A DNA stretch of 63,903 nt from a virus. The DNA lies in IMG/VR virus record IMGVR_UViG_3300042898_001199, positions 1-63,903 of that record; one strand, 5' to 3'. The notes beneath the pieces are model-generated. The model did not search any database. It was not told the DNA's origin and saw only the letters and a list, made by a program, of their open reading frames with translations. Position 1 is the stretch's first letter. Every line of letters begins with the position of its first letter. Positions 1 through 63,903 of this stretch are shown here, piece by piece. The position numbers were made by a program, and so were the translations under genes.

Positions 1-206
1 AAAGAACAATGGCTGATATAAGTAAGTGCATAGGGACAGATTGTCCCCACAAAGAAAAGTGCTACCGATTTACAGCACCGGCTAACGAGTACGCCCAAGC
101 CTATTTTACGGAGCCGCCAATCAAGGAGGACGGAACCTGCGATATGTTCTGGGGAAAGACACAGACAGACATCCTCTCCCAACTCAAGGAGATTGTCAAG
201 GGATAG
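1..206 (+). CDS. Small cysteine-containing phage protein (wraps from 63897)
   Basis: This is the 3' part of a gene that starts at ATG 63897. Read across the junction the frame is open and begins MEKRTMADISK, so the full product is about 70 residues. An internal ATG at 9 would give 65 residues. It has Cys at CIGTDC, one more in EKCYRF and one in GTCDMF, a spacing that suggests a small metal or disulfide knuckle. I recall similar short Cys proteins in Bacteroidota phages but no function. The preceding genes at 63293 and 63679 start in the same stop-CT-ATGGAA context, which supports the start at 63897. Confidence 0.75.
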   Translation, partial: RTMADISKCIGTDCPHKEKCYRFTAPANEYAQAYFTEPPIKEDGTCDMFWGKTQTDILSQLKEIVKG

Positions 207-316
207 CGTGACAAATCCTCACGCCTTCAAAAATTGTCAAGATATCGTTTTACCTTTTGGATTTTTTTGTCCTGCAAGTCAATGACTTTTCGTGACAAAT
301 ACATAGGTAAAAATGT

Positions 317-336
317 TACCACACTATAGTATGGTA
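317..336. promoter_or_regulatory. 20-bp near-perfect palindrome, operator-like
   Basis: TACCACACTATAGTATGGTA is self-complementary except for one mismatched pair, centred between 326 and 327. Such a symmetric site suits a homodimeric DNA-binding protein, for example the XRE regulator at 1141-1329. No promoter of the TAnnTTTG type lies next to it, so the function is open. Confidence 0.4.
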
Positions 337-493
337 TAACAGTCATTAACCCCAATTTCACAGGCTAATGCATAGTATATCATACTTTAATGTGGTTTAG
401 GTAAAATGGCAAACCTCTCCCTTATAAGGAGCATAGCCGCCTAATTTTATCCCTCTAATGACATCTTATGAGTTAGATGCTATAAACCACACC

Positions 494-512
494 TGTCCGA
501 TATAAGCGGACA
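494..512. other. Hairpin, 6-bp stem with 7-nt loop
   Basis: TGTCCG (494-499) pairs with CGGACA (507-512) around loop ATATAAG. No T-tract follows on either strand, so it is not a simple terminator. It may be a protein-binding dyad in the control region. Confidence 0.35.
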
Positions 513-555
513 ACCAACAAAAGACAGTGTTCTCATTTACTGGCAAATGTTTGAT

Positions 556-640
556 TGTGGAAAATAATCCCCAGAACAGGCGATATAGTGGAAAATAATC
601 AATAAAGCATACACCTTTATCAATCATAGTGGAAATATCA
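556..640 (+). repeat. Three DnaA-box-like repeats, (T/A)GTGGAAAA type
   Basis: GTGGAAAATAATC occurs exactly at 557-569 and 588-600, and a variant GTGGAAATATC at 629-639. With the preceding base the first reads TGTGGAAAA, close to the DnaA box TGTGGATAA. Inverted copies TTTTCCACA lie at 773-781 and 2654-2662. Repeats of this kind at an AT-rich non-coding site are typical of initiator binding, and the phage encodes a DnaA-domain-IV-like protein at 55727-56239. Iteron function is inferred. Confidence 0.45.
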
Positions 641-652
641 GTTTCAAACTGA
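638..652. promoter_or_regulatory. Perfect 15-nt palindrome
   Basis: TCAGTTTCAAACTGA is a perfect dyad (7+1+7) directly after the third DnaA-box-like repeat. It could be an operator or part of the origin. No adjacent promoter was recognised. Confidence 0.35.
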
Positions 653-990
653 CAAGGGTGATATAAAACGCCATTACTAAAAAATCACAAGAGTATTGGC
701 GAAATATAGAATGCCAAACTCCGTAACAAAAACACGCCAAACTCGGAAGTTCTCCGAATTACCTGCATGAATTTTTCCACAATCCCCATGCGCCATTGTC
801 AAGTTTATTACGCAAAAAACTAGACACAAGCACCTAGGGACAACTCGTCCCCACAGCAACACACAAATCTCACCTACACCCGAAAGGACCATTAGGTCGA
901 CACCAACAAGATGGTAGATTATATCTTAACGCTGTACGAAAATTATATATTAAAGCAGTCGGTTACAAAACGTAGCCAACTGGTGACAAA

Positions 991-1015
991 AACCCGTGAT
1001 AAACTGTCACGGGTT
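991..1015 (-). terminator. Rho-independent terminator, minus strand
   Basis: AACCCGTGA (991-999) and TCACGGGTT (1007-1015) form a perfect 9-bp stem with a 7-nt loop. On the minus strand the stem runs into TTTTTGTC. It lies downstream of the minus-strand pair 2122-1331 and 1329-1141 and would end their transcript. Confidence 0.75.
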
Positions 1016-1140
1016 GGTTAGCACCACTACCCAACTGTAGACACATAGTCGACACTCCATAAAAATTTTTTTTTAGAGGGGTCGATTTCGACCACCTTTA
1101 GCATTATGCAAGATCTGCATTTTACGATACCACCCCCCTC

Positions 1141-1329
1141 TTATCCTATAACCACATTAATCCGGTAGCCTAAGTGGGACAGCATCGAACACATATCGCC
1201 AAAGGACACGTCAATCGATCCTCTCTCAACACGACTCAGCCACGCACCACTCTTCCCCACTACACCAGCCAAAGAACATAAGCTCATACCATGTAACTTA
1301 CGCAAACGTCTCAAATCATCCGTCAACAT
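1141..1329 (-). CDS. XRE-family helix-turn-helix regulator
   Basis: A 62-residue protein that is essentially one Cro/CI-type HTH domain. Residues about 5-55 carry the helix pattern LRRLRKLHGMSLCSLAGVVG followed by a recognition helix with GAWLSRVERG. The family binds DNA as dimers. The gene begins one base after the stop of the PAPS-reductase-like gene and is followed by the terminator at 991-1015, so the two form one operon. It may control the palindromic sites in the neighbouring non-coding regions. Confidence 0.8.
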   Translation of the reverse strand: MLTDDLRRLRKLHGMSLCSLAGVVGKSGAWLSRVERGSIDVSFGDMCSMLSHLGYRINVVIG

Positions 1330-1330
1330 A

Positions 1331-2122
1331 TTAAAATAATTTTAATTGACCCATGCTCTTAACGCCATCCATAATAGGTTGAACATTAGGGTCTATAATA
1401 TCAGCAAACTCTATCTCGCAAAAAGTACCGCAGTCAGGCACAATAGGTGGATCATGTCTCCCCTCACTCTCACTCATCTCATCCAAGAAACGCCCCTTAA
1501 TACACGAATGACCAACCTCCCTCTCCAAAACAGCCATACGCTCATACTGATCCGGGAAGTGCTTCCGTACATGATTCCAATAACCCTTTCCCCCCTTGAC
1601 ACAACCAATACAGTTATTGTTATGGAAACCGAGAGTATACATCTCAGGCAAGCGTATACCATTCTTCAATAAAAGCTCGGCACACATACTCTTAGTCATC
1701 CTCTGGTCAATCAAAGGATAAACAGGCCTGCTGTCAGGATACTGTTGAGCAAAGCGTATAGCTCGATTAACCTCCTTCTGGCTGAACTCAAAGCCAAATA
1801 CTTGCCCCTCATATTCAAAATCTTTCTCGATAGCCTTACGAACATCCTTCTTTAACTCCTTGGTACACCTAGCACCAGCAGCACCATTAACATAACCAGT
1901 ACGCTTGATCACATCAAACTGATCTACATACTTACCGCTACGCCTACGCTCAACAGGGACACCAATCCAACGCTCACAGTCAACAATAAAACGCTCGTTA
2001 TCCTTATGGGCAGAGTCAATCTCCATGTAAAACAAACGGACATTCTCTTTACCATACATCTCTACAGCTATGCGACACGCTACAGCCGAAGTAACACCAC
2101 AACTAAACCATCCAATGTACAT
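1331..2122 (-). CDS. PAPS-reductase / PP-loop ATP pyrophosphatase-like protein
   Basis: 263 residues. The N-terminus reads MYIGWFSCGVTSAVAC, a PP-loop of the SxGxxS type used by adenylating N-type ATP pyrophosphatases (PAPS reductase, DndC, thiolation enzymes). Further marks are DSAHKDNERF near 38-48, ARCTKELKK near 85, and a C-terminal Cys group (CIGC near 165, then Cys in GHSCIKGR and DCGTFC), which could bind a metal or Fe-S cluster as in DndC-like proteins. Phage members are often suspected of nucleic-acid modification or sulfur transfer, but no partner dnd genes are present. The role stays unknown. A promoter lies at 2153-2186. Confidence 0.8.
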   Translation of the reverse strand: MYIGWFSCGVTSAVACRIAVEMYGKENVRLFYMEIDSAHKDNERFIVDCERWIGVPVERRRSGKYVDQFDVIKRTGYVNGAAGARCTKELKKDVRKAIEKDFEYEGQVFGFEFSQKEVNRAIRFAQQYPDSRPVYPLIDQRMTKSMCAELLLKNGIRLPEMYTLGFHNNNCIGCVKGGKGYWNHVRKHFPDQYERMAVLEREVGHSCIKGRFLDEMSESEGRHDPPIVPDCGTFCEIEFADIIDPNVQPIMDGVKSMGQLKLF

Positions 2123-2152
2123 AATTTTTAAATTTTTTTTTAATGCGTTTTA

Positions 2153-2186
2153 CAAATATACAACAAATTTACGTCTCAGTTAACAA
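2153..2186 (-). promoter_or_regulatory. Bacteroidota-type promoter for 2122-1141 operon
   Basis: On the minus strand TATATTTG (2160-2153) matches the -7 box TAnnTTTG, and a TTG lies at 2186-2184. The 23-nt spacer is longer than the usual 19-21. It lies about 30 nt before the start codon at 2122. Confidence 0.5.
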
Positions 2187-2630
2187 AACGCGGTAAAAGT
2201 TTTACTCAGAAGTAAATAAATAACCGCAAAAAGGGGATCAGGGGATAACCAAATCCAAAACAAAAAGGGGGCAAGAAGTCAAATGTGAGGGGTTTCCAAT
2301 CCCATGGCCCACCCCCCTCAAGTAAATAAAATCGGGATTTGCGACCCCACCCCGGCCTAGCAGGAACCATGACCCAAGCCAAGACCTTGGTTATCAGCAT
2401 GTTGCATCCACGTTTCGCCCCTAACTTTAAGGATTGCCCAGCCAACACATTATATATGTAGCGATACATGATGTCGGCATCATACATCACACGTCAGCTC
2501 TAGCACACAGCATAGCAACCCAACAACAACAAGCCATGCAATACTATACAGCTCACACACAACGCATGCCTATTGCCCTGCAATACTACGGCATATCATC
2601 AGTCAACAAAGCCTTGACCTCAACCCCTTA

Positions 2631-2779
2631 GTGTATCATGTACACTTACTACGTTTTCCACATAAGCCTGTTCATAACTATAGTGTGCCGTCAACACAAT
2701 AAACCATGGCATACCTGAGTTGCGCCAAACCCTTGACCTTAGTGTACATTACACACCAACCTTAGTGTACTTCATACAC
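2631..2779. repeat. Three operator-like dyads GTGTA-N3/5-TACAC in tandem repeats
   Basis: Sites at 2631-2645 (spacer TCATG), 2742-2754 (spacer CAT) and 2765-2779 (spacer CTTCA) each have GTGTA followed by TACAC and are preceded by (C)CTTA. CCTTGACCT precedes two of them, and AGCCTrTTCrTwAC follows two. The layout looks like duplicated operator units upstream of the left operon. The binding protein is unknown; the XRE protein at 1141 is a candidate. Confidence 0.5.
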
Positions 2780-3044
2780 ATTAGCCTATTCGTTACGGCA
2801 GAAACCCTCCGCATGTGACCATTTATAAGTCCTGCCAAACCTACATTCCTTTCCTATAGACCTTCTGCATCCCTTGTCTTTGCTATGTTCTTAAAATAGT
2901 ACGAATTATTATCATTTTTTTATCATTGGTTATCAGTTAGTTACAATTTATTTTCATTTATTTTCATATGCCACACAATATAATCTAGCAATCTGCATTA
3001 TCCCTTCAAGAGCAACGGCTCGGAGCAAAGATTCCCTTACTGAT

Positions 3045-3105
3045 TACTACCCGTACTGATGAGATATCAGTTGTACACAGGAGTGTTATTCGAATAGAGG
3101 TAGTA
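3045..3105 (+). other. Branched inverted repeat in operon leader
   Basis: TACTACC (3045-3051) pairs with GGTAGTA (3099-3105). Inside, GTAC+TGAT (3053-3060) can pair with ATCA..GTAC (3066-3076). The enclosed CTGATGAG resembles a hammerhead core, but the GAAA element and stem III are missing. It may be a folded leader RNA or a protein-binding dyad. Confidence 0.3.
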
Positions 3106-3230
3106 GAGGGTAGAGAGTTTAGCTAGATAGAAGTAGTACTCAACTATACTTAGCCGTCAAAGGTAACTAACTGAGCAAGGGTGTTACACGGAGAGAGTAC
3201 TAGTCACACAGGTCGGACTTAAAAGACCAA

Positions 3231-3242
3231 AGTTCTTTGACA
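3231..3242 (+). promoter_or_regulatory. boxA-like antitermination motif
   Basis: AGTTCTTTGACA matches the boxA core (TGYTCTTTRANA) bound by NusB/S10 in rRNA leaders. The run-on GTTCTTTGACATATCG resembles, from memory, the boxA context of Bacteroidota rRNA operons. It sits 15 nt before a tRNA-like minihelix and about 100 nt before the first gene of a long operon, a sensible place for an antitermination site. Alternatively TTTGACA could be a -33 promoter element, but no TAnnTTTG follows. Confidence 0.5.
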
Positions 3243-3256
3243 TATCGGTAACACAC

Positions 3257-3318
3257 TGAAACGCTTGGAGAGGTCTGCTCGTGAGAGAGGCTTTGGGGTT
3301 CGACTCCCCACGTTTCGC
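3257..3318 (+). ncRNA. tRNA-like minihelix (acceptor + T arm) in operon leader
   Basis: TGAAACG (3257-3263) pairs over 7 bp (one G-U) with CGTTTCG (3311-3317). Directly inside its 3' strand lies a perfect T arm: TGGGG, loop TTCGACT, CCCCA (3294-3310). The 31 nt between (3264-3293) start CTTGGAGAGG, like a D-loop, but form no anticodon stem that I can find, so it is not a normal tRNA. A CCA occurs at 3322-3324, three bases off the usual place. The acceptor/T-stem stack is the shape recognised by RNase P and RNase Z. It ends 21 nt before the first gene of the operon. Confidence 0.55.
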
Positions 3319-3339
3319 TAACCAATTAATACACACACT

Positions 3340-3699
3340 ATGTACAAAATTGCATTTCATCTAGCACGAGGAGTTCACTTCATGCATTGGCAAATTAAGG
3401 GAGATAACGGAGAGGTAATCTACGTTAACCCTAACGAGAGTGACATTGTTATTCACGGATGTAAACTGAAGAACCAAAGGAGTACCTCACTCAAGATTCA
3501 CCAAGGCGGTGACAAGTTCAGATGTGCTTGGGTTCAATTCGATTCATTCGAGATTGTGCCACTATCTAACTACACGTCAAAGACTCAAGTTCGTTTCAAT
3601 CCGAGGGTTAAACCTACGTGGGTTGTAGGAGGTGTTGACGAGCAGGACAACAGAGAGTTCAACGTCCTTTACACTAACCGTTCACAGCTATTTGCATAA
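3340..3699 (+). CDS. Hypothetical protein, first gene of left operon
   Basis: 119 residues, beta-rich with basic and aromatic residues; no recognised family. ATG at 3340 follows an A-rich leader without Shine-Dalgarno, as for most genes here. Its TAA stop (3697-3699) is immediately followed by the first base of a hammerhead ribozyme, so the 3' end of this coding segment would be set by self-cleavage at 3746. Confidence 0.7.
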   Translation: MYKIAFHLARGVHFMHWQIKGDNGEVIYVNPNESDIVIHGCKLKNQRSTSLKIHQGGDKFRCAWVQFDSFEIVPLSNYTSKTQVRFNPRVKPTWVVGGVDEQDNREFNVLYTNRSQLFA

Positions 3700-3752
3700 G
3701 GTTTACTGAAGAGAGTTTAATACTCGAAACGGGGGTTATCCCCGTCTAAACC
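3700..3752 (+). ncRNA. Hammerhead ribozyme 1 (type I)
   Basis: All conserved parts are present. Stem I is GGTTTA (3700-3705) with TAAACC (3747-3752). The core CTGAAGA spans 3706-3712. Stem II is GAGT (3713-3716) with ACTC (3722-3725), loop TTAAT. GAAA lies at 3726-3729. Stem III is CGGGG (3730-3734) with CCCCG (3740-3744), loop GTTAT. The cleavage triplet GTC ends at 3746, so the cut is between 3746 and 3747. The open end at stem I makes it type I. It starts right after the stop codon of the upstream gene. No internal loop is visible in stem I, so the usual loop-loop contact may be weak. Confidence 0.9.
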
Positions 3753-3771
3753 AATTTAAATCAATAATGCC

Positions 3772-3879
3772 ATGGAGACTAAAATCTTAAGAATCGAGGG
3801 GAACTTTGAAGTAATCGGGTTCTTCATCAACGGAGTATTAGTACGCACTACGAAGAGACGTGTATACTCTTGGAACTAA
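3772..3879 (+). CDS. Very small hypothetical protein (35 aa)
   Basis: ATG at 3772 in the context AATGCCATGG. The product has the pattern NFEVIGFFINGVLV followed by a basic TTKRRV tail, probably a small beta-hairpin. It is the first gene downstream of ribozyme 1. No family recognised. Confidence 0.5.
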   Translation: METKILRIEGNFEVIGFFINGVLVRTTKRRVYSWN

Positions 3880-3906
3880 AACATTAATCATCTAATACCA
3901 ATTGCC

Positions 3907-4062
3907 ATGAACTCAAATCAGAAAACCATCAACAGCCTGTCTTTACTAGGTATCGCAGGAGGACTTCTTCTAGTGAGCTTGAGCATGACCTTCTTTGGAG
4001 GAGTGTTCATCACACTATTCACCTTATCATTGACAGCTAACCTGCTGTTGCCACAACACTAA
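3907..4062 (+). CDS. Small two-helix membrane protein (51 aa)
   Basis: After a short polar N-terminus (MNSNQKTINS) residues about 11-47 are almost wholly hydrophobic with Gly-Gly turns, consistent with two membrane helices. It is the middle gene of the segment between the two ribozymes. Small phage membrane proteins can act as holins or exclusion factors; nothing here decides it. Confidence 0.55.
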   Translation: MNSNQKTINSLSLLGIAGGLLLVSLSMTFFGGVFITLFTLSLTANLLLPQH

Positions 4063-4082
4063 CCAATAAATACATAGAAAAC

Positions 4083-4412
4083 ATGAACGTATTACAATTG
4101 AACATTGGGCTGAATAACAACCCTTACAGCCCTGAGGAAGTTACTCGACTACTTACTACATACTTTGACGGATTAGTGGGAGTCAGAGAACACATGGGCG
4201 AGTGGGAGGGTGAGCCTGAGCCAACGATGGTTGTTAAGATTGTTGTTGACATGGAGTATACCGATGCTTACATCATGGTCTCAACAATGGCTAGCAACTT
4301 CACTCAAGACTGCATCGCAATGAAGTTCAACGATAAAGGAACTTTGGTTTATAATGTCGATTACGAGGGGAACCCATTCGACTTCAGCGATGAATATTTC
4401 ATCGAGTTCTAG
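4083..4412 (+). CDS. Hypothetical acidic protein (109 aa)
   Basis: An acidic protein with a mixed alpha/beta pattern (EEVTRLLTTYFDGLVGVRE, then MVVKIVVDMEYTDAYIMVS). No family recognised. Its TAG stop (4410-4412) shares its last base with stem I of ribozyme 2, so the ribozyme begins exactly at the end of the gene, as for ribozyme 1. Confidence 0.7.
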   Translation: MNVLQLNIGLNNNPYSPEEVTRLLTTYFDGLVGVREHMGEWEGEPEPTMVVKIVVDMEYTDAYIMVSTMASNFTQDCIAMKFNDKGTLVYNVDYEGNPFDFSDEYFIEF

Positions 4413-4471
4413 GTTAACTGATGAGTCCTGAGTGGACGAAACGTGAGGCTCTCCAGCCTCATGTCTTAACC
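4412..4471 (+). ncRNA. Hammerhead ribozyme 2 (type I)
   Basis: Stem I is GGTTAA (4412-4417) with TTAACC (4466-4471). The core CTGATGA spans 4418-4424. Stem II is GTCC (4425-4428) with GGAC (4434-4437), loop TGAGT. GAAA lies at 4438-4441. Stem III is an 8-bp helix CGTGAGGC (4442-4449) with GCCTCATG (4456-4463), one G-U pair, loop TCTCCA. The GTC triplet ends at 4465, so the cut is between 4465 and 4466. Compared with ribozyme 1 all three stems differ in sequence yet stay paired, which is covariation support within this one genome. Confidence 0.93.
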
Positions 4472-4485
4472 AAATAATTATTGCC

Positions 4486-4722
4486 ATGAATACTGAAGAA
4501 CAACTGAAAAAAAGGCTTGCCCTTATTGAGGATGACTTGCGAGTAATTCGAGAGTTCATCTACATCCAAGGTTTGACATCGGAGTTCGAGAAATCGACCC
4601 CGTATTCTGACGAGGCTTGGGTTCACCTGAACAACATCGACATTGCATGTGACCTAAGCGATGACGAGTGCCTGACTTGGAAAACATTTACAAACTTTAA
4701 CGAACAAACTAGACCGCTATGA
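4486..4722 (+). CDS. Hypothetical acidic protein (78 aa)
   Basis: The N-terminal half (residues 1-30) is a charged amphipathic helix (EEQLKKRLALIEDDLRVIRE) and the rest is acidic. It is the first gene after ribozyme 2 and its stop overlaps the next start (ATGA). No family recognised. Confidence 0.65.
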   Translation: MNTEEQLKKRLALIEDDLRVIREFIYIQGLTSEFEKSTPYSDEAWVHLNNIDIACDLSDDECLTWKTFTNFNEQTRPL

Positions 4723-5000
4723 GCAGAATCACCAAACTTCAGAAGCAGATTGCCGATGCACACATCAGAGCAAATCGAGAGGGTTCATTCACTAACTTGA
4801 AAGTAAATTCAAAAGAGGAATTTCACCAAGCCTTGGAGAGAGGTGAGACCTACGAAATAGTCTACAAAGAAATTGTATACAGATACGCCTCGATGACTAG
4901 CCTGATAATGGCTAATGTACTAGACCACGAGAGCAAGGCTTACACACAGGCTGTGTACAAAGGATTTAAAAACGTGCTTAATTCAATCGATGTAAAATGA
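4719..5000 (+). CDS. Hypothetical protein (93 aa)
   Basis: Overlaps its neighbours by ATGA at both ends, so it is translationally coupled within the operon. Basic helical N-terminus (SRITKLQKQIADAHIRANRE), otherwise mixed. Function unknown. Confidence 0.65.
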   Translation: MSRITKLQKQIADAHIRANREGSFTNLKVNSKEEFHQALERGETYEIVYKEIVYRYASMTSLIMANVLDHESKAYTQAVYKGFKNVLNSIDVK

Positions 5001-5209
5001 AACCGAGTTACCACAACATGAAGCTACCCATGATTAAGGGAGCAATAACCTTCCCCTGTAGGGCTAAGGTAGAACTACGCATTCAGGTATACGGAAGAGT
5101 GGTAGTGAGTGAGGTGAACTTCAGCAATGAGGTTCACGTTATGAACTACACGAAACTGATGTACCGCAAGATGATGGACGTACTGACAATTGAAAAACTT
5201 AATAACTAA
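4997..5209 (+). CDS. Hypothetical basic protein (70 aa)
   Basis: Coupled to the upstream gene by ATGA overlap. The middle alternates hydrophobic and polar residues (KVELRIQVYGRVVVSEV), suggesting a small beta sheet. No family recognised. Confidence 0.6.
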   Translation: MKPSYHNMKLPMIKGAITFPCRAKVELRIQVYGRVVVSEVNFSNEVHVMNYTKLMYRKMMDVLTIEKLNN

Positions 5210-5222
5210 TAAATACACACAC

Positions 5223-5429
5223 ATGAACATTGACACACTAATCGCATACGAGTCAGGGGAACTGAACGATGCCGATACTATAACCTTCTTTGCAGACCTT
5301 GTTAAAACCAAGATGGCTTGGAGTCTTCAGGGAAGTTACGGACGCATGGCTTCAGCCATGATTGATGCAGGGTTTATCTCTCCTGAGGGAGAGGTGACCG
5401 AGTTAGCAGAAGAAACCTTTAATAATTAA
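5223..5429 (+). CDS. Conserved small phage protein (YESGEL / LQGSYGRMA type)
   Basis: 68 residues from ATG 5223; an upstream TTG in frame is less likely because the sequence MNIDTLIAYESGEL is the usual N-terminus of this family. It carries the signature WSLQGSYGRMASAMIDAGFI. I recall this small protein in many unrelated tailed phages, usually in early regions, without known function. Confidence 0.75.
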   Translation: MNIDTLIAYESGELNDADTITFFADLVKTKMAWSLQGSYGRMASAMIDAGFISPEGEVTELAEETFNN

Positions 5430-5433
5430 TACA

Positions 5434-5661
5434 ATGGAAAAACTATTCAAACAATTAGTGGGGAAAAAAATCGCCAGTCTCCGTTACATGACCAAGGGCG
5501 AGTGCGAGGCACTAGGGTTCCACAAGAGTTCGATAATCATTCGACTAGACGATGGCACATGGCTCATCCCAATTGCAGATGATGAGATGAATGACGGAGG
5601 TTCTCTGTACACGATAGGCAAAGGGGAGGAAAATATAATACCAACAACGTACACCACATGA
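5434..5661 (+). CDS. Hypothetical protein (75 aa)
   Basis: Starts 4 nt after the previous stop and overlaps the next start by ATGA. The sequence has a compact pattern with GKKIASLRYM and SSIIIRLDDGTWLIPIADDE, a small beta-rich fold. I recall similar short early phage proteins. Function unknown. Confidence 0.65.
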   Translation: MEKLFKQLVGKKIASLRYMTKGECEALGFHKSSIIIRLDDGTWLIPIADDEMNDGGSLYTIGKGEENIIPTTYTT

Positions 5662-5822
5662 AGACTAAAAGATATATCCTGACATTGCTCAATGAAACGG
5701 GAGGAGTAATTGACGCGAGAATATTTTACGCACTCAGTAGAGTGGATGCACTCGAGCAGGCAAAACTGTTCATGAATTTTCAAAATCTTAAACTTAAATT
5801 TAAACTAAACCTTTTTAAATAA
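5658..5822 (+). CDS. Small basic protein (54 aa)
   Basis: ATG overlaps the previous stop (ATGA). The product is Lys-rich with a helical, hydrophobic C-terminus (FQNLKLKFKLNLFK). No family recognised; coupling to neighbours supports it being real. Confidence 0.55.
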   Translation: MKTKRYILTLLNETGGVIDARIFYALSRVDALEQAKLFMNFQNLKLKFKLNLFK

Positions 5823-5830
5823 TAAACACC

Positions 5831-6316
5831 ATGAAATACACAACACAAGAAGGCTTCAATTGGGAGATTGTAAGCAAGGAAAGAGCAATTGCATTACTTC
5901 AGGCAGGTGCAGAGGTCTACAAGGTATACGATGACGAGAGTGAATCTCTTATTGACTTGGAAGATGAATTATGGGACGTTTCCGGACTCATGTTCTACGC
6001 CATCGATGGAAACACTGCAAGGATTTTTCAGAAACAAGCACCGAGGAAATGGGCGAGGGTTGACACTGCGACTGGCAAAGGAATGAACGAGGGTTTCTGC
6101 GTAGGTGAGGGTGACGCTTACTTCGAGGAAGAGGCTGACCTGATTAAGTACCTGAGAGGGCTGAATGAAGAGGGGAACAAGGAGTTGTCTGATGACTTCA
6201 TTCTTGCCGAGGCTTACGCTTTGGAAGAGTATTACTACACAGAGTGGGACGTTGAAGACAGCGACTATTACTACGAGGAACAAGCGGACGGAACACTAAT
6301 AGAAATTAACCTTTAA
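5831..6316 (+). CDS. Acidic hypothetical protein (161 aa)
   Basis: Strongly acidic in its C-terminal half with clustered Tyr (EEYYYTEWDVEDSDYYYEEQ). Acidic, Tyr-rich early phage proteins can mimic DNA, but the size and pattern alone do not show it. Starts after the leader AATAAACACC without a Shine-Dalgarno site. Confidence 0.65.
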   Translation: MKYTTQEGFNWEIVSKERAIALLQAGAEVYKVYDDESESLIDLEDELWDVSGLMFYAIDGNTARIFQKQAPRKWARVDTATGKGMNEGFCVGEGDAYFEEEADLIKYLRGLNEEGNKELSDDFILAEAYALEEYYYTEWDVEDSDYYYEEQADGTLIEINL

Positions 6317-6328
6317 AAAATAAACACC

Positions 6329-6577
6329 ATGAAAAAAGTAAATTCAGTAACAGCATCACGCTTCTTAGCTTGGTACTTCTCAGATTCAGATATGGTAGAA
6401 TCATTCGGCCAGCGTGCAGTAAAAATGCTACAGGATGAGGGGTTCGTGAATATCTCAGCAAGACAATTATTTGAAGATTGCGGATACATTCCTTCATTCA
6501 TCTGCGAACATGGGGACGTGGATTGGGATGATGCACGAGAGTACTCTCCTGAAGAAATAGAATTTATCAATGACTAA
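6329..6577 (+). CDS. Hypothetical protein (82 aa)
   Basis: Helical N-terminus (TASRFLAWYFSDSDMVESFG) and acidic C-terminus (YSPEEIEFIND). I recall similar small proteins in Bacteroidota and other phages but no function. Short leader AATAAACACCATG as for its upstream neighbour. Confidence 0.65.
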   Translation: MKKVNSVTASRFLAWYFSDSDMVESFGQRAVKMLQDEGFVNISARQLFEDCGYIPSFICEHGDVDWDDAREYSPEEIEFIND

Positions 6578-6595
6578 CCAATAAAACCAAACGCC

Positions 6596-6973
6596 ATGAA
6601 CACACAACAAGTAACACAGGAAGACATCTTCAAAGTAATCAACACACTTGCTATTCAGGTGCGAAATGACCTGATGGAGAGTGAGGTATTCGAAGATTCA
6701 GATACACTGGAAACGATAAAGACCATTGTCTTTCTAGCTCAACTACACAACTCTGATTGGAGCTACCCTTTTACCGAGGGAGATACTTACTATACCATCG
6801 AACATGATACAATTGTCGAGTCGGTGTGGGACGAGGAGAGTAAGGAGTTGTACCTGAGCGACAGCAATAAACTTTACAACCACTCAGACCAGCAATACTT
6901 CAGCAGTCTAGATGAAGCAGTACACTACTTCAAGAGTAAAGCTAAAACAACCCCTAAAATCTCATTGCTATGA
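6596..6973 (+). CDS. Acidic hypothetical protein (125 aa)
   Basis: A helical first half (EDIFKVINTLAIQVRNDLME) and a Tyr/Asp-rich second half containing GDTYYTIE and SLDEAVHYFKSKA. It resembles early phage proteins of unknown role. It overlaps the next gene by ATGA. Confidence 0.65.
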   Translation: MNTQQVTQEDIFKVINTLAIQVRNDLMESEVFEDSDTLETIKTIVFLAQLHNSDWSYPFTEGDTYYTIEHDTIVESVWDEESKELYLSDSNKLYNHSDQQYFSSLDEAVHYFKSKAKTTPKISLL

Positions 6974-7197
6974 ACGTAATAACCATTAAGAAACGCCCGA
7001 TGCAACAACACCTCGGAGGAAGTCAGGACATTGTCTTCTACACACGGAACAAGGCTCTCTCTCGCTTCTTCGAAATGACAGACGAGTTAGGCTACGAGGT
7101 GGAGGTAACCTACAAGAACAATCTTGTCACATACGAGGCAGGAGGGCGAGGCCATGATCATAGAATTGAACTTGAACTAACAAACGTACTAGTATGA
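6970..7197 (+). CDS. Hypothetical protein (75 aa)
   Basis: Mixed alpha/beta protein with basic N-terminus (MNVITIKKRPMQQH). Coupled by ATGA overlaps at both ends. Not recognised. Confidence 0.6.
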   Translation: MNVITIKKRPMQQHLGGSQDIVFYTRNKALSRFFEMTDELGYEVEVTYKNNLVTYEAGGRGHDHRIELELTNVLV

Positions 7198-7373
7198 AAG
7201 AAACAACATTCTTCTTCAACGAGGTTGGAGAGACCTGCACCATCGAGGTGCATCTGAACCGCAAGCTAGACTACAGGAAGACCTTTAGCAAGGTGACATC
7301 ATTCTCTGAGGCAGTTGCCAAGTATGAGCAGTGGAAGGCAGACCAAGAAACATTTAAATCCGTAATGATATGA
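7194..7373 (+). CDS. Hypothetical protein (59 aa)
   Basis: ATG 7194 overlaps the preceding stop, and its own TGA overlaps the next ATG (ATGA both sides). The product begins MKETTFFFNEVGETCTIEVH, a beta-hairpin pattern, then a basic/amphipathic helix. Not recognised. Confidence 0.6.
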   Translation: MKETTFFFNEVGETCTIEVHLNRKLDYRKTFSKVTSFSEAVAKYEQWKADQETFKSVMI

Positions 7374-7660
7374 ACGAGCAAGAATTTCTGGACTTCATGT
7401 ACAAAGAGTACATCGAGGTAATCGCAACGACTCAGCAGGTCTGTCCCATAACTTATGAACTATTGGACTACAAAACTTGTGTAGTGGTGGATGCTTATGA
7501 TGGTGATACTCTGAAGGATACGCAGGCACTCTCGCCTAACGCTATTGCAGAGGATAGCTTGAGGATAATCATAACCGACTTTGCTATTATGAGAATACGC
7601 CCAGTCTTCCTATCTTTGAACCCACTATTAAAGGACACAATCAAATCACTAAACAATTAA
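7370..7660 (+). CDS. Hypothetical protein (96 aa)
   Basis: Acidic N-terminal half, hydrophobic C-terminal half (LRIIITDFAIMRIRPVFLSL). No signal peptide. Part of the tightly packed early operon; function unknown. Confidence 0.6.
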   Translation: MNEQEFLDFMYKEYIEVIATTQQVCPITYELLDYKTCVVVDAYDGDTLKDTQALSPNAIAEDSLRIIITDFAIMRIRPVFLSLNPLLKDTIKSLNN

Positions 7661-7664
7661 TCTA

Positions 7665-7823
7665 ATGGAACGAGACGAGAAAATCATCATCGGATGCGTA
7701 GCTGTGCTTATTGCCACGATATACTTCAGCATCCTGTTTAACATGAAGGCCATGGCCATAGTAAGCATGCTTGTTCTAGTCGCTGCCTTCCTAGTCGCAC
7801 AACTTATTGAATCAATTAAATAA
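7665..7823 (+). CDS. Small two-helix membrane protein (52 aa)
   Basis: MERDEK then two hydrophobic segments (about residues 7-25 and 29-46) separated by NMKA. It is similar in plan to the 51-residue protein at 3907. A membrane role is clear from composition; the function is not. Confidence 0.55.
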   Translation: MERDEKIIIGCVAVLIATIYFSILFNMKAMAIVSMLVLVAAFLVAQLIESIK

Positions 7824-7834
7824 ACCAAACACCC

Positions 7835-8239
7835 ATGAAAAAACAAATAGAAACATTAATCAGTCTAGCTCGCATGGTAGCAGACCTTCACTACAATTAC
7901 AATATCAAAGATGAGGTTGTAAACCACACGCACAACATCCGAGTAATTCAGGCTAACGAGAGAGATAATGAATTTATCGTGGTGGTATTCACTCGTAATA
8001 GACTTGATTTTAGTGTTCGTTTCTCTAACTACAGCGGAGTTAACTTGGAGTTCCCCTTCTCAGCAAATATTGAAGAGACCCTCGACCCTCTTATTGAAGA
8101 GGTGAGTGAGTCTCTGAACGAATGGCAGGCAAATAGTCAAGAGGATATAGTTCAAATGAAATTGGATGCCGTAGAGAAGAGAAGACAGACTTTGATAAAA
8201 TTAACAAACGAACTAAACGAATTGGAGGGCAAACTATGA
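7835..8239 (+). CDS. Hypothetical protein with C-terminal coiled coil (134 aa)
   Basis: Residues about 90-134 form a charged heptad-like helix (MKLDAVEKRRQTLIKLTNEL). The middle alternates hydrophobic residues (EFIVVVFTRNRLDFSV). Overlaps the next gene by ATGA. Confidence 0.65.
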   Translation: MKKQIETLISLARMVADLHYNYNIKDEVVNHTHNIRVIQANERDNEFIVVVFTRNRLDFSVRFSNYSGVNLEFPFSANIEETLDPLIEEVSESLNEWQANSQEDIVQMKLDAVEKRRQTLIKLTNELNELEGKL

Positions 8240-8514
8240 AACACTTTGTAAAAGACATTGCAGACCAAGTAATGCTAGATGTATGTCCATCAGGAAGATT
8301 ACTAGCCTTCAACGAAGTCCATGTTGTGGATTGTGGGAACAAGAATATCAAGGTATACCTTCAAGGTGTAATTAACATGGATGAGGAGAACTTGATAATC
8401 CACACCGCAACTTACACGGATGATATGGAAGCAGATGAAGACTTGCCTGAGGACTGGAAAGAGTTCGATGACAGCGAGATTATTTATCTAGAAAAGCATT
8501 TACAATACTCGTAG
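8236..8514 (+). CDS. Acidic hypothetical protein (92 aa)
   Basis: Last gene before the terminator at 8541-8570. The C-terminal third is strongly acidic (DDMEADEDLPEDWKEFDDSE). Stop is TAG, one of the few in this genome. Not recognised. Confidence 0.65.
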   Translation: MKHFVKDIADQVMLDVCPSGRLLAFNEVHVVDCGNKNIKVYLQGVINMDEENLIIHTATYTDDMEADEDLPEDWKEFDDSEIIYLEKHLQYS

Positions 8515-8540
8515 TTCATGGGTAAATTGGTTAGAAGAGA

Positions 8541-8570
8541 GGGGGTAGACTTTGTCTATTCCCTTTTTTT
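8541..8570 (+). terminator. Rho-independent terminator of the first left operon
   Basis: GGGGGTAGAC (8541-8550) pairs with GTCTATTCCC (8554-8563) over 10 bp with two G-U pairs around loop TTT, followed by seven Ts. It closes the operon of small genes that begins at 3340. Confidence 0.85.
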
Positions 8571-8578
8571 GTTTTCAC

Positions 8579-8586
8579 TATCTTTG
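8579..8586 (+). promoter_or_regulatory. -7 promoter box TATCTTTG
   Basis: A TAnnTTTG box follows the terminator and precedes the gene at 8634. The best -33 TTG (8552-8554) gives a 24-nt spacer and lies within the terminator, so the promoter is plausible but not ideal. Confidence 0.45.
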
Positions 8587-8633
8587 TAATCAATAGGTTA
8601 AACACTATCTCACTAATAAAAATACACGCTCAC

Positions 8634-8765
8634 ATGAATAAGCAAATATCACCCCGTAAAAACAACATGACTTACGCTGTAGTATACATGATGGTTGCTT
8701 TTAGAAAGCTCAGCAAAATCAACATCCAGAACGCATTTATCACAAAAAAAATTGGCCGTTTATGA
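8634..8765 (+). CDS. Small basic protein (43 aa)
   Basis: MNKQISPRKNNMTYAVVYMM followed by a basic stretch; overlaps the next gene by ATGA. First gene of the second left operon. Not recognised. Confidence 0.5.
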   Translation: MNKQISPRKNNMTYAVVYMMVAFRKLSKINIQNAFITKKIGRL

Positions 8766-9085
8766 TAGTAAGAGAAACCATTCAGGAGGGGACTTTAAAA
8801 CAAAATAAGAACCCATCAATAGAGATACCTAAGCATGTTTTAGACCACCTTATTTCATCTTGTAGGTCACACGCTGACGTATTAAACATGCACTATATAT
8901 GTAACAAGCAGAAACTCCCGTTAAGATTCATGAACGACCTTATCATCAGGAAGAAGCCTCTAAAGAATAGAGAGAAGATAGATTTGATGCTCAAGGGCTT
9001 GATTGAATACTGCGAAGAGGTAGACGAATTACGGCTCAAAATACAAAAGATAATAGATGAAATCGGTACACAAGACAAGGGCTAA
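8762..9085 (+). CDS. Hypothetical helical protein (107 aa)
   Basis: Starts with ATGA overlap to the upstream gene. Mostly helical and Lys-rich, with a C-terminal amphipathic helix (CEEVDELRLKIQKIIDEIG). It might be a small regulator; no HTH is obvious. Confidence 0.6.
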   Translation: MIVRETIQEGTLKQNKNPSIEIPKHVLDHLISSCRSHADVLNMHYICNKQKLPLRFMNDLIIRKKPLKNREKIDLMLKGLIEYCEEVDELRLKIQKIIDEIGTQDKG

Positions 9086-9296
9086 GTGGCTAATTTATTT
9101 TGCCAATAGGAATATCAACCCGAAGAAAGCTTTGATGGTATTCCGTCCTGAATATGACAAGCCTGATATAAGTAGGATGATGTCACTTTTCTTCGGTACG
9201 CCTAAATTTACCGAGGCTGACATTGAAGACTGGAGAGCAATTAAGAAATGTATAGAACGAACTGAAGATAGAAACAATGGCAAACTTTTCTCGTAG
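9057..9296 (+). CDS. Hypothetical protein (79 aa)
   Basis: Overlaps the upstream gene by 29 nt and the downstream gene by 20 nt in different frames. Basic, with the pattern ISRMMSLFFGTPKFTEADIEDW. Not recognised. Confidence 0.55.
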   Translation: MKSVHKTRAKWLIYFANRNINPKKALMVFRPEYDKPDISRMMSLFFGTPKFTEADIEDWRAIKKCIERTEDRNNGKLFS

Positions 9297-9564
9297 TAAT
9301 AAGTACAGAAGTCGGGCTGAGAAGTACATGGAAATTGACAGCCTACATAAAAGGGTTGTTGCCATACTCACAAAGACTGGCCTTAGAAATGATCCCAAGG
9401 CTTACCTGACATTTGATCTGGCTCTCTATCCCATGGATATCGATCAGAGGAGGAAGATTCTAAAGAAGATATTCAGCCCTGATGGGAGAGAGATTAAGGA
9501 GGAGCATAAACAACAAATAGAATTGTTAGAAACTTTTTTCGATAGGAATTGTAAAAGTTTGTAA
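9277..9564 (+). CDS. Hypothetical basic protein (95 aa)
   Basis: N-terminus MANFSRSNKYRSRAEKYMEI is basic and the rest is helical (YPMDIDQRRKILKKIFSPDG). It could bind nucleic acid. Its end overlaps the promoter serving the RecT cluster. Confidence 0.55.
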   Translation: MANFSRSNKYRSRAEKYMEIDSLHKRVVAILTKTGLRNDPKAYLTFDLALYPMDIDQRRKILKKIFSPDGREIKEEHKQQIELLETFFDRNCKSL

Positions 9565-9580
9565 TTCTTTTGTATATTTG
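9549..9580 (+). promoter_or_regulatory. Promoter of the RecT/exonuclease cluster
   Basis: TTG (9549-9551), 21-nt spacer, then TATATTTG (9573-9580), a good Bacteroidota-type promoter. It lies at the end of the preceding gene and 27 nt before ATG 9607. Confidence 0.65.
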
Positions 9581-9606
9581 CATAAACCAATAAATAATAA
9601 ATAACT

Positions 9607-9786
9607 ATGGAAACACACGACTTATTCTTCTGTCGCTACTGCGATGAAGACTTACTAGACGAAAGAATCAAAACCGTGGCCGAAGACCAGAACATCGAAG
9701 AGGATGAGGCCAAGGACATCATTGACACCGAGGGGGAGATTGGATTATGCAGAGCATGTCAAAGCGAAGAGGATTCAGACTGGTAA
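9607..9786 (+). CDS. Small acidic zinc-knuckle protein (59 aa)
   Basis: Two CxxC pairs, FCRYCDED at about 8-15 and LCRACQSE near 48-55, separated by an acidic helix, form a probable zinc knuckle. It precedes recT, so it may take part in recombination or regulate the cluster; this is inference. Start context AATAACTATGGAAAC. Confidence 0.65.
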   Translation: METHDLFFCRYCDEDLLDERIKTVAEDQNIEEDEAKDIIDTEGEIGLCRACQSEEDSDW

Positions 9787-9811
9787 ATATTAACAAGTAA
9801 ATTACACACAA

Positions 9812-10681
9812 ATGTCAAACATAACAATTTCACCAAAGACGGTAATGCCGTTCATCGAACCTCGCAGAGAGGAAATGATTAAGCTGATGGGAGGAGAAGA
9901 AGTTCTCATGAGAGAGATGTCTTTCGCCATCCAAGCTGCTAACAACAACCAAGTGTTGGCAAATTCTAACCCACAATCAATTGCAATGGCTGTGTACAAC
10001 TGTGCATTGACCAAGTTGTCTCTGAACCCTGTAATGAACCTAGCTTATCTAGTTCCTTTCAAGGGCAACGCGAAGCTAATGCCAGGATATCAGGGGATGA
10101 TTAAGCTTATCTCTGACACAGGGATTATCAAGTCGGTATCTTCGGCGGTAGTTTATCGAGGGGACGATTTTGACTTTGTTCAGGGGACTAGCCCGGAGAT
10201 TATACACAAGCCTAAGGGTGAGACCTTCAAGAACAGCGATGTCATAGCCGTGTACGCAATCTTCGTACTACACAATGACGAGAAACTGTTCGAGATTATG
10301 TGGAAGCCTCAGATTGATGCCATCAAGAACCGATCGGAGACAGGGCGTAAAGATGAAGGGCCGTGGTCTACAGACTACGGGGAGATGGCACGCAAGACGG
10401 TTGTCAAGAGAGGTTGGAAGTCTATACCGAAATCATCTTTCGCACTAGACAAGATTGAGAAGGTTAACACGGCTATCAGCATCGACAACGAGGAGTACAA
10501 GACAGTCGAGTATGTTAAGATGAGCGAGGAGCAAATCGAGAGACTGCTTGAGAAGACAACCAACGTGGTAGAACTTGAGGCTGCACTATCTGACGAGTCG
10601 GTGATGATCGATCCAGAGCAGAAGAAAGAAATCATAGAGAAAGCTAAAAACAAAAATAAAAAAGGAGGTGACGATGAGTAA
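9812..10681 (+). CDS. recT: RecT-family single-strand annealing protein
   Basis: 289 residues, the usual length of RecT. Family marks include ALTKLSLNPVMNLAYLVPFK, then LMPGYQGMIKLISDTGIIKS, the region around VYRGDDFDF, and EIMWKPQIDAIKNRSET leading to MARKTVVKR. RecT coats ssDNA and anneals complementary strands, working with a 5'-3' exonuclease, here the YqaJ-like product of the overlapping next gene. The C-terminus (residues about 225-289) is charged and probably disordered. Confidence 0.93.
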   Translation: MSNITISPKTVMPFIEPRREEMIKLMGGEEVLMREMSFAIQAANNNQVLANSNPQSIAMAVYNCALTKLSLNPVMNLAYLVPFKGNAKLMPGYQGMIKLISDTGIIKSVSSAVVYRGDDFDFVQGTSPEIIHKPKGETFKNSDVIAVYAIFVLHNDEKLFEIMWKPQIDAIKNRSETGRKDEGPWSTDYGEMARKTVVKRGWKSIPKSSFALDKIEKVNTAISIDNEEYKTVEYVKMSEEQIERLLEKTTNVVELEAALSDESVMIDPEQKKEIIEKAKNKNKKGGDDE

Positions 10682-11357
10682 CTTGTTAAATGAAATCTTA
10701 AAGGAACAGGCCATGGCCGCAGATCAAAGGTCACAGGCATGGTTCAACGCTCGTGTGGGTAAGTTTACCTCATCAGAGATATACAAGCTTCTTACTAACC
10801 CTCAATCAAAAGAGGCCCGTGAGAAGGGAGAGATGTCTGAGACGGCTAAGACATACGTCATGTCTAAGGTTGCCGAGGAGATGGCCGGGATGGAGCAGAC
10901 TACTAACTCGGCAGCTACAGACTGGGGCTTGGACCACGAGGCAGAGGCTTGCAACCTATACGCAGAGATGATGGAGTCTCATGTTGACTCTACCGGATTC
11001 ATACCGTACGGAGACCACGCAGGGGGTTCTCCTGACGGTATCTGTTCACGCTTCGGAGTGATTGAGATTAAATGTCCTTACAACTTTGAGAATCACATTC
11101 AGAATCTACTCATAAAGGACGAGGCTGAGTTGCTTAAGGAGAGAAAGGCTTACTGGTGGCAACTTCAAATGAACATGCTGGTCGCAGGCAAGGAGGAGGG
11201 GATGTTTATATCTTACGATCCTAGAATGGATGGCAAGAGTAAATTACAAATAATTCCCGTACATTTGCAAAGCAACACAAAAGAAGTCATAGACACTGTC
11301 CTTGATAAAGCAGTAGCTTACAAGCAAATGTTAATTGAGATGATAAAAAACAGATAA
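10674..11357 (+). CDS. YqaJ / lambda-exonuclease-like recombination nuclease
   Basis: 227 residues from ATG 10674, chosen over the upstream GTG because GGAGGTG sits just before it, a rare Shine-Dalgarno in this genome. Motifs: RSQAWFNARVGKFTSSE near the N-terminus, GLDHEAEA, GGSPDGI and IEIKCPY, the PD-(D/E)XK catalytic set, followed by WWQLQMNML. It resects dsDNA 5'-3' to give RecT its substrate. The RecT gene overlaps its start by 8 nt. Confidence 0.9.
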   Translation: MSNLLNEILKEQAMAADQRSQAWFNARVGKFTSSEIYKLLTNPQSKEAREKGEMSETAKTYVMSKVAEEMAGMEQTTNSAATDWGLDHEAEACNLYAEMMESHVDSTGFIPYGDHAGGSPDGICSRFGVIEIKCPYNFENHIQNLLIKDEAELLKERKAYWWQLQMNMLVAGKEEGMFISYDPRMDGKSKLQIIPVHLQSNTKEVIDTVLDKAVAYKQMLIEMIKNR

Positions 11358-11359
11358 GT

Positions 11360-11686
11360 ATGTTAACAGACAAAAAGAAACACCAAATCATTGCCTCTGT
11401 GCTACACGCAAACTGTTTTGTAATACTATCTGACGAGATAGGGCCACCATACTGGGAAAAGGAAATCAAGATGATTGCCAAGAGGTATGTGGAAGCTATC
11501 GAGAAGAAGTACAAATTGCTAGCATCTGTTCTGTTCCAAATTGAAGGGGGGGATATGTATCAAAAGGCTCAGTCCGACTGTGAAGAACTTGTTGCCCTAA
11601 TTAGTAAGCTAGACTGGCACAAACACCACAAAGTAATTGAATACATTAAAACCCTTGAAGAAGATGAACAAGATTCAGAAAACTAA
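11360..11686 (+). CDS. Hypothetical protein (108 aa)
   Basis: Starts 2 nt after the exonuclease stop. Mostly helical (EKEIKMIAKRYVEAIEKKYKLLAS). Its 3' end overlaps the next gene. Not recognised. Confidence 0.6.
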   Translation: MLTDKKKHQIIASVLHANCFVILSDEIGPPYWEKEIKMIAKRYVEAIEKKYKLLASVLFQIEGGDMYQKAQSDCEELVALISKLDWHKHHKVIEYIKTLEEDEQDSEN

Positions 11687-12044
11687 TCTATACTTTATTG
11701 CTTTCATTGTCGTTCTTATTTTATCTGGAGTAATCCTGACTAAAATATACACTGGCGAGAAAGTAATGGTTAGATCTTACAACGATTCAATCTCAGCAAA
11801 CAATCTTAAAATAAGAGAGGCGCAAAAGATTGTAGATTCATTAAAGAAAGAGTTAGCTAAACAAGATGTAGAGTACGTCTACATAAAACAAAAAGAAAGT
11901 GAAACAATTAAAACCTACAAAAATGAAAAATCTATTATTGATCACGCTCCTATTAGCGAGCAGCTTGAGCTTTTCACAAAAAACCTCAAAAGGCTTGACA
12001 GCCTCAACAAGCAAGGATACTTTGATTTCAATCAACAAGAATGA
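11664..12044 (+). CDS. Membrane-anchored coiled-coil protein, possible i-spanin
   Basis: 126 residues from ATG 11664. A single N-terminal membrane helix (about residues 7-27, LYFIAFIVVLILSGVILTKI) is followed by a long charged helix (KIREAQKIVDSLKKELAKQD). This Nin-Cout plan with a periplasmic coiled coil is that of inner-membrane spanins. The next gene overlaps it by 122 nt in the +1 frame and has a signal peptide, which recalls Rz/Rz1. Assignment is tentative because the endolysin and holin-like genes lie elsewhere. Confidence 0.5.
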   Translation: MNKIQKTNLYFIAFIVVLILSGVILTKIYTGEKVMVRSYNDSISANNLKIREAQKIVDSLKKELAKQDVEYVYIKQKESETIKTYKNEKSIIDHAPISEQLELFTKNLKRLDSLNKQGYFDFNQQE

Positions 12045-12372
12045 TGTTGACTTGTTAAACAAAGTAATTCTGTCAGAGAACTTCTACAGGTCTTTGTACG
12101 ATTTGAATGACGAAAAGATTAATTTGTTTGAGAGTAAAATAAAAACTCTTCAAGGTGTTGTGCTGTACGATTCAATTGTTATGAAAAACTTACAAGACAA
12201 TGTATACCTTTTAGAGTACGACTTATCTGTAGCTAAAGAAAGTGCTGACCGTTCTTACAGCGAAAGATCAAAAGCTGTTATAAAAGCATACGAGTGGAAA
12301 CAACGTGCAATTTTAGGTATTCCAATCTCTTTAGCCGGAGGATTTTTAATCGCAACTCTAATCCAACACTAA
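11923..12372 (+). CDS. Secreted/membrane protein overlapping the i-spanin-like gene
   Basis: 149 residues from ATG 11923. A clean signal peptide (MKNLLLITLLLASSLSFSQK) without a lipobox Cys, then a helical periplasmic region (LNDEKINLFESKIKTLQGVV), then a C-terminal membrane helix near 130-147 (LGIPISLAGGFLIATLI). The first 122 nt lie inside the upstream gene in another frame. It could be an outer-partner-like spanin component or another lysis or exclusion factor; the lack of a lipobox argues against a standard o-spanin. Confidence 0.5.
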   Translation: MKNLLLITLLLASSLSFSQKTSKGLTASTSKDTLISINKNDVDLLNKVILSENFYRSLYDLNDEKINLFESKIKTLQGVVLYDSIVMKNLQDNVYLLEYDLSVAKESADRSYSERSKAVIKAYEWKQRAILGIPISLAGGFLIATLIQH

Positions 12373-12373
12373 T

Positions 12374-12649
12374 ATGAAACCACTATTTGATCGTATAAAG
12401 TTTAAGCCACACATACGCAAGGCTGTAACGTCCGACATTATTATAACAGAGACTAATGAGAAAGTGTTTAAGGACGAGGGATACGTCACAGACATTGGAG
12501 AGGAGGTTGAGTTTGTAAAAGTTGGAGACAGGATTAAATTCCTAGAGAAAAATGTAACATGGGTTTCTGAAAACGATGTGACCTTTGGTCTTATCTCTGA
12601 GGATCATGTGTTAGCTATAATTGATGATGAGAACGTTCAGGAAGGTTAA
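12374..12649 (+). CDS. GroES-like co-chaperonin
   Basis: 91 residues, the length of GroES (about 95). The order of GroES features is kept: KPLFDRIKFKP at the N-terminus, TSDIIITE at the mobile-loop strand, GYVTDIGEEV, VKVGDRIKFLEKN, and ISEDHVLAIID at the C-terminus. T4 gp31 and other phage co-chaperonins replace GroES so that host GroEL can fold the capsid protein; that is the likely role. The mobile loop itself is short, so GroEL binding is not proven by sequence. Confidence 0.75.
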   Translation: MKPLFDRIKFKPHIRKAVTSDIIITETNEKVFKDEGYVTDIGEEVEFVKVGDRIKFLEKNVTWVSENDVTFGLISEDHVLAIIDDENVQEG

Positions 12650-12944
12650 GTACTGGAACGGCATCTTAATCGAATCTGGGGCCTGCTTTAGGTGGGTTAA
12701 TGACAATCAAGTTGTCCACTTCGATGGTGCTAAGGAAGGCTTCTTTCACTCTTGGGGGTTCTCAAGCGGAGAAACTGTCGGCATAGTTGAATCTCTCGAG
12801 GGGGAGATTCATCTTGTCGATCCTCCGTTCATTAGATTTACACACACAGATAGCACTACAGAATCTTTAAACGAGGCTCTAGAATTTATTAATGATGAGG
12901 AACAGAGACAGAGAGTAATAGATGTTATATTTAAAATGAAGTGA
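12624..12944 (+). CDS. Hypothetical protein (106 aa)
   Basis: ATG at 12624 or 12627 overlaps the end of the GroES-like gene; a TTG at 12621 is less likely. Beta-rich, with KVKYWNGILIESGACFRW and HFDGAKEGFFHSW. The stop overlaps the RusA start (TGATG). Not recognised. Confidence 0.6.
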   Translation: MMRTFRKVKYWNGILIESGACFRWVNDNQVVHFDGAKEGFFHSWGFSSGETVGIVESLEGEIHLVDPPFIRFTHTDSTTESLNEALEFINDEEQRQRVIDVIFKMK

Positions 12945-13264
12945 TGAAGGTAAATGTAAAACCATTGTCTATAAACCAAGCGTTTCAGGGCAGAAGATTT
13001 AAATCTCCGGAATATAAGGCATACGAAAAAGAATGTCTTCTTAATTTACGACCGTTTAAGTTTCCACAGGGACAAGTATCTATAACTTTGATCGTGGGGT
13101 ACTCAAATAAGGCAAACGATATAGATAACAGTATTAAACCTATCCTAGATATACTACAGAAGAAATATACCTTTAACGATAAAGATGTATATGAGCTGCA
13201 TGTGTATAAGGTAATTGTAAAAAAGGGAGAAGAGTTCTGGCAATTTGATGTCAGGCCACTATAA
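12944..13264 (+). CDS. rusA: RusA-like Holliday-junction resolvase
   Basis: 106 residues from ATG 12944. RusA features: N-terminal KPLSINQAFQGRRFKS-PEYKAYE, the acidic catalytic region NKANDIDNSIKPILDILQ with the required Asp residues, and DKDVYELHVYKVIVKKGEE at the C-terminus. RusA cuts four-way junctions symmetrically. Here it would resolve recombination intermediates made with RecT and the exonuclease or tidy branched DNA before packaging. Confidence 0.9.
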   Translation: MKVNVKPLSINQAFQGRRFKSPEYKAYEKECLLNLRPFKFPQGQVSITLIVGYSNKANDIDNSIKPILDILQKKYTFNDKDVYELHVYKVIVKKGEEFWQFDVRPL

Positions 13265-13285
13265 AGAAGTTTTAGTTAAACAAAA

Positions 13286-13322
13286 GAAGGGCGGTTACTT
13301 CAAACGTGGAGTGCCGCCTTTT
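13286..13322. terminator. Probable bidirectional terminator between convergent operons
   Basis: AAGGGCGG (13287-13294) pairs with CCGCCTTT (13314-13321) with one G-U, loop 19 nt. T-rich runs follow on both strands (TTTCCATTT on plus, CTTCTTTTGTTT on minus). It lies between the RusA stop and the end of the minus-strand gene, overlapping the last codons of the latter. Confidence 0.5.
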
Positions 13323-13585
13323 CCATTTCTAGCGCGATTGCTAGACTGTTTCTCTTTTACTATCAACCCTTTCTTTGTGTGGCTCATGTCTTTACCGTCC
13401 TTGTTACCGTAAGTTCCAGATTTTTTATTCTCTTTATTCAGCTCTGAACGATACTTACGTCTCTCGGGAGTAGAGTGATATTCTTTGTTATACTCATCCT
13501 TCTTAGCCTTAGCCTTTGGGTTAGACTGAAAGTATTTAGCACTCTCTGATTTGCCTTTTTTAGTACCTGCTAGTGAATTTCTCAT
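13295..13585 (-). CDS. Conserved basic phage protein (KDMSHTKKG type)
   Basis: 96 residues from ATG 13585 (MRNSLAGTKKG); an ATG at 13600 overlaps a -7-like box and is less likely. Very basic with HSTPERRKYRSELNK in the middle and GKDMSHTKKGLIV...NRARNG near the end, a pattern I recall in many marine and Bacteroidota phages. Function unknown; the charge suggests DNA binding or a virion role. TATATTTG at 13597-13590 ends only 4 nt before the ATG, so it may be leaderless if that is the promoter. Confidence 0.75.
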   Translation of the reverse strand: MRNSLAGTKKGKSESAKYFQSNPKAKAKKDEYNKEYHSTPERRKYRSELNKENKKSGTYGNKDGKDMSHTKKGLIVKEKQSSNRARNGKGGTPRLK

Positions 13586-13609
13586 GTGACAAATATACAT
13601 ATAAAAATA

Positions 13610-14029
13610 TTACAAGCCTTCCGAGTAATATGCTATCTTAAGGATCCCGTAAAGCTTGAAGACATACTCCCACCTCTTATCCTTCCGCAAGAGTTTTTCT
13701 CTCGACAAGGTATGCCAATCTGTATGATACTCCGCGTTGACAAAAATGATATTGGAGGGATTGAGACGATAGGCAGGAAAAGCTCCTTTGCCTAGGATGT
13801 GAAAGCAGATTGATGGAGAGAACTCTAACTCTCTTCCGGTTACATAACAACGATGCTTACGACTCTCCCATAGATGTTTGAAGAGATCCATCTCTCCAGT
13901 AGGCTTATACTTTTTTTTGAAATCAGTTCTCTTGAGTCCTTTTGATTTAGGTTTTGCGTCTTCTCTATAGTTTTTACAGAATGCACGATTAAAATCCGTA
14001 CAAAAACACTCCTCGGCTTGGCACTTCAT
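13610..14029 (-). CDS. HNH / NinG-like endonuclease
   Basis: 139 residues. N-terminal Cys set (CQAEECFC, then AFCKN), a basic linker, then CYVTGRELEFSPSICFHILGK...NIIFVNAEYH-TDWHT, which fits a His-Me finger (HNH) with the first His in FHILGKG and the later His in EYHTDWH. It resembles the lambda NinG/Rap recombination endonuclease family. It sits next to the RusA end of the early region but on the other strand, with its own promoter at 14124-14155. Confidence 0.65.
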   Translation of the reverse strand: MKCQAEECFCTDFNRAFCKNYREDAKPKSKGLKRTDFKKKYKPTGEMDLFKHLWESRKHRCYVTGRELEFSPSICFHILGKGAFPAYRLNPSNIIFVNAEYHTDWHTLSREKLLRKDKRWEYVFKLYGILKIAYYSEGL

Positions 14030-14049
14030 GGGCGTTGTGTTTAAAACAA

Positions 14050-14073
14050 ATAAGGAGGATTGCTCCCCCTTAT
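14050..14073 (-). terminator. Hairpin with GCAA tetraloop and T-rich tail, minus strand
   Basis: On the minus strand ATAAGGGGGA and TCCTCCTTAT form a 10-bp stem with one G-U around GCAA, followed by TTGTTTTAA. It could end transcripts of the structural operon (last stop at 14168), or act as a leader hairpin or attenuator for the 14029 gene, because the 14124-14155 promoter lies upstream of it. Confidence 0.6.
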
Positions 14074-14123
14074 ATGTAACCTAATAAATAATCAATAAAT
14101 CTATGAGAAACAATTGAACATTG

Positions 14124-14155
14124 CAAATATACAAAATAATCTTTTGTAATTACAA
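14124..14155 (-). promoter_or_regulatory. Bacteroidota-type promoter, minus strand
   Basis: On the minus strand TTG (14155-14153), 21-nt spacer, TATATTTG (14131-14124). It would drive the HNH-like gene at 14029 and possibly the gene at 13585. Confidence 0.65.
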
Positions 14156-14167
14156 ATGTTAATAAAT

Positions 14168-14293
14168 TTAATTCTCTTCGTCTGGAACTTCTTCCGTGAC
14201 CACTTCGTAATTTCCCCACTCAATAGCCTCTTGCTCGTTTAGTGTTTCGATGTAACCGTTCTCGGTAAACATTCTATATTTAGTTATTATCAT
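14168..14293 (-). CDS. Small acidic protein (41 aa) coupled to the tail fibre gene
   Basis: The ATG (14293-14291) overlaps the TGA of the 654-residue tail protein as ATGA, strong evidence for a coupled gene. The product begins MIITKYRMFTENGYIETLNE and ends in an acidic tail. It may be a small fibre-assembly factor by position only. Confidence 0.6.
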   Translation of the reverse strand: MIITKYRMFTENGYIETLNEQEAIEWGNYEVVTEEVPDEEN

Positions 14294-16254
14294 CGTGCTG
14301 TTGTTAAGATATTTTCATAACCGATATAGTCGCAATAAAAACCTCTCGTTGTGATGCCTATTGTTTTTGCAAGTCCTGTTTTCATAAGAACATATCTGCT
14401 ATTTGATGCAAGCGGAATGTTGGTTGTGTGCGTTGCGATAGCTGTACCATTAACGTAAAATGTAACCGATGTTCCTGCTGCATTAATCTCTATTCTTAAC
14501 TTATTCCAAGCCGATGCCGTTACTGCCGTTGTTGATGTCGTTAGTGTACGCACTGAGTTAGCAACCGTTACACATTGCCAGTTAGCACTTGCTACCGTTC
14601 CATTTGCAGTACCGCCTTCATCGTATGTAATAAATACACCATCTGCTTCTGAGCTATTTGAAATGACTGAGCCAAAGCCAAAAATCATTCTATACCGTTC
14701 AAGCGCAGTGCTTAAATTATTTATGTTAATTAACGCTTCGTAGTTCCATGCACCGCCACCAAACCAAAGTTGTGCGGCTCCCGAGCTGCTACAATAATTG
14801 ATGTAGTTAGTAGCAATTATATTCGTTTGAAAAAACGCTACTCCCTGCTGATTTGTTCTGTTAGGAATCTGTGATCCTACAATTAAACCTAATGAACCAC
14901 CCGATGCAAATGATTGGCCCCCATCTAACGTTGCGTTAGTTAAAAAGTCCGTAAAGAAAGATACCATTCTTTTGCCCTTGTCAATAAATGACAAAGAATT
15001 CACAGCGTCTACCGTTGGGAATTTTACTCCTGTTCCATCTATTGCTAACGAGTTCTGTTTGTTGGCTGCATCTTCGGGGGTGAAGCCTAACGCATTTTGC
15101 TTGCCGTTGAATGTAGCCCAATCTGTTGATGATAGCTTTCCTGTATTAGTAGCCGAGGCAATAGGGACATTAAACGTATGAGTAGTTCCTGTTGAGGAGA
15201 TGGCAAAGTCTGTTCCTGCTGTTCCTGTAGCTAGCGTTTGAACAGCTCCTGCCAATGAGTTAATGGCGGTAATACCTGTACCTGCCAATATACCTGCCTG
15301 CTGAGTAACTGTTAAGATTACTGAAGCAGCTGATGGAGGAGGAGATCCTGCGGCATAAAACTGCATTGTTACACTAGCAGCAGCAGTTGTACTCCACATC
15401 AACTCATAATATTGACCTCCGACTACATCAAGCAGATAGTTCCATGAAACTACACAATGTCCGTTAACACTACCATGTTTAGCTGGTACTCCAATAAAAC
15501 CACTTGACCCAGGTACATCTACTCCGTTTAATCGAAGCCAAATAGTTACATCATGTTCTTGATTATCTGTGTTTTGAAACTGGGATGAGAACTGAAGGTT
15601 GTATACACCTGTGTGAGCAAAGGTAATTCTTGTTAAATTGGTTCCATTAGTAATTACCGAGATGCCATTGGCTAAATCGATAGTTCTAAATATCATCGGG
15701 TAACCGGTATTGCTTACAGCCGCAGTTTGAGTTATGTCATCTTGCCACGCTCCGTAGTACCCTAAAGGGGTTGGAGCAGTTCCTGAAACTAATTCGTGAT
15801 AAGCACCTGCATCCCAATAGTATGCGATTCCTGTAGACTCGTCAATATATATTACTGAGGGAGTACCTACAGCAGGAAAAGAGAAGTAGTCGGGATAAGC
15901 CGCCACAACTCCTCCAACAAAGGTGGGTCCAGGGCAACATCCTTGGATAACGTCTGAAATTAAAAAGGCGTATATGTCGTAAAGTCTACTTACATAAGCA
16001 TCACTTGTGTCAGATGGGTCTATCCCTGCTGAGTATATCTTATTGCTTGTCGCTCCATAGATGGCAATTACATTAAATACATTGAAAGAGAGAGTCTTTA
16101 CGCTGTTTGAGAATACAATTGTCTTGGCTGTATTGTTCTCAGATCCAACAGAGACAGAGCTTGTAATGTTGAAAGAATCTACAATATCTGATCCGTTGTA
16201 AAACTGGACTATCCCGTTGGTTAAACGCTGTATTTTCGTTACATTTACATTCAT
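14290..16254 (-). CDS. Tail fibre / receptor-binding protein
   Basis: 654 residues in several parts. Residues about 1-170 are a beta-rich attachment region ending near the glycine-rich VGTPSVIYIDESTG linker. About 170-320 reads as a TNF/C1q-like jelly roll (ISVITNGTNLTRITFAHTGVYNLQFSSQFQN and IWLRLNGVDVPGSSG-type repeats). About 325-420 is the common fibre linker with SSTDWATFNGKQNALGFTPE. About 430-654 looks like a concanavalin-like lectin (ends with WNKLRIEINAAG, VTFYVNGT). It probably binds the host surface. Its start overlaps the upstream stop. Confidence 0.8.
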   Translation of the reverse strand: MNVNVTKIQRLTNGIVQFYNGSDIVDSFNITSSVSVGSENNTAKTIVFSNSVKTLSFNVFNVIAIYGATSNKIYSAGIDPSDTSDAYVSRLYDIYAFLISDVIQGCCPGPTFVGGVVAAYPDYFSFPAVGTPSVIYIDESTGIAYYWDAGAYHELVSGTAPTPLGYYGAWQDDITQTAAVSNTGYPMIFRTIDLANGISVITNGTNLTRITFAHTGVYNLQFSSQFQNTDNQEHDVTIWLRLNGVDVPGSSGFIGVPAKHGSVNGHCVVSWNYLLDVVGGQYYELMWSTTAAASVTMQFYAAGSPPPSAASVILTVTQQAGILAGTGITAINSLAGAVQTLATGTAGTDFAISSTGTTHTFNVPIASATNTGKLSSTDWATFNGKQNALGFTPEDAANKQNSLAIDGTGVKFPTVDAVNSLSFIDKGKRMVSFFTDFLTNATLDGGQSFASGGSLGLIVGSQIPNRTNQQGVAFFQTNIIATNYINYCSSSGAAQLWFGGGAWNYEALININNLSTALERYRMIFGFGSVISNSSEADGVFITYDEGGTANGTVASANWQCVTVANSVRTLTTSTTAVTASAWNKLRIEINAAGTSVTFYVNGTAIATHTTNIPLASNSRYVLMKTGLAKTIGITTRGFYCDYIGYENILTTAR

Positions 16255-17105
16255 TGCTCAAGCATTAGTACAGACGCAATCTCGTCATCGGATGCGTTAA
16301 TACAAAAATACTGAAAATTATTGTACTTATCTGCCATTTCTGGACTTATTTTAGAAAAGGATTGGCTGTTTACACCAGCTGCTATCATTTTGCCGATCAC
16401 ATACTTAGCATCGGAATGAGTTCGAGATGTTGATGGAATAGGTTCTACCGGTATTTTATATTCCTGAACAGGTGTAGTTATACTATCATCTTCTTTCTTC
16501 GGTTCAAAAACACGTTCGGCCTTTCTCTTTTTAAAGCTAGACTTAACCTTGCTGTAGTTTGATTCTCCGTAGAGGAACTCAAAAAATTGCTTGGTTGTTA
16601 CCCTTTCCGAATCAAACTTTTTCTGAACTTCTTCCAGAGCCTGGCCAATAGGGAAATTAAGGGGCTTACAATACCTACGAAGAGACTTAATAGTACTGCA
16701 CTTAGAAACCATAATAGGATCCAAGGCATGCTCTTCAGCCACAATCTTCCACGACTTAACTTCATGATATTCTGTTGGTTTTTTATTCTTTTCAAATTGA
16801 AATTCTACGGGTATCCCAAGAGCGTTGCAGCACATTACAAGCAACTTAATAGTCGCTATGGCTGTTATCACCTCTCTAGGCCTGTTATCTTCGCAAATAG
16901 TTGTAAATGAATCGGATCTTCTCTCTAATCCATTCTCAACAATACTAATGTATCCGCTGATTTTTGCGCTTTTAGGGGAGAGAGACTCTTCCTTAACTAA
17001 GGACCATAAAGAATTAGGGTTATTCAGCTGGCCGTTTAAAATCGTGTAAAGATCCATCAGAGCCTTTTCTTCCGAGGAAAGAGAGAACGGTATTTTAAAA
17101 CTCAT
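16251..17105 (-). CDS. Hypothetical late protein (284 aa)
   Basis: Soluble, Lys/Ser-rich, with no signal peptide or membrane segment. It lies between the holin-like genes and the tail fibre. The region around residues 130-185 has an HTH-like feel (LDPIMVSKCSTIKSLRRYCK), but I do not recognise it. It may be a virion-assembly or late regulatory protein. Confidence 0.6.
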   Translation of the reverse strand: MSFKIPFSLSSEEKALMDLYTILNGQLNNPNSLWSLVKEESLSPKSAKISGYISIVENGLERRSDSFTTICEDNRPREVITAIATIKLLVMCCNALGIPVEFQFEKNKKPTEYHEVKSWKIVAEEHALDPIMVSKCSTIKSLRRYCKPLNFPIGQALEEVQKKFDSERVTTKQFFEFLYGESNYSKVKSSFKKRKAERVFEPKKEDDSITTPVQEYKIPVEPIPSTSRTHSDAKYVIGKMIAAGVNSQSFSKISPEMADKYNNFQYFCINASDDEIASVLMLEQ

Positions 17106-17117
17106 GCGTTGTGTTTT

Positions 17118-17366
17118 TTATTTTTCTTCTTCGGATGGTGTGTCATCCTTCTTCTTGTATCGCGTAAAGATACTCTCAATAACCGTAAGTCCCAAACCTC
17201 CTCCTGCTATGACAAGAAGTCCCTCAAACATATAGTCAGGGCATCTGTATGAAGTGAATGTGGCAATGTACGCAAGCGATATGCAAACGAGTAAAGATAA
17301 TAAAGCACTGACTCTTTTTGTACTCGCATCTCCTTCAGAACTTAGTAGTGATTTTATCCATTTCAC
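17118..17366 (-). CDS. Holin-like membrane protein (82 aa), GTG start
   Basis: GTG at 17366 overlaps the TGA of the preceding gene (GTGA). Two membrane helices, about residues 19-38 and 47-65 (LLVIAGGGLGLTVIESIF), with a charged C-terminus (RYKKKDDTPSEEEK). Size, topology and position next to the endolysin and another small membrane protein mark it as a holin candidate. Confidence 0.7.
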   Translation of the reverse strand: MKWIKSLLSSEGDASTKRVSALLSLLVCISLAYIATFTSYRCPDYMFEGLLVIAGGGLGLTVIESIFTRYKKKDDTPSEEEK

Positions 17367-17536
17367 TTCTTTTTAGCCATTTTAATTATGGTGTAAATAG
17401 AGGCTATACCGGATAAGAAGAGGCAAAACATTTTAAGAGCAAACTCAACATCCAACAACCATGCTGGAACTGATAATAGAATGCTGCTGATTGTACCCGT
17501 TACCCCTTCCGCTATTTGTTGTTGGTGGTTGCTCAT
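17363..17536 (-). CDS. Small holin-like membrane protein (57 aa)
   Basis: ATG (17536-17534) overlaps the endolysin stop as TAATG and the gene's TGA overlaps the next GTG. Product MSNHQQQIAEGVTGTISSIL with two short hydrophobic segments and a Lys-rich end (MAKKK). With the 82-residue protein it forms a holin/antiholin-like pair. Confidence 0.65.
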   Translation of the reverse strand: MSNHQQQIAEGVTGTISSILLSVPAWLLDVEFALKMFCLFLSGIASIYTIIKMAKKK

Positions 17537-18090
17537 TATGAGAAGTCTTTTTCGTTAAACAATATGCACGAGAAATATTTAACTCCACTATTTTGGCAGA
17601 GTGTCATAAACTCGTTAAATTCTTTAGGGTTGTTTCTTACTTGACATCCGGCACTCCACTTATCAATTATTCTGCTAATTGCATTGGCATTTGCACGATG
17701 ATGGTTAATACCATAGTTACCATAGATAGCTTTACCTATCTGCTCGCTTTTATTGTTTTTATTTGTATCTCTGAATACAGGAAGGGGAGCGTATTGAACT
17801 AGAGCCTTGTATTGCTTCTTGTGATATCCTATTACCCATGAGTTTAGGTGCTGACCTTCTGCAAGGACAGCGGTACCTTTTGGGTTCATAAAGTTTTTCA
17901 ACCAATGCACGCCAGGATTAGTTGTTCCGGTATGCCATGTAACCTGTTCATCATGAACTACCCCCATGACATCATCAAATTGATCGGGAGCGTCATCAGC
18001 AGAGCGAATGTTCACCAATTGAAATGGTAACCATTTGTATCCCATCTTAGCGGCAACTGCTTTTAATTCTTCTATTGTTGGCTTTTTCAT
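17536..18090 (-). CDS. Putative endolysin with L,D-transpeptidase-like His/SAGC motif
   Basis: 184 residues. Residues about 120-150 carry GNYGINHHRAN and then KWSAGCQVRNN, resembling the His...S-x-G-C active-site arrangement of YkuD-type cysteine enzymes, seen in a group of phage lysins. An earlier segment has VHDEQVTWHTGTTNPG with further His residues. It has no signal peptide, so it needs the adjacent holin-like proteins for release. A promoter lies just upstream inside the giant gene. The exact bond cut is not known. Confidence 0.65.
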   Translation of the reverse strand: MKKPTIEELKAVAAKMGYKWLPFQLVNIRSADDAPDQFDDVMGVVHDEQVTWHTGTTNPGVHWLKNFMNPKGTAVLAEGQHLNSWVIGYHKKQYKALVQYAPLPVFRDTNKNNKSEQIGKAIYGNYGINHHRANANAISRIIDKWSAGCQVRNNPKEFNEFMTLCQNSGVKYFSCILFNEKDFS

Positions 18091-18095
18091 ACTTA

Positions 18096-18127
18096 CAAAT
18101 TTACGTCATTTTGTTATTTGCTTTCAA
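18096..18127 (-). promoter_or_regulatory. Promoter of the lysis cassette, inside the giant gene
   Basis: On the minus strand TTG (18127-18125), 21-nt spacer, TAAATTTG (18103-18096). The start codon is at 18090, so the transcript would be leaderless or nearly so. The -33 box lies inside the last codons of the 4137-residue gene. Confidence 0.55.
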
Positions 18128-21100
18128 TTTTATTGTCAATAATCTTGAAATAATTAGTTTTTATAGGCTTAACATTTGTCAACTTCTTATTGTATTGATA
18201 CAAGTCGTAGTAATATCTTTCTAAAGCTTGTTGACCACCTGCCTCACTAGCTTCATACTTACTGTAATCAGTATCTGTTTCAATTGATTTAGTGATGTAA
18301 TCAGACACTTCTTGATCGTATTCCTCTTTAGAGAATCCCTCTAAGAATTTACCTAACGCAACATCATCAAGGAAAGTTAAGTTTTCAAAGTTTAACTTAG
18401 GATAATCAGCAGGATCAACATCATACTTCAACTTCTTCTTAGCGTCAAACTTTGCCTTCTCAGCTAAGAATTTAATTACCGCATATTTACCCTCATCATT
18501 TCTATCTTTCAAGGCATATCTATTATTCTTCAACTCATCTTGTATGTAGTTCTTGAACATTGATGTAGCCTCTTGAGTCAGAGCTTCAGATCTTTCTTTT
18601 CTCTTTTCTGCTGAGACAAATTTAGAGTTGTCTTGTACAGACAAAACACCTACACCGTTCTGATCAAAGTTCAACACACCAGCTACCAAGTTGTATTTAC
18701 CGTCAGATGATAAAATAACTACGTCTTGTTGAATAGCAACCTCATCTTGAAGCGACTTGATAAAGTCTCTAGAGAATGGAATTTGCTTACCATCCATAGC
18801 AAGTATTAAGTTCGTTGCCATGATCGTAGCGGAAAGCATTTTATTTAGGTCTGCTGTTTCTTCGTTGAACAATTTACCACCCTCTTCCCATAAGTCATAA
18901 ATAGTTGCCTTGTTGTGTCCTGGCTCATCAAGATAATCTTTATATAACTTTTGAGCTTCTTGCATCAACATATATACTGGAGGAACGCTAGTTGCAAATG
19001 CTAAAGCGGCATACTTTTCTACAGCATCATATTTTTCAAAGTCAATACCTTCTGTAAAATAAAGAGATTGTAGAACTTCATCAATAGGTTGTCTTTCTGC
19101 ACCTTTCATATTTCTAGCAAACTGCAATAAAGATATAGCCATCGCTCTACCAGAAGCACCGTATCTAGAGGTGGTTACATTGGCCGCTAGATTAATACCC
19201 ATAGAGGCGATCATCTTCCACATCTTGTCCGGGTTAGTAAACATTTCTAAAGTTTCTTCACCTTTTTTCTTTTCCTTGTCATCATCACTAAAGAAAGCTC
19301 TTTCAATACCTTTTACAGCAGCAAATATCACAGTATACATAGTCAAACTTGTAGCTGAAGTGGCAAATTTAAATAATCCTCTTCCTAGATCTGCTCCCTT
19401 ATTCATCCGGTCATCCTTAGTGATACCTCTTCCAGCTCTCTTAGCTCCGTAAAGCATGTTGCTAACGTCTCTGTATACAAAGTTGTTGAATAAGTTAAGC
19501 ATTTGAGCGACAGTATCATTTGATGATACAAGACCTTTACTAACGTCAGATTTGCTTCCCTTGCCTGTCAATGCCATTTTAGGTATACTAAACAAATCGG
19601 GCAACCATCTGTAGTTTGCTCTTGCCTGACCTTTGAATGAACCACCTTTAATAGATTGAATTCTCTGATCTGCAAATGAGGCAGCCCTATCTAAATCATA
19701 TTTGTAATCACTATCATCAAAATGTTTAGCTTCAGAATAATCTTCGCCAGTTAAACGCTTGAACTCTGATCTAAAATAAGACATCCATTCCCCAGGAGTT
19801 AATGGTGCTGTTAAGTTGTGCAATGAAGCGATTGAGTTTTCTAATTGCTGAGAGAAAGTATTCTTTGTAAGGTTTCCTTTCTTAGTAGTTACCTTGACCT
19901 TAAAATCCCAGTTTAAATTAGCTACAGGGCTGCCAAATTTCTCCATAAGATTTTTAGCCTCTCTGTAAGACTTGGGGTCAAAACCTCTAAGGCTTAAAGT
20001 TCTAAAAATACCAGAACCTATATTTGTTAAAGTCTCAGCTGCTGTTCTTCCAATACCAATCAAAAGTTTAGCCGCAAAAGATTTTGTCAACTTTGTTAAG
20101 AAGTTATTTGCAGATCTGCTTAATTGATGGTCAACACGATTTCTGTTTGACTGTTGAAGAGCGTTTAATGTTTTGACATCTGCATCTCTTCCTTCCGCTC
20201 TAGCCGCCTCTCTTGCGTTTTTAAACACTTCATTAACGTAAGATATTGCGTTGCTAATATAGAAATCTCGTGCAGATTCAAAGGCGTTGTTTGCCACAAG
20301 AGAATCAACATTGAATTGTAATGGCCCAGCAGGATCTTTTGACACACGACTGTAAGATGACTGAGATCTAACAGTACCTCCAACAGCACCACCATATCCA
20401 AGCTCAACATTAGAGTCTTCAGACATTCCCTTTCCAATATATCTACGAGGAGAGAAGAACTCTGTCAGCTCACCATTAACACCTCTTACAGCGTTAGCGT
20501 TGATAATTAACTCGCCAGAAGTTCTGTTGGCCTCTCTAAATGCACTGTAAAGCTTTTGCTCGCTCTCAGACATCAAAGAAGAAGGGTCGTTAAGATAAGC
20601 TTCGTATATCTTTCTATAATCTAACTTGCCGTTCGTTACAAATGCAGGGTTAGATATTAAGTTGTTGTATACGTCTTCTACGATATTCAAGACACCTTCC
20701 TCATCGTATATCGCACGCTCGATAGAATCTTCTTTTAGCTGATTGCCTAACCAGTCATTCGTATTCTCGTTATACTGATAAGCTTTATGACCTGAGTCAA
20801 GGATATGAGAGAGTATACCAACTCTGTGTTTGAAATATTTCTTAGCACTTACAGAACCTTTTGCAGTCTTAACTCTATCTTTTAAGAATAAGAATTTACG
20901 ATTTGCAAATGATAAGTCAGCAGTTTTCTTGTAGTAAGAATCTAATATCTGATTTACCTTATCGCTCATCTTCTTAAACGATCTGTCGATAGGAGCAACA
21001 ACATATTGATATAAAGCATCTCCTTCTTTCAATCCAAGAACGTCTTCCCATTGGGCAGCCTCTTCAGACGATAACTTTCTCAACAAAAGATTAACCCCTT

Positions 21101-24100
21101 TCGTTAACTTTTTATAAATATCACCTAGTTGATTTACAATTCTTAATCCAGCCTCTTGCGATCTAATCTCAACACGATTAACCATTTCACGAACTTCCTT
21201 TTCCGGCATGAAGCCGTACTCCATTCTGTCTAAAGCTTCGTTTAATTTTAACAAGTCTTTTACATCTAAGTTCATTAACTCGTTAGCAGACAAGCTTCTT
21301 AATCTTTCAAACAAGCTTTTTTGCTCACCAACAAATAAATCGTTAGTAGTAATGCTTGAAATCTTCTGGAACAAATCATCTGTCAAACCTTCTTTCAAAG
21401 TGTCAATTTGATCTTGATGATTTGCCTCATAGACTCTCAGCCCATTTTCCATAGTGTAAAGATCTCCTGAGGCCCATTGCTCGTGTGTAGCGGCATCAAT
21501 TAACCCCTGGTTATACAGCGAGTCCAAAATTCTTTTAGCCTTGTTTACAGATCTTACAAATGCGGTATACTCCTCTAGCGTGTCAATAGGCATAGACTTG
21601 ATATCTGTTAGTAGATCAAAATAATCTGCCGGCAGAAATTCTTTCTTGCCTAAATCTGCGCTAAAAGCCTTGTCAGCCAAAGACATATCTAATCCCGTAT
21701 GATCAGGAACCGGCTTTGCCAATCTAGCAACCGCGTCTAAATAACGATCCATCTCTGCATCAGTCAATAGAGGATTGTTGTCCGTGTCAAACAAAGGAAT
21801 AGATACGAATCTTAAAACATCTTCTGTAAATTCATTGTGCCTTCTCTTAAGGGCTGTCTTTCTATTAGAAGCTAAAGCATCCATTTTAGCAGCAAACTCC
21901 TTGTTAGCAACAATCTTATCAACATACTGTATGAAGTTGTCAATTTGCTTGTCTGTAAGAGATGTCACTGCACCTGTAGCTCTGTTTACAATAGCTGAAA
22001 TTTGCTGGCTATTCAACCCACTCAGTTTAGCTAATTTTAAATATTCCTTAACAAAGTATCTAAAACTATTACGTTTGTTTTTCTCGTCAGCCTTAGCTTG
22101 CTTAATATTTTCTTTTGTTTGAGATAATTCAGTTCTCAGTTCTTTTAGTTTTTCTTTTAACTTAAACACATCAGGCTTTTCATCACCTCTCTTAGCCTTA
22201 AGTTCAGCCTTGTTTATTTTATCCCACTGTGCATTTACAGCGTCTTTTAACTCGTCAACCGTAAAGAACTCCATGCCATCTCTTGTGGCATCAGCAAATG
22301 CTTTTTCTATAGCAATAGCTTTTGAAGAGTTATCCATTTCGGAATATATCTTAGCAACAGTAGCAATATCTTCAGCTAATTTATTTTTTAAGTCCCTTTC
22401 AATATTCTCCTCAAACTCTCTTTTTTTCCAAGAAGACATATCTCTAAAGCCTTTAATCTTTCTAGCTTTAGCAATCAAGTCATTTACTGTATTTAAAATA
22501 CCAGCACCTTTCCTTACCTTATCCGCAGACTCGTCAAGAAGTAAACTGTATTCCAATTTATCACTATTATTCATTTGAAGTTTAGTAGTGATGTTTTCCG
22601 ATTTGCCTGTTGAGGTTTTATTTTTCTCAGCCAATACTTCGTTAGCCTCAAACATTTCTAAAGCTGGGTTGAACTCAATAGAAGAAGGATAATCTTTATC
22701 AGGTCTCTGATAAAACTCTCCCTTCATTTTCTCAGTTGTCTCAGCTCTTAAATCTTCACCCCACTTAACAACAATCATTGGATAACCTAAATTAGCCGCT
22801 TCTTGAGCAATGAATGCAGCTTGTTTATTAGGATCAAAAGCCTGGCCTGGATACATCTTCTCAAACGTAGCTTTTGCCGCATCATATAAGTTCAATGGAT
22901 CCTCATTAAAAGGATACACATTATCTTTAGGTATTCTTACAACATAACCATATTTACCTGATACATCTAATACGTCAGGTCGAGTGTAGTACATGCTGAT
23001 ATTTAACCCCGGTCTTTCGTCTTTTCCTGTTCTTGAGGTGTTTTTACCAAAGTACTTAGGATCGATAGAAGATATTTTATTTGGAGAGTAGTGGTAGAAC
23101 AAGTAATTACCTTGGTCATCCTCGGTCATATGCTTAGTTAACTTAGCATTGTCTACTAAAGATTTAACTTGAGACTTAGACACGAAATTTTTAAATCCTT
23201 CCGTATCTTTTTTGGAACCTAATACATGAACTTGTTTATTTGAATCAACCGCTATCTGATCCATCTCTGGAGTTAGCTCGTTAAATTTCTGGTATGCAGG
23301 CAATCCGTTCTCATCAACCGGCCCAACATATTCACCTATATATGTATTATTTTCACCTTCCGTTTTAAAGTCAACATAATTATCTTTATCAAGACCCTTG
23401 TAAGCAATAATAGCGTCAGCACCGTTTGTTACTTTAGAAACAGTCAACTCTTTAAGACCTGCGTATCCTCTTCTCCAGTTGGCATCTATATCAACTACAT
23501 GAAAATTATTAACATTAAGAATTGCAGCTGAAATTCTACCTTTGCCACCACCTGTATAGTCAGCAGATTTATTTTTATTAAGTGTCCAATATAAACCCTT
23601 GCCTAAGTTCTTAGCCCCTGTACCTTTTTCAGGATCTAAGTCTTCCGCTTCAATCATATCTGAATTTTCAGATCCTCTGTAAAAGATATTTTGCAATAAA
23701 CTTTTTGGGAAAATATTTTTGAGGTACTCGGCATATTTTTCAACTGTCCCAATAGATTTTAATTCGGGATTTTGTTCAAACACTTCGTTTAAAACTGCAC
23801 GTTGAGTATCATCTATTTGAGATTTAACTTGAGCTTTATATTTTATACCAGTATTAATTCTAACTACTGAATAAGGTATATTTCTAGCTCCTGCAAAATT
23901 AGCCGCATATTCTAAATCTCTTAAAGGAGTATTATCATTTTCAATTTTTTCTGATGTTCTAACTTCACCATCTTTTACTGAAGATAAAATATCTTTATAA
24001 TTTTTCCTTTCTGATAACATATGGACAGTTACTCTTTGGCCGTCTTCTGTTTTCATTACTCCTGGATAAGAAATGTGTTTTCTTTTTTTCGCTGGAATAT

Positions 24101-27100
24101 CAGACTCGTCTTCAACAATTAATTTAGAAGGTATTTCAATATAAGCAACTGCCGATTCAATAGGAGCGTTTTCCATAAAACCTTCTTCCTGTACATTGCC
24201 TAATCTTTTAGTTGCGGCATCAACTGTTATTTTACCGCTTTTATTTAATGGGATATTTAACTTCTTAGATAAACTACTAAAGTCAATTTCATTAGATTTA
24301 AATATTTCAGCTATAATTTTCTTCCCAACATCAACTCTTTTCTTAAAGGTTTCATCGTTAGAGTTTATAAAGTAGTCTTTAATAACACTATGAAGTTCTT
24401 TTGCGCTTAATTTTCCGCTAAATAATTTGATCCCCTCATTATCTTTTTCTTCTTTAACTGCCGTATTTAAAGCATTTCTAAATACACTTAATGGTATATC
24501 ACCATCTTGAACTGCTAACTCTAAAATATCTATAGCAGCAGCCATACCATCTCGACTACTTAATACTTTTAAATCTGTTGATTTAAATACAACTACTCTC
24601 ACAGGCTTGCCTGGGTATTTGTCAAATATTTTATTTACTAAATTGATAAATGTTTTTGACATCTTAGGAGTTGAAGCCCAGAATGTACCGTCTTTATTAT
24701 ATTTAATAGCAAAGTGCAAACCTCCATTTCCTTCTAATACTACTCTCTTATCTCCTTTTTTATACTTAACGCCATCAACTTCCGTGTCTTTGTCATAAGT
24801 GCCGTAAGATAAATCTCCAACCATTTTATTATCAGGGAACATTGATATTACGACCTCACCCTCTAACTCTTCAATCTTTGCATTTTGAACTAAATACCCC
24901 TCATCTTCCAATTTTTTCAAATCAGATGCAGGTATAAGATTAGCTTCAAAATTTCCACCTAATGAATATTTTGACTTTACTTCATCAGACGTGTTAACGT
25001 TTTCAGCAAATTTATTATCAAGTTTTATTTTTTGACCATAGTAAACTTTGCTTGCAAAAGTCTGGAAGAATTCCATAATCTCTTCTGGAGAAGATGTATC
25101 GTCAATAGGCTTAAGATCAGGGCCAAAATACTTAGCAATAAGTTGGTTGATATACTCAGCAATAGACTTTAAGAAAGATTTATTAGCAGGATCAGACTCT
25201 TTTAATTGAGACAATAAAGCTGTAACCTCAGAAACATATTCCTCAGCACGCTCAACATCGCTATACTCTTCATTAGAAGCTAAATCAGCAGCGATCTCAT
25301 CTATTGATATCTCAAATGGAACGCCATCTTTATCTAAGGCTATTAGTTTTTTACCCTTAGCAAGATCTGCTATTTTATTTTTAAACTGAGCGTATAACTC
25401 AGGCTTATCTCCAAACATTTTAAACAATAGAGCGTGAGTCATCTCATGCGCTACAGTACGAAGATTAGCAGACTCTAAATTAATCGCAATAACTCCAGTT
25501 TCTTCCCCAGGAAGAATTGTGAATAAACCTCTTGAGTCAGCATTAGCACCAACAGAGTTAGCGTAATTTTTAAAATCACTTTCATTATCAAAAACAATAA
25601 TGTTAAAGTTAGGAAGCACAGACTTTAATGTTTTTAAAGCCTTGACAACTTGAGCTACTACTCTCTTCTGAGTAGGGGTCTTTGCCACTTTTGCTAACTC
25701 CTTAGCTCTGTTGTTATCAGAAACATTATATCCGGTAGTATTTGCTTGGTTTAAAATATCGTCTGTTGTAGGCTGAACGTTTTCTTCATTAGAAGTCTCT
25801 ATTTTATTGCCATCCTTATCGAGCAAAGTATCAAAGTCGTATTCTATAGCAAAGTCTACTTTCTCACCAGCTACATTCATCGTGCTGTAATTATCTCCTT
25901 GAGATTCAAACTTCTCGGCTCCCTTGATTCTAGGATGGTAAGATCCATCTTGAAATACTAATCCGTCATGGGCAGCTACAGACTCTTGATCAAATTCTAT
26001 TGCAAAAGCAACAGCGTCTTCTCTAGACAAATTAGGAACAAAGAAACTAAGTTCTGAATTACCATACTTGCCAAATGCACCGTCAGTAGAGTAACCTCTT
26101 TCTTCTAGCCAAGATTTAGCAGCCTCATTTCTTTTAGCGTTTTCTTCATCGCTAAGAGATTTTCTTTGAGGGTTCCAAGCTGTAAGAAGACCAAATACAC
26201 CGTTCTTAATCGTTTCTATAAATGAATTACGGTCAGGAAAAGAAGACTCCGGTAAATTTGCTATAGCATTCTCATCCCAAGCCTCGTCTCTAACTATTTC
26301 TGGGGTGTTGGTTTCTGTTCCTGGAGTTTGCTCAGATTTAACTTCACGCAATAGAGGGGTGATAAGAGCATCGTATTTATCATAGATAGGCTTATAGATA
26401 GCGTACAAATCATCCGGCATGCTGCCTTGTGTATCACCTTTTGTATCTGAATAATTGTCTATATCAGGTATCGCATTACGAAGATCTTCCTGTTCTCTAG
26501 CTCTTAGATCAGCTATGTCTTGATCTTTGTTTTCTTCAACAGGCTTAACCTTTTCTTCTTCATCTTTTTGTTTATTAGCCTGCTCTCTTGCTTTTAACAA
26601 TTGAGCGTTGATTAATTCTTTTGCCTTAGGTAGATTTTCTTCAACCATACCTCCAGATACTTCAGGAGCAAAGTTCACTTCTTTAACAGTGCCATCTTGA
26701 TTCATTGAATAAGAAACCACACCTAGCTCAGAAAGAGAATTAACGAGAACGTCTGACGATTGTCTTCTCTTTTGATCAGCATTAAATGCAGTTAATATCT
26801 TATTATCTAATTCTTCAATTTTTGCAGTAGACTCCACGTCAACTATGCCTAATTTTTCAGCTTCTTTAGTCGCTTGAACTAGTTTGCCTTTTTGAATGTA
26901 TAGGTCTAAAATCTCAGCCTTGGCCAAGTCTCCAGCTTTCTTAAAAGGAATTACTCTTTCTAACTCTTTATAAGTATTGTTAACCTTTTGGAAGTCCTTA
27001 TACTGATCAGTTTCTTTTACATCGGCATTTCTCTTTTCAGCTTGAGCTAAAATTTCCTTGCCGTTTTTACCAACCTCTAATTGCATGAATTTCAAACCAG

Positions 27101-30100
27101 CAGTCTTATCAGTTTTTTCTGAAATAACTTCTGCGGTAGTTGCTATAGATGCGCTAGCTGTTCCGATTAAAGCCCCGATGGCCCCTTGAACTAAAACTTC
27201 TTTAGCCGCCTCAGGAAGAGTGTCATTTTTAATTTCTGCTAAATTCATGATTGTAGACTCTACAACACCAGAAGTTATCTCTTCCCCAGCTTCTTTTGTA
27301 CCTTGAGAGAACACTTTAAACCCAGCATTTCTAGTTATTTCGTATGCGTTTGCAAGAAGTGCCTTGGAAATTTGTTGAGCAGATAAACCATCAGCTAATC
27401 CTCTAGAAATGATTTGAGCTGAATTCTTTTTAATAGTAATTCCCACAGCGTCCGGAAGTTCAGGTACTAAAGCTTCAATAGAAGCTAGTGTGCCTGCTGT
27501 CAAGGTTCCGTACAACATTGCTAATCCTTTGTCATACCCAGCGTCTTCAAATTGCTTAACCATATCTCCTTCCATTACAAGGAAGTTATATGTAATAACT
27601 CCTGCTGCGCCAAAAGACATGGATGCTCCTACATTATACACTAGATTTGGCACTTGAGATATAGCGTTGCTATACCACCACATTCCACTATACTCTTCTA
27701 AATAAGGATTGACAGCCATTTCTGACCATCTTGTTTTTCTAAACTGAGTATTTTGCATATTTGCATCTACCTCGTCCCAAGTATTACTATCATCTGTAAA
27801 CACAGATTCAATAACATTATACGTTTGAATAAAACCTTCCCCAATATTTTTATTTGCAGTGAAAATAGTTTTCACTGTTGATTCAAGAATATTATCCTCT
27901 TTAGCACTTTTTTTCAAATAAGCGTTCCACTCGTCTTCTTTTAATTTTGCAGCGGAATATGCTCCTGAATATCCGCCACCAGAAACTACAGAATATTGAG
28001 GGTTTTCACGAAGATTAATATCTAAATTGTCAATAGTATATTTAATTGATTTTAAATCAGCAAAACCTTTATCTTTAGACACGATATTCAACTTAGAACT
28101 TAAAAAAGCAATCTCTTCGTAATCTTCTTTATGATCATCATAAAACTTTTGAAGCTTACCAGCGTCTCCACCAAGTGACTTGCTAGACTCAACTATCTTA
28201 TTTCTTTCTTCTATTAATTGTTTTTGTTTAGCGAGAATCTCGTTAACCTTATCAGAATTCTCATTTTTAATATAAGATTCTCCCTTTTCATTTTTGTCTA
28301 AATAGGGTTGAAGTTCGCCTTCTAACTTATCTAATTGATTTATTTTTTGATTAACTAAATCTAATAATTCTTGAGCTTTATTTTTATCAACACCATCCTT
28401 AAGGTGCAATCCATCTTCTTGAACATCATAATACTGTTCAATCTCTTTAGATATTTCCTGAACCTCTGTATTAAGTTTTGTTAAATCCTCAGAAATCTTC
28501 GCAGCTTTTGCCGATCCGTCAGTAGATTTCAAAATAATCTGATTGTCAACAACATCGGCATATTGAGCTAGCTCAGTTTCTGTTTCTTTAATGGATTTAT
28601 CAAAGTTTGAAATAAGCTCATTGTTTTTCTTAATCTCTTGTAGGTTAATATCTAATTCAGATTTATCTATATCTAATTTAGATTCTTCATCTGCAATTTT
28701 ACTATTTAAATTTTCTAATCTTCGAGAGTCTTTATCAGCAGTTCTCAAAGCACCAGATGATTTCAAGTCATCCGTCTTTAAATATGCAGATGCACTATAA
28801 AAAGATGTTACATCATTTAAAGCAGATCTTCTAATATTCATAGCCCATTGAGCATCTGCTTGAAAACCTTTATCCATTTCACCATACCCTCTTCCGGCAA
28901 CATTGTTTTCATGAATTTGCTTCATGTGATCAAGATCCTCTTGCTTAAACTTACCAGTCTCAATACCTTTTTCGATGTATTTTAAATCCATGTAATAAGC
29001 AACGTCCTCGTTCAATTTATTGTAAAGATCATCAGCAGCTTTAGCTTTTGCCTGTGCTTCTAATTCCTTAACTTTTGCAAAATCATATTCAATCGGATTG
29101 CCAAATTGATCTACCTCTGGCAACTTAACATTCTGAACGTATTCAGAGTTTGCAATTAAGCGTTTTAAGTCATTTTGATTGCCAATTAAAAACTCTTTTG
29201 GAGAGATGCCCATGCCACTCAATATTTGAGCAGATTCAGACACATTTATATTGTTGAAGAAATCTTCGTCAATTTTATCAACATGTGCGTTGTTAGTAAC
29301 TATTTGCTCTGCACTCTCTCTATTTTTTCTTTTATTAATACCAGCAAAGAAAGTTCCTTCTCCAGGACGGCCAAGTATACCTCCAAGAATGTTAAACTTG
29401 CCGTCTAAAGATTTAGCTTGAGTTTTTTGGACTTCCTTGTTTTTCTTGATCGTGCCTCTAAGAACATCCATAAATGTTTTAGGAGCATTCTCGTCAGCTG
29501 TAGCTACTACTTCCTGCTCTCCCATCAAACCTTCAATGGTTCCTAAGTTATATTGCCCTTGGTGTTTAGTCAAGGCCAAGTCTACAAGAGCTGTAGCGGA
29601 GTTTTCATCCCATTCGGGATTACTAGCTCTAATCTCTTCCTTAAGTTTAGTTTCTTCCTCAGCACTCATGCCGTGAAATAAAGAAACTGTTTTTCTATTA
29701 AGGTCATTCCACGCATCATCATTACCAGTGTAATTACGAATAGTAGAAGAAGATTTTTTGATATAATCATTATAAACAGCGTCACCCACTTGGCCTGTGT
29801 AGTTATTTGCTGTTTTTTTAGCTTTAGTTACATAATCTTTTGAGTAATCGCTTTCTTCATTTTCAGAGAAGTATACAATTTCATAAGTGCCATCTGCATT
29901 ATCCTTATACCCCAATATCTGATCAACTCCATATTCAGGACCTTGATCTACACTCGGGTCGTTTTTTCTTGCAAATGAAAATTTCTTTTGCTTTTCCTTT
30001 TTTTTTCTGCCTGGTTTTTCCGGGTCATCAACTTCTATATCTTCCTCCACAACTTCTGGCTCTTCAAAAAATCCTCCCCCTGTTGATTGGGAAAGTAAAT

Positions 30101-30527
30101 TACTAGCTTTAGATCGAAGATCCTTTAAGTCAGAAGCATCCTGCATGAAGTTCTGTGGTGCTGGGGCAGCAAATGTCTGCGTAGGCTCAGTTGGCGCAGG
30201 CTCACCTGCACTATCTATAACAGAACCCTGCTGAGTATCAGCAGAAACCTGACCGGTTGCTTCTGTAGTCTCTAATGGCTGATCTGTAGGCTGAGATAAT
30301 TCTTCCTCTCCAACCTCTTTTTTTTTTCCAGAAATCAGATTTTCAAAATCCGACAGAGTTTGTACACGCAAATGTTCTGGAGCGTCAGATGAAAACTTCA
30401 AAACCTTGGCAATTCTTGTCTTATAGACATCGTTGCTTGATAATAAAGTATCAAATTCTTCTTTGTCAGAATTAATCTTACCATTTGTTTTCAAATACGA
30501 ATACAATTCTTCTGTTTCTAAAGCCAT
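18114..30527 (-). CDS. Giant polyvalent protein (4137 aa) with zincin and ART-like domains
   Basis: One uninterrupted frame, about 19% of the genome. About 1-350 is acidic and Gln/Pro-rich; about 600-900 is coiled coil. About 950-1130 has long hydrophobic stretches (ASMSFGAAGVITYNFLVMEG; LVQGAIGALIGTASASIATT) that could cross a membrane. HEMTH at 1694-1698 with a later Glu near 1746 (DEIAADL) is a zincin metallopeptidase. Two ADP-ribosyltransferase-like segments begin FYRGS (2282) and FYHYS (2477). Coiled coil follows to about 3000. About 3470-4000 resembles the LPD38-type C-terminus of polyvalent phage proteins. This set fits polyvalent proteins injected with phage DNA to act on host defences. 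The gene lies among internal virion proteins, so it is probably packaged. Confidence 0.85.
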   Translation of the reverse strand: MALETEELYSYLKTNGKINSDKEEFDTLLSSNDVYKTRIAKVLKFSSDAPEHLRVQTLSDFENLISGKKKEVGEEELSQPTDQPLETTEATGQVSADTQQGSVIDSAGEPAPTEPTQTFAAPAPQNFMQDASDLKDLRSKASNLLSQSTGGGFFEEPEVVEEDIEVDDPEKPGRKKKEKQKKFSFARKNDPSVDQGPEYGVDQILGYKDNADGTYEIVYFSENEESDYSKDYVTKAKKTANNYTGQVGDAVYNDYIKKSSSTIRNYTGNDDAWNDLNRKTVSLFHGMSAEEETKLKEEIRASNPEWDENSATALVDLALTKHQGQYNLGTIEGLMGEQEVVATADENAPKTFMDVLRGTIKKNKEVQKTQAKSLDGKFNILGGILGRPGEGTFFAGINKRKNRESAEQIVTNNAHVDKIDEDFFNNINVSESAQILSGMGISPKEFLIGNQNDLKRLIANSEYVQNVKLPEVDQFGNPIEYDFAKVKELEAQAKAKAADDLYNKLNEDVAYYMDLKYIEKGIETGKFKQEDLDHMKQIHENNVAGRGYGEMDKGFQADAQWAMNIRRSALNDVTSFYSASAYLKTDDLKSSGALRTADKDSRRLENLNSKIADEESKLDIDKSELDINLQEIKKNNELISNFDKSIKETETELAQYADVVDNQIILKSTDGSAKAAKISEDLTKLNTEVQEISKEIEQYYDVQEDGLHLKDGVDKNKAQELLDLVNQKINQLDKLEGELQPYLDKNEKGESYIKNENSDKVNEILAKQKQLIEERNKIVESSKSLGGDAGKLQKFYDDHKEDYEEIAFLSSKLNIVSKDKGFADLKSIKYTIDNLDINLRENPQYSVVSGGGYSGAYSAAKLKEDEWNAYLKKSAKEDNILESTVKTIFTANKNIGEGFIQTYNVIESVFTDDSNTWDEVDANMQNTQFRKTRWSEMAVNPYLEEYSGMWWYSNAISQVPNLVYNVGASMSFGAAGVITYNFLVMEGDMVKQFEDAGYDKGLAMLYGTLTAGTLASIEALVPELPDAVGITIKKNSAQIISRGLADGLSAQQISKALLANAYEITRNAGFKVFSQGTKEAGEEITSGVVESTIMNLAEIKNDTLPEAAKEVLVQGAIGALIGTASASIATTAEVISEKTDKTAGLKFMQLEVGKNGKEILAQAEKRNADVKETDQYKDFQKVNNTYKELERVIPFKKAGDLAKAEILDLYIQKGKLVQATKEAEKLGIVDVESTAKIEELDNKILTAFNADQKRRQSSDVLVNSLSELGVVSYSMNQDGTVKEVNFAPEVSGGMVEENLPKAKELINAQLLKAREQANKQKDEEEKVKPVEENKDQDIADLRAREQEDLRNAIPDIDNYSDTKGDTQGSMPDDLYAIYKPIYDKYDALITPLLREVKSEQTPGTETNTPEIVRDEAWDENAIANLPESSFPDRNSFIETIKNGVFGLLTAWNPQRKSLSDEENAKRNEAAKSWLEERGYSTDGAFGKYGNSELSFFVPNLSREDAVAFAIEFDQESVAAHDGLVFQDGSYHPRIKGAEKFESQGDNYSTMNVAGEKVDFAIEYDFDTLLDKDGNKIETSNEENVQPTTDDILNQANTTGYNVSDNNRAKELAKVAKTPTQKRVVAQVVKALKTLKSVLPNFNIIVFDNESDFKNYANSVGANADSRGLFTILPGEETGVIAINLESANLRTVAHEMTHALLFKMFGDKPELYAQFKNKIADLAKGKKLIALDKDGVPFEISIDEIAADLASNEEYSDVERAEEYVSEVTALLSQLKESDPANKSFLKSIAEYINQLIAKYFGPDLKPIDDTSSPEEIMEFFQTFASKVYYGQKIKLDNKFAENVNTSDEVKSKYSLGGNFEANLIPASDLKKLEDEGYLVQNAKIEELEGEVVISMFPDNKMVGDLSYGTYDKDTEVDGVKYKKGDKRVVLEGNGGLHFAIKYNKDGTFWASTPKMSKTFINLVNKIFDKYPGKPVRVVVFKSTDLKVLSSRDGMAAAIDILELAVQDGDIPLSVFRNALNTAVKEEKDNEGIKLFSGKLSAKELHSVIKDYFINSNDETFKKRVDVGKKIIAEIFKSNEIDFSSLSKKLNIPLNKSGKITVDAATKRLGNVQEEGFMENAPIESAVAYIEIPSKLIVEDESDIPAKKRKHISYPGVMKTEDGQRVTVHMLSERKNYKDILSSVKDGEVRTSEKIENDNTPLRDLEYAANFAGARNIPYSVVRINTGIKYKAQVKSQIDDTQRAVLNEVFEQNPELKSIGTVEKYAEYLKNIFPKSLLQNIFYRGSENSDMIEAEDLDPEKGTGAKNLGKGLYWTLNKNKSADYTGGGKGRISAAILNVNNFHVVDIDANWRRGYAGLKELTVSKVTNGADAIIAYKGLDKDNYVDFKTEGENNTYIGEYVGPVDENGLPAYQKFNELTPEMDQIAVDSNKQVHVLGSKKDTEGFKNFVSKSQVKSLVDNAKLTKHMTEDDQGNYLFYHYSPNKISSIDPKYFGKNTSRTGKDERPGLNISMYYTRPDVLDVSGKYGYVVRIPKDNVYPFNEDPLNLYDAAKATFEKMYPGQAFDPNKQAAFIAQEAANLGYPMIVVKWGEDLRAETTEKMKGEFYQRPDKDYPSSIEFNPALEMFEANEVLAEKNKTSTGKSENITTKLQMNNSDKLEYSLLLDESADKVRKGAGILNTVNDLIAKARKIKGFRDMSSWKKREFEENIERDLKNKLAEDIATVAKIYSEMDNSSKAIAIEKAFADATRDGMEFFTVDELKDAVNAQWDKINKAELKAKRGDEKPDVFKLKEKLKELRTELSQTKENIKQAKADEKNKRNSFRYFVKEYLKLAKLSGLNSQQISAIVNRATGAVTSLTDKQIDNFIQYVDKIVANKEFAAKMDALASNRKTALKRRHNEFTEDVLRFVSIPLFDTDNNPLLTDAEMDRYLDAVARLAKPVPDHTGLDMSLADKAFSADLGKKEFLPADYFDLLTDIKSMPIDTLEEYTAFVRSVNKAKRILDSLYNQGLIDAATHEQWASGDLYTMENGLRVYEANHQDQIDTLKEGLTDDLFQKISSITTNDLFVGEQKSLFERLRSLSANELMNLDVKDLLKLNEALDRMEYGFMPEKEVREMVNRVEIRSQEAGLRIVNQLGDIYKKLTKGVNLLLRKLSSEEAAQWEDVLGLKEGDALYQYVVAPIDRSFKKMSDKVNQILDSYYKKTADLSFANRKFLFLKDRVKTAKGSVSAKKYFKHRVGILSHILDSGHKAYQYNENTNDWLGNQLKEDSIERAIYDEEGVLNIVEDVYNNLISNPAFVTNGKLDYRKIYEAYLNDPSSLMSESEQKLYSAFREANRTSGELIINANAVRGVNGELTEFFSPRRYIGKGMSEDSNVELGYGGAVGGTVRSQSSYSRVSKDPAGPLQFNVDSLVANNAFESARDFYISNAISYVNEVFKNAREAARAEGRDADVKTLNALQQSNRNRVDHQLSRSANNFLTKLTKSFAAKLLIGIGRTAAETLTNIGSGIFRTLSLRGFDPKSYREAKNLMEKFGSPVANLNWDFKVKVTTKKGNLTKNTFSQQLENSIASLHNLTAPLTPGEWMSYFRSEFKRLTGEDYSEAKHFDDSDYKYDLDRAASFADQRIQSIKGGSFKGQARANYRWLPDLFSIPKMALTGKGSKSDVSKGLVSSNDTVAQMLNLFNNFVYRDVSNMLYGAKRAGRGITKDDRMNKGADLGRGLFKFATSATSLTMYTVIFAAVKGIERAFFSDDDKEKKKGEETLEMFTNPDKMWKMIASMGINLAANVTTSRYGASGRAMAISLLQFARNMKGAERQPIDEVLQSLYFTEGIDFEKYDAVEKYAALAFATSVPPVYMLMQEAQKLYKDYLDEPGHNKATIYDLWEEGGKLFNEETADLNKMLSATIMATNLILAMDGKQIPFSRDFIKSLQDEVAIQQDVVILSSDGKYNLVAGVLNFDQNGVGVLSVQDNSKFVSAEKRKERSEALTQEATSMFKNYIQDELKNNRYALKDRNDEGKYAVIKFLAEKAKFDAKKKLKYDVDPADYPKLNFENLTFLDDVALGKFLEGFSKEEYDQEVSDYITKSIETDTDYSKYEASEAGGQQALERYYYDLYQYNKKLTNVKPIKTNYFKIIDNKIESK

Positions 30528-30535
30528 ATTATTTT

Positions 30536-32029
30536 TTATTTGAATTTAGTACCGCTACTTTGCCAAAACGTCCACATATCAGGGTTAGCTACATTTGAAT
30601 TTAACTGATTTGCAAAGAGCAAAGAGTTATTTTTAGAAATATTTTTAAGAGTTGGCTTATCAGACCATAAGAAAACGATAATATCATCATTTAAATCAGC
30701 AGGATCTCCACCTTCTAATACACCAACAAGATCTCCTGAGGCAGTGTGTCTTACCGAAGTAATCTTGCCTGTTATAGTTTCACCTTTGGTATTTTTGTAT
30801 GAATTTGATTTCATTGCTTGCCCAGAAGCTAAACTATCTGTAATAGTCATCTCTTGATCAGCAGATAACCCAAGAACATCTGAATTTACTTTTACGGAGC
30901 CATCTCCCTCTAAAGAATAAATATATTTATTAGACAAGTCTGAACTTATCGTTTGATTCATTGCATCAACATCAGCTTTAGTAAATGCAGAACCATCGTT
31001 TTTCTTTATACTTATGGTTCCATTTGTAGTGCCTCCTGTTAAATCGTAATTAACACTATTGAAGTCAATAGGATTATTAGCAATACTTGTTGCAGGAAGA
31101 ATTTGAGCTTGACCAATAACTGGAGTTGTTTGAGTATTGTTAATTTTCACTGTAATATTTTGCGGTGCTTTAGGATCTTTATAAACATCCGCACTTACAC
31201 CTTTAATATCAACTTGATTTAAAACTAAATCTTTTAAATATTCATCAAAATCTTCAAATCCACCGTATTGTGCCTTGTCAAAAATACCTTTTTCTTTTTT
31301 AAAATCAAAAATACCTCTTGCTTTTTGTATTTCTGGATTAGAATTTAAGTTAGCTAAAATTGCAGGGATCTTAGTTTCATTTATTTCCTTTGTTAATGTA
31401 AGAATTTCATCACTCTTTTTGCTAGAAAAATCAGCTTTTTTTAAATCTTCAATTAACACATCTAAACCAGCGGCTCCAACTGAATTTGTGACAGCATCGG
31501 TTACTTTTGGTATCGCTGTTAATAAATCTTTGCTATTATTATACTCTTCAATTGTTTCTCTAATACCCTCAACAGTAGGGTTGGTCATGATTTTATCATG
31601 GAAATAATTATACACATCGTTATCTGCTCCTTTGATCCCATTTATGCCCTCCATTTTTTTTGAAACATCGGCCATCTGAGCTTGAAAACTTTTAAGATCA
31701 TTTATATCAGATTGCAACGCTTTACCAGCAGGTGTTGTTGCGTCCCAAATAGGTAATTCTTGAGATCCCCATTCAGAATAAATATCCGTGATTTTATCAG
31801 CTTTTAATTGAATAGCTTCATTTATTATTGCGCTTGGAGTTAAATCCGCTTTTGCTAATTTAAGACCGCTTAAAGCAACGTCACCCTTAGCTTTATTAGC
31901 TTTCCTCTGCTCAAGCTCGTATCTTAATTTAGCATCTTTCTTATTTGCAACATTTTCTATCTTTCCACCTATATCGGCAGCTTGATAAACATATGGTGTA
32001 GGTATATCCGCATTGGTTTCTAATGCCAT
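30536..32029 (-). CDS. Probable internal virion protein (497 aa)
   Basis: Lys/Ala/Asn-rich, mostly helical first half and beta-rich second half. It sits 8 nt before the giant gene and 1 nt after the previous stop, between known-type ejection proteins, and shares its opening MALET with the giant protein. Probably a cargo or ejection protein; no family recognised. Confidence 0.6.
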   Translation of the reverse strand: MALETNADIPTPYVYQAADIGGKIENVANKKDAKLRYELEQRKANKAKGDVALSGLKLAKADLTPSAIINEAIQLKADKITDIYSEWGSQELPIWDATTPAGKALQSDINDLKSFQAQMADVSKKMEGINGIKGADNDVYNYFHDKIMTNPTVEGIRETIEEYNNSKDLLTAIPKVTDAVTNSVGAAGLDVLIEDLKKADFSSKKSDEILTLTKEINETKIPAILANLNSNPEIQKARGIFDFKKEKGIFDKAQYGGFEDFDEYLKDLVLNQVDIKGVSADVYKDPKAPQNITVKINNTQTTPVIGQAQILPATSIANNPIDFNSVNYDLTGGTTNGTISIKKNDGSAFTKADVDAMNQTISSDLSNKYIYSLEGDGSVKVNSDVLGLSADQEMTITDSLASGQAMKSNSYKNTKGETITGKITSVRHTASGDLVGVLEGGDPADLNDDIIVFLWSDKPTLKNISKNNSLLFANQLNSNVANPDMWTFWQSSGTKFK

Positions 32030-32030
32030 T

Positions 32031-32738
32031 TTATTCTGCTTTAAGGTTTGGATATGCTTGTATAAGAGCTTTACCTGCCGCTGTGGTAGGACCTCCAGCT
32101 TCAGCTAGTTTTTCTGTAAATTTCGCTTGATCGTATCCCAAATCTTGAAAACTCTTAATAATTGTAGGATCTAAATTTATCGATTGAGCTGAGATAGCAG
32201 ATCCGATAGTATCAAAGCCTGATGCAATACCTCCACCAATATTGCTAGCTCCAGCAGCTTTCATATCAGCAATCTGCTGTTGCTTCTGCATGTATGGTTG
32301 AAGCTCATTAATGTCATATGCTTTATCAGCATAATTCTGCAACCCCGAAACTCCTTGTAAATAATTTTGCTGTAACCCTAATTTAGTCTGGGCAGCTTGA
32401 CCTAAAACATCAGCAGAGGCCTGCATACCTGAAGCGTTAGCTTGAACTAAAGCACCAAGACCAGCAGCTCCAGAGGGAGCCATTGTTTGAATATTTTGAG
32501 TAGTGTTTGCTAGGTTTTGATTAATACCCTGCATCTGCTGAGCAAGACCTGGAGCCTCACCTTGTGCTAAGGCTAACTGTCCCTGAACAGCTCTTTGAGC
32601 ATCATTATATTCATATTTTGGTCGAGGGCCTAACTTTTTTTGAAGATCTTTAGCCTGTTTATTTTGGTAAATACCATAACCAATCTGACCTGCGGCTTGT
32701 ACTGCACCTGCTATTGCTAAACCTGCTCCTGGAATCAT
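32031..32738 (-). CDS. Ejection/internal core protein with Ala/Gly/Gln-rich helices (235 aa)
   Basis: Begins MIPGAGLAIAGAVQAAGQIG, a hydrophobic Gly/Ala helix, then a Gln-rich helical body. This composition and position is typical of small internal core proteins of podoviruses (T7 gp14-like in role), which form a channel for DNA ejection. The homology is by type, not by sequence match. Confidence 0.6.
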   Translation of the reverse strand: MIPGAGLAIAGAVQAAGQIGYGIYQNKQAKDLQKKLGPRPKYEYNDAQRAVQGQLALAQGEAPGLAQQMQGINQNLANTTQNIQTMAPSGAAGLGALVQANASGMQASADVLGQAAQTKLGLQQNYLQGVSGLQNYADKAYDINELQPYMQKQQQIADMKAAGASNIGGGIASGFDTIGSAISAQSINLDPTIIKSFQDLGYDQAKFTEKLAEAGGPTTAAGKALIQAYPNLKAE

Positions 32739-32779
32739 AGTAATAATTTGAATGTAAAGTTCAAATATACAAATAAAAT

Positions 32780-35700
32780 CTATTGCATCATCGGTTCTGA
32801 AGGAACAAAGTTAACATTTGCTGAAAACAATATCATTTTATTTGTTGTGTCTGAGTTTGTTAAAGAGTGGTCTAGGACATACCCCCTTAACTCTCTCCCG
32901 TTCAATCTTTTTAAAGCGTATGGTAAAAATGGGTTAGGATCTGACATATCTCTAAAATATTTAGAGACGTAATAAGACTCTTGATTTCTAAAATTATCAA
33001 TCAATATATTAGAAGACATGCCGCCCGGGTATTGATTTGTTGGAGGGACAATAACCTGAACTTGAAAAGGCATGTTCGACTGAGTGGTAAACGTTAAAAA
33101 CCTTTTCATTGTTGTTGGGTTAGATTTAAATAAAAATCTTACATTCTGATTATAACCTCTATCAAAAAATGTCAACTCGCTACCACCCTTATCCTCCTCG
33201 TATAATTCACCCATATTAGTTGTAGGGTAACCTCCAACAGTATAAGCTCTGTTACCAAACTGAGTGGCCCATAAAACAGGTTGGTTCATATAGGAAGACC
33301 ATCTTTGCCTGTTAAACGAATAAACAATAGCCTCTGTAGAAATGTCTGCCTCTGGGTATATTGTAATAGTTCCTGGGCTTGGTTTTTCCATTGTTGAAAG
33401 CGTTCCGTTAATAGAGATAGATGTTACATCTTTCCCTGGATTATAACTAGATCCAATTACTGTATACGTCCCATTATTATTAGAGTCAAAAGCACCCGAA
33501 ATAACAAATGTAGTTCCTGGTTGAAAATACGAGGTGTAATCACCAACAAAATCAATTGTGCCTGGGGGTATTATTGAAAACTCAGTAAGCTCAATACTAT
33601 TAGGTATATTATCTAAACTAGAACCTGCATATAAAATATATTCACCATTAGAGCGATTAATATGAGAAATTATATTCATTAATTGTCCGCTGTCGTATTC
33701 AGCCTGTCTTATAGAGTTGGTGAAATTTTCAATACCCAAACCAAATTTACGCTCTCCTTCACATATGTTAACTAATCCACCTTGAGTTGCCTGAACTGCG
33801 GCAGCGTTGTAGAAGTCGTAAAAAAACACGTTGTTCTCAACTTTTGCTACAGAACCTGGATGAATACATCCGTAATCATCATCGTGTGGGCGAATACCTG
33901 CAAATGTTTTATCGGAAATAATTACATTGTTAGTACCATCCCCGTTAAGAGCAAATGCCTTTTGGATATAAACAGATGTAATTTTCTTATCTTGGAAAGC
34001 CTTGAGAGTGTCTCCAATTTGCGTCAGTCTATTGATACTTCCATGTTCATCTTTCAACACCACGTTGTTAAAAAACTCTATTCGGCTAAGTCCGTTAATC
34101 TGAGTGTTGTCAATAAGAGCGTTGGTGTGATAAATAGATGCCTTTAAGTGTTGCTGTTTAGCAAATGGTGAAAATAAACCTACACGACCTTTATTATTCC
34201 AATTTGAAATATAAAAGTCAGAGTAATGAGGATCTTCACAGAACCAAGCACCTATATGGTCATTTGCATCTTTAACATCTGCTAAACTGCCTTCATAATC
34301 ATATCCTGTTGACATCACCCTTTGACGTATATAAACATCACCACAATTTAAATTAACTACAGCTTCTCTAATTCCGTAAATTTGATTCGTATCACCACCG
34401 TGTGATCTTGTAGATGTATGGGGATTTAGTACAGGGAACTCAATTCCAACCTCATACCAAGGATCATTTTCACTTTCTTTTTTAGGAGTGTATATTTCTA
34501 TTTGAAATCCTCCTGTTGCAAATGGTCGTTGAGGATTACTTCCTCCAAACCTTAAATACTCACCTAATAAATTAACGTCAAAATTATTTACAATAATAAC
34601 CTCTTCTCCATTAGGACCTCCTCCGAGTTCATAAGCTAAAACATTTAATTCTTGAATTATATTATTTTCATTAGTTATATAATCTGGATAATATTGACTA
34701 TTATTATAATTACAATCCAATAATGATATAGAATATGATGAATTTGAATTTGACATTAATATATTCAAAGGCCCGCTTGCAACGCTATACTCGCAATAAA
34801 ATGTTAATGTGTCAGAAGCAACTAAAGGAATTTCAAAACTTCCACTGTAGGAGAAGACAGAACTTCCAATAGCATTAAGAACCCCTCCCACAAAACTTGT
34901 TCCTGGAAAACTATTTTTTCTTACAGTTATTTCTAAAATAGGAGATCCAGTAAAACCAGATCCAGTAATTGTTGTTGTTGTTTCAAATTTAATGCGATAT
35001 GTACCAGAAATCGGTGCTGTAAAAACTCCTGAACTCATTGTTGAATTTGGATCATACGTTTCATTAATGTATGACGATAAATCTAACTGATACATAAATA
35101 CATTTGGCATCGTCCCACTTGCAATTCTTGGAACATTAATAGAAACCTGATTTGCTGTAAATTGATTGTAAATAACAAAATCCTTCTCAAACAAAGCCCT
35201 TGCTCTTACAAAACGTACAAAATCACCTTTTGAAGGAGTGTGGTTTATTGAAGATCCTAAAACTTGTTCTTTATAATAATTATCTAAAACAAGTTTAACG
35301 GTAGTATCTGGATTGTAAATAACTTGCTTAACGGACCTTTGCTGGAAGTTAGAAATATTTGTAGACGGCTTGTATAATATTTGATAGGTATCTGCCCACA
35401 TTGGTGGTTGATATGTAGAAGCAATTATTATGTCTATATTGTTGATATACGGTCTTTTCTTCAATCCAAAATTTCCACTATTAAGTGCAAGGTCAGTTAA
35501 ATCCGTATTGAATGGAACGTAAACATCTCCAGCAGGAACCGTTAAAACTGTTCCGTCACGATTTGCTCTATCGTAATATTGAAAAGCAAACTCGTGTTTT
35601 GCTCCTGATTTGAAAGTTCTTGTAGCTTTATTTTCACGATAAACGATCATTGCTCCTACTGTAGGAGTGTTTAGCTGGGCCTGAGTTCTAGTATACCAAG

Positions 35701-37162
35701 TTTTTCCTAATATTTGTAATGTTGGCCATGTTACAGTAGTATTCCATGATGCAGGAGCCATTACTTGTGACGTAATACCCAATGTATTTAAATAGTTTTG
35801 AAGCTCTACACATAATTGATTTATTTTTTGGAGATCACTTATGTAAATACTAGGATCTATATAAGGAACTAAAAAGTATATAACAGGATCAGGCAAAACA
35901 GTATTTAAAGAAAATAAATCATTATTTTTTAATTGAAGAGCTATTATGTCTCCAGCTTGAAATCTGTATTTTATAAAATCACCACCAACTTGTAGAAATG
36001 AAATAAATAGTCGATTAAAAGTTGTATAATCACAATAAAAAGAAGCTTGAGGATATGTAAATGCTGTATTTTCAATAGCCCTTCTATCAACAGTAAAATA
36101 AACACTACTATTTGTAATTTCTTGTTTATCGTAACCTTCTATATAATTACCTAGAGCAAACTCATTAGACGGCAAGTATTCAATTGTTTTTACAATCTGA
36201 GGTATTAGGTCATAATTTCTCTCAGAATTGCTTATTGCTGGTCCAGAAGTTTCATTTTTGAAATTAATTGTCTCTGTTGAATAGTCGGACCATCCTAATT
36301 GGTTTTTATCGTATTCCTTATATAAGAAAAATTCTCCTGTGTTTCCTATACGATATGCCACTCGAATCAAACGAGAAATTGAAGATCCAGTTTCAATGTT
36401 AAGTCTTATTGTGTTATCAATGTATGAATCAATATTAACGGTTTGCGTAATATACTCGGAAGAATTAGGCAATACCATTTCTGATATTGGAGACCATGCA
36501 GACTCTTCGTTGTCATCGTAAACGTATTGATAACGAAATTGAAAAAGTTTATTTTTTAAGTTGTTAACTGATTCAGTTGTATCTGAATCGTATGTAAATG
36601 TCGGAGAAAACAGCGGAGGGTGTTTAATCCAATCTAAATTATTAAATGTGATCTCTGAATATCCTTCAGGATCTGTTCCTCCAGATTGAGTATACAAGAT
36701 TGCCTTTTGAATATTAATCTTGCGAGGAGGGTTAAAATTATTATTGATGTAAGTCTTAAAGAAATTGTCTGTCCAGTACAATAAGTTATTAACAACAGAT
36801 GCGTGATAAATTTGGTTTTCTTTTTGGAAATTTAATATTTTATCTTCAAGAATAAGGGTATATTGAAAATCTTCTACAGTGTATCTCCATATTGAATGAT
36901 TTTCATTATCATTCCACACGAACAAGATAATTGCCTTATGCTCTACATCTTCGCAAGAGCCGATAACGATATTAACACCAGCAGCAAGATGGGTATTTTC
37001 TTGAAGTAGATTCCCTGTCCTAGACTGCAAAGCACCTTCTGATGGAGCGTTTCCTCCATAGTTTCTAGAAAATGCTGCGTATCTATAATCTCCATTAGGG
37101 ATAAGACGATCTTCATCGTCTGTATTCATACCTCCGTTAAAAAATATTCCTTCTTGATACAT
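32780..37162 (-). CDS. Tail stabilisation / muzzle-type protein (1460 aa)
   Basis: N-terminus IFFNGGMNTDDEDRLIPNGD with DYRYAAFSRNYGG matches the opening of the stabilisation (crAss muzzle) family. The rest is beta-rich, with propeller-like repeats such as VFLIWN-type strands and many WTDN/YxxD turns; no membrane segments. In crAss-like and Cellulophaga podoviruses this large protein forms the tail muzzle below the ring proteins. Gene order ring-ring-ring-muzzle-cargo is kept here. TATATTTG at 32769-32762 before the next gene suggests a weak internal promoter. Confidence 0.75.
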   Translation of the reverse strand: MYQEGIFFNGGMNTDDEDRLIPNGDYRYAAFSRNYGGNAPSEGALQSRTGNLLQENTHLAAGVNIVIGSCEDVEHKAIILFVWNDNENHSIWRYTVEDFQYTLILEDKILNFQKENQIYHASVVNNLLYWTDNFFKTYINNNFNPPRKINIQKAILYTQSGGTDPEGYSEITFNNLDWIKHPPLFSPTFTYDSDTTESVNNLKNKLFQFRYQYVYDDNEESAWSPISEMVLPNSSEYITQTVNIDSYIDNTIRLNIETGSSISRLIRVAYRIGNTGEFFLYKEYDKNQLGWSDYSTETINFKNETSGPAISNSERNYDLIPQIVKTIEYLPSNEFALGNYIEGYDKQEITNSSVYFTVDRRAIENTAFTYPQASFYCDYTTFNRLFISFLQVGGDFIKYRFQAGDIIALQLKNNDLFSLNTVLPDPVIYFLVPYIDPSIYISDLQKINQLCVELQNYLNTLGITSQVMAPASWNTTVTWPTLQILGKTWYTRTQAQLNTPTVGAMIVYRENKATRTFKSGAKHEFAFQYYDRANRDGTVLTVPAGDVYVPFNTDLTDLALNSGNFGLKKRPYINNIDIIIASTYQPPMWADTYQILYKPSTNISNFQQRSVKQVIYNPDTTVKLVLDNYYKEQVLGSSINHTPSKGDFVRFVRARALFEKDFVIYNQFTANQVSINVPRIASGTMPNVFMYQLDLSSYINETYDPNSTMSSGVFTAPISGTYRIKFETTTTITGSGFTGSPILEITVRKNSFPGTSFVGGVLNAIGSSVFSYSGSFEIPLVASDTLTFYCEYSVASGPLNILMSNSNSSYSISLLDCNYNNSQYYPDYITNENNIIQELNVLAYELGGGPNGEEVIIVNNFDVNLLGEYLRFGGSNPQRPFATGGFQIEIYTPKKESENDPWYEVGIEFPVLNPHTSTRSHGGDTNQIYGIREAVVNLNCGDVYIRQRVMSTGYDYEGSLADVKDANDHIGAWFCEDPHYSDFYISNWNNKGRVGLFSPFAKQQHLKASIYHTNALIDNTQINGLSRIEFFNNVVLKDEHGSINRLTQIGDTLKAFQDKKITSVYIQKAFALNGDGTNNVIISDKTFAGIRPHDDDYGCIHPGSVAKVENNVFFYDFYNAAAVQATQGGLVNICEGERKFGLGIENFTNSIRQAEYDSGQLMNIISHINRSNGEYILYAGSSLDNIPNSIELTEFSIIPPGTIDFVGDYTSYFQPGTTFVISGAFDSNNNGTYTVIGSSYNPGKDVTSISINGTLSTMEKPSPGTITIYPEADISTEAIVYSFNRQRWSSYMNQPVLWATQFGNRAYTVGGYPTTNMGELYEEDKGGSELTFFDRGYNQNVRFLFKSNPTTMKRFLTFTTQSNMPFQVQVIVPPTNQYPGGMSSNILIDNFRNQESYYVSKYFRDMSDPNPFLPYALKRLNGRELRGYVLDHSLTNSDTTNKMILFSANVNFVPSEPMMQ

Positions 37163-37165
37163 ATC

Positions 37166-37909
37166 TTATCGTAGTTTTAGTCCTGGTGCTGAGTAGAATG
37201 CGTCAAGGATTTCATCCATAGTGTTTCCTTGAGCCATTGCTGCTTCTGCCATAGACTCGGTATAAATTCTTTCTCTATTTTGAGAGTTAACAGGATATTT
37301 CTGAGGCTCGAACTCTGCAAGCTGCCAGATAATATAGTTACGCATCGGCTCAATGTAATAGTGAGGAACAAGCGTCTGAGCGTTTATATCAGCACCTGTG
37401 CTTAAATACTCAAGAACAACTTTATTATTCATAACTCCACTAGTAAATTGTATAAAAGTATTGGTGGGATCAATTCTATAATAAGCCTGATTAAAGCCAC
37501 CCCCTGATGCAAAAAGAGCAGGAAAATAATTTCCGTTATAAGAGTGATCTAAGAAAAACACTCCTGTTGTCACTGATGAGTTTTCAGCGGAAGTTAAGTT
37601 ATTTGAAAATTCCATTGTGGTAGGGATAGATAAATTTTCATCTAGTCCTAAAGTCCACAATCTTCCACCGTAATCGATCGCAATTTTGGTATATCTCATG
37701 AAATCTGAAGGTAGAGGAACCTGACCTACAGAGTTAATCATAAGATGAGCTACTTTTAAACACGGGAAAGAGGTAGTGCCTCTAACCACTTCGCTCATCC
37801 ACTCAATAGCAATTTGCTCTAGACGGGGAATCTCAGCAGTCTGACCTTTAACACGGTTAAGAGTAGACTGAGTTACATATTCTATATTTTTTACTGGAGT
37901 TCCTTCCAT
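37166..37909 (-). CDS. Ring / tail-connector protein (247 aa)
   Basis: Marks of the family: QVPLPSDFMRYTKIAIDYGGRLWTL in the middle and VPHYYIEPMRNYIIWQLAEFE at about 185-205. The pattern of a conserved LPsDf turn followed by a hydrophobic strand and a late helical segment is that of crAss-like ring proteins, which link portal and tail. Overlaps the upstream stop by one base. Confidence 0.65.
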   Translation of the reverse strand: MEGTPVKNIEYVTQSTLNRVKGQTAEIPRLEQIAIEWMSEVVRGTTSFPCLKVAHLMINSVGQVPLPSDFMRYTKIAIDYGGRLWTLGLDENLSIPTTMEFSNNLTSAENSSVTTGVFFLDHSYNGNYFPALFASGGGFNQAYYRIDPTNTFIQFTSGVMNNKVVLEYLSTGADINAQTLVPHYYIEPMRNYIIWQLAEFEPQKYPVNSQNRERIYTESMAEAAMAQGNTMDEILDAFYSAPGLKLR

Positions 37910-38502
37910 TATGATGAGTAATTAGTAGGTCTTGGATTAGTATCCTCAACCGTATTGTTAATAACTTCTTCAGGGCGAGCGTCCGTTGATCGGATTAATT
38001 CAATCACACGAGCAAAAATAGGCCCTATAGCTGTTGGCATTACAACCTCATCATCTTCAGAAGAATCTAAGAATGAAGGTATGATATAAAACGTAATTGT
38101 ATCCGAGTAAGGTTTTGCTGTCCAGTTAACTTGTTTGCCGCGAACATAAAACTCAGGTCTTGCCATATTCTTAATTGTGTTCAAGAATATATTTTGATCT
38201 TCGCTTTGACGAGCAAAGTAATTGTTACACGAGTCATCTGTAGCGTATTTTACACTCTTGTTTCCTGCAATAGGAGATACTGGCAATACACTTGTGTATT
38301 TGCCATTAGAGCATGCTACAGGAACGTTGTAAGGAGTTGTCATGTTTGTAGTCAACTCATTATCAGAAACAGAGGCTTCCTGAAAAATAATATCTAAAAT
38401 TGCAGCTACAGTATTGTACTTGTATCTACCTAAAATATCATTCGGGACATCGCCTGAAGCAAGACGCTCCTGTATTAATTCTATTAGTTGTCTCTTTGTC
38501 AT
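37909..38502 (-). CDS. Tail/ring protein (197 aa)
   Basis: MTKRQLIELIQERLASGDVP is a helical start, followed by beta strands. It lies in the ring cluster with overlaps at both ends (ATGA-type junctions), so it is part of the connector module. No sequence family recognised with confidence. Confidence 0.55.
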   Translation of the reverse strand: MTKRQLIELIQERLASGDVPNDILGRYKYNTVAAILDIIFQEASVSDNELTTNMTTPYNVPVACSNGKYTSVLPVSPIAGNKSVKYATDDSCNNYFARQSEDQNIFLNTIKNMARPEFYVRGKQVNWTAKPYSDTITFYIIPSFLDSSEDDEVVMPTAIGPIFARVIELIRSTDARPEEVINNTVEDTNPRPTNYSS

Positions 38503-39248
38503 GGCGTTCTTCCTTTTTCAATTTCTAAAATTCCAAGTGAATTAAGATCTTTAAGATTAATCATAAAGTATTTAGTCAGCTCATTTACCAAATCTATATG
38601 CACGTCTTCATACCACTCAAATTCTACACTTATACTTGGATCACCAGGTGAAAAATTAGGATTGCACGTTAATGTAGAAGAGTTACTATGAGTTGCCCCG
38701 GGAACAAGATAATACGGCATCCCTGTTGCTGTAATAATATCATAATCAAAAAACGGAATAGCAGGGTATCTTACATAAGTTAAATTAATTGTAGGAATAC
38801 CCTGAGGTCTTACAAGTAGCTTTTCGTTTTGTATGGTTACAATAGGACGAGCAAAACTTGGTGAAAATAAAGAGGTGGAAAGTCTGTAAGAAAAATCTTT
38901 ATTAGATAAAATCTCAACGTGACGATAAATTTGATTAGATCCGGTAGAAGTGTTTTCGTAATCATATCTGCTAGCTCTACCAAACCTTAAGTAATCATTA
39001 GGTAAAATTCCATACCCGTAAGAATCTAAGGGAAGGGGAGTAGATCCGTTATCGCCAAGAGTAACAATAAAAGGACGGAGATTATCAGTAAGTTCCTGAT
39101 CCTCTTCATATACCTCTAAAAAATCATTCATCTTAGCAGTATTTGCATAGTCAAGGGCCTGATTATAAATATCAGGAGTGATAAGGTTGCCGTAGGCATC
39201 CTTTCCGATCTTGTTATATACCTGATCTAATATCTCGTTAAGATTCAT
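38499..39248 (-). CDS. Ring / tail-tube-like protein (249 aa)
   Basis: Helical N-terminus (MNLNEILDQVYNKIGKDAYG), then NDYLRFGRASRYDYENT, RHVEILSNKDFSYRLST and TINLTYVRYPAIPFFDYD. These paired features (dYlrf..v.iLsn..f..Rl and P.i.l.Y.R.P) are those of the crAss-like ring proteins. The C-terminal helix is HIDLVNELTKYFMINLKDLN. Confidence 0.65.
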   Translation of the reverse strand: MNLNEILDQVYNKIGKDAYGNLITPDIYNQALDYANTAKMNDFLEVYEEDQELTDNLRPFIVTLGDNGSTPLPLDSYGYGILPNDYLRFGRASRYDYENTSTGSNQIYRHVEILSNKDFSYRLSTSLFSPSFARPIVTIQNEKLLVRPQGIPTINLTYVRYPAIPFFDYDIITATGMPYYLVPGATHSNSSTLTCNPNFSPGDPSISVEFEWYEDVHIDLVNELTKYFMINLKDLNSLGILEIEKGRTP

Positions 39249-39257
39249 AATCTTCTA

Positions 39258-40484
39258 TTAGTTATAAACTCTAATTTCAAAAGGATTAAGAGACAAAATT
39301 CCATCAGCTGAAGCTGTTGTTACAGTAATTATATTGTCCCCTGATCTTAACGCAATTGCTGCCCCACCTACAGAAGATGGATTTATTCTTACAAATGTTT
39401 TGCCACTAGGGAAAGCTCCGTTCAATGTTGCTGTATAGGATCCGGCAGCTGACCTTGACCACAATATACTTCCTATAGAATTTTCTAATTCAGTAGCAGT
39501 AGGAGCAGCTGTACTAGATTGACTAAGTAAAGCTACATATGATTTGTATCCACCGCCACTCGTGTTATCCACCCATTGAGGAGTAGAATCATCTCCGCTA
39601 CAACCGCAAGAAGAATCGCAACCGCAAGAAGTATCACCACAACCGCAAGAGCAATTAGATGAAGTATCTGTGCCAGTAACCAGCGCAGTGATTTTTTCAG
39701 CGTAGGCAGCTGCTGCAAGAGTGTCTCCACACGCTCTTTCAATTTGGTATTGAGTGTAGTAAGCATTGGCTAAAGTTAATTCTTGTGCATAACGAGGAGT
39801 GGTAGATCCACCAGCAACATCTTCTGCATATATTCTTGTTATTTTATCTAGAGTGTCGTTTACGCTGCATAGCTGAGCGTTGCAAGCCACATTGTGATTT
39901 AACGTCTTTGTTAAAACAGCAATTAAAACCAAACCGTCAGTTTGTGTCTTTGTTATATTTTTTGTTGCAATTACGGTCCACATCCCTGTAGCCAATGTAT
40001 TTACAACAAGAGTGTCTGCCGTTGTTGTTTCCTCATACAAAGAAATAGGAGCAGGAGTTAATCCATTCGGGTAATATAATCTAAGACTCTTGCTAGAGAT
40101 TGTCCAACCTGCGTAACTTGTAGAGTCGGTTGCTGTAATCTGACCGTTAGGGTAGAAGTTGCAATCGTTAGTTACAGTAACATCTTGACAAACAATATCA
40201 ACACCTAAGTAATTGTATAAAGTTGTAGTTACTCCAGAACCCATCCCTGCAACTGTGCCGAATTCAAATTTATAAGTACCTAATAAAACATTAGACGAAG
40301 TGTCTAAAGGCAAGTTATAAAATGCGGAAGTTGTAGATGCGGTAATAAAAGCATTTCCTACAGCACTCTTATCTAAAATTAGATTGCCTGCTGGGTCAGT
40401 CAACTTTGCGTAAATAGTTGCTGAGGGAGATGTTATCCCCTGATACTTTTTTGTGGAAACGTTAAAACTGAGGTTAGTAGGCAT
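39258..40484 (-). CDS. Virion protein with Ig-like domains and a Cys-Gly cluster
   Basis: 408 residues from ATG 40484 (MPTNLSFNVST); the ATG at 40505 adds only seven residues and overlaps a -7-like box. Beta-rich, with repeated Ig-like strands in the first 200 residues. Around residue 285 it has the unusual CSCGCGDTSCGCDSSCGC cluster with seven Cys, followed by another beta domain. It sits between capsid and ring genes, so it may be a head decoration or fibre. The Cys cluster could bind metal or crosslink. Confidence 0.6.
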   Translation of the reverse strand: MPTNLSFNVSTKKYQGITSPSATIYAKLTDPAGNLILDKSAVGNAFITASTTSAFYNLPLDTSSNVLLGTYKFEFGTVAGMGSGVTTTLYNYLGVDIVCQDVTVTNDCNFYPNGQITATDSTSYAGWTISSKSLRLYYPNGLTPAPISLYEETTTADTLVVNTLATGMWTVIATKNITKTQTDGLVLIAVLTKTLNHNVACNAQLCSVNDTLDKITRIYAEDVAGGSTTPRYAQELTLANAYYTQYQIERACGDTLAAAAYAEKITALVTGTDTSSNCSCGCGDTSCGCDSSCGCSGDDSTPQWVDNTSGGGYKSYVALLSQSSTAAPTATELENSIGSILWSRSAAGSYTATLNGAFPSGKTFVRINPSSVGGAAIALRSGDNIITVTTASADGILSLNPFEIRVYN

Positions 40485-40510
40485 TTTCTTATAATTTATA
40501 CACAAAGATA

Positions 40511-40537
40511 AAAAAAATAGGGTACAAATAGTACCCC
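40511..40537 (-). terminator. Rho-independent terminator, minus strand
   Basis: On the minus strand GGGTAC and GTACCC form a perfect stem around TATTT, followed by TATTTTTTTTATC. It separates the 289-residue gene from the virion gene that starts at 40484. TATCTTTG at 40510-40503 follows at once and could restart transcription, but lacks a good -33 TTG. Confidence 0.8.
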
Positions 40538-40561
40538 ATTTCAGATTATTTTTATTTTAGT

Positions 40562-41431
40562 TTAAGCTAGGACTTTCTTGAGCAAAGCAAGAGCTTTCTT
40601 ATCCTTAGCTAAGTACTCAGATAAAGCCTGGCGATCGTCTACTGGAATGTCAGCTAAAACAACTTCTTTATCTCCTACTATCACCACGGTCTTTTCACCG
40701 TCACTACTAGGCATAATAGCGTCAATATTCCAAGCCTCTTCGATCATATTTCTAATTTCATCATCATGCTCGGGAGAAAATGTCTCAATTAACTTAACTT
40801 TTTTATCTGCGTTATTATCCATTTCGGTGTAGAGACGAGATAAAATTAATTCTTTATTTGTGTCATCGTAATTTAATGCAATTCCTAGACTTTGGCAAAG
40901 TTCAACCATTTTCTCTTTAGTCAAATTGCCTATTGCAGCTTTAGCTTTTGCTTCTGCAAACATGCTAATCGCTTTTGTTTTAGCGTCTTTTTCTGGCATT
41001 AAGAACTTAAAAGAAGAGCCTTGATTGCCTTTTTTACCATTTTCAAATGCTTGGCAAAAATTATAACAAAACCATAAAAGCTCTTTATGTCTTTCAGGAT
41101 TAAACATAAATCCAGAATCAATCATTAAACTTTTTGAACCATATTGTCTTCTTCCATCATTACCAAACTTTGGTGCGGAATCAGTATAGCGAACTTCTCG
41201 CTCTTCTCCTGTTTCAGAATCAGCCCAAGTATGGAATAAAAGAATACCTTTTAATGGCTTAGAATGCACCCAAGGGACATGAGGATTGTTAGTTTGAACT
41301 CGTGTTGAAGCAGATTCAGTATAAGCAATTCTCTGAGGTTTGTTTTTCATCATAAACTCAGGAAAAACGGCTTTTAATTGGTTAAGCTCATCTTGGCCTA
41401 ACGTGAATTTTTCATCATCTATAAATAACAT
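40562..41431 (-). CDS. Hypothetical late protein next to capsid (289 aa)
   Basis: N-terminal half soluble with Trp/His-rich stretches (HVPWVHSKPLKGILLFHTWA), C-terminal half helical and charged (NLTKEKMVELCQSLGIALNY, ending KDKKALALLKKVLA). It is flanked by terminators on both sides, so its transcription level differs from the capsid. No family recognised; possibly a capsid accessory protein. Confidence 0.6.
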   Translation of the reverse strand: MLFIDDEKFTLGQDELNQLKAVFPEFMMKNKPQRIAYTESASTRVQTNNPHVPWVHSKPLKGILLFHTWADSETGEEREVRYTDSAPKFGNDGRRQYGSKSLMIDSGFMFNPERHKELLWFCYNFCQAFENGKKGNQGSSFKFLMPEKDAKTKAISMFAEAKAKAAIGNLTKEKMVELCQSLGIALNYDDTNKELILSRLYTEMDNNADKKVKLIETFSPEHDDEIRNMIEEAWNIDAIMPSSDGEKTVVIVGDKEVVLADIPVDDRQALSEYLAKDKKALALLKKVLA

Positions 41432-41468
41432 ATTGTGTTTTTTTTTGTGTGTTAAAAAGATAAAATGC

Positions 41469-41492
41469 TGGGGAGGGATATTCCGCTCCCCA
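41469..41492 (-). terminator. Rho-independent terminator after the capsid gene
   Basis: TGGGGAG (41469-41475) pairs perfectly with CTCCCCA (41486-41492). On the minus strand it is followed by GCATTTTATCTTTTT. It lies just after the capsid stop and may set capsid mRNA apart as a stable, abundant unit. Confidence 0.8.
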
Positions 41493-41518
41493 ACATTTAT
41501 TAAAGAAGATTATGCAGA

Positions 41519-43003
41519 TTATGCATATTTCAAACGTCCGAATTGCTCCAAACAGTAGAAATCAAATCCTAAGTCTGAAGACAAGTAAAGACGAGCAACG
41601 TCAGTTTGTCCGATCTTACGAGCAGATGCACGACCATCATCAGTTACTTCCATGAAACGGCTATAACCATCCATTTCCTTGTAAACTAATTCGATACGGT
41701 TGCGAAGTACTCCTTCAGCATCAGCCATCTTGTTCAATGGGATAGCCCATCCACGGTAACGCAAGTTCGGAGCTGTAGTAGCATCAAGAACAGCGGTAGT
41801 GTTAGGATCTTGCATGAAACGAGCTTGCTTGATCATGAAGTTGTAACCATCTACAATAAGTCCATTGTAAGACAAAGTACCCATTAATGATTCAACGTCA
41901 TTCATTTTTCCACCGAAGAATACGTCAGCAACTGATTCATTCAATGCATTTACGTTAGCATTACCGAATCCGTTAGCACTAGTTGTGTTAACTGCACCAG
42001 CAGAGTCATTCAAACTAGAGTATAACTCTTGAGTTAACCATAGTAAGAACAAATTGCTAGAATAACGCTTAGACATTGCATTAGCCATATCTCTTAAGTC
42101 CTGAACTGTTAAAGTACTACCAACAGTTAAATCAACTCCACGAGAAGCAATTTGAGAATCCAAACCAGAAAACGTAGTAGGTACGTTAGAGTTTGTATTT
42201 GTCTTACCAAAGATCATTGATAAAGCGATTTGCTTAATCAAACGATATTCAGCCTCGTCTTGTCCTTCGTAGAAGAAACCGTTCATCTTCTTAGTCTTAC
42301 CATCACCATACTCAACTTCCATCCATTGTGGTTGGTTAGTTTTTTGAGTACCAGTTAATTCGTAAGTTTCTTTGAAGATTTGAGTCTGCCAGTTATACTT
42401 AGTCCAAAAAGACTGAGATGAAGTTGGTTGGTTTGTTCCTTCGCCCCAAGCAGAACCTACAACTACAGCAGTAGCAGTAGCAGCAACAGAAGCAAAAGCA
42501 CCATTTTCAATTGCGTCAATAACAACTGTAAAGATATCAGCAACACCTAAACCAGTAGTTGTAGCAGTAACTGAACGAACACGACCTAAAGGAAGAGTTG
42601 AATGAGAAGCAAGCATTACTACTTGACCTTCTTTAGCGTAAACTAAATCAATAAAGTCGTTAGGAGAACCTGCTGGAGGAGGAGTTCCTGTTTGAGATGT
42701 AACGAAAGCAGTGTAAGTACTGTTTGCAGTACCACTTGGGCTAGCTGAAACAACACCACCTGTCATTGAAATAGGAGCATCATAGAAGCCCTTTTCCCAG
42801 TGCCATCCAGTTGTGTTTTGAACGCCACGCTTCATTCCAAGTCCCATCAAAAGTTGGAAGTCAGAAAGACCGTTGTCACCATACTTGTTTTTCAAAGTAC
42901 GCAAATAATGTGGAACTAAAAGTCCACTTGTGTAAGACGCATCAAAGATAGATAGCATGCTACCACTCAGACCTGCGTTCGATACGGGATTAAAAAAAGC
43001 CAT
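41519..43003 (-). CDS. Major capsid protein
   Basis: 494 residues. Start MAFFNPVSNAGLSGSMLSIF, then VPHYLRTLKNKYGDNGLSDF and WHWEKGFYDAPI, with a Gly/Ala/Thr-rich middle and a mixed C-terminus. Length, composition and position after the scaffold fit the HK97-fold capsid of crAss-like phages. It probably uses the phage GroES-like protein for folding (inference). It has its own terminator at 41469. Confidence 0.8.
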   Translation of the reverse strand: MAFFNPVSNAGLSGSMLSIFDASYTSGLLVPHYLRTLKNKYGDNGLSDFQLLMGLGMKRGVQNTTGWHWEKGFYDAPISMTGGVVSASPSGTANSTYTAFVTSQTGTPPPAGSPNDFIDLVYAKEGQVVMLASHSTLPLGRVRSVTATTTGLGVADIFTVVIDAIENGAFASVAATATAVVVGSAWGEGTNQPTSSQSFWTKYNWQTQIFKETYELTGTQKTNQPQWMEVEYGDGKTKKMNGFFYEGQDEAEYRLIKQIALSMIFGKTNTNSNVPTTFSGLDSQIASRGVDLTVGSTLTVQDLRDMANAMSKRYSSNLFLLWLTQELYSSLNDSAGAVNTTSANGFGNANVNALNESVADVFFGGKMNDVESLMGTLSYNGLIVDGYNFMIKQARFMQDPNTTAVLDATTAPNLRYRGWAIPLNKMADAEGVLRNRIELVYKEMDGYSRFMEVTDDGRASARKIGQTDVARLYLSSDLGFDFYCLEQFGRLKYA

Positions 43004-43031
43004 TTTTTCTAAATATTAAATTTATTATTTT

Positions 43032-44129
43032 TTACATTTGAGATTCGAAGTACCTCTGTAGTTGAGACTTTTCAGACTGAGCATCAGGTTTCTCCAGCTT
43101 TACCACTTCTGAGCCGTTGTGAAATTCCTTGAGAGCTGATTCACGGGCCTCCCCTTTTACAGCTGATATCAAAGATTTATAAATGCTTGCCGCTTCCAAA
43201 GCTTCTGCACGATTCCGCACATATGTTTGAATTGCTTTCACATTCTGCTCGTCAGTTGGTAATGGGTTTGAAGAGATGATTCCTAGAACTTCTTGCTGAA
43301 TTTGGTTCATCGTTTGTTCCGATACCGGAGCTTTTATTTTTAAACCGTCAACTTCTACTTCTATTTCTCTAATCTTTGTTGCCTCTGCCGCAACAGGCTT
43401 CCAATCATTAACCAACTTTTCAGCACTTTGTTGTCTAGTGCTGAATTGTTCTCGCAAAGATGCAACAAAATCTTTGTTGTCACCAATATTTTGTAATTTT
43501 TCTTCTACAATATTTACATTTTTTCCCAATTTCATTTTCATTGTCTTAGGAGCATCTTCAAATGTAACATCAGAGTAGGTGTTGTTTTCTTCAGCTATAG
43601 TATCGCAAATCTCTTCAAATGTCATTGTTTTAAGCAAATCTGGCTCTTGTATTATTTGAGAAAGTGCCATTACCTGTACAGGGTTTTGCTTGATCTCATC
43701 TGTGGTTTTACCAACAAATTTATTAGCAACCCCTAAGTCATTAATGCCCGTGCCTTTAATAAAGGAATTTAAATTCGCCAACTTTTCATTAGCGAAAGGA
43801 GATTCTAATTGTTGCATCAAAGTTTCTTGCTCACGAATAAAAGGCTCAAACTCTTCGTACTTCTTTGACTTCTCTTCGAACATAGAATACTTTTCCTTTA
43901 CCGCATCGATAGAGTCGAAATCTCCAAAGATAGATCTTAGATCAGAAGCTTTAAATGTAGCTTCTTCTGTCACTACAGGGTCTACCGAAGGTATTGGATC
44001 TGGATTCTGATTATCATTATTAACAGGATCTGTATCCGGGTTAATATTTTCAGCAGGTGCTGGATCAGGGTTTTGAATACCTAAAGCAGCAAAAATACTA
44101 GTTGGGGTTTGTTGTTCTGAATTTTCCAT
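43032..44129 (-). CDS. Head scaffolding protein
   Basis: 365 residues, acidic and mostly helical. Residues 1-60 are Pro/Asp/Asn-rich and disordered; then long charged helices (AVKEKYSMFEEKSKKYEEFE) run to a basic C-terminus (KSQLQRYFESQM). Position between portal and capsid and this composition are those of scaffolds. No protease motif was seen. Confidence 0.7.
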   Translation of the reverse strand: MENSEQQTPTSIFAALGIQNPDPAPAENINPDTDPVNNDNQNPDPIPSVDPVVTEEATFKASDLRSIFGDFDSIDAVKEKYSMFEEKSKKYEEFEPFIREQETLMQQLESPFANEKLANLNSFIKGTGINDLGVANKFVGKTTDEIKQNPVQVMALSQIIQEPDLLKTMTFEEICDTIAEENNTYSDVTFEDAPKTMKMKLGKNVNIVEEKLQNIGDNKDFVASLREQFSTRQQSAEKLVNDWKPVAAEATKIREIEVEVDGLKIKAPVSEQTMNQIQQEVLGIISSNPLPTDEQNVKAIQTYVRNRAEALEAASIYKSLISAVKGEARESALKEFHNGSEVVKLEKPDAQSEKSQLQRYFESQM

Positions 44130-44153
44130 GTATGTTGTTTTGTGTGTTTTATA

Positions 44154-46493
44154 TTATTTCTTTCTCATCGATCCGGTAATTTCAGTCCCGGTTTGTTCTT
44201 GAAGATAGGCCTCTGTTTTAATTTCCTCAATATTACCTTGAGTTTTGGTCATGATTTCGAATTGCTTTTCTTTCATTCTTAATTCAGATAAAACAGTTTC
44301 TTCTTGAATCTTAGCTTGCATTTTAGCTTGGATAACTTGCAATTCAGATTGAAGCTTTTGCTGCTCTAGATCTATCAAAGATTGAGATTGAGCTTGCTGA
44401 GATTGGGCCGACTGCTCGTCATTATACTTTCTTTTCTTAGCAGACTTGTAATTTAAATACCAGGTAGCTTCTTTTATTCTACCTTTCTCAAGCATGTCTA
44501 AAATAAGAGTATAATCTGCAAGTTCAATTTCAGGCATACCGTTACGACCTACTTTCAAAGCGGTCTCAGCAGCCTCCATAATTTTAAACTTCTGCGTCTG
44601 AGAAACTTTATTGGTTAAGGAAAGTCCAAGCTCGTCTAATGTGATATCAGCTCCAGTTAAAATTGCATCTACAGCAGTCAACCCAAACACTTTACCGTAA
44701 TAGTCCTTAGTATCTTTATCATACTTCATGGTTGTTACAGCACGAAGAACCATATTTTCAGAGGCTTTCATTTTAATCTGCTCTAGAGCTTGTTGTAGTG
44801 GCCATAGAGCATTATTAGTAGCCTCAACCTCAAGCTCTGCAATACCTACTAGCTTATCACCCTTTGCAGGAGATGCAGCCATTGTTGGGGTTATGCCTGT
44901 AATCTGTAGCAACTTTTCCACGTCATGTTGATAGGCTAGAATCCATTCAGACAATTGCTTACCAATACCACCTTCTAACTCTTCAAAAGAACGAGAGGTA
45001 TTTACCTTACCACCAAGCACAGATGACTTATAAAAGAAATTACCTGTGTGAGAATATACTTGAACAAGATCAAAAGGAGTGAATAAAGAACCTGCAATGC
45101 TATTAACATTTAAAGCTCCAATATCAATTGCAATACCCTTAGGAGCAGCAGCTAATTTAGCTGCCTGTAACTTAAGGTGATTAATTTGCAAAGAATCGTA
45201 AACTGGAATAGCTGTCTCTGTAATAGACTTGCCCGGTATCTTTGTAAAACGATAAGACAGTTGAGGTCTTTGTTTGTTTACACGCTTCATGTTTTTTTGC
45301 TTGCCTCCAACACAAATATTTGCTCCTGGCAAGAAAAATCCTTCGTATATAAAATGACCGTCAATAACCACCGTTTTCTTTTTCTCGGTATTTACATATT
45401 CGCCAAACATGTCTTTGTAAAACTGAATTGACTGTTCTTTTTGTTTTTTCTTAAAGAACATGCTATCTTTAGAGATATACTCAAACTCAAGAACATCTAC
45501 AAAGAAGTCATCGTAACGCATACGATCAGTCATTGTGTCTCTCTGAGAATACCAAGACCATCCATAACGATCATTAGCGTAAACAGTATCGTAACACCAT
45601 TTAGCAATTTGATTTATAAATCCTTCGATTAACTCTTCTTCATATCCATTTTGAGCTAATAATTTACGAACTTGAGGAATGCTGTATTTCTCAAAATGTC
45701 CTGCAAATGGACTATTATCTCCCTGACTTTCATCTGTCCAGGCGCAAATAAATTTAGTTGCGTCTACATATTTAATCTTAGCGGCACCTGAGTCAGGATC
45801 TGAATAATCCTTAACAACCATAAATCCAAAATTAATAGCATCATCCTTTAATTGACGCTCTATCTTGGTCCAGTCGCTATTTTTAAATCCAAATTCAGCT
45901 AGTTTTTCTAACCCAATTTCAAAGTTTAATTTAAAGCCACCTAATGTTTCATAAAGCTCTAATTCTGTAATATTTTCGGGAGCAAATTCAGTATCAGCTA
46001 TCTGTGCCATTCCTATTTTTCTTAAAATAGGATCTAACTTACTCTTTATGAATAATCTATATTTCTTTAAAGCTCTTTGATTTCTAATATCTGGATTTAT
46101 TGAATCCACTTGTATTCTTTGGTTTTCAGTGCCAATTACAGACATGATAATTCTCTTTAGCTCTGGAGCCATTGAAAATATTTTAAAGTCAATGTTTGAA
46201 TAACCTTTGCGTTTTCCTCTTGCATTTGCCGCATTAAAATTAGCCCCAGTTCCACCAGCTCCTGTCTTCTCATCGCCTCTGGTTGACCACATATCAATAT
46301 ACTTTTGTGGGCTTTGATTTCCCTCAGAGTAATTTCTCATCTCCATTAAGCGAGACATATCAGATCTACTAAAATAAGTTTTATTATTTTCGTATCTGAA
46401 AAATATAGCACGGCCTACTTGAGATAACCACTTGTTATCTTTCTTTTTAGGGTCTACGTTATCCCTTGGCCATAATACTGTGTAATCACTCAT
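44154..46493 (-). CDS. Portal protein
   Basis: 779 residues, close to crAss-like portals. Marks: MRNYSEGNQSPQKYIDMW near 50-67, PELKRIIMSVIGTENQRIQV, the wing region with WSWYSQRDTMTDRMRYDDFF, the stem/crown region TGITPTMAASPAKGDKLVGI, and a Gln-rich coiled C-terminus (about 680-760). It forms the dodecameric DNA gate at one capsid vertex and docks TerL. It starts 3 nt after the TerL stop. Confidence 0.85.
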   Translation of the reverse strand: MSDYTVLWPRDNVDPKKKDNKWLSQVGRAIFFRYENNKTYFSRSDMSRLMEMRNYSEGNQSPQKYIDMWSTRGDEKTGAGGTGANFNAANARGKRKGYSNIDFKIFSMAPELKRIIMSVIGTENQRIQVDSINPDIRNQRALKKYRLFIKSKLDPILRKIGMAQIADTEFAPENITELELYETLGGFKLNFEIGLEKLAEFGFKNSDWTKIERQLKDDAINFGFMVVKDYSDPDSGAAKIKYVDATKFICAWTDESQGDNSPFAGHFEKYSIPQVRKLLAQNGYEEELIEGFINQIAKWCYDTVYANDRYGWSWYSQRDTMTDRMRYDDFFVDVLEFEYISKDSMFFKKKQKEQSIQFYKDMFGEYVNTEKKKTVVIDGHFIYEGFFLPGANICVGGKQKNMKRVNKQRPQLSYRFTKIPGKSITETAIPVYDSLQINHLKLQAAKLAAAPKGIAIDIGALNVNSIAGSLFTPFDLVQVYSHTGNFFYKSSVLGGKVNTSRSFEELEGGIGKQLSEWILAYQHDVEKLLQITGITPTMAASPAKGDKLVGIAELEVEATNNALWPLQQALEQIKMKASENMVLRAVTTMKYDKDTKDYYGKVFGLTAVDAILTGADITLDELGLSLTNKVSQTQKFKIMEAAETALKVGRNGMPEIELADYTLILDMLEKGRIKEATWYLNYKSAKKRKYNDEQSAQSQQAQSQSLIDLEQQKLQSELQVIQAKMQAKIQEETVLSELRMKEKQFEIMTKTQGNIEEIKTEAYLQEQTGTEITGSMRKK

Positions 46494-46496
46494 ATA

Positions 46497-48902
46497 TTAA
46501 TAATAAAAAGTACCAAATAATTCACCATCTATTTTTGAAGCTTGTTCATTCATTTCTACAAATTTAGGGTATAATGACTTACTTCCCAAAAGTGCGTAGC
46601 CTCCAGCTGTAAATAAATCGTATTTTGTCATTTCTTGCTTCCCATCAATATTTGCCGTTTCTTCTAACATCTCAATATGATTCTCATAATCACAAGCATC
46701 TTTTAAATATTGCTCCCACACGTCAAATATATCCTGTTTTGTAGAATTATTTGAACCATCCGTAGTAATTCTACCCGGCAATGGCTTTTTCTCTCCCTGT
46801 TCGTTCATATCGTAAAGCAAGTATCCTCTCAAGCCCCAGTCAATAAATCTCTCATATAAATGAGTGATATTCATCTCAGGATAAAGCATGGCTCCAAAAA
46901 AGACACACGCCTTGGCTAGATCATCAGCATACTCCTCTCTACCTACATCTCTTTGTTTATAAGTTAGTACAAATTTATCACTAATCCACTGACTACGCAA
47001 TTTTATTTCATTGCCATTATCACCGTCAATTGAATTGTCTCTTTTGTAAAAAATAGCCCCTGCGTTGTAAGACTTTTTCTTACCGCTTACCTCTTGGGAT
47101 TCGTATTTTGCAGGGTCGGCCCCCATTACAAATCTATTCATCACGTTCCACGAAGGTCGCCAAGATTCTAATTCAGAGTCCCACTCTTTTAAATTTCTTT
47201 GGTCAGGCCTTGGGACATGTGATATAACAAATTTACCCTCCTCGTTTTCTTTTAATCTCACAGTAGATCCACGTCCGTCTACCCACTCTAAGTCATATCT
47301 TCTGGTGACGTGAGTTTGAAATGTCAGCTGAGTTATTCTTTTTCTTATTCTTAAAACTGGAAAAGAAGAGTCTTTTGAAGCAGACATAAAACATTCTTTC
47401 AGATTAAATGGAAAGTTTTGCATCTCCTCGATTAATCCTGTTTGGTCATCATTTGACTCAAGTGATTTTCTTTTGTTTTGTAGATATGTTCTTGCTCCAA
47501 TTGACACTAAGCGACCGTCACTATTTTTTACAGGTCTCTTAGGATCTGCTACAATAGAGTTGCCGTACTCGTCAATAAATCCATCTAAACCATCGTATGC
47601 CGGGAAAAATATAGTAAACAATCCCGAAGCAGTTTGTCCGTTATCATTTCTTTCATCAAATTTAGAGGCTAGGATAAGTCGCTTCATCTGATCACCACCA
47701 CCCTTCTCCATCTCCCCTAAGGTAGAGGTTAGAAGGCCAAGTCCGTGGATGTAAGGGCCTTGAGCAAGACACTTCATAACAACCCTCCACCTATCAATAA
47801 TATTCACGTTAATACCGTTCTTAGGATCAACCTTACCTACCTCATCATGGTGAATGAAGTGCAGCTTTTCCATGTCATACGCTCTCTCTCCTGATGGTCT
47901 GTGATTAATCCAACCCTCGTGTGGAGGAAGAGAAGTTGTTCCAACACCTCCTGCCGTTCTATTTGCCGGAGCTGTAAACTGTATTGCCTCCTTTGGAACA
48001 GAAGACCCTTCAGTCATTAACTTAAAGAAGAAGGGCATTCTTCTCAAACGCTTGGCAATATGATCCACAAATACTTGAGTGGAGTGGTAGTCAGACATGC
48101 TCTGAATACCTCCAAAACGCTGTATTCCTAGGGTTGCCGTCACATACCAATTCAAAAATCCTGCGCGAGATGTGGCACCTTCTCTTCGATGCTTAGGATA
48201 GATAACTCCATACATCGTTCTTTCACCAGTATCTACTAAGAACTTACCTTCCTCAACATATGATTTTGGGTTCATTTCTTTAAACTCATCTACACCTTTT
48301 TTAGTGTTAAAATATCTAACGAAACTATCTTTGCCGTCTGTATAAACAGCCTTGTGTTTATAAATACCATCTGTTGTTGTATATCCATACATTACACCTA
48401 AAAACCATCTTCTGTCTCGATCTCGGTACTCAGGATAACCTTCTCTGTTTTTAGAGTTACCAATAGGCCAAAAATTTAAATAGGTATACATGCAGCCGGG
48501 TATGTATGTTGGCTTACCGTTATTAAAGAAGAAATACCCGACATAGTGCCTCTTAATTTGTTTCTTAATCCACACTATCTCCTTAGAGTAATAGGCAGCG
48601 TTGTTAAATAGCTCTTCATCAATATCTTCTAGTTTAACAACTTCTTTCGGCTTAATTTTTTTCTTTTTTCGGATAACAGATTCAATATCTTTAAGCCTAG
48701 CTGGCATTTCCTGATATTGAAACTTTTGTTTGTCGGGAGGATTGCCATACCCATCAATTTTTTTTATAGCCTCCTCATATGGGAGGTTGTAAAATTTATC
48801 TGGAGTTAAGACTTTAACTTCAATTGGGAATAAGTCTTCATCATCTATATTTAGAAAAATAGACGAGTCGGCTTTATCATATTTATATTTTGTTTCACGC
48901 AT
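46497..48902 (-). CDS. terL: Terminase large subunit
   Basis: 801 residues. ATPase: Walker-A-like HRREGATSRAG near 236-247 and Walker B with the FIHHDEVGKVD segment near 350. Nuclease (RNase-H-like): MGADPAKYESQ near 590 (first Asp), YPEMNITHLYE (middle acid) and a late Asp in TKYDLFTAGG. The enzyme pumps DNA into the head and cuts it. Size and motifs fit crAss-like terminases. It overlaps the upstream gene by 8 nt. Confidence 0.9.
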   Translation of the reverse strand: MRETKYKYDKADSSIFLNIDDEDLFPIEVKVLTPDKFYNLPYEEAIKKIDGYGNPPDKQKFQYQEMPARLKDIESVIRKKKKIKPKEVVKLEDIDEELFNNAAYYSKEIVWIKKQIKRHYVGYFFFNNGKPTYIPGCMYTYLNFWPIGNSKNREGYPEYRDRDRRWFLGVMYGYTTTDGIYKHKAVYTDGKDSFVRYFNTKKGVDEFKEMNPKSYVEEGKFLVDTGERTMYGVIYPKHRREGATSRAGFLNWYVTATLGIQRFGGIQSMSDYHSTQVFVDHIAKRLRRMPFFFKLMTEGSSVPKEAIQFTAPANRTAGGVGTTSLPPHEGWINHRPSGERAYDMEKLHFIHHDEVGKVDPKNGINVNIIDRWRVVMKCLAQGPYIHGLGLLTSTLGEMEKGGGDQMKRLILASKFDERNDNGQTASGLFTIFFPAYDGLDGFIDEYGNSIVADPKRPVKNSDGRLVSIGARTYLQNKRKSLESNDDQTGLIEEMQNFPFNLKECFMSASKDSSFPVLRIRKRITQLTFQTHVTRRYDLEWVDGRGSTVRLKENEEGKFVISHVPRPDQRNLKEWDSELESWRPSWNVMNRFVMGADPAKYESQEVSGKKKSYNAGAIFYKRDNSIDGDNGNEIKLRSQWISDKFVLTYKQRDVGREEYADDLAKACVFFGAMLYPEMNITHLYERFIDWGLRGYLLYDMNEQGEKKPLPGRITTDGSNNSTKQDIFDVWEQYLKDACDYENHIEMLEETANIDGKQEMTKYDLFTAGGYALLGSKSLYPKFVEMNEQASKIDGELFGTFYY

Positions 48903-49560
48903 CTACATCCGGGAATATATTTCCTTTGTCTTGAAATTCTCTAATGTATTCTTCCGGTCTAATACCCAAAGAATCTAACAACGTAAATTCGGTTAACTCA
49001 TCTTCTAAATCCTTACTTTTTTCTCCTTGTAAAAATTCATTCTTAGAAGAAGTAATTTGACTCATCGTCATATTAATAATCTCTCTTCGAGTCTTCTCTG
49101 CTTGAACGATCTTTGCTTGAGCAACTTCATCCTCTGCCTCTAGTTTAATCTCTAACTCTGTGTAGCGCAAGAGAGCCTCCTCGGCAGACTTCCACACCAT
49201 GTACTGCTCACCACCCATAAGTAACAAGAAATATATTGCCCTTCTATTTACACCCTTAATTTTCCAAGACAACATGTCTGTAATATATTTTGGATAGGGA
49301 GGCTCAATATTTAAACACTGCATCGCCCACGTCTTCCTTCTTTTTAAATCGGGAATACCTTGCCCTGGAGATCCTAGGTCGTACATGTATATTAAATAAC
49401 GAAGCACAACATCTGGATCTAAATCTTTAGGCAAATCATTTGCTGAAAATATAACAGAGAACTTAGATAAATCTGAAAATTCAAATAAGACAGGCTGATC
49501 CATAGGTATCTTATGGATTGCATATTTTAACTTATCAAATTCGTTACTCTCGTACTTCAT
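48895..49560 (-). CDS. Protein upstream of TerL, possible small terminase (221 aa)
   Basis: Helical and charged, with a coiled stretch (YTELEIKLEAEDEVAQAKIV). It directly precedes and overlaps terL, the usual place for TerS, but no HTH is evident. It may instead be a conserved crAss-like protein of unknown role. Confidence 0.5.
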   Translation of the reverse strand: MKYESNEFDKLKYAIHKIPMDQPVLFEFSDLSKFSVIFSANDLPKDLDPDVVLRYLIYMYDLGSPGQGIPDLKRRKTWAMQCLNIEPPYPKYITDMLSWKIKGVNRRAIYFLLLMGGEQYMVWKSAEEALLRYTELEIKLEAEDEVAQAKIVQAEKTRREIINMTMSQITSSKNEFLQGEKSKDLEDELTEFTLLDSLGIRPEEYIREFQDKGNIFPDVDA

Positions 49561-50182
49561 ATCCCATTACTTCGTTATGTCTAATAAGATAATATCTGTC
49601 AGATAATCTTTTGTTTAAAGAGGCCTCCAAAGGAACCCCTGAGTTTTTTTTAACTTTTATATAACTACCCACTGTAGGTATAGCATCCGTGCCATAAACT
49701 AGTTCCTTTTCCGGGCTTGGACCTCCAACATGGGAGACTTTCCAAATATCTTCCTCATATTTATCTTCTTCGTAATTATCAAGAATAATAATTGTCTTGC
49801 TCTTTGGCTTGTTCTGTATTACAGGAAGGACTAAAGAAAAACCGTCTGGCGGTATTAATTTACCATCTCGAATTGTAAGGTAAACATATTCTGTATTTAT
49901 TAAGCATATTTGTAGTCCGTCTATGTAAACCACACGGGTAGATGCGTTTTCGGCACTCATGCCAAATACCGTTCTCATCTCTACATACTTAATAAATACA
50001 CGGTCTCCTTTTTTCCAACCCTTGTAATCTTCATGTACCGTGCAGTCTATATTAGTCCAATATTCTCCTTCCTCTCCATTTTGACGTATTACCAAATGAA
50101 TTTTCTGATCTCCTACATTAAAACCATCAGCCAAAGGATTTTTGTCATTTAAAACAACGGGCAAATAATTTAAATACTTCAT
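49544..50182 (-). CDS. GroES-like double-barrel protein, tentative (212 aa)
   Basis: Beta-rich with two similar halves: WKKGDRVFIKYVEM with VYLTIRDGKLIPPDGFSLV in the first, and TVGSYIKVKKNSGVPLE with DRYYLIRHNEVMGYEVRE in the second. These resemble the GDxVxf strand and final edxI strand of GroES. Phage proteins of this kind may help head assembly. The similarity is weak and by eye. It overlaps the next gene by 17 nt. Confidence 0.4.
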   Translation of the reverse strand: MKYLNYLPVVLNDKNPLADGFNVGDQKIHLVIRQNGEEGEYWTNIDCTVHEDYKGWKKGDRVFIKYVEMRTVFGMSAENASTRVVYIDGLQICLINTEYVYLTIRDGKLIPPDGFSLVLPVIQNKPKSKTIIILDNYEEDKYEEDIWKVSHVGGPSPEKELVYGTDAIPTVGSYIKVKKNSGVPLEASLNKRLSDRYYLIRHNEVMGYEVRE

Positions 50183-50212
50183 ATAATCTTTTTTTTGTGT
50201 GTAAAATTGAAA

Positions 50213-50253
50213 TACTTTTGTACAGGACTGTTCTGGTCCTGTGTGTGTTTTTT
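50213..50253 (+). ncRNA. Candidate short plus-strand RNA with intrinsic terminator
   Basis: TACTTTTG (50213-50220) fits TAnnTTTG. It is followed at once by ACAGGAC (50222-50228) and GTCCTGT (50236-50242), a perfect 7-bp stem, then GTGTGTTTTTT. A -33 TTG exists but with a short 15-nt spacer. If active, it would make a tiny RNA opposite the flanking minus-strand genes; otherwise the hairpin stops antisense transcripts. Confidence 0.35.
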
Positions 50254-50269
50254 ATTTGTGTGCAGAAAG

Positions 50270-50293
50270 TGGGGGCAACGGTCCCCATTTTTT
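50270..50293 (+). terminator. Second plus-strand terminator-like hairpin
   Basis: TGGGG (50270-50274) with CCCCA (50283-50287) plus flanking pairs, followed by TTTTTT. It is tandem to the hairpin at 50222, again directed at plus-strand transcripts where no plus gene exists. Confidence 0.45.
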
Positions 50294-50415
50294 GTTAGTG
50301 ATTTCTTAACTGTGTAAAAGTGGTGGGCAACAACATTGCCTCTCTGCTGTTCTCTGTCTCATAGGCAGTGTCAAATGACAAAACGTGTAATTTCATAGCT
50401 GTGAGTTATTGTGTT

Positions 50416-51573
50416 TTATTTAACATTGCTTTGTAAATATCCTTCAAGACCTTCATCATGGTTCCAAATAAACGCCTGAGCTGTTCTCAGTGCTTGATAA
50501 CCCATCTTCTTGTGCCATTCGTCTAACGCACAAATCGAAGGTAGAAATCTTACTTTCACACCTCGATATTCGTTTACCTGTTCTTTATGATAATGCCCAC
50601 AATGGGCCTCTCTAAATTCAGTCATCGCAAACATTTCCGGCTGCTCCGTAGCCATTATTAACGGCATATCAGAAGGCTTTTCATTATCTCCGTGAGTAAA
50701 CATTATCATGTTTTTTCCATACCTATAATATTTTCTAGGCGTTGTAGAGTTGTCTACATTAACATTGGGGTCGTTTCGATACCAACCTGCTATGACATCT
50801 CCAGCGTAAAACATTCTCTCGTAGTCGTGGTTGCCAGACACAACAATTATATCAACAGGAGCTACATCTTTCAAGAAATCTACCGCTCTAACTATTAGGG
50901 TCCAGTATCCTTTAAATGATTCTTTCCACCCTATGGTATCATGTTGAGGGGTTCCTTTTGTTGTAGCCATCCTCATGCCGTCTGTATTCATTCCATCGTT
51001 TCCAATTGGAAGAAGAATCTTCTCGATATTTATACCTCGACCTTTGTTGACTAAATCTTCAATTGTATCGAGAAATTGTTTTTCCATTTCCTCTAGGGTA
51101 ATGTCCGTCAACTTTCCATAATGAATATCAGGTAAAGATATTTCAAGAGTTGATTTTGTTTTGTAGTCGGGCCTTCTGCCTTTAGTTATTACTCTAGTTT
51201 TAGGGCTGTAACTAGCTGCAAATTCTTCAATATCATTTTGAATCTCTTCTACCGTCCTGTCATTTTTGGTAACTACAGAGAACCTTTGCTCTCCTTTCAT
51301 GTTTTGCCAATATTTAACAGAATTAACCATTGAATGGTCAATACCGTTTTTATCTAAATACTGCTCAAACTCAGTTATAACATTATCCGAATCGTTGGCC
51401 AATTCAACCTTTACTACTTTTCTATTAACTTGGTTTCTTTCGGCCCTTGCAGACTTCAATGCTGCTGTAGCGTCTTGTAAACTAACTTTAAATTTTCTTG
51501 CTATGTAACTTGGGCCTGACTTTAAGTAACCTGGCCTAGCGTGGAGTATCTGTACTAGTTTTGGGATTGTCAT
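50416..51573 (-). CDS. Calcineurin-like metallophosphoesterase
   Basis: 385 residues. Metal-binding motifs in family order: SLPDIHYGK near 152 (DxH), GNDGMNTDG near 190, VSGNHDYERM near 247 (GNHD/E), MFTHGDN near 293, and HCGHYHKE near 325 (GHxH). Residues 1-70 look like a small HTH region (GPSYIARKFKVSLQDATAAL). Phage members may process DNA ends like SbcD/Mre11, or cyclic or branched nucleic acids. The partner is unknown; neighbours are an SSB-like gene and terL. Confidence 0.8.
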   Translation of the reverse strand: MTIPKLVQILHARPGYLKSGPSYIARKFKVSLQDATAALKSARAERNQVNRKVVKVELANDSDNVITEFEQYLDKNGIDHSMVNSVKYWQNMKGEQRFSVVTKNDRTVEEIQNDIEEFAASYSPKTRVITKGRRPDYKTKSTLEISLPDIHYGKLTDITLEEMEKQFLDTIEDLVNKGRGINIEKILLPIGNDGMNTDGMRMATTKGTPQHDTIGWKESFKGYWTLIVRAVDFLKDVAPVDIIVVSGNHDYERMFYAGDVIAGWYRNDPNVNVDNSTTPRKYYRYGKNMIMFTHGDNEKPSDMPLIMATEQPEMFAMTEFREAHCGHYHKEQVNEYRGVKVRFLPSICALDEWHKKMGYQALRTAQAFIWNHDEGLEGYLQSNVK

Positions 51574-51589
51574 ATAGCTAATTTAAAAC

Positions 51590-51943
51590 TTAGTGGTTTG
51601 CGTTGTTGTGGAACTCGTTAGATTTTAAAAGCGTAAAATATTCTACAAAAGATTGGTATGGAGCGTCAATTATTAAAGGCTCTGTTGATCCTGTTATGTA
51701 TATTAAAGTTCTTGAACCTATTGACGTAGAACCATCGTTACGGAACTCCACATCTGCTTGTATTGCGGCAACCTTTGTAATATCAAAAATTATTGGAACA
51801 GAGTCTGTGTATACACTTTGTCCAGGGTTTGCTTCAATTTCTTCTTCGGTATTCCACACCACACAAACAGTAGCGCAAAGTACAGGAAGTGGTTTTTTAT
51901 CATCCTCTTCCTCTTCTCTCCTTTTTTTGGACTTAAAGAACAT
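51590..51943 (-). CDS. Hypothetical protein (117 aa)
   Basis: Start ATG 51943 (MFFKSKKRREEEEDDKKPLP) is preferred: the longer frame to 52186 would run through the terminator at 51973-51991 and the SSB-like gene. After a basic/acidic N-terminus the rest is beta-rich (VCATVCVVWNTEE-type strands, IYITGSTEPLIIDAPY). Not recognised; I recall similar short Bacteroidota phage proteins. Confidence 0.6.
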   Translation of the reverse strand: MFFKSKKRREEEEDDKKPLPVLCATVCVVWNTEEEIEANPGQSVYTDSVPIIFDITKVAAIQADVEFRNDGSTSIGSRTLIYITGSTEPLIIDAPYQSFVEYFTLLKSNEFHNNANH

Positions 51944-51970
51944 ATGGTTAATTTTATCCAAAAATACAAA

Positions 51971-51995
51971 AATCCCCCTAAATAAGGGGGACTTT
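51971..51995 (-). terminator. Strong terminator after the SSB-like gene
   Basis: TCCCCC (51973-51978) pairs with GGGGGA (51986-51991) around TAAATAA. On the minus strand it runs into TTTTTGTATTTTTGG. On plus a T-rich run also follows, so it may work both ways. Confidence 0.8.
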
Positions 51996-52004
51996 ATTTT
52001 TAAC

Positions 52005-52349
52005 TTAGAATGGGAGGTCTCCGTCTTCTTTGTTTTGGTTTGTGGTCTGGGGGGTAGTTTCTGTTGGTACTGTTTCATTGTTGCTTGATTTAGATTCACC
52101 TTCAATCTTCCACGCCTGCAATGAGTTGTAGACCCTTCCATTATGCTCTCTTCCCTTGAGATTAAACTGTACATCAATCTCATCACCTACCTTATACGGG
52201 TCAATAATGAACGTGTTGTTGTTTATAAGTTGAAACTCAATGACCTCAGGGTACTTACCCTCGATCTCAAGAACAAATGTTCTAACAGCAAACTTGTCAC
52301 TCTTTTGTTCGGTCTGACCTACCGATTTGATTTTTCCTTTAATATTCAT
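52005..52349 (-). CDS. SSB-like protein, DUF3127 type
   Basis: 114 residues from ATG 52349 (MNIKGKIKSVGQTEQKSDKF); the upstream frame to 52424 covers the promoter. An OB-fold pattern: KFAVRTFVLEIEGKYPEVIE, IEFQLINNNTFIIDPYKVGD, DVQFNLKGREHNGRVYNSLQ. The last residues GDLPF follow an acidic, Gln/Thr-rich tail, exactly the type of SSB C-terminal tip that recruits replication proteins. DUF3127 is a Bacteroidota family. It likely coats phage ssDNA and may work with RecT and the primase-helicase. Confidence 0.75.
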   Translation of the reverse strand: MNIKGKIKSVGQTEQKSDKFAVRTFVLEIEGKYPEVIEFQLINNNTFIIDPYKVGDEIDVQFNLKGREHNGRVYNSLQAWKIEGESKSSNNETVPTETTPQTTNQNKEDGDLPF

Positions 52350-52367
52350 TTTGTGTAATTTTGTTTG

Positions 52368-52397
52368 CAAATATATTTGTTTTATTTTTAAATACAA
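52368..52397 (-). promoter_or_regulatory. Strong Bacteroidota-type promoter for the SSB-like gene
   Basis: On the minus strand TTG (52397-52395), 19-nt spacer, TATATTTG (52375-52368). Back to back with the plus promoter at 52454-52485, it makes a divergent control point between replication and late-strand genes. Confidence 0.75.
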
Positions 52398-52453
52398 TCT
52401 GTTGTTTTGTATACTTTTTAACAATTTGCTGTTTGTTTGTTATTAAAATTTAT

Positions 52454-52485
52454 TTGGAATATTTGTAAGAGTATCACTACATTTG
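52454..52485 (+). promoter_or_regulatory. Promoter of the replication operon
   Basis: TTG (52454-52456), 21-nt spacer, TACATTTG (52478-52485). It lies 31 nt before ATG 52517. Confidence 0.7.
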
Positions 52486-52516
52486 CAAAAGTAAAAACAC
52501 ACATAATAAAAAAACC

Positions 52517-52735
52517 ATGTTAAATATTGACAAAAACATTCCGATCCCAGATAGCAGTGGAAGAGGCCGCAAGACAGAATACATCTTGCCTGAATTAGAG
52601 GTTGGGGATTCTTTCTTTGTTAAAGGAGAGACCTCAAAGTACTTAGCTAAATTGTTCTACCAAAAGAAGAAAAGAAACTACGAGCTTACCGCAAGAACTA
52701 TGGAAGGCGGTGTTCGTATTTGGAGAGCAGCGTAA
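52517..52735 (+). CDS. Small conserved phage protein (72 aa)
   Basis: MLNIDKNIPIPDSSGRGRK then LEVGDSFFVKG, YLAKLFYQKKKRNYELTART and a C-terminal GVRIWRAA. This small protein (start NIPIP, end RxWR) is common in phages near replication genes, to my knowledge without known function. First gene of the replication operon. Confidence 0.75.
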   Translation: MLNIDKNIPIPDSSGRGRKTEYILPELEVGDSFFVKGETSKYLAKLFYQKKKRNYELTARTMEGGVRIWRAA

Positions 52736-52756
52736 TAAGAATTTATTTGTTTAGTT

Positions 52757-52840
52757 GGAGTCGAGGCCAACAAGTAAACAAGAATACTGGCCCTGTTGAA
52801 TGGTGTGAGACCTCGACCTCCCCATTCTTCGGGGCATTTT
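52757..52840 (+). promoter_or_regulatory. Structured leader with attenuator-like terminator
   Basis: GTCGAGG (52760-52766) pairs with CCTCGAC (52811-52817). Inside, CAACA can pair with TGTTG and AGTA with TACT, giving one long interrupted stem. Directly after it CCCC..GGGG with loop ATTCTTC is followed by CATTTTTTTT. A folded RNA followed by a terminator 20-30 nt before the next gene is the plan of an attenuator or riboswitch. No known riboswitch class was recognised. Confidence 0.5.
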
Positions 52841-52852
52841 TTTTCACACACA

Positions 52853-53578
52853 ATGAATACAGGACAAATTGTAAGGGCAAAATCTATAAGAGATTTTACA
52901 ATGGTTAAGAACGATGTTCTTAGATCAAAAAGTTTAACAATAGAAGAAAGAGGTCTTCTTGTTTATCTACTTTCTTTACCAGAAGATTGGGTACTGTATA
53001 AATCAAAGTTACATGAAAATATGCCAGACTCTAAGGGTACTATTGATCGTGTGTTTAAAGGCTTGCAAGAAAAGGGATACATAGTATCTGTTAAAGTTAT
53101 TGAGCCTCAAACAAAAGTATTTAAAGGGTGGAATCACATTGTCTATGAAGATCCGATATTAGAAGAATCCGACACTCGGGAAAAGCCGACATCGGTGTTT
53201 GCCGACATCGGTCAAAGTATGCCTATACAAAGACAGAGTATTAATACAAATACAGATATAAATACAAATACTTTGGTGAAAAAACCGAAAAGTAGTTTTA
53301 TGCCACCTAAAGTAGAAGAAGTAAAAATGTTTTTTAAGGAGAAGGGTTATACAGAAGAAGCAGCGGTAAAAGCCTTTGACTATTACACAGATGGTAATTG
53401 GCACGACAAGAGTGGATCTCCCGTTAGAAATTGGAAACTCAAGATGCATGTTTGGTTTAAGGATGGTTATAAGATTCAAGAGGGCAAGATTAAGGTGAGA
53501 GATATTTTCGGAAGCACACACTTAAAAACACAAGAAGAAATAAATAGAGCTGAACCAGGATACTTCAAACAAATATGA
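52853..53578 (+). CDS. Replication-initiator-like protein with winged HTH (241 aa)
   Basis: Start ATG 52853 (MNTGQIVRAKSIRDFTMVKN); the longer frame runs through the attenuator. Residues about 15-90 form a winged-helix (RSKSLTIEERGLLVYLLSLP, then a GTIDRVFKGLQEKGYI recognition helix and wing). This is the N-terminal domain of phage replisome organiser / DnaD-like proteins. A linker full of Asn/Thr (INTNTDINTNT) leads to a C-terminal region with FFKEKGYTEEAAVKAFDYY and NWHDKSG-PVRNWKLK. Its stop overlaps the primase-helicase start (ATGA). Confidence 0.8.
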   Translation: MNTGQIVRAKSIRDFTMVKNDVLRSKSLTIEERGLLVYLLSLPEDWVLYKSKLHENMPDSKGTIDRVFKGLQEKGYIVSVKVIEPQTKVFKGWNHIVYEDPILEESDTREKPTSVFADIGQSMPIQRQSINTNTDINTNTLVKKPKSSFMPPKVEEVKMFFKEKGYTEEAAVKAFDYYTDGNWHDKSGSPVRNWKLKMHVWFKDGYKIQEGKIKVRDIFGSTHLKTQEEINRAEPGYFKQI

Positions 53579-55323
53579 GCAACTACCAAAAAATAACAGC
53601 ACTAGGAATTAAGTGCAAGGACATCTCAGGACAACAGAAAGTTAATTGCCCATTCTGTGTAGACGGGAGATCAAACAAAAAGGACAAGAGCCTATCTGTC
53701 AATGTGGAGATGGGTGTGTACAAGTGTCACTACCCAGCATGCTCCGCGTCAGAAGGTAAAAGCGTAAATCTAAATGAGAGAAAGGTAGAATATGTGAGAC
53801 CTATCTCTCGATTGCAAAAGGTAAGCGATAAGGTTGTCACTTGGTTTGAGTCGAGAGGTATATCCAACAATACCCTACTGCAATTTAAAATTACGGAGGA
53901 GGAGCAGTTCTTTCCTCAGGTTCAGAAATCTAGAAATGCAATCTGCTTTAACTATTTCAAGAATGATGTTTTAGTTAACGTAAAGTACCGCGATGCCGAA
54001 AAGAATTTCCGTATGGTTTCCGGGGCTGAATTGATTATGTACAACTTGACCTCATTAGAGGGCTATAAATGGTGCGTAATCGTTGAAGGTGAGATAGACT
54101 GTCTGTCAATGCATGAAAGTGGAATCTACCCCGTTGTGAGTGTCCCAAACGGGGCCTCTAAAGGTAATCAGAACTTAAAATACTTAGACAACTGTATTGA
54201 TGACTTTGCTGATAAGGAGAAAATCATCATTTTCACGGACAATGATTCGGCAGGACTCTCTCTACGCGATGAGCTAACAAGAAGACTTGGTAGAGAGAGA
54301 ATATGGTATGTAAATAGTATTGATGGTTGTAAGGATGCCAACGAGATACTTCTCACCTACGGGTCAGATATGCTACAAAAAGTAATAGCTGAAGCATATC
54401 AGATACCAATAGAGGGTATAGAAAAAGTAAATGACGTTAAGGATAAGATAAATGATATATATCTTAACGGTTTCCCAACAGGGCTTAAGGCCGGATATCC
54501 AATGCTTGATGAACATATTTCTTTCAGGGGTTCGGAGTTTACAATTATTACAGGCACACCTAACGCAGGGAAGTCTACATTTCTGAGTAATATCATTGTT
54601 AGACTTGCAGCAAAGCACTCGTGGAAGATAGCAATGTTTTCCCCAGAAAAGCAACCTACAGAGATTTTATTTACCGAGTTAGCTGAGTTATTTATCGGCA
54701 AGTCTTTCTTCTCCTATAATCCAATAAGCAAGATGACCGAGAGTGAGGTTGATAAGGCCCGTGAATTTGTGGAGGATATGTTCTTTTTCATGAAGATAGA
54801 TGAGATGGATGTAACCATAGACGGCATACTTGATAAGGCTGCCGAGCTTGTAAAGAGAAATGGAATTAACTGTCTTGTAATAGACCCGTGGAATTATGTA
54901 GAGCATCAGGTCCCAAAAGGAATGAGCGAGACACAATATATATCAGAGGCATTAACAAAAGTAAAAAGATTTAAAGATCGTTATGGAGTACACGTTTTCC
55001 TTGTCGCACACCCGACTAAAATTAGAAAAGAGAATGGAGCTTATGTTGTCCCTACTCTCTACGACATCGCTGGTTCAGCGCATTTCTTCAACAAATGTGA
55101 CAATGGTTTTGTGGTCTATAGAGATTACGCAACTGGAGAGACGCAGGTCCATATTCAGAAAATCAGGTGGTCTTTTGTGGGAAGAGTTGGAGAGGTTAGA
55201 TTCGTATACGATGTAAAATGTAAAAGATTTACAGAGATTGGAAGCGAAGAGAGATTTAGCCCATTGAATGATTACGAACAAAAGAACAATGAAGAATATG
55301 GAAACGAAGATATACCATTCTGA
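53575..55323 (+). CDS. Bifunctional primase-helicase
   Basis: 582 residues, T7 gp4-like plan. N-terminal zinc finger CPFC near 26 and CHYPAC near 52. Toprim near 168-235 (VIVEGEIDCLSMHESG, then IIIFTDNDSAG). Helicase with Walker A TGTPNAGKSTF near 326-336, Walker B-like CLVIDPWNY, and HVFLVAHPTK (motif H3-like). It makes primers and unwinds DNA at the fork. The acidic tail EEYGNEDIPF resembles an SSB-like tip. Confidence 0.92.
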   Translation: MSNYQKITALGIKCKDISGQQKVNCPFCVDGRSNKKDKSLSVNVEMGVYKCHYPACSASEGKSVNLNERKVEYVRPISRLQKVSDKVVTWFESRGISNNTLLQFKITEEEQFFPQVQKSRNAICFNYFKNDVLVNVKYRDAEKNFRMVSGAELIMYNLTSLEGYKWCVIVEGEIDCLSMHESGIYPVVSVPNGASKGNQNLKYLDNCIDDFADKEKIIIFTDNDSAGLSLRDELTRRLGRERIWYVNSIDGCKDANEILLTYGSDMLQKVIAEAYQIPIEGIEKVNDVKDKINDIYLNGFPTGLKAGYPMLDEHISFRGSEFTIITGTPNAGKSTFLSNIIVRLAAKHSWKIAMFSPEKQPTEILFTELAELFIGKSFFSYNPISKMTESEVDKAREFVEDMFFFMKIDEMDVTIDGILDKAAELVKRNGINCLVIDPWNYVEHQVPKGMSETQYISEALTKVKRFKDRYGVHVFLVAHPTKIRKENGAYVVPTLYDIAGSAHFFNKCDNGFVVYRDYATGETQVHIQKIRWSFVGRVGEVRFVYDVKCKRFTEIGSEERFSPLNDYEQKNNEEYGNEDIPF

Positions 55324-55720
55324 TCCGGCCTTTCAATACGGGCTTAGACAAGTGGCAATTACGAAATGGAAAGATGGTGAGTTAATTGGCTCTAAGCAAG
55401 ACTTTTACGAAAATATTGAGGCTGTTTACATTTGTGTTGATAAAAAATATATTGAAATAGTTGAAGTTTTATTTGCATTCTGTGAAAAAAATGTTAGATA
55501 TTTGCGTAAATATAATTTAATACCTAAAGAAGTAAATGAAAGAATCAAACGAAGTGCAAGTATTAGGTCGTGTAAAGACCTTGGAATTTCGAAAGCCAGC
55601 GGCTCCAAAAAGTACAGAGATACATATATGCATAATCTCTATAAGTTCGTCTACTGGGAATTCATTCAGAGTCATACATGTGAGCAAGTAAAAGAAATGT
55701 TTAACCAAATAAATCAATAA
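55289..55720 (+). CDS. Hypothetical protein in replication operon (143 aa)
   Basis: Starts inside the end of the primase gene; ATGs at 55268, 55289 and 55298 are possible. Basic and helical, with RKYNLIPKEVNERIKRSASI. It may bind DNA but no family is recognised. Confidence 0.55.
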   Translation: MKNMETKIYHSDPAFQYGLRQVAITKWKDGELIGSKQDFYENIEAVYICVDKKYIEIVEVLFAFCEKNVRYLRKYNLIPKEVNERIKRSASIRSCKDLGISKASGSKKYRDTYMHNLYKFVYWEFIQSHTCEQVKEMFNQINQ

Positions 55721-55726
55721 ATAAAA

Positions 55727-56239
55727 ATGACAACAGAAAAAAAAGAAAAGACAATTCATTTTGGAGATATCTTAGAATATGTGCCAAATGATCGCAAGGA
55801 AAGATTCATTAGTGATTTAATCCTCTACGTTCCTCACTTAAAAGAAGAGGCCGATAAGTTTAGTCATGTAATTCACAATGTTGCCGTAGGAACTAATATG
55901 AGGAACTACATTAACCTTATGAAAGATGTGAGTCTAAAGGTTTATAACGCTACGGGGAAAAAAGATAGGAAGAGAGCAAACATTCTTTACAGACAGTTAA
56001 TGTATTGGATGATATACAAAACATTACCTGTAACATTAGAAGGTATTGGTGACGAGTTTGAAAATAAAAAACACGGTACTATTTTACATGGCATTAAGAT
56101 GTTTGAAAATACGATGGAGACATCGTGGAAAGATAGAATGGTTGTCCAGTACTTTGTCGAGAAAATGGAAGAACTCGGATACCCACAGCCTAGACAGGCA
56201 TACAGAGAATTATTTTTTAAGTTAAACATTCAACACTAA
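55727..56239 (+). CDS. DnaA domain IV-like DNA-binding protein
   Basis: 170 residues. Residues about 85-140 read RANILYRQLMYWMIYKTLPV-TLEGIGDEFENKKHGTILHG, following the DnaA domain IV pattern (aR.lamyl.r.l...sl..iG..fg.rdHtTvlha). The His of the DHTT signature is kept, with KKHGTI instead of RDHTTV. DnaA uses this domain to bind DnaA boxes at origins. No AAA+ domain is present, so it may be a stand-alone binder of phage boxes at 556-640 or recruit or titrate host DnaA. Confidence 0.7.
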   Translation: MTTEKKEKTIHFGDILEYVPNDRKERFISDLILYVPHLKEEADKFSHVIHNVAVGTNMRNYINLMKDVSLKVYNATGKKDRKRANILYRQLMYWMIYKTLPVTLEGIGDEFENKKHGTILHGIKMFENTMETSWKDRMVVQYFVEKMEELGYPQPRQAYRELFFKLNIQH

Positions 56240-56244
56240 AAAAA

Positions 56245-56481
56245 ATGGAGATTACAATTGAAAAGCCGCATCAGACTATTTACCATTTTAACGGTGAAGT
56301 TATTTTAGATATGAAGTATGAATACACTCTTACTAAGATTGTCAATTTCACAGGAACATCATATGAGGTAGAAGCTCATCCATCTTCAAATGAGACAAAT
56401 TGGGGAAACTGGAATGAATTAAAAAAACAATTTGTTGAGGATATCATTGTTAAACACTACGAGACACATGGAGCAGAGTAA
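56245..56481 (+). CDS. Hypothetical protein (78 aa)
   Basis: Beta-rich (TIYHFNGEVILDMKYEYTLT) with a helical tail. Overlaps the next start by 14 nt. Not recognised. Confidence 0.6.
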   Translation: MEITIEKPHQTIYHFNGEVILDMKYEYTLTKIVNFTGTSYEVEAHPSSNETNWGNWNELKKQFVEDIIVKHYETHGAE

Positions 56482-56707
56482 GACCACTATAAGCAAAGTA
56501 AAGTACAATTACAAGGATGAAAAAAGTTCAAATACTCTTGAAGCAGTAATTGCAGACCTTCGCAAAAGGGAGGAAAAAGGTTTGAAAGAATATGGGACCA
56601 CCGTTGATCGAAAAGACTTAATTTTGAAAGATTGGATAAAAGAAGCCTATGAAGAAGCCCTCGACCTTGCCGTCTACCTACGAAGAGCTATGGATGACAT
56701 ACAATGA
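56468..56707 (+). CDS. MazG-like / nucleotide pyrophosphohydrolase-like protein (79 aa)
   Basis: From ATG 56468 (MEQSKTTISKVKY). It carries ADLRKREEKGLKEYG, then the acidic helix WIKEAYEEALDLAVYLRRAM, which matches the EExxE..D-type helix of phage MazG-like proteins. Such enzymes hydrolyse nucleotides or alter ppGpp pools. The assignment rests on this helix only. Confidence 0.55.
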   Translation: MEQSKTTISKVKYNYKDEKSSNTLEAVIADLRKREEKGLKEYGTTVDRKDLILKDWIKEAYEEALDLAVYLRRAMDDIQ

Positions 56708-56786
56708 AGAAACAGAGACTTACACCCCAGTAATTGTCACTTTAATGGATTACGACTACGAAGAAAATAAAAAATATGGAAAATAA
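56694..56786 (+). CDS. Very small acidic protein (30 aa)
   Basis: ATG 56694 overlaps the previous gene's end; product MTYNEETETYTPVIVTLMDY with an acidic tail. The stop overlaps the next ORF start by 11 nt. Real status uncertain. Confidence 0.35.
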   Translation: MTYNEETETYTPVIVTLMDYDYEENKKYGK

Positions 56787-56919
56787 CTTGCCTTTTTTAA
56801 AGCACCTGATCAAGAACATGCATCCCGAATGGAGCGATGCTCAAATTGAAATGGAAGCTATCCGTGTTTTAAATTCTAATGATGAGGAAGAAGAGGGGTG
56901 TCTTTATTGCGGATCGTAA
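56776..56919 (+). CDS. Small acidic protein with CxxC (47 aa)
   Basis: MENNLPFLKHLIKNMHPEWS, then an acidic run and a CLYCGS end, a single CxxC that could bind zinc or be redox-active. Last gene before the promoter at 56944. Confidence 0.5.
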   Translation: MENNLPFLKHLIKNMHPEWSDAQIEMEAIRVLNSNDEEEEGCLYCGS

Positions 56920-56943
56920 CAAACTCTTGTTAATATCTTTTAA

Positions 56944-56973
56944 TTGACTTTATAAAATTCTTTTATATCTTTG
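56944..56973 (+). promoter_or_regulatory. Strong Bacteroidota-type promoter
   Basis: TTG (56944-56946), 19-nt spacer, TATCTTTG (56966-56973), 9 nt before ATG 56983. It gives the lipoprotein gene its own transcription. Confidence 0.75.
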
Positions 56974-56982
56974 TAAAAGAAT

Positions 56983-57189
56983 ATGAACACACACACGCTG
57001 ATTCTGGCTACAATTTTACTAGCAGGATGTCAAGAAACAAAATGTCTGGATGATAAGCGCATTCACGATCTCACCTCAACGGAGGTGGAAAGTGTTGACT
57101 CTTTACTAATAAAACAGTGCCAAGAATCAGGTGTTGATTATAACACGGTAGGTACCACAACAGATCCTACAGAAGAAGAACTTAACTAA
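56983..57189 (+). CDS. Small lipoprotein
   Basis: 68 residues. Signal peptide with lipobox (ILATILLAGC, Cys16), then a short acidic, Cys-containing mature part (QETKCLDDKRIHDLTS). It would be anchored in the envelope. With its own strong promoter and position in an early/middle region, it could be a superinfection-exclusion lipoprotein (T5 Llp-like in concept) or a spanin-type partner. Not recognised by sequence. Confidence 0.65.
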   Translation: MNTHTLILATILLAGCQETKCLDDKRIHDLTSTEVESVDSLLIKQCQESGVDYNTVGTTTDPTEEELN

Positions 57190-57203
57190 AATAAAATTTT
57201 ATT

Positions 57204-57305
57204 ATGAACAATTGGTTGTTAACATCTATAATCATTTCTGTAATAGTAGTGATTATATCATACTTAAATAATGGTGATGACAATAAAAATGGTTTTGCCT
57301 CATGA
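57204..57305 (+). CDS. Small single-pass membrane protein (33 aa)
   Basis: MNNWLLTSIIISVIVVIISY is a membrane helix with a short polar tail. Its TGA overlaps the next ATG (ATGA), which supports translation. Follows the lipoprotein by 14 nt; the two may work together. Confidence 0.5.
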   Translation: MNNWLLTSIIISVIVVIISYLNNGDDNKNGFAS

Positions 57306-57787
57306 CCATTACGCTAAACGAATCTGAAGTACATTTTCTTAGAACATTTGCATCGACAAGATCTTTTTTTAGTAGGAAGAAAAATGTCGTAGACCAAAAG
57401 TTTGCCTCAGACAAATCTGGTTTTGAAATAGACTTTGATGGGTGTCTCTCAGAGTATGCTTTTTGTAAGTGGCACAACATACATTTTAGTTTATCCTTTG
57501 GAGACGATACAGCAGGTCAACCTGATTGTATATATAAAGATTTGACAATAGACATCAAAAGCACTCGCCTACCAAATGGCCGCATGATTGTCAAGTTAAA
57601 TCCTCAGCCGATGGATATGTATATCCTTGCCATAGTAGAGGATGACTACACAATTCGCTTTGCTGGATACGCTCGCTCGGAGGATATAAAAAAAGAAGAG
57701 AATATTCGTAACATGGGAACAGGAGACTCGTATGTATTAGACCAACATCAACTATTAAAATTTAAAGAAAATGGCAAAACTAAATGA
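57302..57787 (+). CDS. PD-(D/E)XK nuclease-like protein
   Basis: 161 residues. Glu in DGCLSEYAFCKW (about 51-62), then GQPDCIYKDLTIDIKSTRLP (about 75-95) with Asp and the DIKST D-x-K triad, matches the PD-(D/E)XK fold. Likely a phage endonuclease acting on host or branched DNA. It overlaps the next gene by 17 nt. Confidence 0.7.
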   Translation: MTITLNESEVHFLRTFASTRSFFSRKKNVVDQKFASDKSGFEIDFDGCLSEYAFCKWHNIHFSLSFGDDTAGQPDCIYKDLTIDIKSTRLPNGRMIVKLNPQPMDMYILAIVEDDYTIRFAGYARSEDIKKEENIRNMGTGDSYVLDQHQLLKFKENGKTK

Positions 57788-58406
57788 GAACATTGAATTG
57801 TTCAAGTGTTATGTAAAAGCATCTCACTTCACAAAAAGAGAGAAGGATTCAAATACTTACCACAAGACTTATGCATTTGCGGTACAATCTTGCGCTGGTA
57901 AAATACTTACCTTTCACGTTATGACAGATTACGGTATGATGAGATCAAGAGTGCCTATCTCTGAAATATACATGCACGAACCAACTAATGACGTTCCATT
58001 TCATTTTAAACAGCTGTGGGATTGTTTCTCAGAAAATGTCTCTGTCATAACTTACGACTATTTGTACGAGAAGAGATGTCAAGTAGTTCTGAGAGATAGC
58101 ACATTAATTTGGGCAACTTATCTTATGACAGTTGATTGGTATAGAAATCCATATAGCGATGAGCCTAGCGATTACAAAGCAGGACATATACTTATTGCCG
58201 ATGATGGTTATTTACTTTGTCAGCCTAATAATAGAATATACTGGAAAGATTCTAACTGGATCACAAAAGAATTCCCAATGGAGCCATCAACATTTAAAGT
58301 TGATACAGACTTACACTGCGTAGAGACTCTTTCTGATAAATGGGTTTCTGAAGACTCAGATTGTTATTACTATAATATAAAAGAAAATGCACACAAAAAA
58401 AATTAA
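57771..58406 (+). CDS. Hypothetical protein (211 aa)
   Basis: Tyr/Trp-rich, mixed fold (ATYLMTVDWYRNPYSDEPSD, LLCQPNNRIYWKDSNW). No motif I recognise. Coupled to the nuclease-like gene by overlap and to the next gene by 20 nt overlap. Confidence 0.6.
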   Translation: MAKLNENIELFKCYVKASHFTKREKDSNTYHKTYAFAVQSCAGKILTFHVMTDYGMMRSRVPISEIYMHEPTNDVPFHFKQLWDCFSENVSVITYDYLYEKRCQVVLRDSTLIWATYLMTVDWYRNPYSDEPSDYKAGHILIADDGYLLCQPNNRIYWKDSNWITKEFPMEPSTFKVDTDLHCVETLSDKWVSEDSDCYYYNIKENAHKKN

Positions 58407-58590
58407 AGTAGCTTACTTCCACGATAAAGAAGAAAGTAAATTACTAGAAGTCTCTGAATGGGCTAGTGGAGCCGGTGTAGACATAGCTATTACAAATGAA
58501 AAAGGGAGACAGTTAATCCCCCTGTCATATCGTGACGCTAAAAATTTGCGAAGACTTATTCGTTATATACTTAGGCCAATTGTTGATTAG
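58387..58590 (+). CDS. Hypothetical protein (67 aa)
   Basis: A small protein (VAYFHDKEESKLLEVSEWAS, ITNEKGRQLIPLSYRDAKNL) with a basic C-terminal helix. Not recognised. Its stop overlaps the stop of the convergent gene. Confidence 0.6.
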   Translation: MHTKKIKVAYFHDKEESKLLEVSEWASGAGVDIAITNEKGRQLIPLSYRDAKNLRRLIRYILRPIVD

Positions 58591-58856
58591 CAATTCCACT
58601 TCTTTAGTGATAATGCTTTTCTTGTTGGCCGACCTTTCTCGTCCTTCATTGGACCAGGCATGCCGGACATTCTTGCACAGAATGATTTGCGCCTCTTATC
58701 GTCTTTGCTACCCTTTTTTATCTCAGAAGGTTTCTTAGTTACAGCAGTTTGCAACTTAGATCCTGGGTTTGCTTTTCTATACGAGGCAACACCTTTCTTG
58801 TTGAGTCCTCCTGTAGCACTCTTACCTTCCTTTCGAGTCCATGCAGCAGTTGCCAT
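58587..58856 (-). CDS. Conserved basic phage protein (AWTRKEGKS type, DUF6321-like)
   Basis: 89 residues, start MATAAWTRKEGKSATGGLNK, middle KRRKSFCARMSGMPGPMKD, end RKALSLKKWNC. This pattern is widespread in marine, cyano- and Bacteroidota phages. Function unknown; the charge and Cys suggest nucleic-acid binding. It forms a TAATG junction with the upstream gene. Confidence 0.85.
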   Translation of the reverse strand: MATAAWTRKEGKSATGGLNKKGVASYRKANPGSKLQTAVTKKPSEIKKGSKDDKRRKSFCARMSGMPGPMKDEKGRPTRKALSLKKWNC

Positions 58857-59002
58857 TACTTTTTCTTTTTAATTTTACTCTCCTGTTTTAACATGGCGGC
58901 AGTAGGTTTTTTCCCAGACCCCTTGTTGGCGCGAATGTTATCCCAAAGTCCTCTTTGAGATACACTTCCATCCTTTCGTTTTAACATTTGTTTTTTAATC
59001 AT
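58856..59002 (-). CDS. Small basic protein (RGLWDNIRANKGSGKKP type, 48 aa)
   Basis: MIKKQMLKRKDGSVSQRGLW then DNIRANKGSGKKPTAAML, a small basic family I recall from many phages. Joined by TGATG to the upstream gene and TAATG to the downstream one. Confidence 0.75.
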   Translation of the reverse strand: MIKKQMLKRKDGSVSQRGLWDNIRANKGSGKKPTAAMLKQESKIKKKK

Positions 59003-59484
59003 CACTTCTTTCTTCTGCTTATAGACTCGTCCGCCTTAAACATTTGTCTAGCATATCTTGCATTAGAAGTTCCTCCGATAGAAGTTTTACTGGTAGCTCC
59101 AGAAACTTTATAAACAGGTTTGTCCGATCCAGATTTTGTTCTAAGCAATTGAGAGTTGTTGCTATTATTTGTTCTCTTAACAAAATTCTCTTTTACTCCA
59201 CCTGTGTTTTTAACTCCTACAGAGATAGATCTAGAAGGGCTAATAACAGCAGCGGTTTTAATCTTAGTTTTTTTTCCATCAGGATTAGTAAAAGAAGTTC
59301 TTCCAAAAGAGATAGATTTATCTCCAACTAATCTAGAACGCTCAATAGTTTTTCTATTGCCAGAATCACCGTAAGTTTTGGTTACATTTTTAACCAGCTT
59401 ACCGTTTCTTACAACATTTTTTACTCTTGAAACATTACCCTCTGAAGATACAGAGTAATTAATAGTTTTTTCTCTTCCTTTCAT
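59002..59484 (-). CDS. Basic repetitive protein (160 aa)
   Basis: Lys/Ser/Asn-rich, beta-like repeats (TINYSVSSEGNVSRVKNVVR, NGKLVKNVTKTYG). Probably unstructured or fibre-like, DNA-binding by charge. Not recognised. Confidence 0.6.
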   Translation of the reverse strand: MKGREKTINYSVSSEGNVSRVKNVVRNGKLVKNVTKTYGDSGNRKTIERSRLVGDKSISFGRTSFTNPDGKKTKIKTAAVISPSRSISVGVKNTGGVKENFVKRTNNSNNSQLLRTKSGSDKPVYKVSGATSKTSIGGTSNARYARQMFKADESISRRKK

Positions 59485-59618
59485 TACCCTTGTCCTTTAG
59501 ACAGTTTAATATAATTACGAGAACACTTAGAGCAAGAAGACTTGGTTTTCGCATGAACGCCAGGTCTCCTTACTTTAGGTTTCTTTTTAAAAGTGGACGC
59601 TGTTTGTAGCTTTGCCAT
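59484..59618 (-). CDS. Small basic protein (TFKKKPKVRRPGVHAKTK type, 44 aa)
   Basis: MAKLQTASTFKKKPKVRRPG, then HAKTKSSCSKCSRNYIKLSK with a CSKC pair. This is a recurrent small protein of Bacteroidota phages. Unknown function; basic and possibly zinc-binding. Confidence 0.7.
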   Translation of the reverse strand: MAKLQTASTFKKKPKVRRPGVHAKTKSSCSKCSRNYIKLSKGQG

Positions 59619-59629
59619 CTTTTTATTTA

Positions 59630-60610
59630 TTATCGCTTACCAACACGTTTGTGTCGAGCAAAAACTTTAGTTTTAACATCTTCTGCTGTTCCTGTGTACC
59701 CTAATCTCGAATTAGTTACAACACCTCTTGTATCTCCAGAAGCCGCAAATCCTTTTTTAGTGCTAGTACCTACACGGTCAACTTGTTTACTTCTTCTTCC
59801 ATATTTTTTAGCGTTTTTACCAAATAAAAATGGAATGCCAGTATTATCCTGAACTGTTCGTGTTTTAGTAATAATTTTATCTCCGATTTGCTTAGATTTA
59901 GTTCCTTCACCCTGTGTTACAGCACCAAATTGAGCGGTCTTTGTTACAGCAACTCTTCTTCCAAGTAAATTTTTCCTGTAAACAGGTTGTTCTGGATTAC
60001 GTCTAGAATCACCTTTGGCTACCTCACCTCTTTTCTTTTTATCTGCAAATCTTTTTCTTCCAGCATACTCACGATCATTTTGTATAAACATCTGAGATTT
60101 TTTACCAGAAGCAGCATCAGGCTCATCAGTAGTTACTTTTGTATAAGTAGCATTACCTCTTGCTTTTGCTCCGCTAGTTGTTCTATATCCTTTTGAGTAA
60201 TTTTTTCTGATTTTATCCATGTTCTCGTCTTGAGCTTCTTGACGAGCTTCTGCAACTTGTCGCGCTACACCCTTATTATGGGCAGCCCCTTTAGAATAAT
60301 CAACTTTACCCATGGTCTTTTTTATGATTTCCGGGTAATCACTTTCGCCAAGCATTGTTTTTACTTTTTTGGTAACTGGATATCCACTTTCGTTATACAT
60401 GCCTTTAATCGGAACTTCAGTTACAACTTTTTGATCTCGAGCAAAATTAGCACGGTCAAATTGTTGTATATTACCCCTACGTTTAGCACCATATTCAGTA
60501 CCGCTTGCGTTTAATTTAGCTGGAGTTTGGTAACCCTTTTCTTTTGGTTGTTTTGGTTTTCTCTTTGGAGGAGTTCCAGTGTTTAAAGACGTGCGTCTTG
60601 TTGTTGCCAT
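59630..60610 (-). CDS. Large very basic protein (326 aa)
   Basis: Lys/Arg-rich throughout with low complexity (PPKRKPKQPKEKG, KRRGNIQQFDRANFARDQKV, RKQMF-type stretches), ending HKRVGKR. First gene of the basic cluster. It may be a packaged DNA-condensing protein or an internal head protein; no known family. Confidence 0.6.
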   Translation of the reverse strand: MATTRRTSLNTGTPPKRKPKQPKEKGYQTPAKLNASGTEYGAKRRGNIQQFDRANFARDQKVVTEVPIKGMYNESGYPVTKKVKTMLGESDYPEIIKKTMGKVDYSKGAAHNKGVARQVAEARQEAQDENMDKIRKNYSKGYRTTSGAKARGNATYTKVTTDEPDAASGKKSQMFIQNDREYAGRKRFADKKKRGEVAKGDSRRNPEQPVYRKNLLGRRVAVTKTAQFGAVTQGEGTKSKQIGDKIITKTRTVQDNTGIPFLFGKNAKKYGRRSKQVDRVGTSTKKGFAASGDTRGVVTNSRLGYTGTAEDVKTKVFARHKRVGKR

Positions 60611-60646
60611 GATTTTTTTTTTAGTTTGTTTAATTAATTATAGACA

Positions 60647-60654
60647 CAAAGATA
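60647..60654 (-). promoter_or_regulatory. -7 box TATCTTTG before the basic-protein cluster
   Basis: On the minus strand TATCTTTG (60654-60647) lies 37 nt before ATG 60610. No good -33 TTG at the usual distance was found, so it is only a candidate. Confidence 0.4.
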
Positions 60655-60679
60655 TACAAAATCTTATTATATTGCATTC

Positions 60680-60841
60680 ATGAAAACAAAAAAATATAAA
60701 TGTCCTGAGTGTGGATATTATAACGCTCACCAGCTCGGATGCTCCAAGATCGGAGAAAAGATAAAGCTATGCGATATTGTTAAAGATTACCAGAAAGCAA
60801 AAGACTCTGGAGAGGAGTACAAACTACCTTCAAACATTTAA
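60680..60841 (+). CDS. Small zinc-ribbon protein (53 aa)
   Basis: YKCPECGYYNAHQLGCSKIG carries CxxC plus a further Cys and a later Cys in KLCDIV, a possible zinc ribbon. Divergent from the basic cluster. Not otherwise recognised. Confidence 0.6.
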   Translation: MKTKKYKCPECGYYNAHQLGCSKIGEKIKLCDIVKDYQKAKDSGEEYKLPSNI

Positions 60842-60862
60842 CAACATTGTTAATAACTTATT

Positions 60863-60894
60863 TTGCATATTGTTTTTAATATTTTGTACATTTG
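60863..60894 (+). promoter_or_regulatory. Promoter of the right-end small-gene cluster
   Basis: TTG (60863-60865), 21-nt spacer, TACATTTG (60887-60894), 18 nt before ATG 60913. Confidence 0.65.
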
Positions 60895-60912
60895 TGAAAT
60901 ATATAACACACA

Positions 60913-61185
60913 ATGCAAAAATTAAGAGTAACTAACCAGACGGTACATGATTTTACCGCCTCTTGCCACACATTATTAACCGAGCTATTGGCACTCAACA
61001 TGGAGCTAACTAACGAAGAAATTATTGAGTCGTTCACAGGATTGACTCAAGAATTAGCCTCTCGTTCAAATGAGGCTTTTGACAAAATGAGAGAAGATCC
61101 TGAGTTTCAACAAGAGTCTGTAGCGTTTTCTAATGCAATAGAAGAAATCCCACTAGATGAAGATAGTGAAGCAGTTGGTGTATGA
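60913..61185 (+). CDS. Acidic helical protein (90 aa)
   Basis: QTVHDFTASCHTLLTELLAL then ELTNEEIIESFTGLTQELAS; helical with an acidic tail. First gene after the promoter at 60863. Not recognised. Confidence 0.6.
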   Translation: MQKLRVTNQTVHDFTASCHTLLTELLALNMELTNEEIIESFTGLTQELASRSNEAFDKMREDPEFQQESVAFSNAIEEIPLDEDSEAVGV

Positions 61186-61285
61186 GCGTATGCTCCGCAA
61201 AACCTTTAGCGAGGATCTATCTGATGATTTAAAGCTAGAGGTCTTGACGTGGGTACTCTCTCAAATGAATAAGAAAGAAAAATAA
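61157..61285 (+). CDS. Small helical protein (42 aa)
   Basis: ATG 61157 overlaps the previous gene by 29 nt. Product MKIVKQLVYERMLRKTFSED then DDLKLEVLTWVLSQMNKKEK, amphipathic. Status uncertain but in frame and coupled. Confidence 0.45.
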   Translation: MKIVKQLVYERMLRKTFSEDLSDDLKLEVLTWVLSQMNKKEK

Positions 61286-61403
61286 TAGCTCCGTTGGCCA
61301 GGAGATCGTAAAACACAGTAAGCCTCTGACACAAGCTCAAGTAACTGTTCTCATCGTATAGGAGATAGGGTTAGCCTTCCCGATGTCGTTTAAAAAGGCA
61401 CAT
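61286..61403 (+). other. Non-coding leader upstream of the tRNA-like element
   Basis: No ORF. Short hairpins are possible: CTCC..GGAG, and GGG-TTAGCCTT-CCC near 61365-61380. It is part of the transcript from the 60863 promoter or of an unseen one. Confidence 0.4.
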
Positions 61404-61540
61404 AGGGGAGTGGCGGAATAAAGACGCTAAGGAGGTAAGATAGATAACACATAATAGGATTACCTAAGGTATAAGCAGGAACACCTGTTATAGCCTTTCC
61501 AGTGAGTGTTGTCGTGCAGGGTTATAACCTGTCTCCCTTG
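61404..61540 (+). ncRNA. tRNA-Leu-like fold in operon leader
   Basis: A 7-bp acceptor-like stem AGGGGAG (61404-61410) with CTCCCTT (61533-61539), one G-U. TG then GCG (61413-61415) with CGC (61425-61427) as D stem, in the sequence TGGCGGAAT..AGACGC seen in tRNA-Leu. AGGTAA (61433-61438) pairs with TTACCT (61460-61465) as an anticodon-like stem with a long 21-nt loop. An 11-bp hairpin with AACA loop (61468-61495) sits where a long variable arm would be. A T arm GCAGG..CCTGT (61516-61532) has loop GTTATAA instead of TTCRANN. The long loop and odd T-loop show it is not a working tRNA. Confidence 0.5.
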
Positions 61541-61560
61541 CAAACTTAAAACTAAAGACA

Positions 61561-61947
61561 ATGAGCAAAAGATACACAATTGAACTATCAGAAGAGCAAA
61601 TGAGATTGATCTCAGATTGCATGGATGATGTGTCTCGTTTTGCTGCTGGACAATGGCAGTTAAGAAGCACCATTGAAGAAATGTTGAGAGGCTTGCCATT
61701 TGATGAGCAGATGAAAAGACGTGATGAAGCTGAGGAATTGCTAAGACAGGCTAAAAGAGTTCTTCTCCCTGACTTTGTAGACAACGAAAGTTTTGGATAC
61801 AACAGCACCGAGTTTATTGGAAACACCTATCAAATTACCAGAACAATATTGTATCAACTTGCAAAAGACAATGACTGGGATAATGTTTACTCCTCTCCTG
61901 CCTTGGCAAGTGGAACTTTAGGGACAATTAAAATTGAGCAGATATGA
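61561..61947 (+). CDS. Conserved hypothetical phage protein (128 aa)
   Basis: Start MSKRYTIELSEEQMRLISDC with a helical body, SRFAAGQWQLRSTIEEMLRG and TRTILYQLAKDNDWDNVYSS. I recall similar proteins in many Bacteroidota phages as early unknowns. It is directly downstream of the tRNA-like leader and coupled to the next gene by ATGA. Confidence 0.7.
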   Translation: MSKRYTIELSEEQMRLISDCMDDVSRFAAGQWQLRSTIEEMLRGLPFDEQMKRRDEAEELLRQAKRVLLPDFVDNESFGYNSTEFIGNTYQITRTILYQLAKDNDWDNVYSSPALASGTLGTIKIEQI

Positions 61948-62120
61948 AAGAAACACTTGAAGAAGCTGCTGAAAACCATATGAATAAAAAACTTAAAGAA
62001 ACGGCTGAAAGATTATTCCCAAAAGAAAAATACCCTACAGAGTTTGAAATATTTAGGAAGTGTTTTATTAGTAATGCTAAATGGGTAAGAGATAAAATCA
62101 ATGGAGGTAACAATGAGTAA
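61944..62120 (+). CDS. Small modular phage protein (58 aa)
   Basis: MKETLEEAAENHMNKKLKET, then AERLFPKEKYPTEFEIFRKC and FISNAKWVRDKINGG. The end resembles the AEKxxP..F..GAkW module shared by small early proteins in Bacteroidota phages. It overlaps the next gene by 8 nt. Confidence 0.6.
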   Translation: MKETLEEAAENHMNKKLKETAERLFPKEKYPTEFEIFRKCFISNAKWVRDKINGGNNE

Positions 62121-62331
62121 CAAGAAGCAAACCTCGGTAGATGTCCTCTACGAAATACTATGGGATTGTCCAAGAGATAAGTGGGAGTGGAATGCATTAC
62201 TCAAGGAGGTAAGGGAAATACACAAGCAGGAGATGAAGGATTTGTATCTTGCTCATGTGACTAAAGTCCCTCGCCTGAGAGAAATCTTCGAGAAGCAATT
62301 TGAGGAATACTACACGAATACATTTGAGTAA
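62113..62331 (+). CDS. Small modular protein, QTxVDxL family (72 aa)
   Basis: Start ATG 62113 chosen because GGAGGT lies just before it (longer frame starts at 62101). MSNKKQTSVDVLYEILWDCP at the N-terminus and EKQFEEYYTNTFE at the C-terminus match the pattern of the protein at 63679 (KKQTAVDLLVSIL...AEQYYNETYG). Paralogs with shared ends and different middles. Confidence 0.65.
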   Translation: MSNKKQTSVDVLYEILWDCPRDKWEWNALLKEVREIHKQEMKDLYLAHVTKVPRLREIFEKQFEEYYTNTFE

Positions 62332-62333
62332 TC

Positions 62334-62555
62334 ATGACAGCAAAGGAAAAGGCGAAGGAACTAGTCGACAAGTATTGGATCTATCTTCGAGCAGGACTGC
62401 TTTACGATGAGGAGGCAAAAGACGATGCGAAGCATTGTGCAATAATAGCCGCAAAAGAAATGCTAGAGGAGATCAAGGAGCATAAGTACGATGACAGCTC
62501 CGCTATTAGAATCATATACTGGTTTAAGGTAATTAACGAAATAGAGAAAATATGA
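62334..62555 (+). CDS. Small helical protein (73 aa)
   Basis: TAKEKAKELVDKYWIYLRAG then HCAIIAAKEMLEEIKEHKYD. The KAKEL..KY and AKEMLxEI pattern is a common small early module in these phages. Coupled by ATGA to the next gene. Confidence 0.65.
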   Translation: MTAKEKAKELVDKYWIYLRAGLLYDEEAKDDAKHCAIIAAKEMLEEIKEHKYDDSSAIRIIYWFKVINEIEKI

Positions 62556-62794
62556 GCAAGGTAACAATAGAATTTGACCGGGTAGAAGAGGCAGATGAAC
62601 TCCGTACTGCCCTCGATGGGATTAAATATAAAATGCTCCTCTGGGAACTCGACCAAAAACTCCGCAGCGTGCATAAATACGGAGCCGCCATCGAAGGATC
62701 AGGAGAAGCCACTCCAGAAGAAATGGACGTATGCTACAGGTTACGAGAGTACATCCGCCAGGAACTACAGGACAGTAATCTGACAATAGAATGA
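62552..62794 (+). CDS. Hypothetical protein (80 aa)
   Basis: MSKVTIEFDRVEEADELRTA then ALDGIKYKMLLWELDQKLRS and ATPEEMDVCYRLREYIRQEL. Recurring phage protein type in which FDRxEEAxELxxALDG and a WELDQxLR helix are conserved. Function unknown. Confidence 0.7.
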   Translation: MSKVTIEFDRVEEADELRTALDGIKYKMLLWELDQKLRSVHKYGAAIEGSGEATPEEMDVCYRLREYIRQELQDSNLTIE

Positions 62795-62818
62795 TTAGCT
62801 TTTGGATATGGGCAGATT

Positions 62819-62868
62819 AATACGTATAAGTACGTATTGCAATAATTCCAAAAATGTTAATATATTTG
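62819..62868 (+). promoter_or_regulatory. Promoter with overlapping 20-nt operator dyad
   Basis: TTG (62837-62839), 21-nt spacer, TATATTTG (62861-62868). A perfect inverted repeat AATACGTA (62819-62826) / TACGTATT (62831-62838) overlaps the -33 box. A repressor bound there would block RNA polymerase. This controls the last cluster, whose final gene crosses the junction. Confidence 0.7.
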
Positions 62869-62903
62869 CAAAACACACAATAACTAAATAAAAAAATTAA
62901 TTT

Positions 62904-63290
62904 ATGAAAACAAAAAGAACGGTGTTCATCTACAACACCAAAGAAACAACAGAGCAAGAAGCAAAGTACATTGTCGACATTCTGAACTGTGATGACTCAA
63001 TGCTATGGGATGAAGCAGATCACGACGGAGTAGAAGTCTTTGAAGTACCAGTTGAATCAAATGCAAATCAAGAAACATTTGAAGAATTTTTAGAAAGAGA
63101 AGGCTACGATGAAGGTAAAACCCAAGAGATATGGGAAGACGGTGCTAGAAAAGGTGCTGAATGGCAAGAGAAAAGAATGTATAGTAAGGATGAAGTCTTA
63201 AACTTACTAATAGAGATGAATTCTTGGCCTACTATCTTTGATGGTGAAGAAGATATTACAGAGTGGTTTGAACAATTAAAAACTAAATAA
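62904..63290 (+). CDS. Modular early protein with GAxWQ and WFEQ ends (128 aa)
   Basis: Middle-to-end DGARKGAEWQEKRMYSKDEV then WPTIFDGEEDITEWFEQLKTK. This C-terminal module is found in many small Bacteroidota phage proteins. Acidic. The first gene of the operator-controlled cluster. Confidence 0.65.
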   Translation: MKTKRTVFIYNTKETTEQEAKYIVDILNCDDSMLWDEADHDGVEVFEVPVESNANQETFEEFLEREGYDEGKTQEIWEDGARKGAEWQEKRMYSKDEVLNLLIEMNSWPTIFDGEEDITEWFEQLKTK

Positions 63291-63292
63291 CT

Positions 63293-63676
63293 ATGGAAAA
63301 AGAATTTGTACCCTACGAGTTGGCTTGGGAACTTAAGCAACTTAATTTTGATGAAACTTGTTTTGGATATTATCATAACTTGGGGTCTCCCCAATTAGTA
63401 TTGTCCAAAAGGGATTTAAGAGCATATAATGGTAATAGCATTGAGTATTGTTTAGCACCATTATACCAACAAGCATTCAGATGGTTTAGAGAGAAGTATG
63501 ATTTATATGGAGAGGTAAAATTAACTTCTGTAAATCTACCCGATGAATCTGACTTTGCATGGTATGCTTATGATGCATCTGGAAATGATTGGGAAGATAA
63601 CGTATTTCAAGAGACATACGAAGAGGCTGAATTAGTTTGCCTACAAAAGCTAATAGAGATTGTTAAAACTAAATAA
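63293..63676 (+). CDS. Modular early protein (127 aa)
   Basis: MEKEFVPYELAWELKQLNFD, CFGYYHNLGSPQLVLSKRDL, LYQQAFRWFREKYDLYGEVK. This is a well-known small phage module (FVPYELALxLKELGFD..C, ..QAFxWFREKY..). Function unknown. Starts after stop-CT like its neighbours. Confidence 0.75.
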   Translation: MEKEFVPYELAWELKQLNFDETCFGYYHNLGSPQLVLSKRDLRAYNGNSIEYCLAPLYQQAFRWFREKYDLYGEVKLTSVNLPDESDFAWYAYDASGNDWEDNVFQETYEEAELVCLQKLIEIVKTK

Positions 63677-63678
63677 CT

Positions 63679-63894
63679 ATGGAAAAGAAACAAACAGCGG
63701 TTGACTTATTAGTAAGCATACTAAACAAGGAAGGTTTTGCTCCCGTATTAACTGATGAAGAGATACAAATAGCCAGGCAAATGGAGAAGGAGCAGATACT
63801 TGATTCTTACATTGAAGGTCATAGCATATATGGTGAGTCTACAAATGCCGAACAATACTACAACGAAACTTACGGAAAAACTAAAAATTTATAA
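63679..63894 (+). CDS. Modular early protein, QTAVDLL family (71 aa)
   Basis: MEKKQTAVDLLVSILNKEGF then IQIARQMEKEQILDSYIEGH and AEQYYNETYGKTKNL. Shares both ends with the protein at 62113. Family is common in Bacteroidota phages; function unknown. Confidence 0.8.
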   Translation: MEKKQTAVDLLVSILNKEGFAPVLTDEEIQIARQMEKEQILDSYIEGHSIYGESTNAEQYYNETYGKTKNL

Positions 63895-63896
63895 CT

Positions 63897-63903
63897 ATGG
63901 AAA
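63897..63903 (+). CDS. Start of the gene that continues at base 1
   Basis: ATGGAAA at 63897-63903 joins AAAGAACAATGG at 1-12 to give ATG GAA AAA AGA ACA ATG, in frame with the stop at 206. The preceding TAACT is the same as at 63288-63292 and 63674-63678. Confidence 0.8.

What the first reader, a model, noticed from the sequence alone, without database searches (positions are those of the whole stretch)
4412..4471. Second hammerhead ribozyme with covarying stems, sharing its first base with a stop codon
Seen: GGTTAA/TTAACC, CTGATGA, GTCC/GGAC, GAAA, 8-bp stem III, GTC before 4465|4466. Stems II and III differ from ribozyme 1 at nearly every base pair and stem I at one pair, yet all stay paired, which argues for selection on structure. 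The last base of TAG is the first base of stem I, so a ribosome terminating here would mask the ribozyme. That suggests coupling between translation and self-cleavage (inference).
Basis: partly seen in the sequence, partly recalled or inferred. Interest (0 to 1): 0.92.

Follow-up and report, generated by a model that had tools for sequence, protein, structure and literature searches.

The report
Self-cutting RNA between phage genes
A flavophage-like virus carries a self-cutting RNA (hammerhead ribozyme) wedged between two genes so tightly that it shares bases with the first gene's stop codon, and hundreds of other phage gene junctions are built the same way, which points to a simple built-in device for cutting a long phage message into separate gene-sized messages.

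Summary
Window 4412-4471 is a complete type I hammerhead: a covariance model built without window sequences scores it 60.9 bits, E 1.2e-11, and ribozyme 1 (3700-3752) 63.3 bits, with no third copy. It belongs to a sharply defined phage subtype that Rfam 15 misses at its thresholds: exactly 6-bp stem I flanked by A on both sides, 4-bp stem II with a UNANU loop. In IMG/VR I collected about 230 distinct junctions. Stems II and III covary strongly, and an A before stem I is nearly obligatory. The stop-codon contact is not a curiosity of this locus: in 204 of 232 junctions the upstream gene's stop lies within -10..+25 of the ribozyme's first base (about 10% at control sites). In 144 the stop uses ribozyme bases; in 41 it is the UGA of the catalytic core CUGANGA. 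The next ATG follows the cut by a median of 23 nt. Most likely the ribozyme cuts polycistronic phage mRNA, leaving the upstream message capped by ribozyme hairpins and the downstream gene with a short A-rich 5'-OH leader. Translation gating of cleavage fits the geometry but is untested. Hammerheads flanking phage genes were known (Perreault 2011); this layout was not found in the literature I could search.

The parts
4412..4471 (+). Hammerhead ribozyme 2 (type I, open stem I); predicted self-cleavage between 4465 and 4466
   Evidence: sequence; fold; model R1 E 1.2e-11
4410..4412 (+). TAG stop of upstream gene; its last base G4412 is the first base of stem I, its A4411 is the near-invariant A flanking stem I
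   Evidence: A flank tested
4412..4417 (+). Stem I 5' strand GGTTAA
4466..4471 (+). Stem I 3' strand TTAACC; becomes the 5' end of the downstream product
4418..4424 (+). Catalytic core CUGAUGA (its UGA is used as upstream stop codon in 41 of 232 other junctions)
4425..4437 (+). Stem II GTCC/GGAC with loop TGAGT (UNANU class)
4438..4441 (+). Core GAAA (G12 A13 A14 A15.1)
4441..4464 (+). Stem III hairpin, 10 bp, closed loop
4466..4485 (+). 20-nt leader left on the downstream mRNA after cleavage
   Evidence: leader length set
4083..4412 (+). Upstream gene, 109 aa, no Pfam match; homologs in several other phages are also followed by a hammerhead
4486..4722 (+). Downstream gene, 78 aa
3700..3752 (+). 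Hammerhead ribozyme 1, abutting TAA 3697-3699; predicted cleavage 3746|3747
3340..3699 (+). Gene upstream of ribozyme 1, 119 aa, sub-threshold match to Pfam Phage_L5_gp82
3772..3879 (+). Gene downstream of ribozyme 1, 35 aa, conserved in G001 and G021

Best explanation
This is a self-cleaving hammerhead ribozyme that processes polycistronic phage mRNA at a gene junction. Once the junction is transcribed the RNA folds and cuts itself 3' of stem III. The upstream message keeps its stop codon and the whole ribozyme body as a structured 3' end with a 2',3'-cyclic phosphate. The downstream message gets a defined, short, A-rich 5'-OH leader (20 nt here, median 23 nt in the set) and is no longer tied to the upstream gene. 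Shown here: the fold, its covariation, the subtype's near-invariant features, and the fixed placement of stop codon and next ATG. Inferred from established hammerhead chemistry: cleavage and the end groups. Inferred only: that the purpose is to give each gene its own stability and translation.
For: R1 E-values. Covariation. All 146 matches to a 5'-half-only pattern also have stem III, the stem I 3' strand and an A after it. With stem I left free, 106 of 106 parsed copies have exactly 6 bp of stem I and an A after it, 105 of 106 an A before it. Same-strand ATG within 40 nt in 130 of 134, control 42; cleaved leader median 23 nt, IQR 21-27, 55% A. Non-HHR junctions nearby overlap in 33% with a median gap of 6 nt, so ribozyme junctions are a different, separated kind. 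Predicted accessibility of the start region rises from 0.63 to 0.69 after cleavage (weak, partly a length effect). Perreault 2011 saw cleavage of tandem phage hammerheads in vitro and, for one set, in E. coli (PMC3088659).
Against: No cleavage or RNA-seq data for this subtype were available. In 90-140 nt of native context the hammerhead fold is only 1-17% of the predicted ensemble, because AACTGATGA can pair with the end of the upstream gene; tertiary contacts are not modelled. Related phage G021 has homologs of both flanking genes at this junction with no ribozyme between them, so it is dispensable there.
Confidence: 0.77

Rival explanations
1. Translation-gated cleavage: the ribosome that ends the upstream gene sits on stem I and the catalytic core, so cleavage happens only when upstream translation is sparse or finished, making the ribozyme a sensor of upstream translation.
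For: Stop within -10..+25 of stem I in 204 of 232; in 144 the stop uses ribozyme bases, in 41 the core UGA. The frame without an early built-in stop is under-used (28 against 91 and 85, p 1.9e-8). The 109-aa family often keeps a ribozyme behind it while the stop register shifts (+10, +6, +1, 0, -2).
Against: Compaction plus the structural need for A before stem I predicts similar overlap. About 12% of junctions have no such stop. No kinetic data.
Confidence: 0.3
2. Recombination handle: the conserved core serves mainly as homology for swapping gene cassettes; cleavage is secondary.
For: In near-identical phage G001 the genes between are gone and ribozyme 2 is a hybrid: 5' half of another hammerhead, 3' half from CGAAACGTGAGG on identical to the window, fold intact.
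Against: Across the collection, ribozyme junctions are not more shuffled than neighbouring ribozyme-free junctions (both sides homologous in 13.8% against 11.7%). Covariation, the A flanks and the loop II motif need a functional RNA.
Confidence: 0.08
3. Paired ribozymes excise and circularise or ligate the RNA between them, as in retrozymes.
For: Two hammerheads 660 nt apart in the window; several copies per contig in some phages.
Against: Many loci show a single copy. The G001 junction lies in the core, not at the cleavage site, so it is not a reverse-transcribed splice product. Perreault 2011 looked for spliced or circular products and found none.
Confidence: 0.07
4. Chance or a degenerate, inactive relic.
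For: Alternative fold in context.
Against: E 1.2e-11, no shuffled hits, intact core, covarying orthologs.
Confidence: 0.02

Closest known systems
Clustered hammerhead ribozymes flanking genes in prophages (Perreault et al. 2011, PMC3088659)
   Same: Hammerhead core, several copies per phage, located between genes; processing into gene-length mRNAs was proposed there
   Different: Here a single sharply defined subtype (6-bp stem I between two As, UNANU loop II), fixed distance to the next ATG, and upstream stop codon overlapping stem I or the core; the passages read of that paper describe none of these
Rfam RAGATH-1-hammerhead (RF03152)
   Same: Best Rfam match; shares ACUGAUGAG...CGAAAC and a short open stem I
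   Different: 22.4 and 21.2 bits against a gathering score of 56.3; different flanks and loop II
RiboJ ribozyme insulators of synthetic biology (from own knowledge)
   Same: Hammerhead in the 5' leader that trims the mRNA to a standard leader
   Different: Engineered, from a plant virus satellite RNA; here natural and placed at gene-gene junctions with the upstream stop inside or touching
RNase III processing sites between phage T7 early genes (from own knowledge)
   Same: Junction cuts that turn a long early transcript into single-gene messages with hairpin 3' ends
   Different: Needs a host protein; here the RNA would cut itself

Membership tests
Hammerhead ribozyme | Core CUGANGA ... GAAA with NUH cleavage triplet | tested here: met
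   CTGATGA, GAAA, GTC at 4418-4465
Hammerhead ribozyme | Three helices around the core, supported by covariation | tested here: met
Hammerhead ribozyme | Type I topology (stem I open, II and III capped) | tested here: met
Hammerhead ribozyme | Tertiary contact between stem I region and loop II | tested here: inconclusive
   Near-invariant A-1, A+1 and U1 of loop II are consistent with a contact; no 3D test
Hammerhead ribozyme | Self-cleavage giving 5'-OH and 2',3'-cyclic phosphate | not testable with these tools
   needs bench work
Rfam hammerhead families (RF03152, RF00008 and others) | Score at or above gathering threshold | tested here: not met
   also none in 13 other loci, at least most of them HHR-bearing
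Phage gene-flanking hammerheads (Perreault 2011) | Same-strand copies between phage genes | tested here: met
Retrozyme-type circular RNA elements | Paired ribozymes bounding one repeated transposed unit | tested here: not met
   flanking genes are diverse (177 upstream and 186 downstream clusters among about 230 junctions)

The most novel reading that the evidence does not exclude
The ribozyme's own catalytic and stem bases serve as the stop codon of the preceding gene (UAA in stem I, UGA in the core, UNA in loop II), so terminating ribosomes and self-cleavage compete for the same nucleotides: a translation-gated self-cutting gene junction used across many phages.
Probability: 0.3. Interest if true: 0.9.

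Novelty: new variant of a known kind. Interest (0 to 1): 0.74.

Why it matters
Why phages carry hammerheads has been open since 2011, and a 2023 paper still calls the reason for ribozyme-phage gene associations unknown (PMC10085705). This work gives a precise subtype definition that Rfam lacks at its thresholds, a geometric rule (stop in or at the ribozyme, ATG about 23 nt after the cut), and a cultured phage group carrying it (Flavobacterium phages elemoA-F, matched in 68 records), so function and translation coupling become directly testable.

Tried and rejected
Rfam at gathering threshold found nothing and whole-window E-value mode only unrelated weak hits; short-window mode gave sub-threshold hammerheads. 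blastn of 3300-6300 against phages: no match. The 109-aa protein as a pattern query found no relative in IMG/VR, although homologs turned up later in fetched loci. Recombination-hotspot idea, prompted by G001: tested against neighbouring junctions and not supported in general. My first count of stop positions wrongly showed 57 junctions without an upstream gene; reading the sequences showed that most of those genes run into the ribozyme and stop inside it. The narrow pattern ACTGANGAGTCCTNANTGGACGAAAC was absent from 84,980 bacterial and archaeal genomes, while the broad pattern is present. Literature: no held paper found that describes stop codons inside phage hammerheads; preprints are not held, so prior description cannot be excluded.

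Full report
What was checked. The window is a 63,903-base IMG/VR virus record. Its terminase and portal are phage-like, and its terminase matches Flavobacterium, Cellulophaga, Tenacibaculum and Maribacter phages at under 60% identity. At 4412-4471 there is a complete type I hammerhead, exactly as described, with the last base of TAG 4410-4412 as the first base of stem I and the predicted cut at 4465|4466. Stem III is 10 bp rather than 8. Ribozyme 1 is at 3700-3752, directly after TAA. Both fold alone into the hammerhead.

Is it more than chance? A strict structural filter found 172 hits in 2.04 Mb of fetched loci (loci chosen for relatedness or by a hammerhead pattern, so the count is enriched) and none in 2.00 Mb of shuffled sequence. 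A covariance model (R1) built from 30 hammerheads of other phages scores the window copies at 63.3 and 60.9 bits (E 3e-12 and 1.2e-11 over 506 kb) and finds no other copy in the window. Rfam misses them at its thresholds, and reports no hammerhead in 13 other loci taken from the hammerhead scans.

A defined subtype. Scanning IMG/VR with AGGTTAACTGANGAGNNNTNANTNNNCGAAAC (stem II, stem III and the 3' strand left free) gave 146 distinct copies, counting all fetched loci. All 146 had stem III, the stem I 3' strand and an A after it; stem II paired fully in 143 with 30 arm combinations, against 20.7 expected from shuffles. Replacing the A before stem I by any other base left 1 stretch in the whole collection; replacing U1 of loop II left none (each against at least 120, where the scan stopped). 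With stem I free, 106 of 107 new copies could be parsed, and all 106 had exactly 6 bp and an A after it, 105 an A before it. So the subtype is A-[6 bp]-CUGANGA-[4 bp, UNANU]-GAA-[stem III]-H-[6 bp]-A. I infer that the two As and loop II form the tertiary contact that natural hammerheads need; this is not tested. The UNANU letters other than U1 were part of the search patterns and were not tested on their own. The A before stem I is kept in 28 of 33 copies without a stop there (background 32%), so it is structural, and a stop codon happens to supply it.

The stop codon. In 204 of 232 distinct junctions the longest upstream frame (40 codons or more) stops between -10 and +25 of stem I (about 10% at control AG sites in set 2). 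Main positions: 0 (24), +1 (29, like the window), +4 (10), +6 inside stem I (52), +10 which is UGA of the catalytic core (41), +20 in loop II (10). In 144 the stop uses ribozyme bases and in 115 it lies wholly inside. The frame lacking an early built-in stop is under-used (28 against 91 and 85, p 1.9e-8). TAA at +6 and UGA at +10 exist by construction in set 2; what is observed is that the coding frames stay open up to them. Upstream frames include ArdC-like and DUF932 proteins, so real genes end this way. Several homologs of the window's 109-aa gene are followed by hammerheads with the stop at +10, +6, +1, 0 or -2; others are not, for example G021 with no ribozyme at this junction. Those loci were mostly fetched by hammerhead patterns, so that share is biased.

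Downstream side. The next ATG follows the cut by a median of 23 nt (IQR 21-27), with a 55% A leader. Neighbouring junctions without ribozyme overlap in 33% and have a median gap of 6 nt. The ribozyme thus separates the two genes' translation regions.

Relatives. G005, G008, G020 and G021 carry orthologous or neighbouring copies with changed but paired stems. Near-identical G001 lacks the two genes between and has a hybrid ribozyme 2 whose 5' half comes with a different upstream sequence. This is a clean natural example of exchange within the core, but junctions with ribozymes are not more shuffled than others, so I do not claim recombination as the function.

Cultured phages. R1 finds a copy in Flavobacterium phage elemoA_13-1B at 27357-27416 (-), E 5.5e-9, behind a short frame (about 21 codons) ending in TAG with the G shared, about 22 nt before the next ATG; the region is present in 68 records. 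Agrobacterium phage OLIVR1 has another.

Mechanism and status. Best reading: self-cleavage separates a polycistronic message into gene-sized messages. Fold, covariation, subtype and placement are shown; cleavage follows from hammerhead chemistry and from tests of other phage hammerheads; the benefit is inferred. Translation gating is a serious, unproven extension. Proposals of processing exist since 2011, so this is a new variant of a known kind.

Limits. Frames are predictions, scans stopped at 120 rows so counts are lower bounds, contigs are fragments, and preprints could not be searched.

Noticed in passing
L140, L144, L145, L091 (IMG/VR phages): Hammerhead whose predicted cut falls exactly at the 5' end of a tRNA: three tRNA-Tyr(GUA) at offset 0, one tRNA-His leaving one extra 5' G; stem I 3' strand is the acceptor strand. 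Suggests ribozyme-made tRNA 5' ends without RNase P.
   Followed up: partly
L204:174-241: A twister-P3 ribozyme (above Rfam threshold) about 370 nt upstream of a hammerhead in the same phage.
   Followed up: no
window 3256-3328: tRNA- or tmRNA-like T arm (GGGGTTCGACTCCCC) with possible acceptor pairing and ...ACCA, not called by ARAGORN; a gene gain/loss breakpoint in G021 lies at its 3' end.
   Followed up: partly
window 4395-4425: End of the upstream gene (TTTCATCGAGTT) can pair with AACTGATGA and compete with the ribozyme fold; a terminating ribosome would cover it.
   Followed up: partly
window 3320-3340, 4059-4082; G021 5349-5372: Ribozyme-free leaders resemble the 3' remnant of a ribozyme (TAACCAA..., TGAACCAAATAA), possible scars of lost hammerheads.
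   Followed up: no
L317-L396 (genome contigs): The broad hammerhead pattern is frequent in Patescibacteria, Paenibacillus, Arthrospira and Thaumarchaeota contigs.
   Followed up: no
MT497087.1 27343-27450 (+): A CDS annotated on the opposite strand across the ribozyme (phanotate43) is probably spurious.
   Followed up: no
window 1331-2122 (-): Phosphoadenosine phosphosulfate reductase family gene in the phage.
   Followed up: no
window 18114-30527 (-): A 4,137-aa open reading frame, very large for a 64-kb phage.
   Followed up: no
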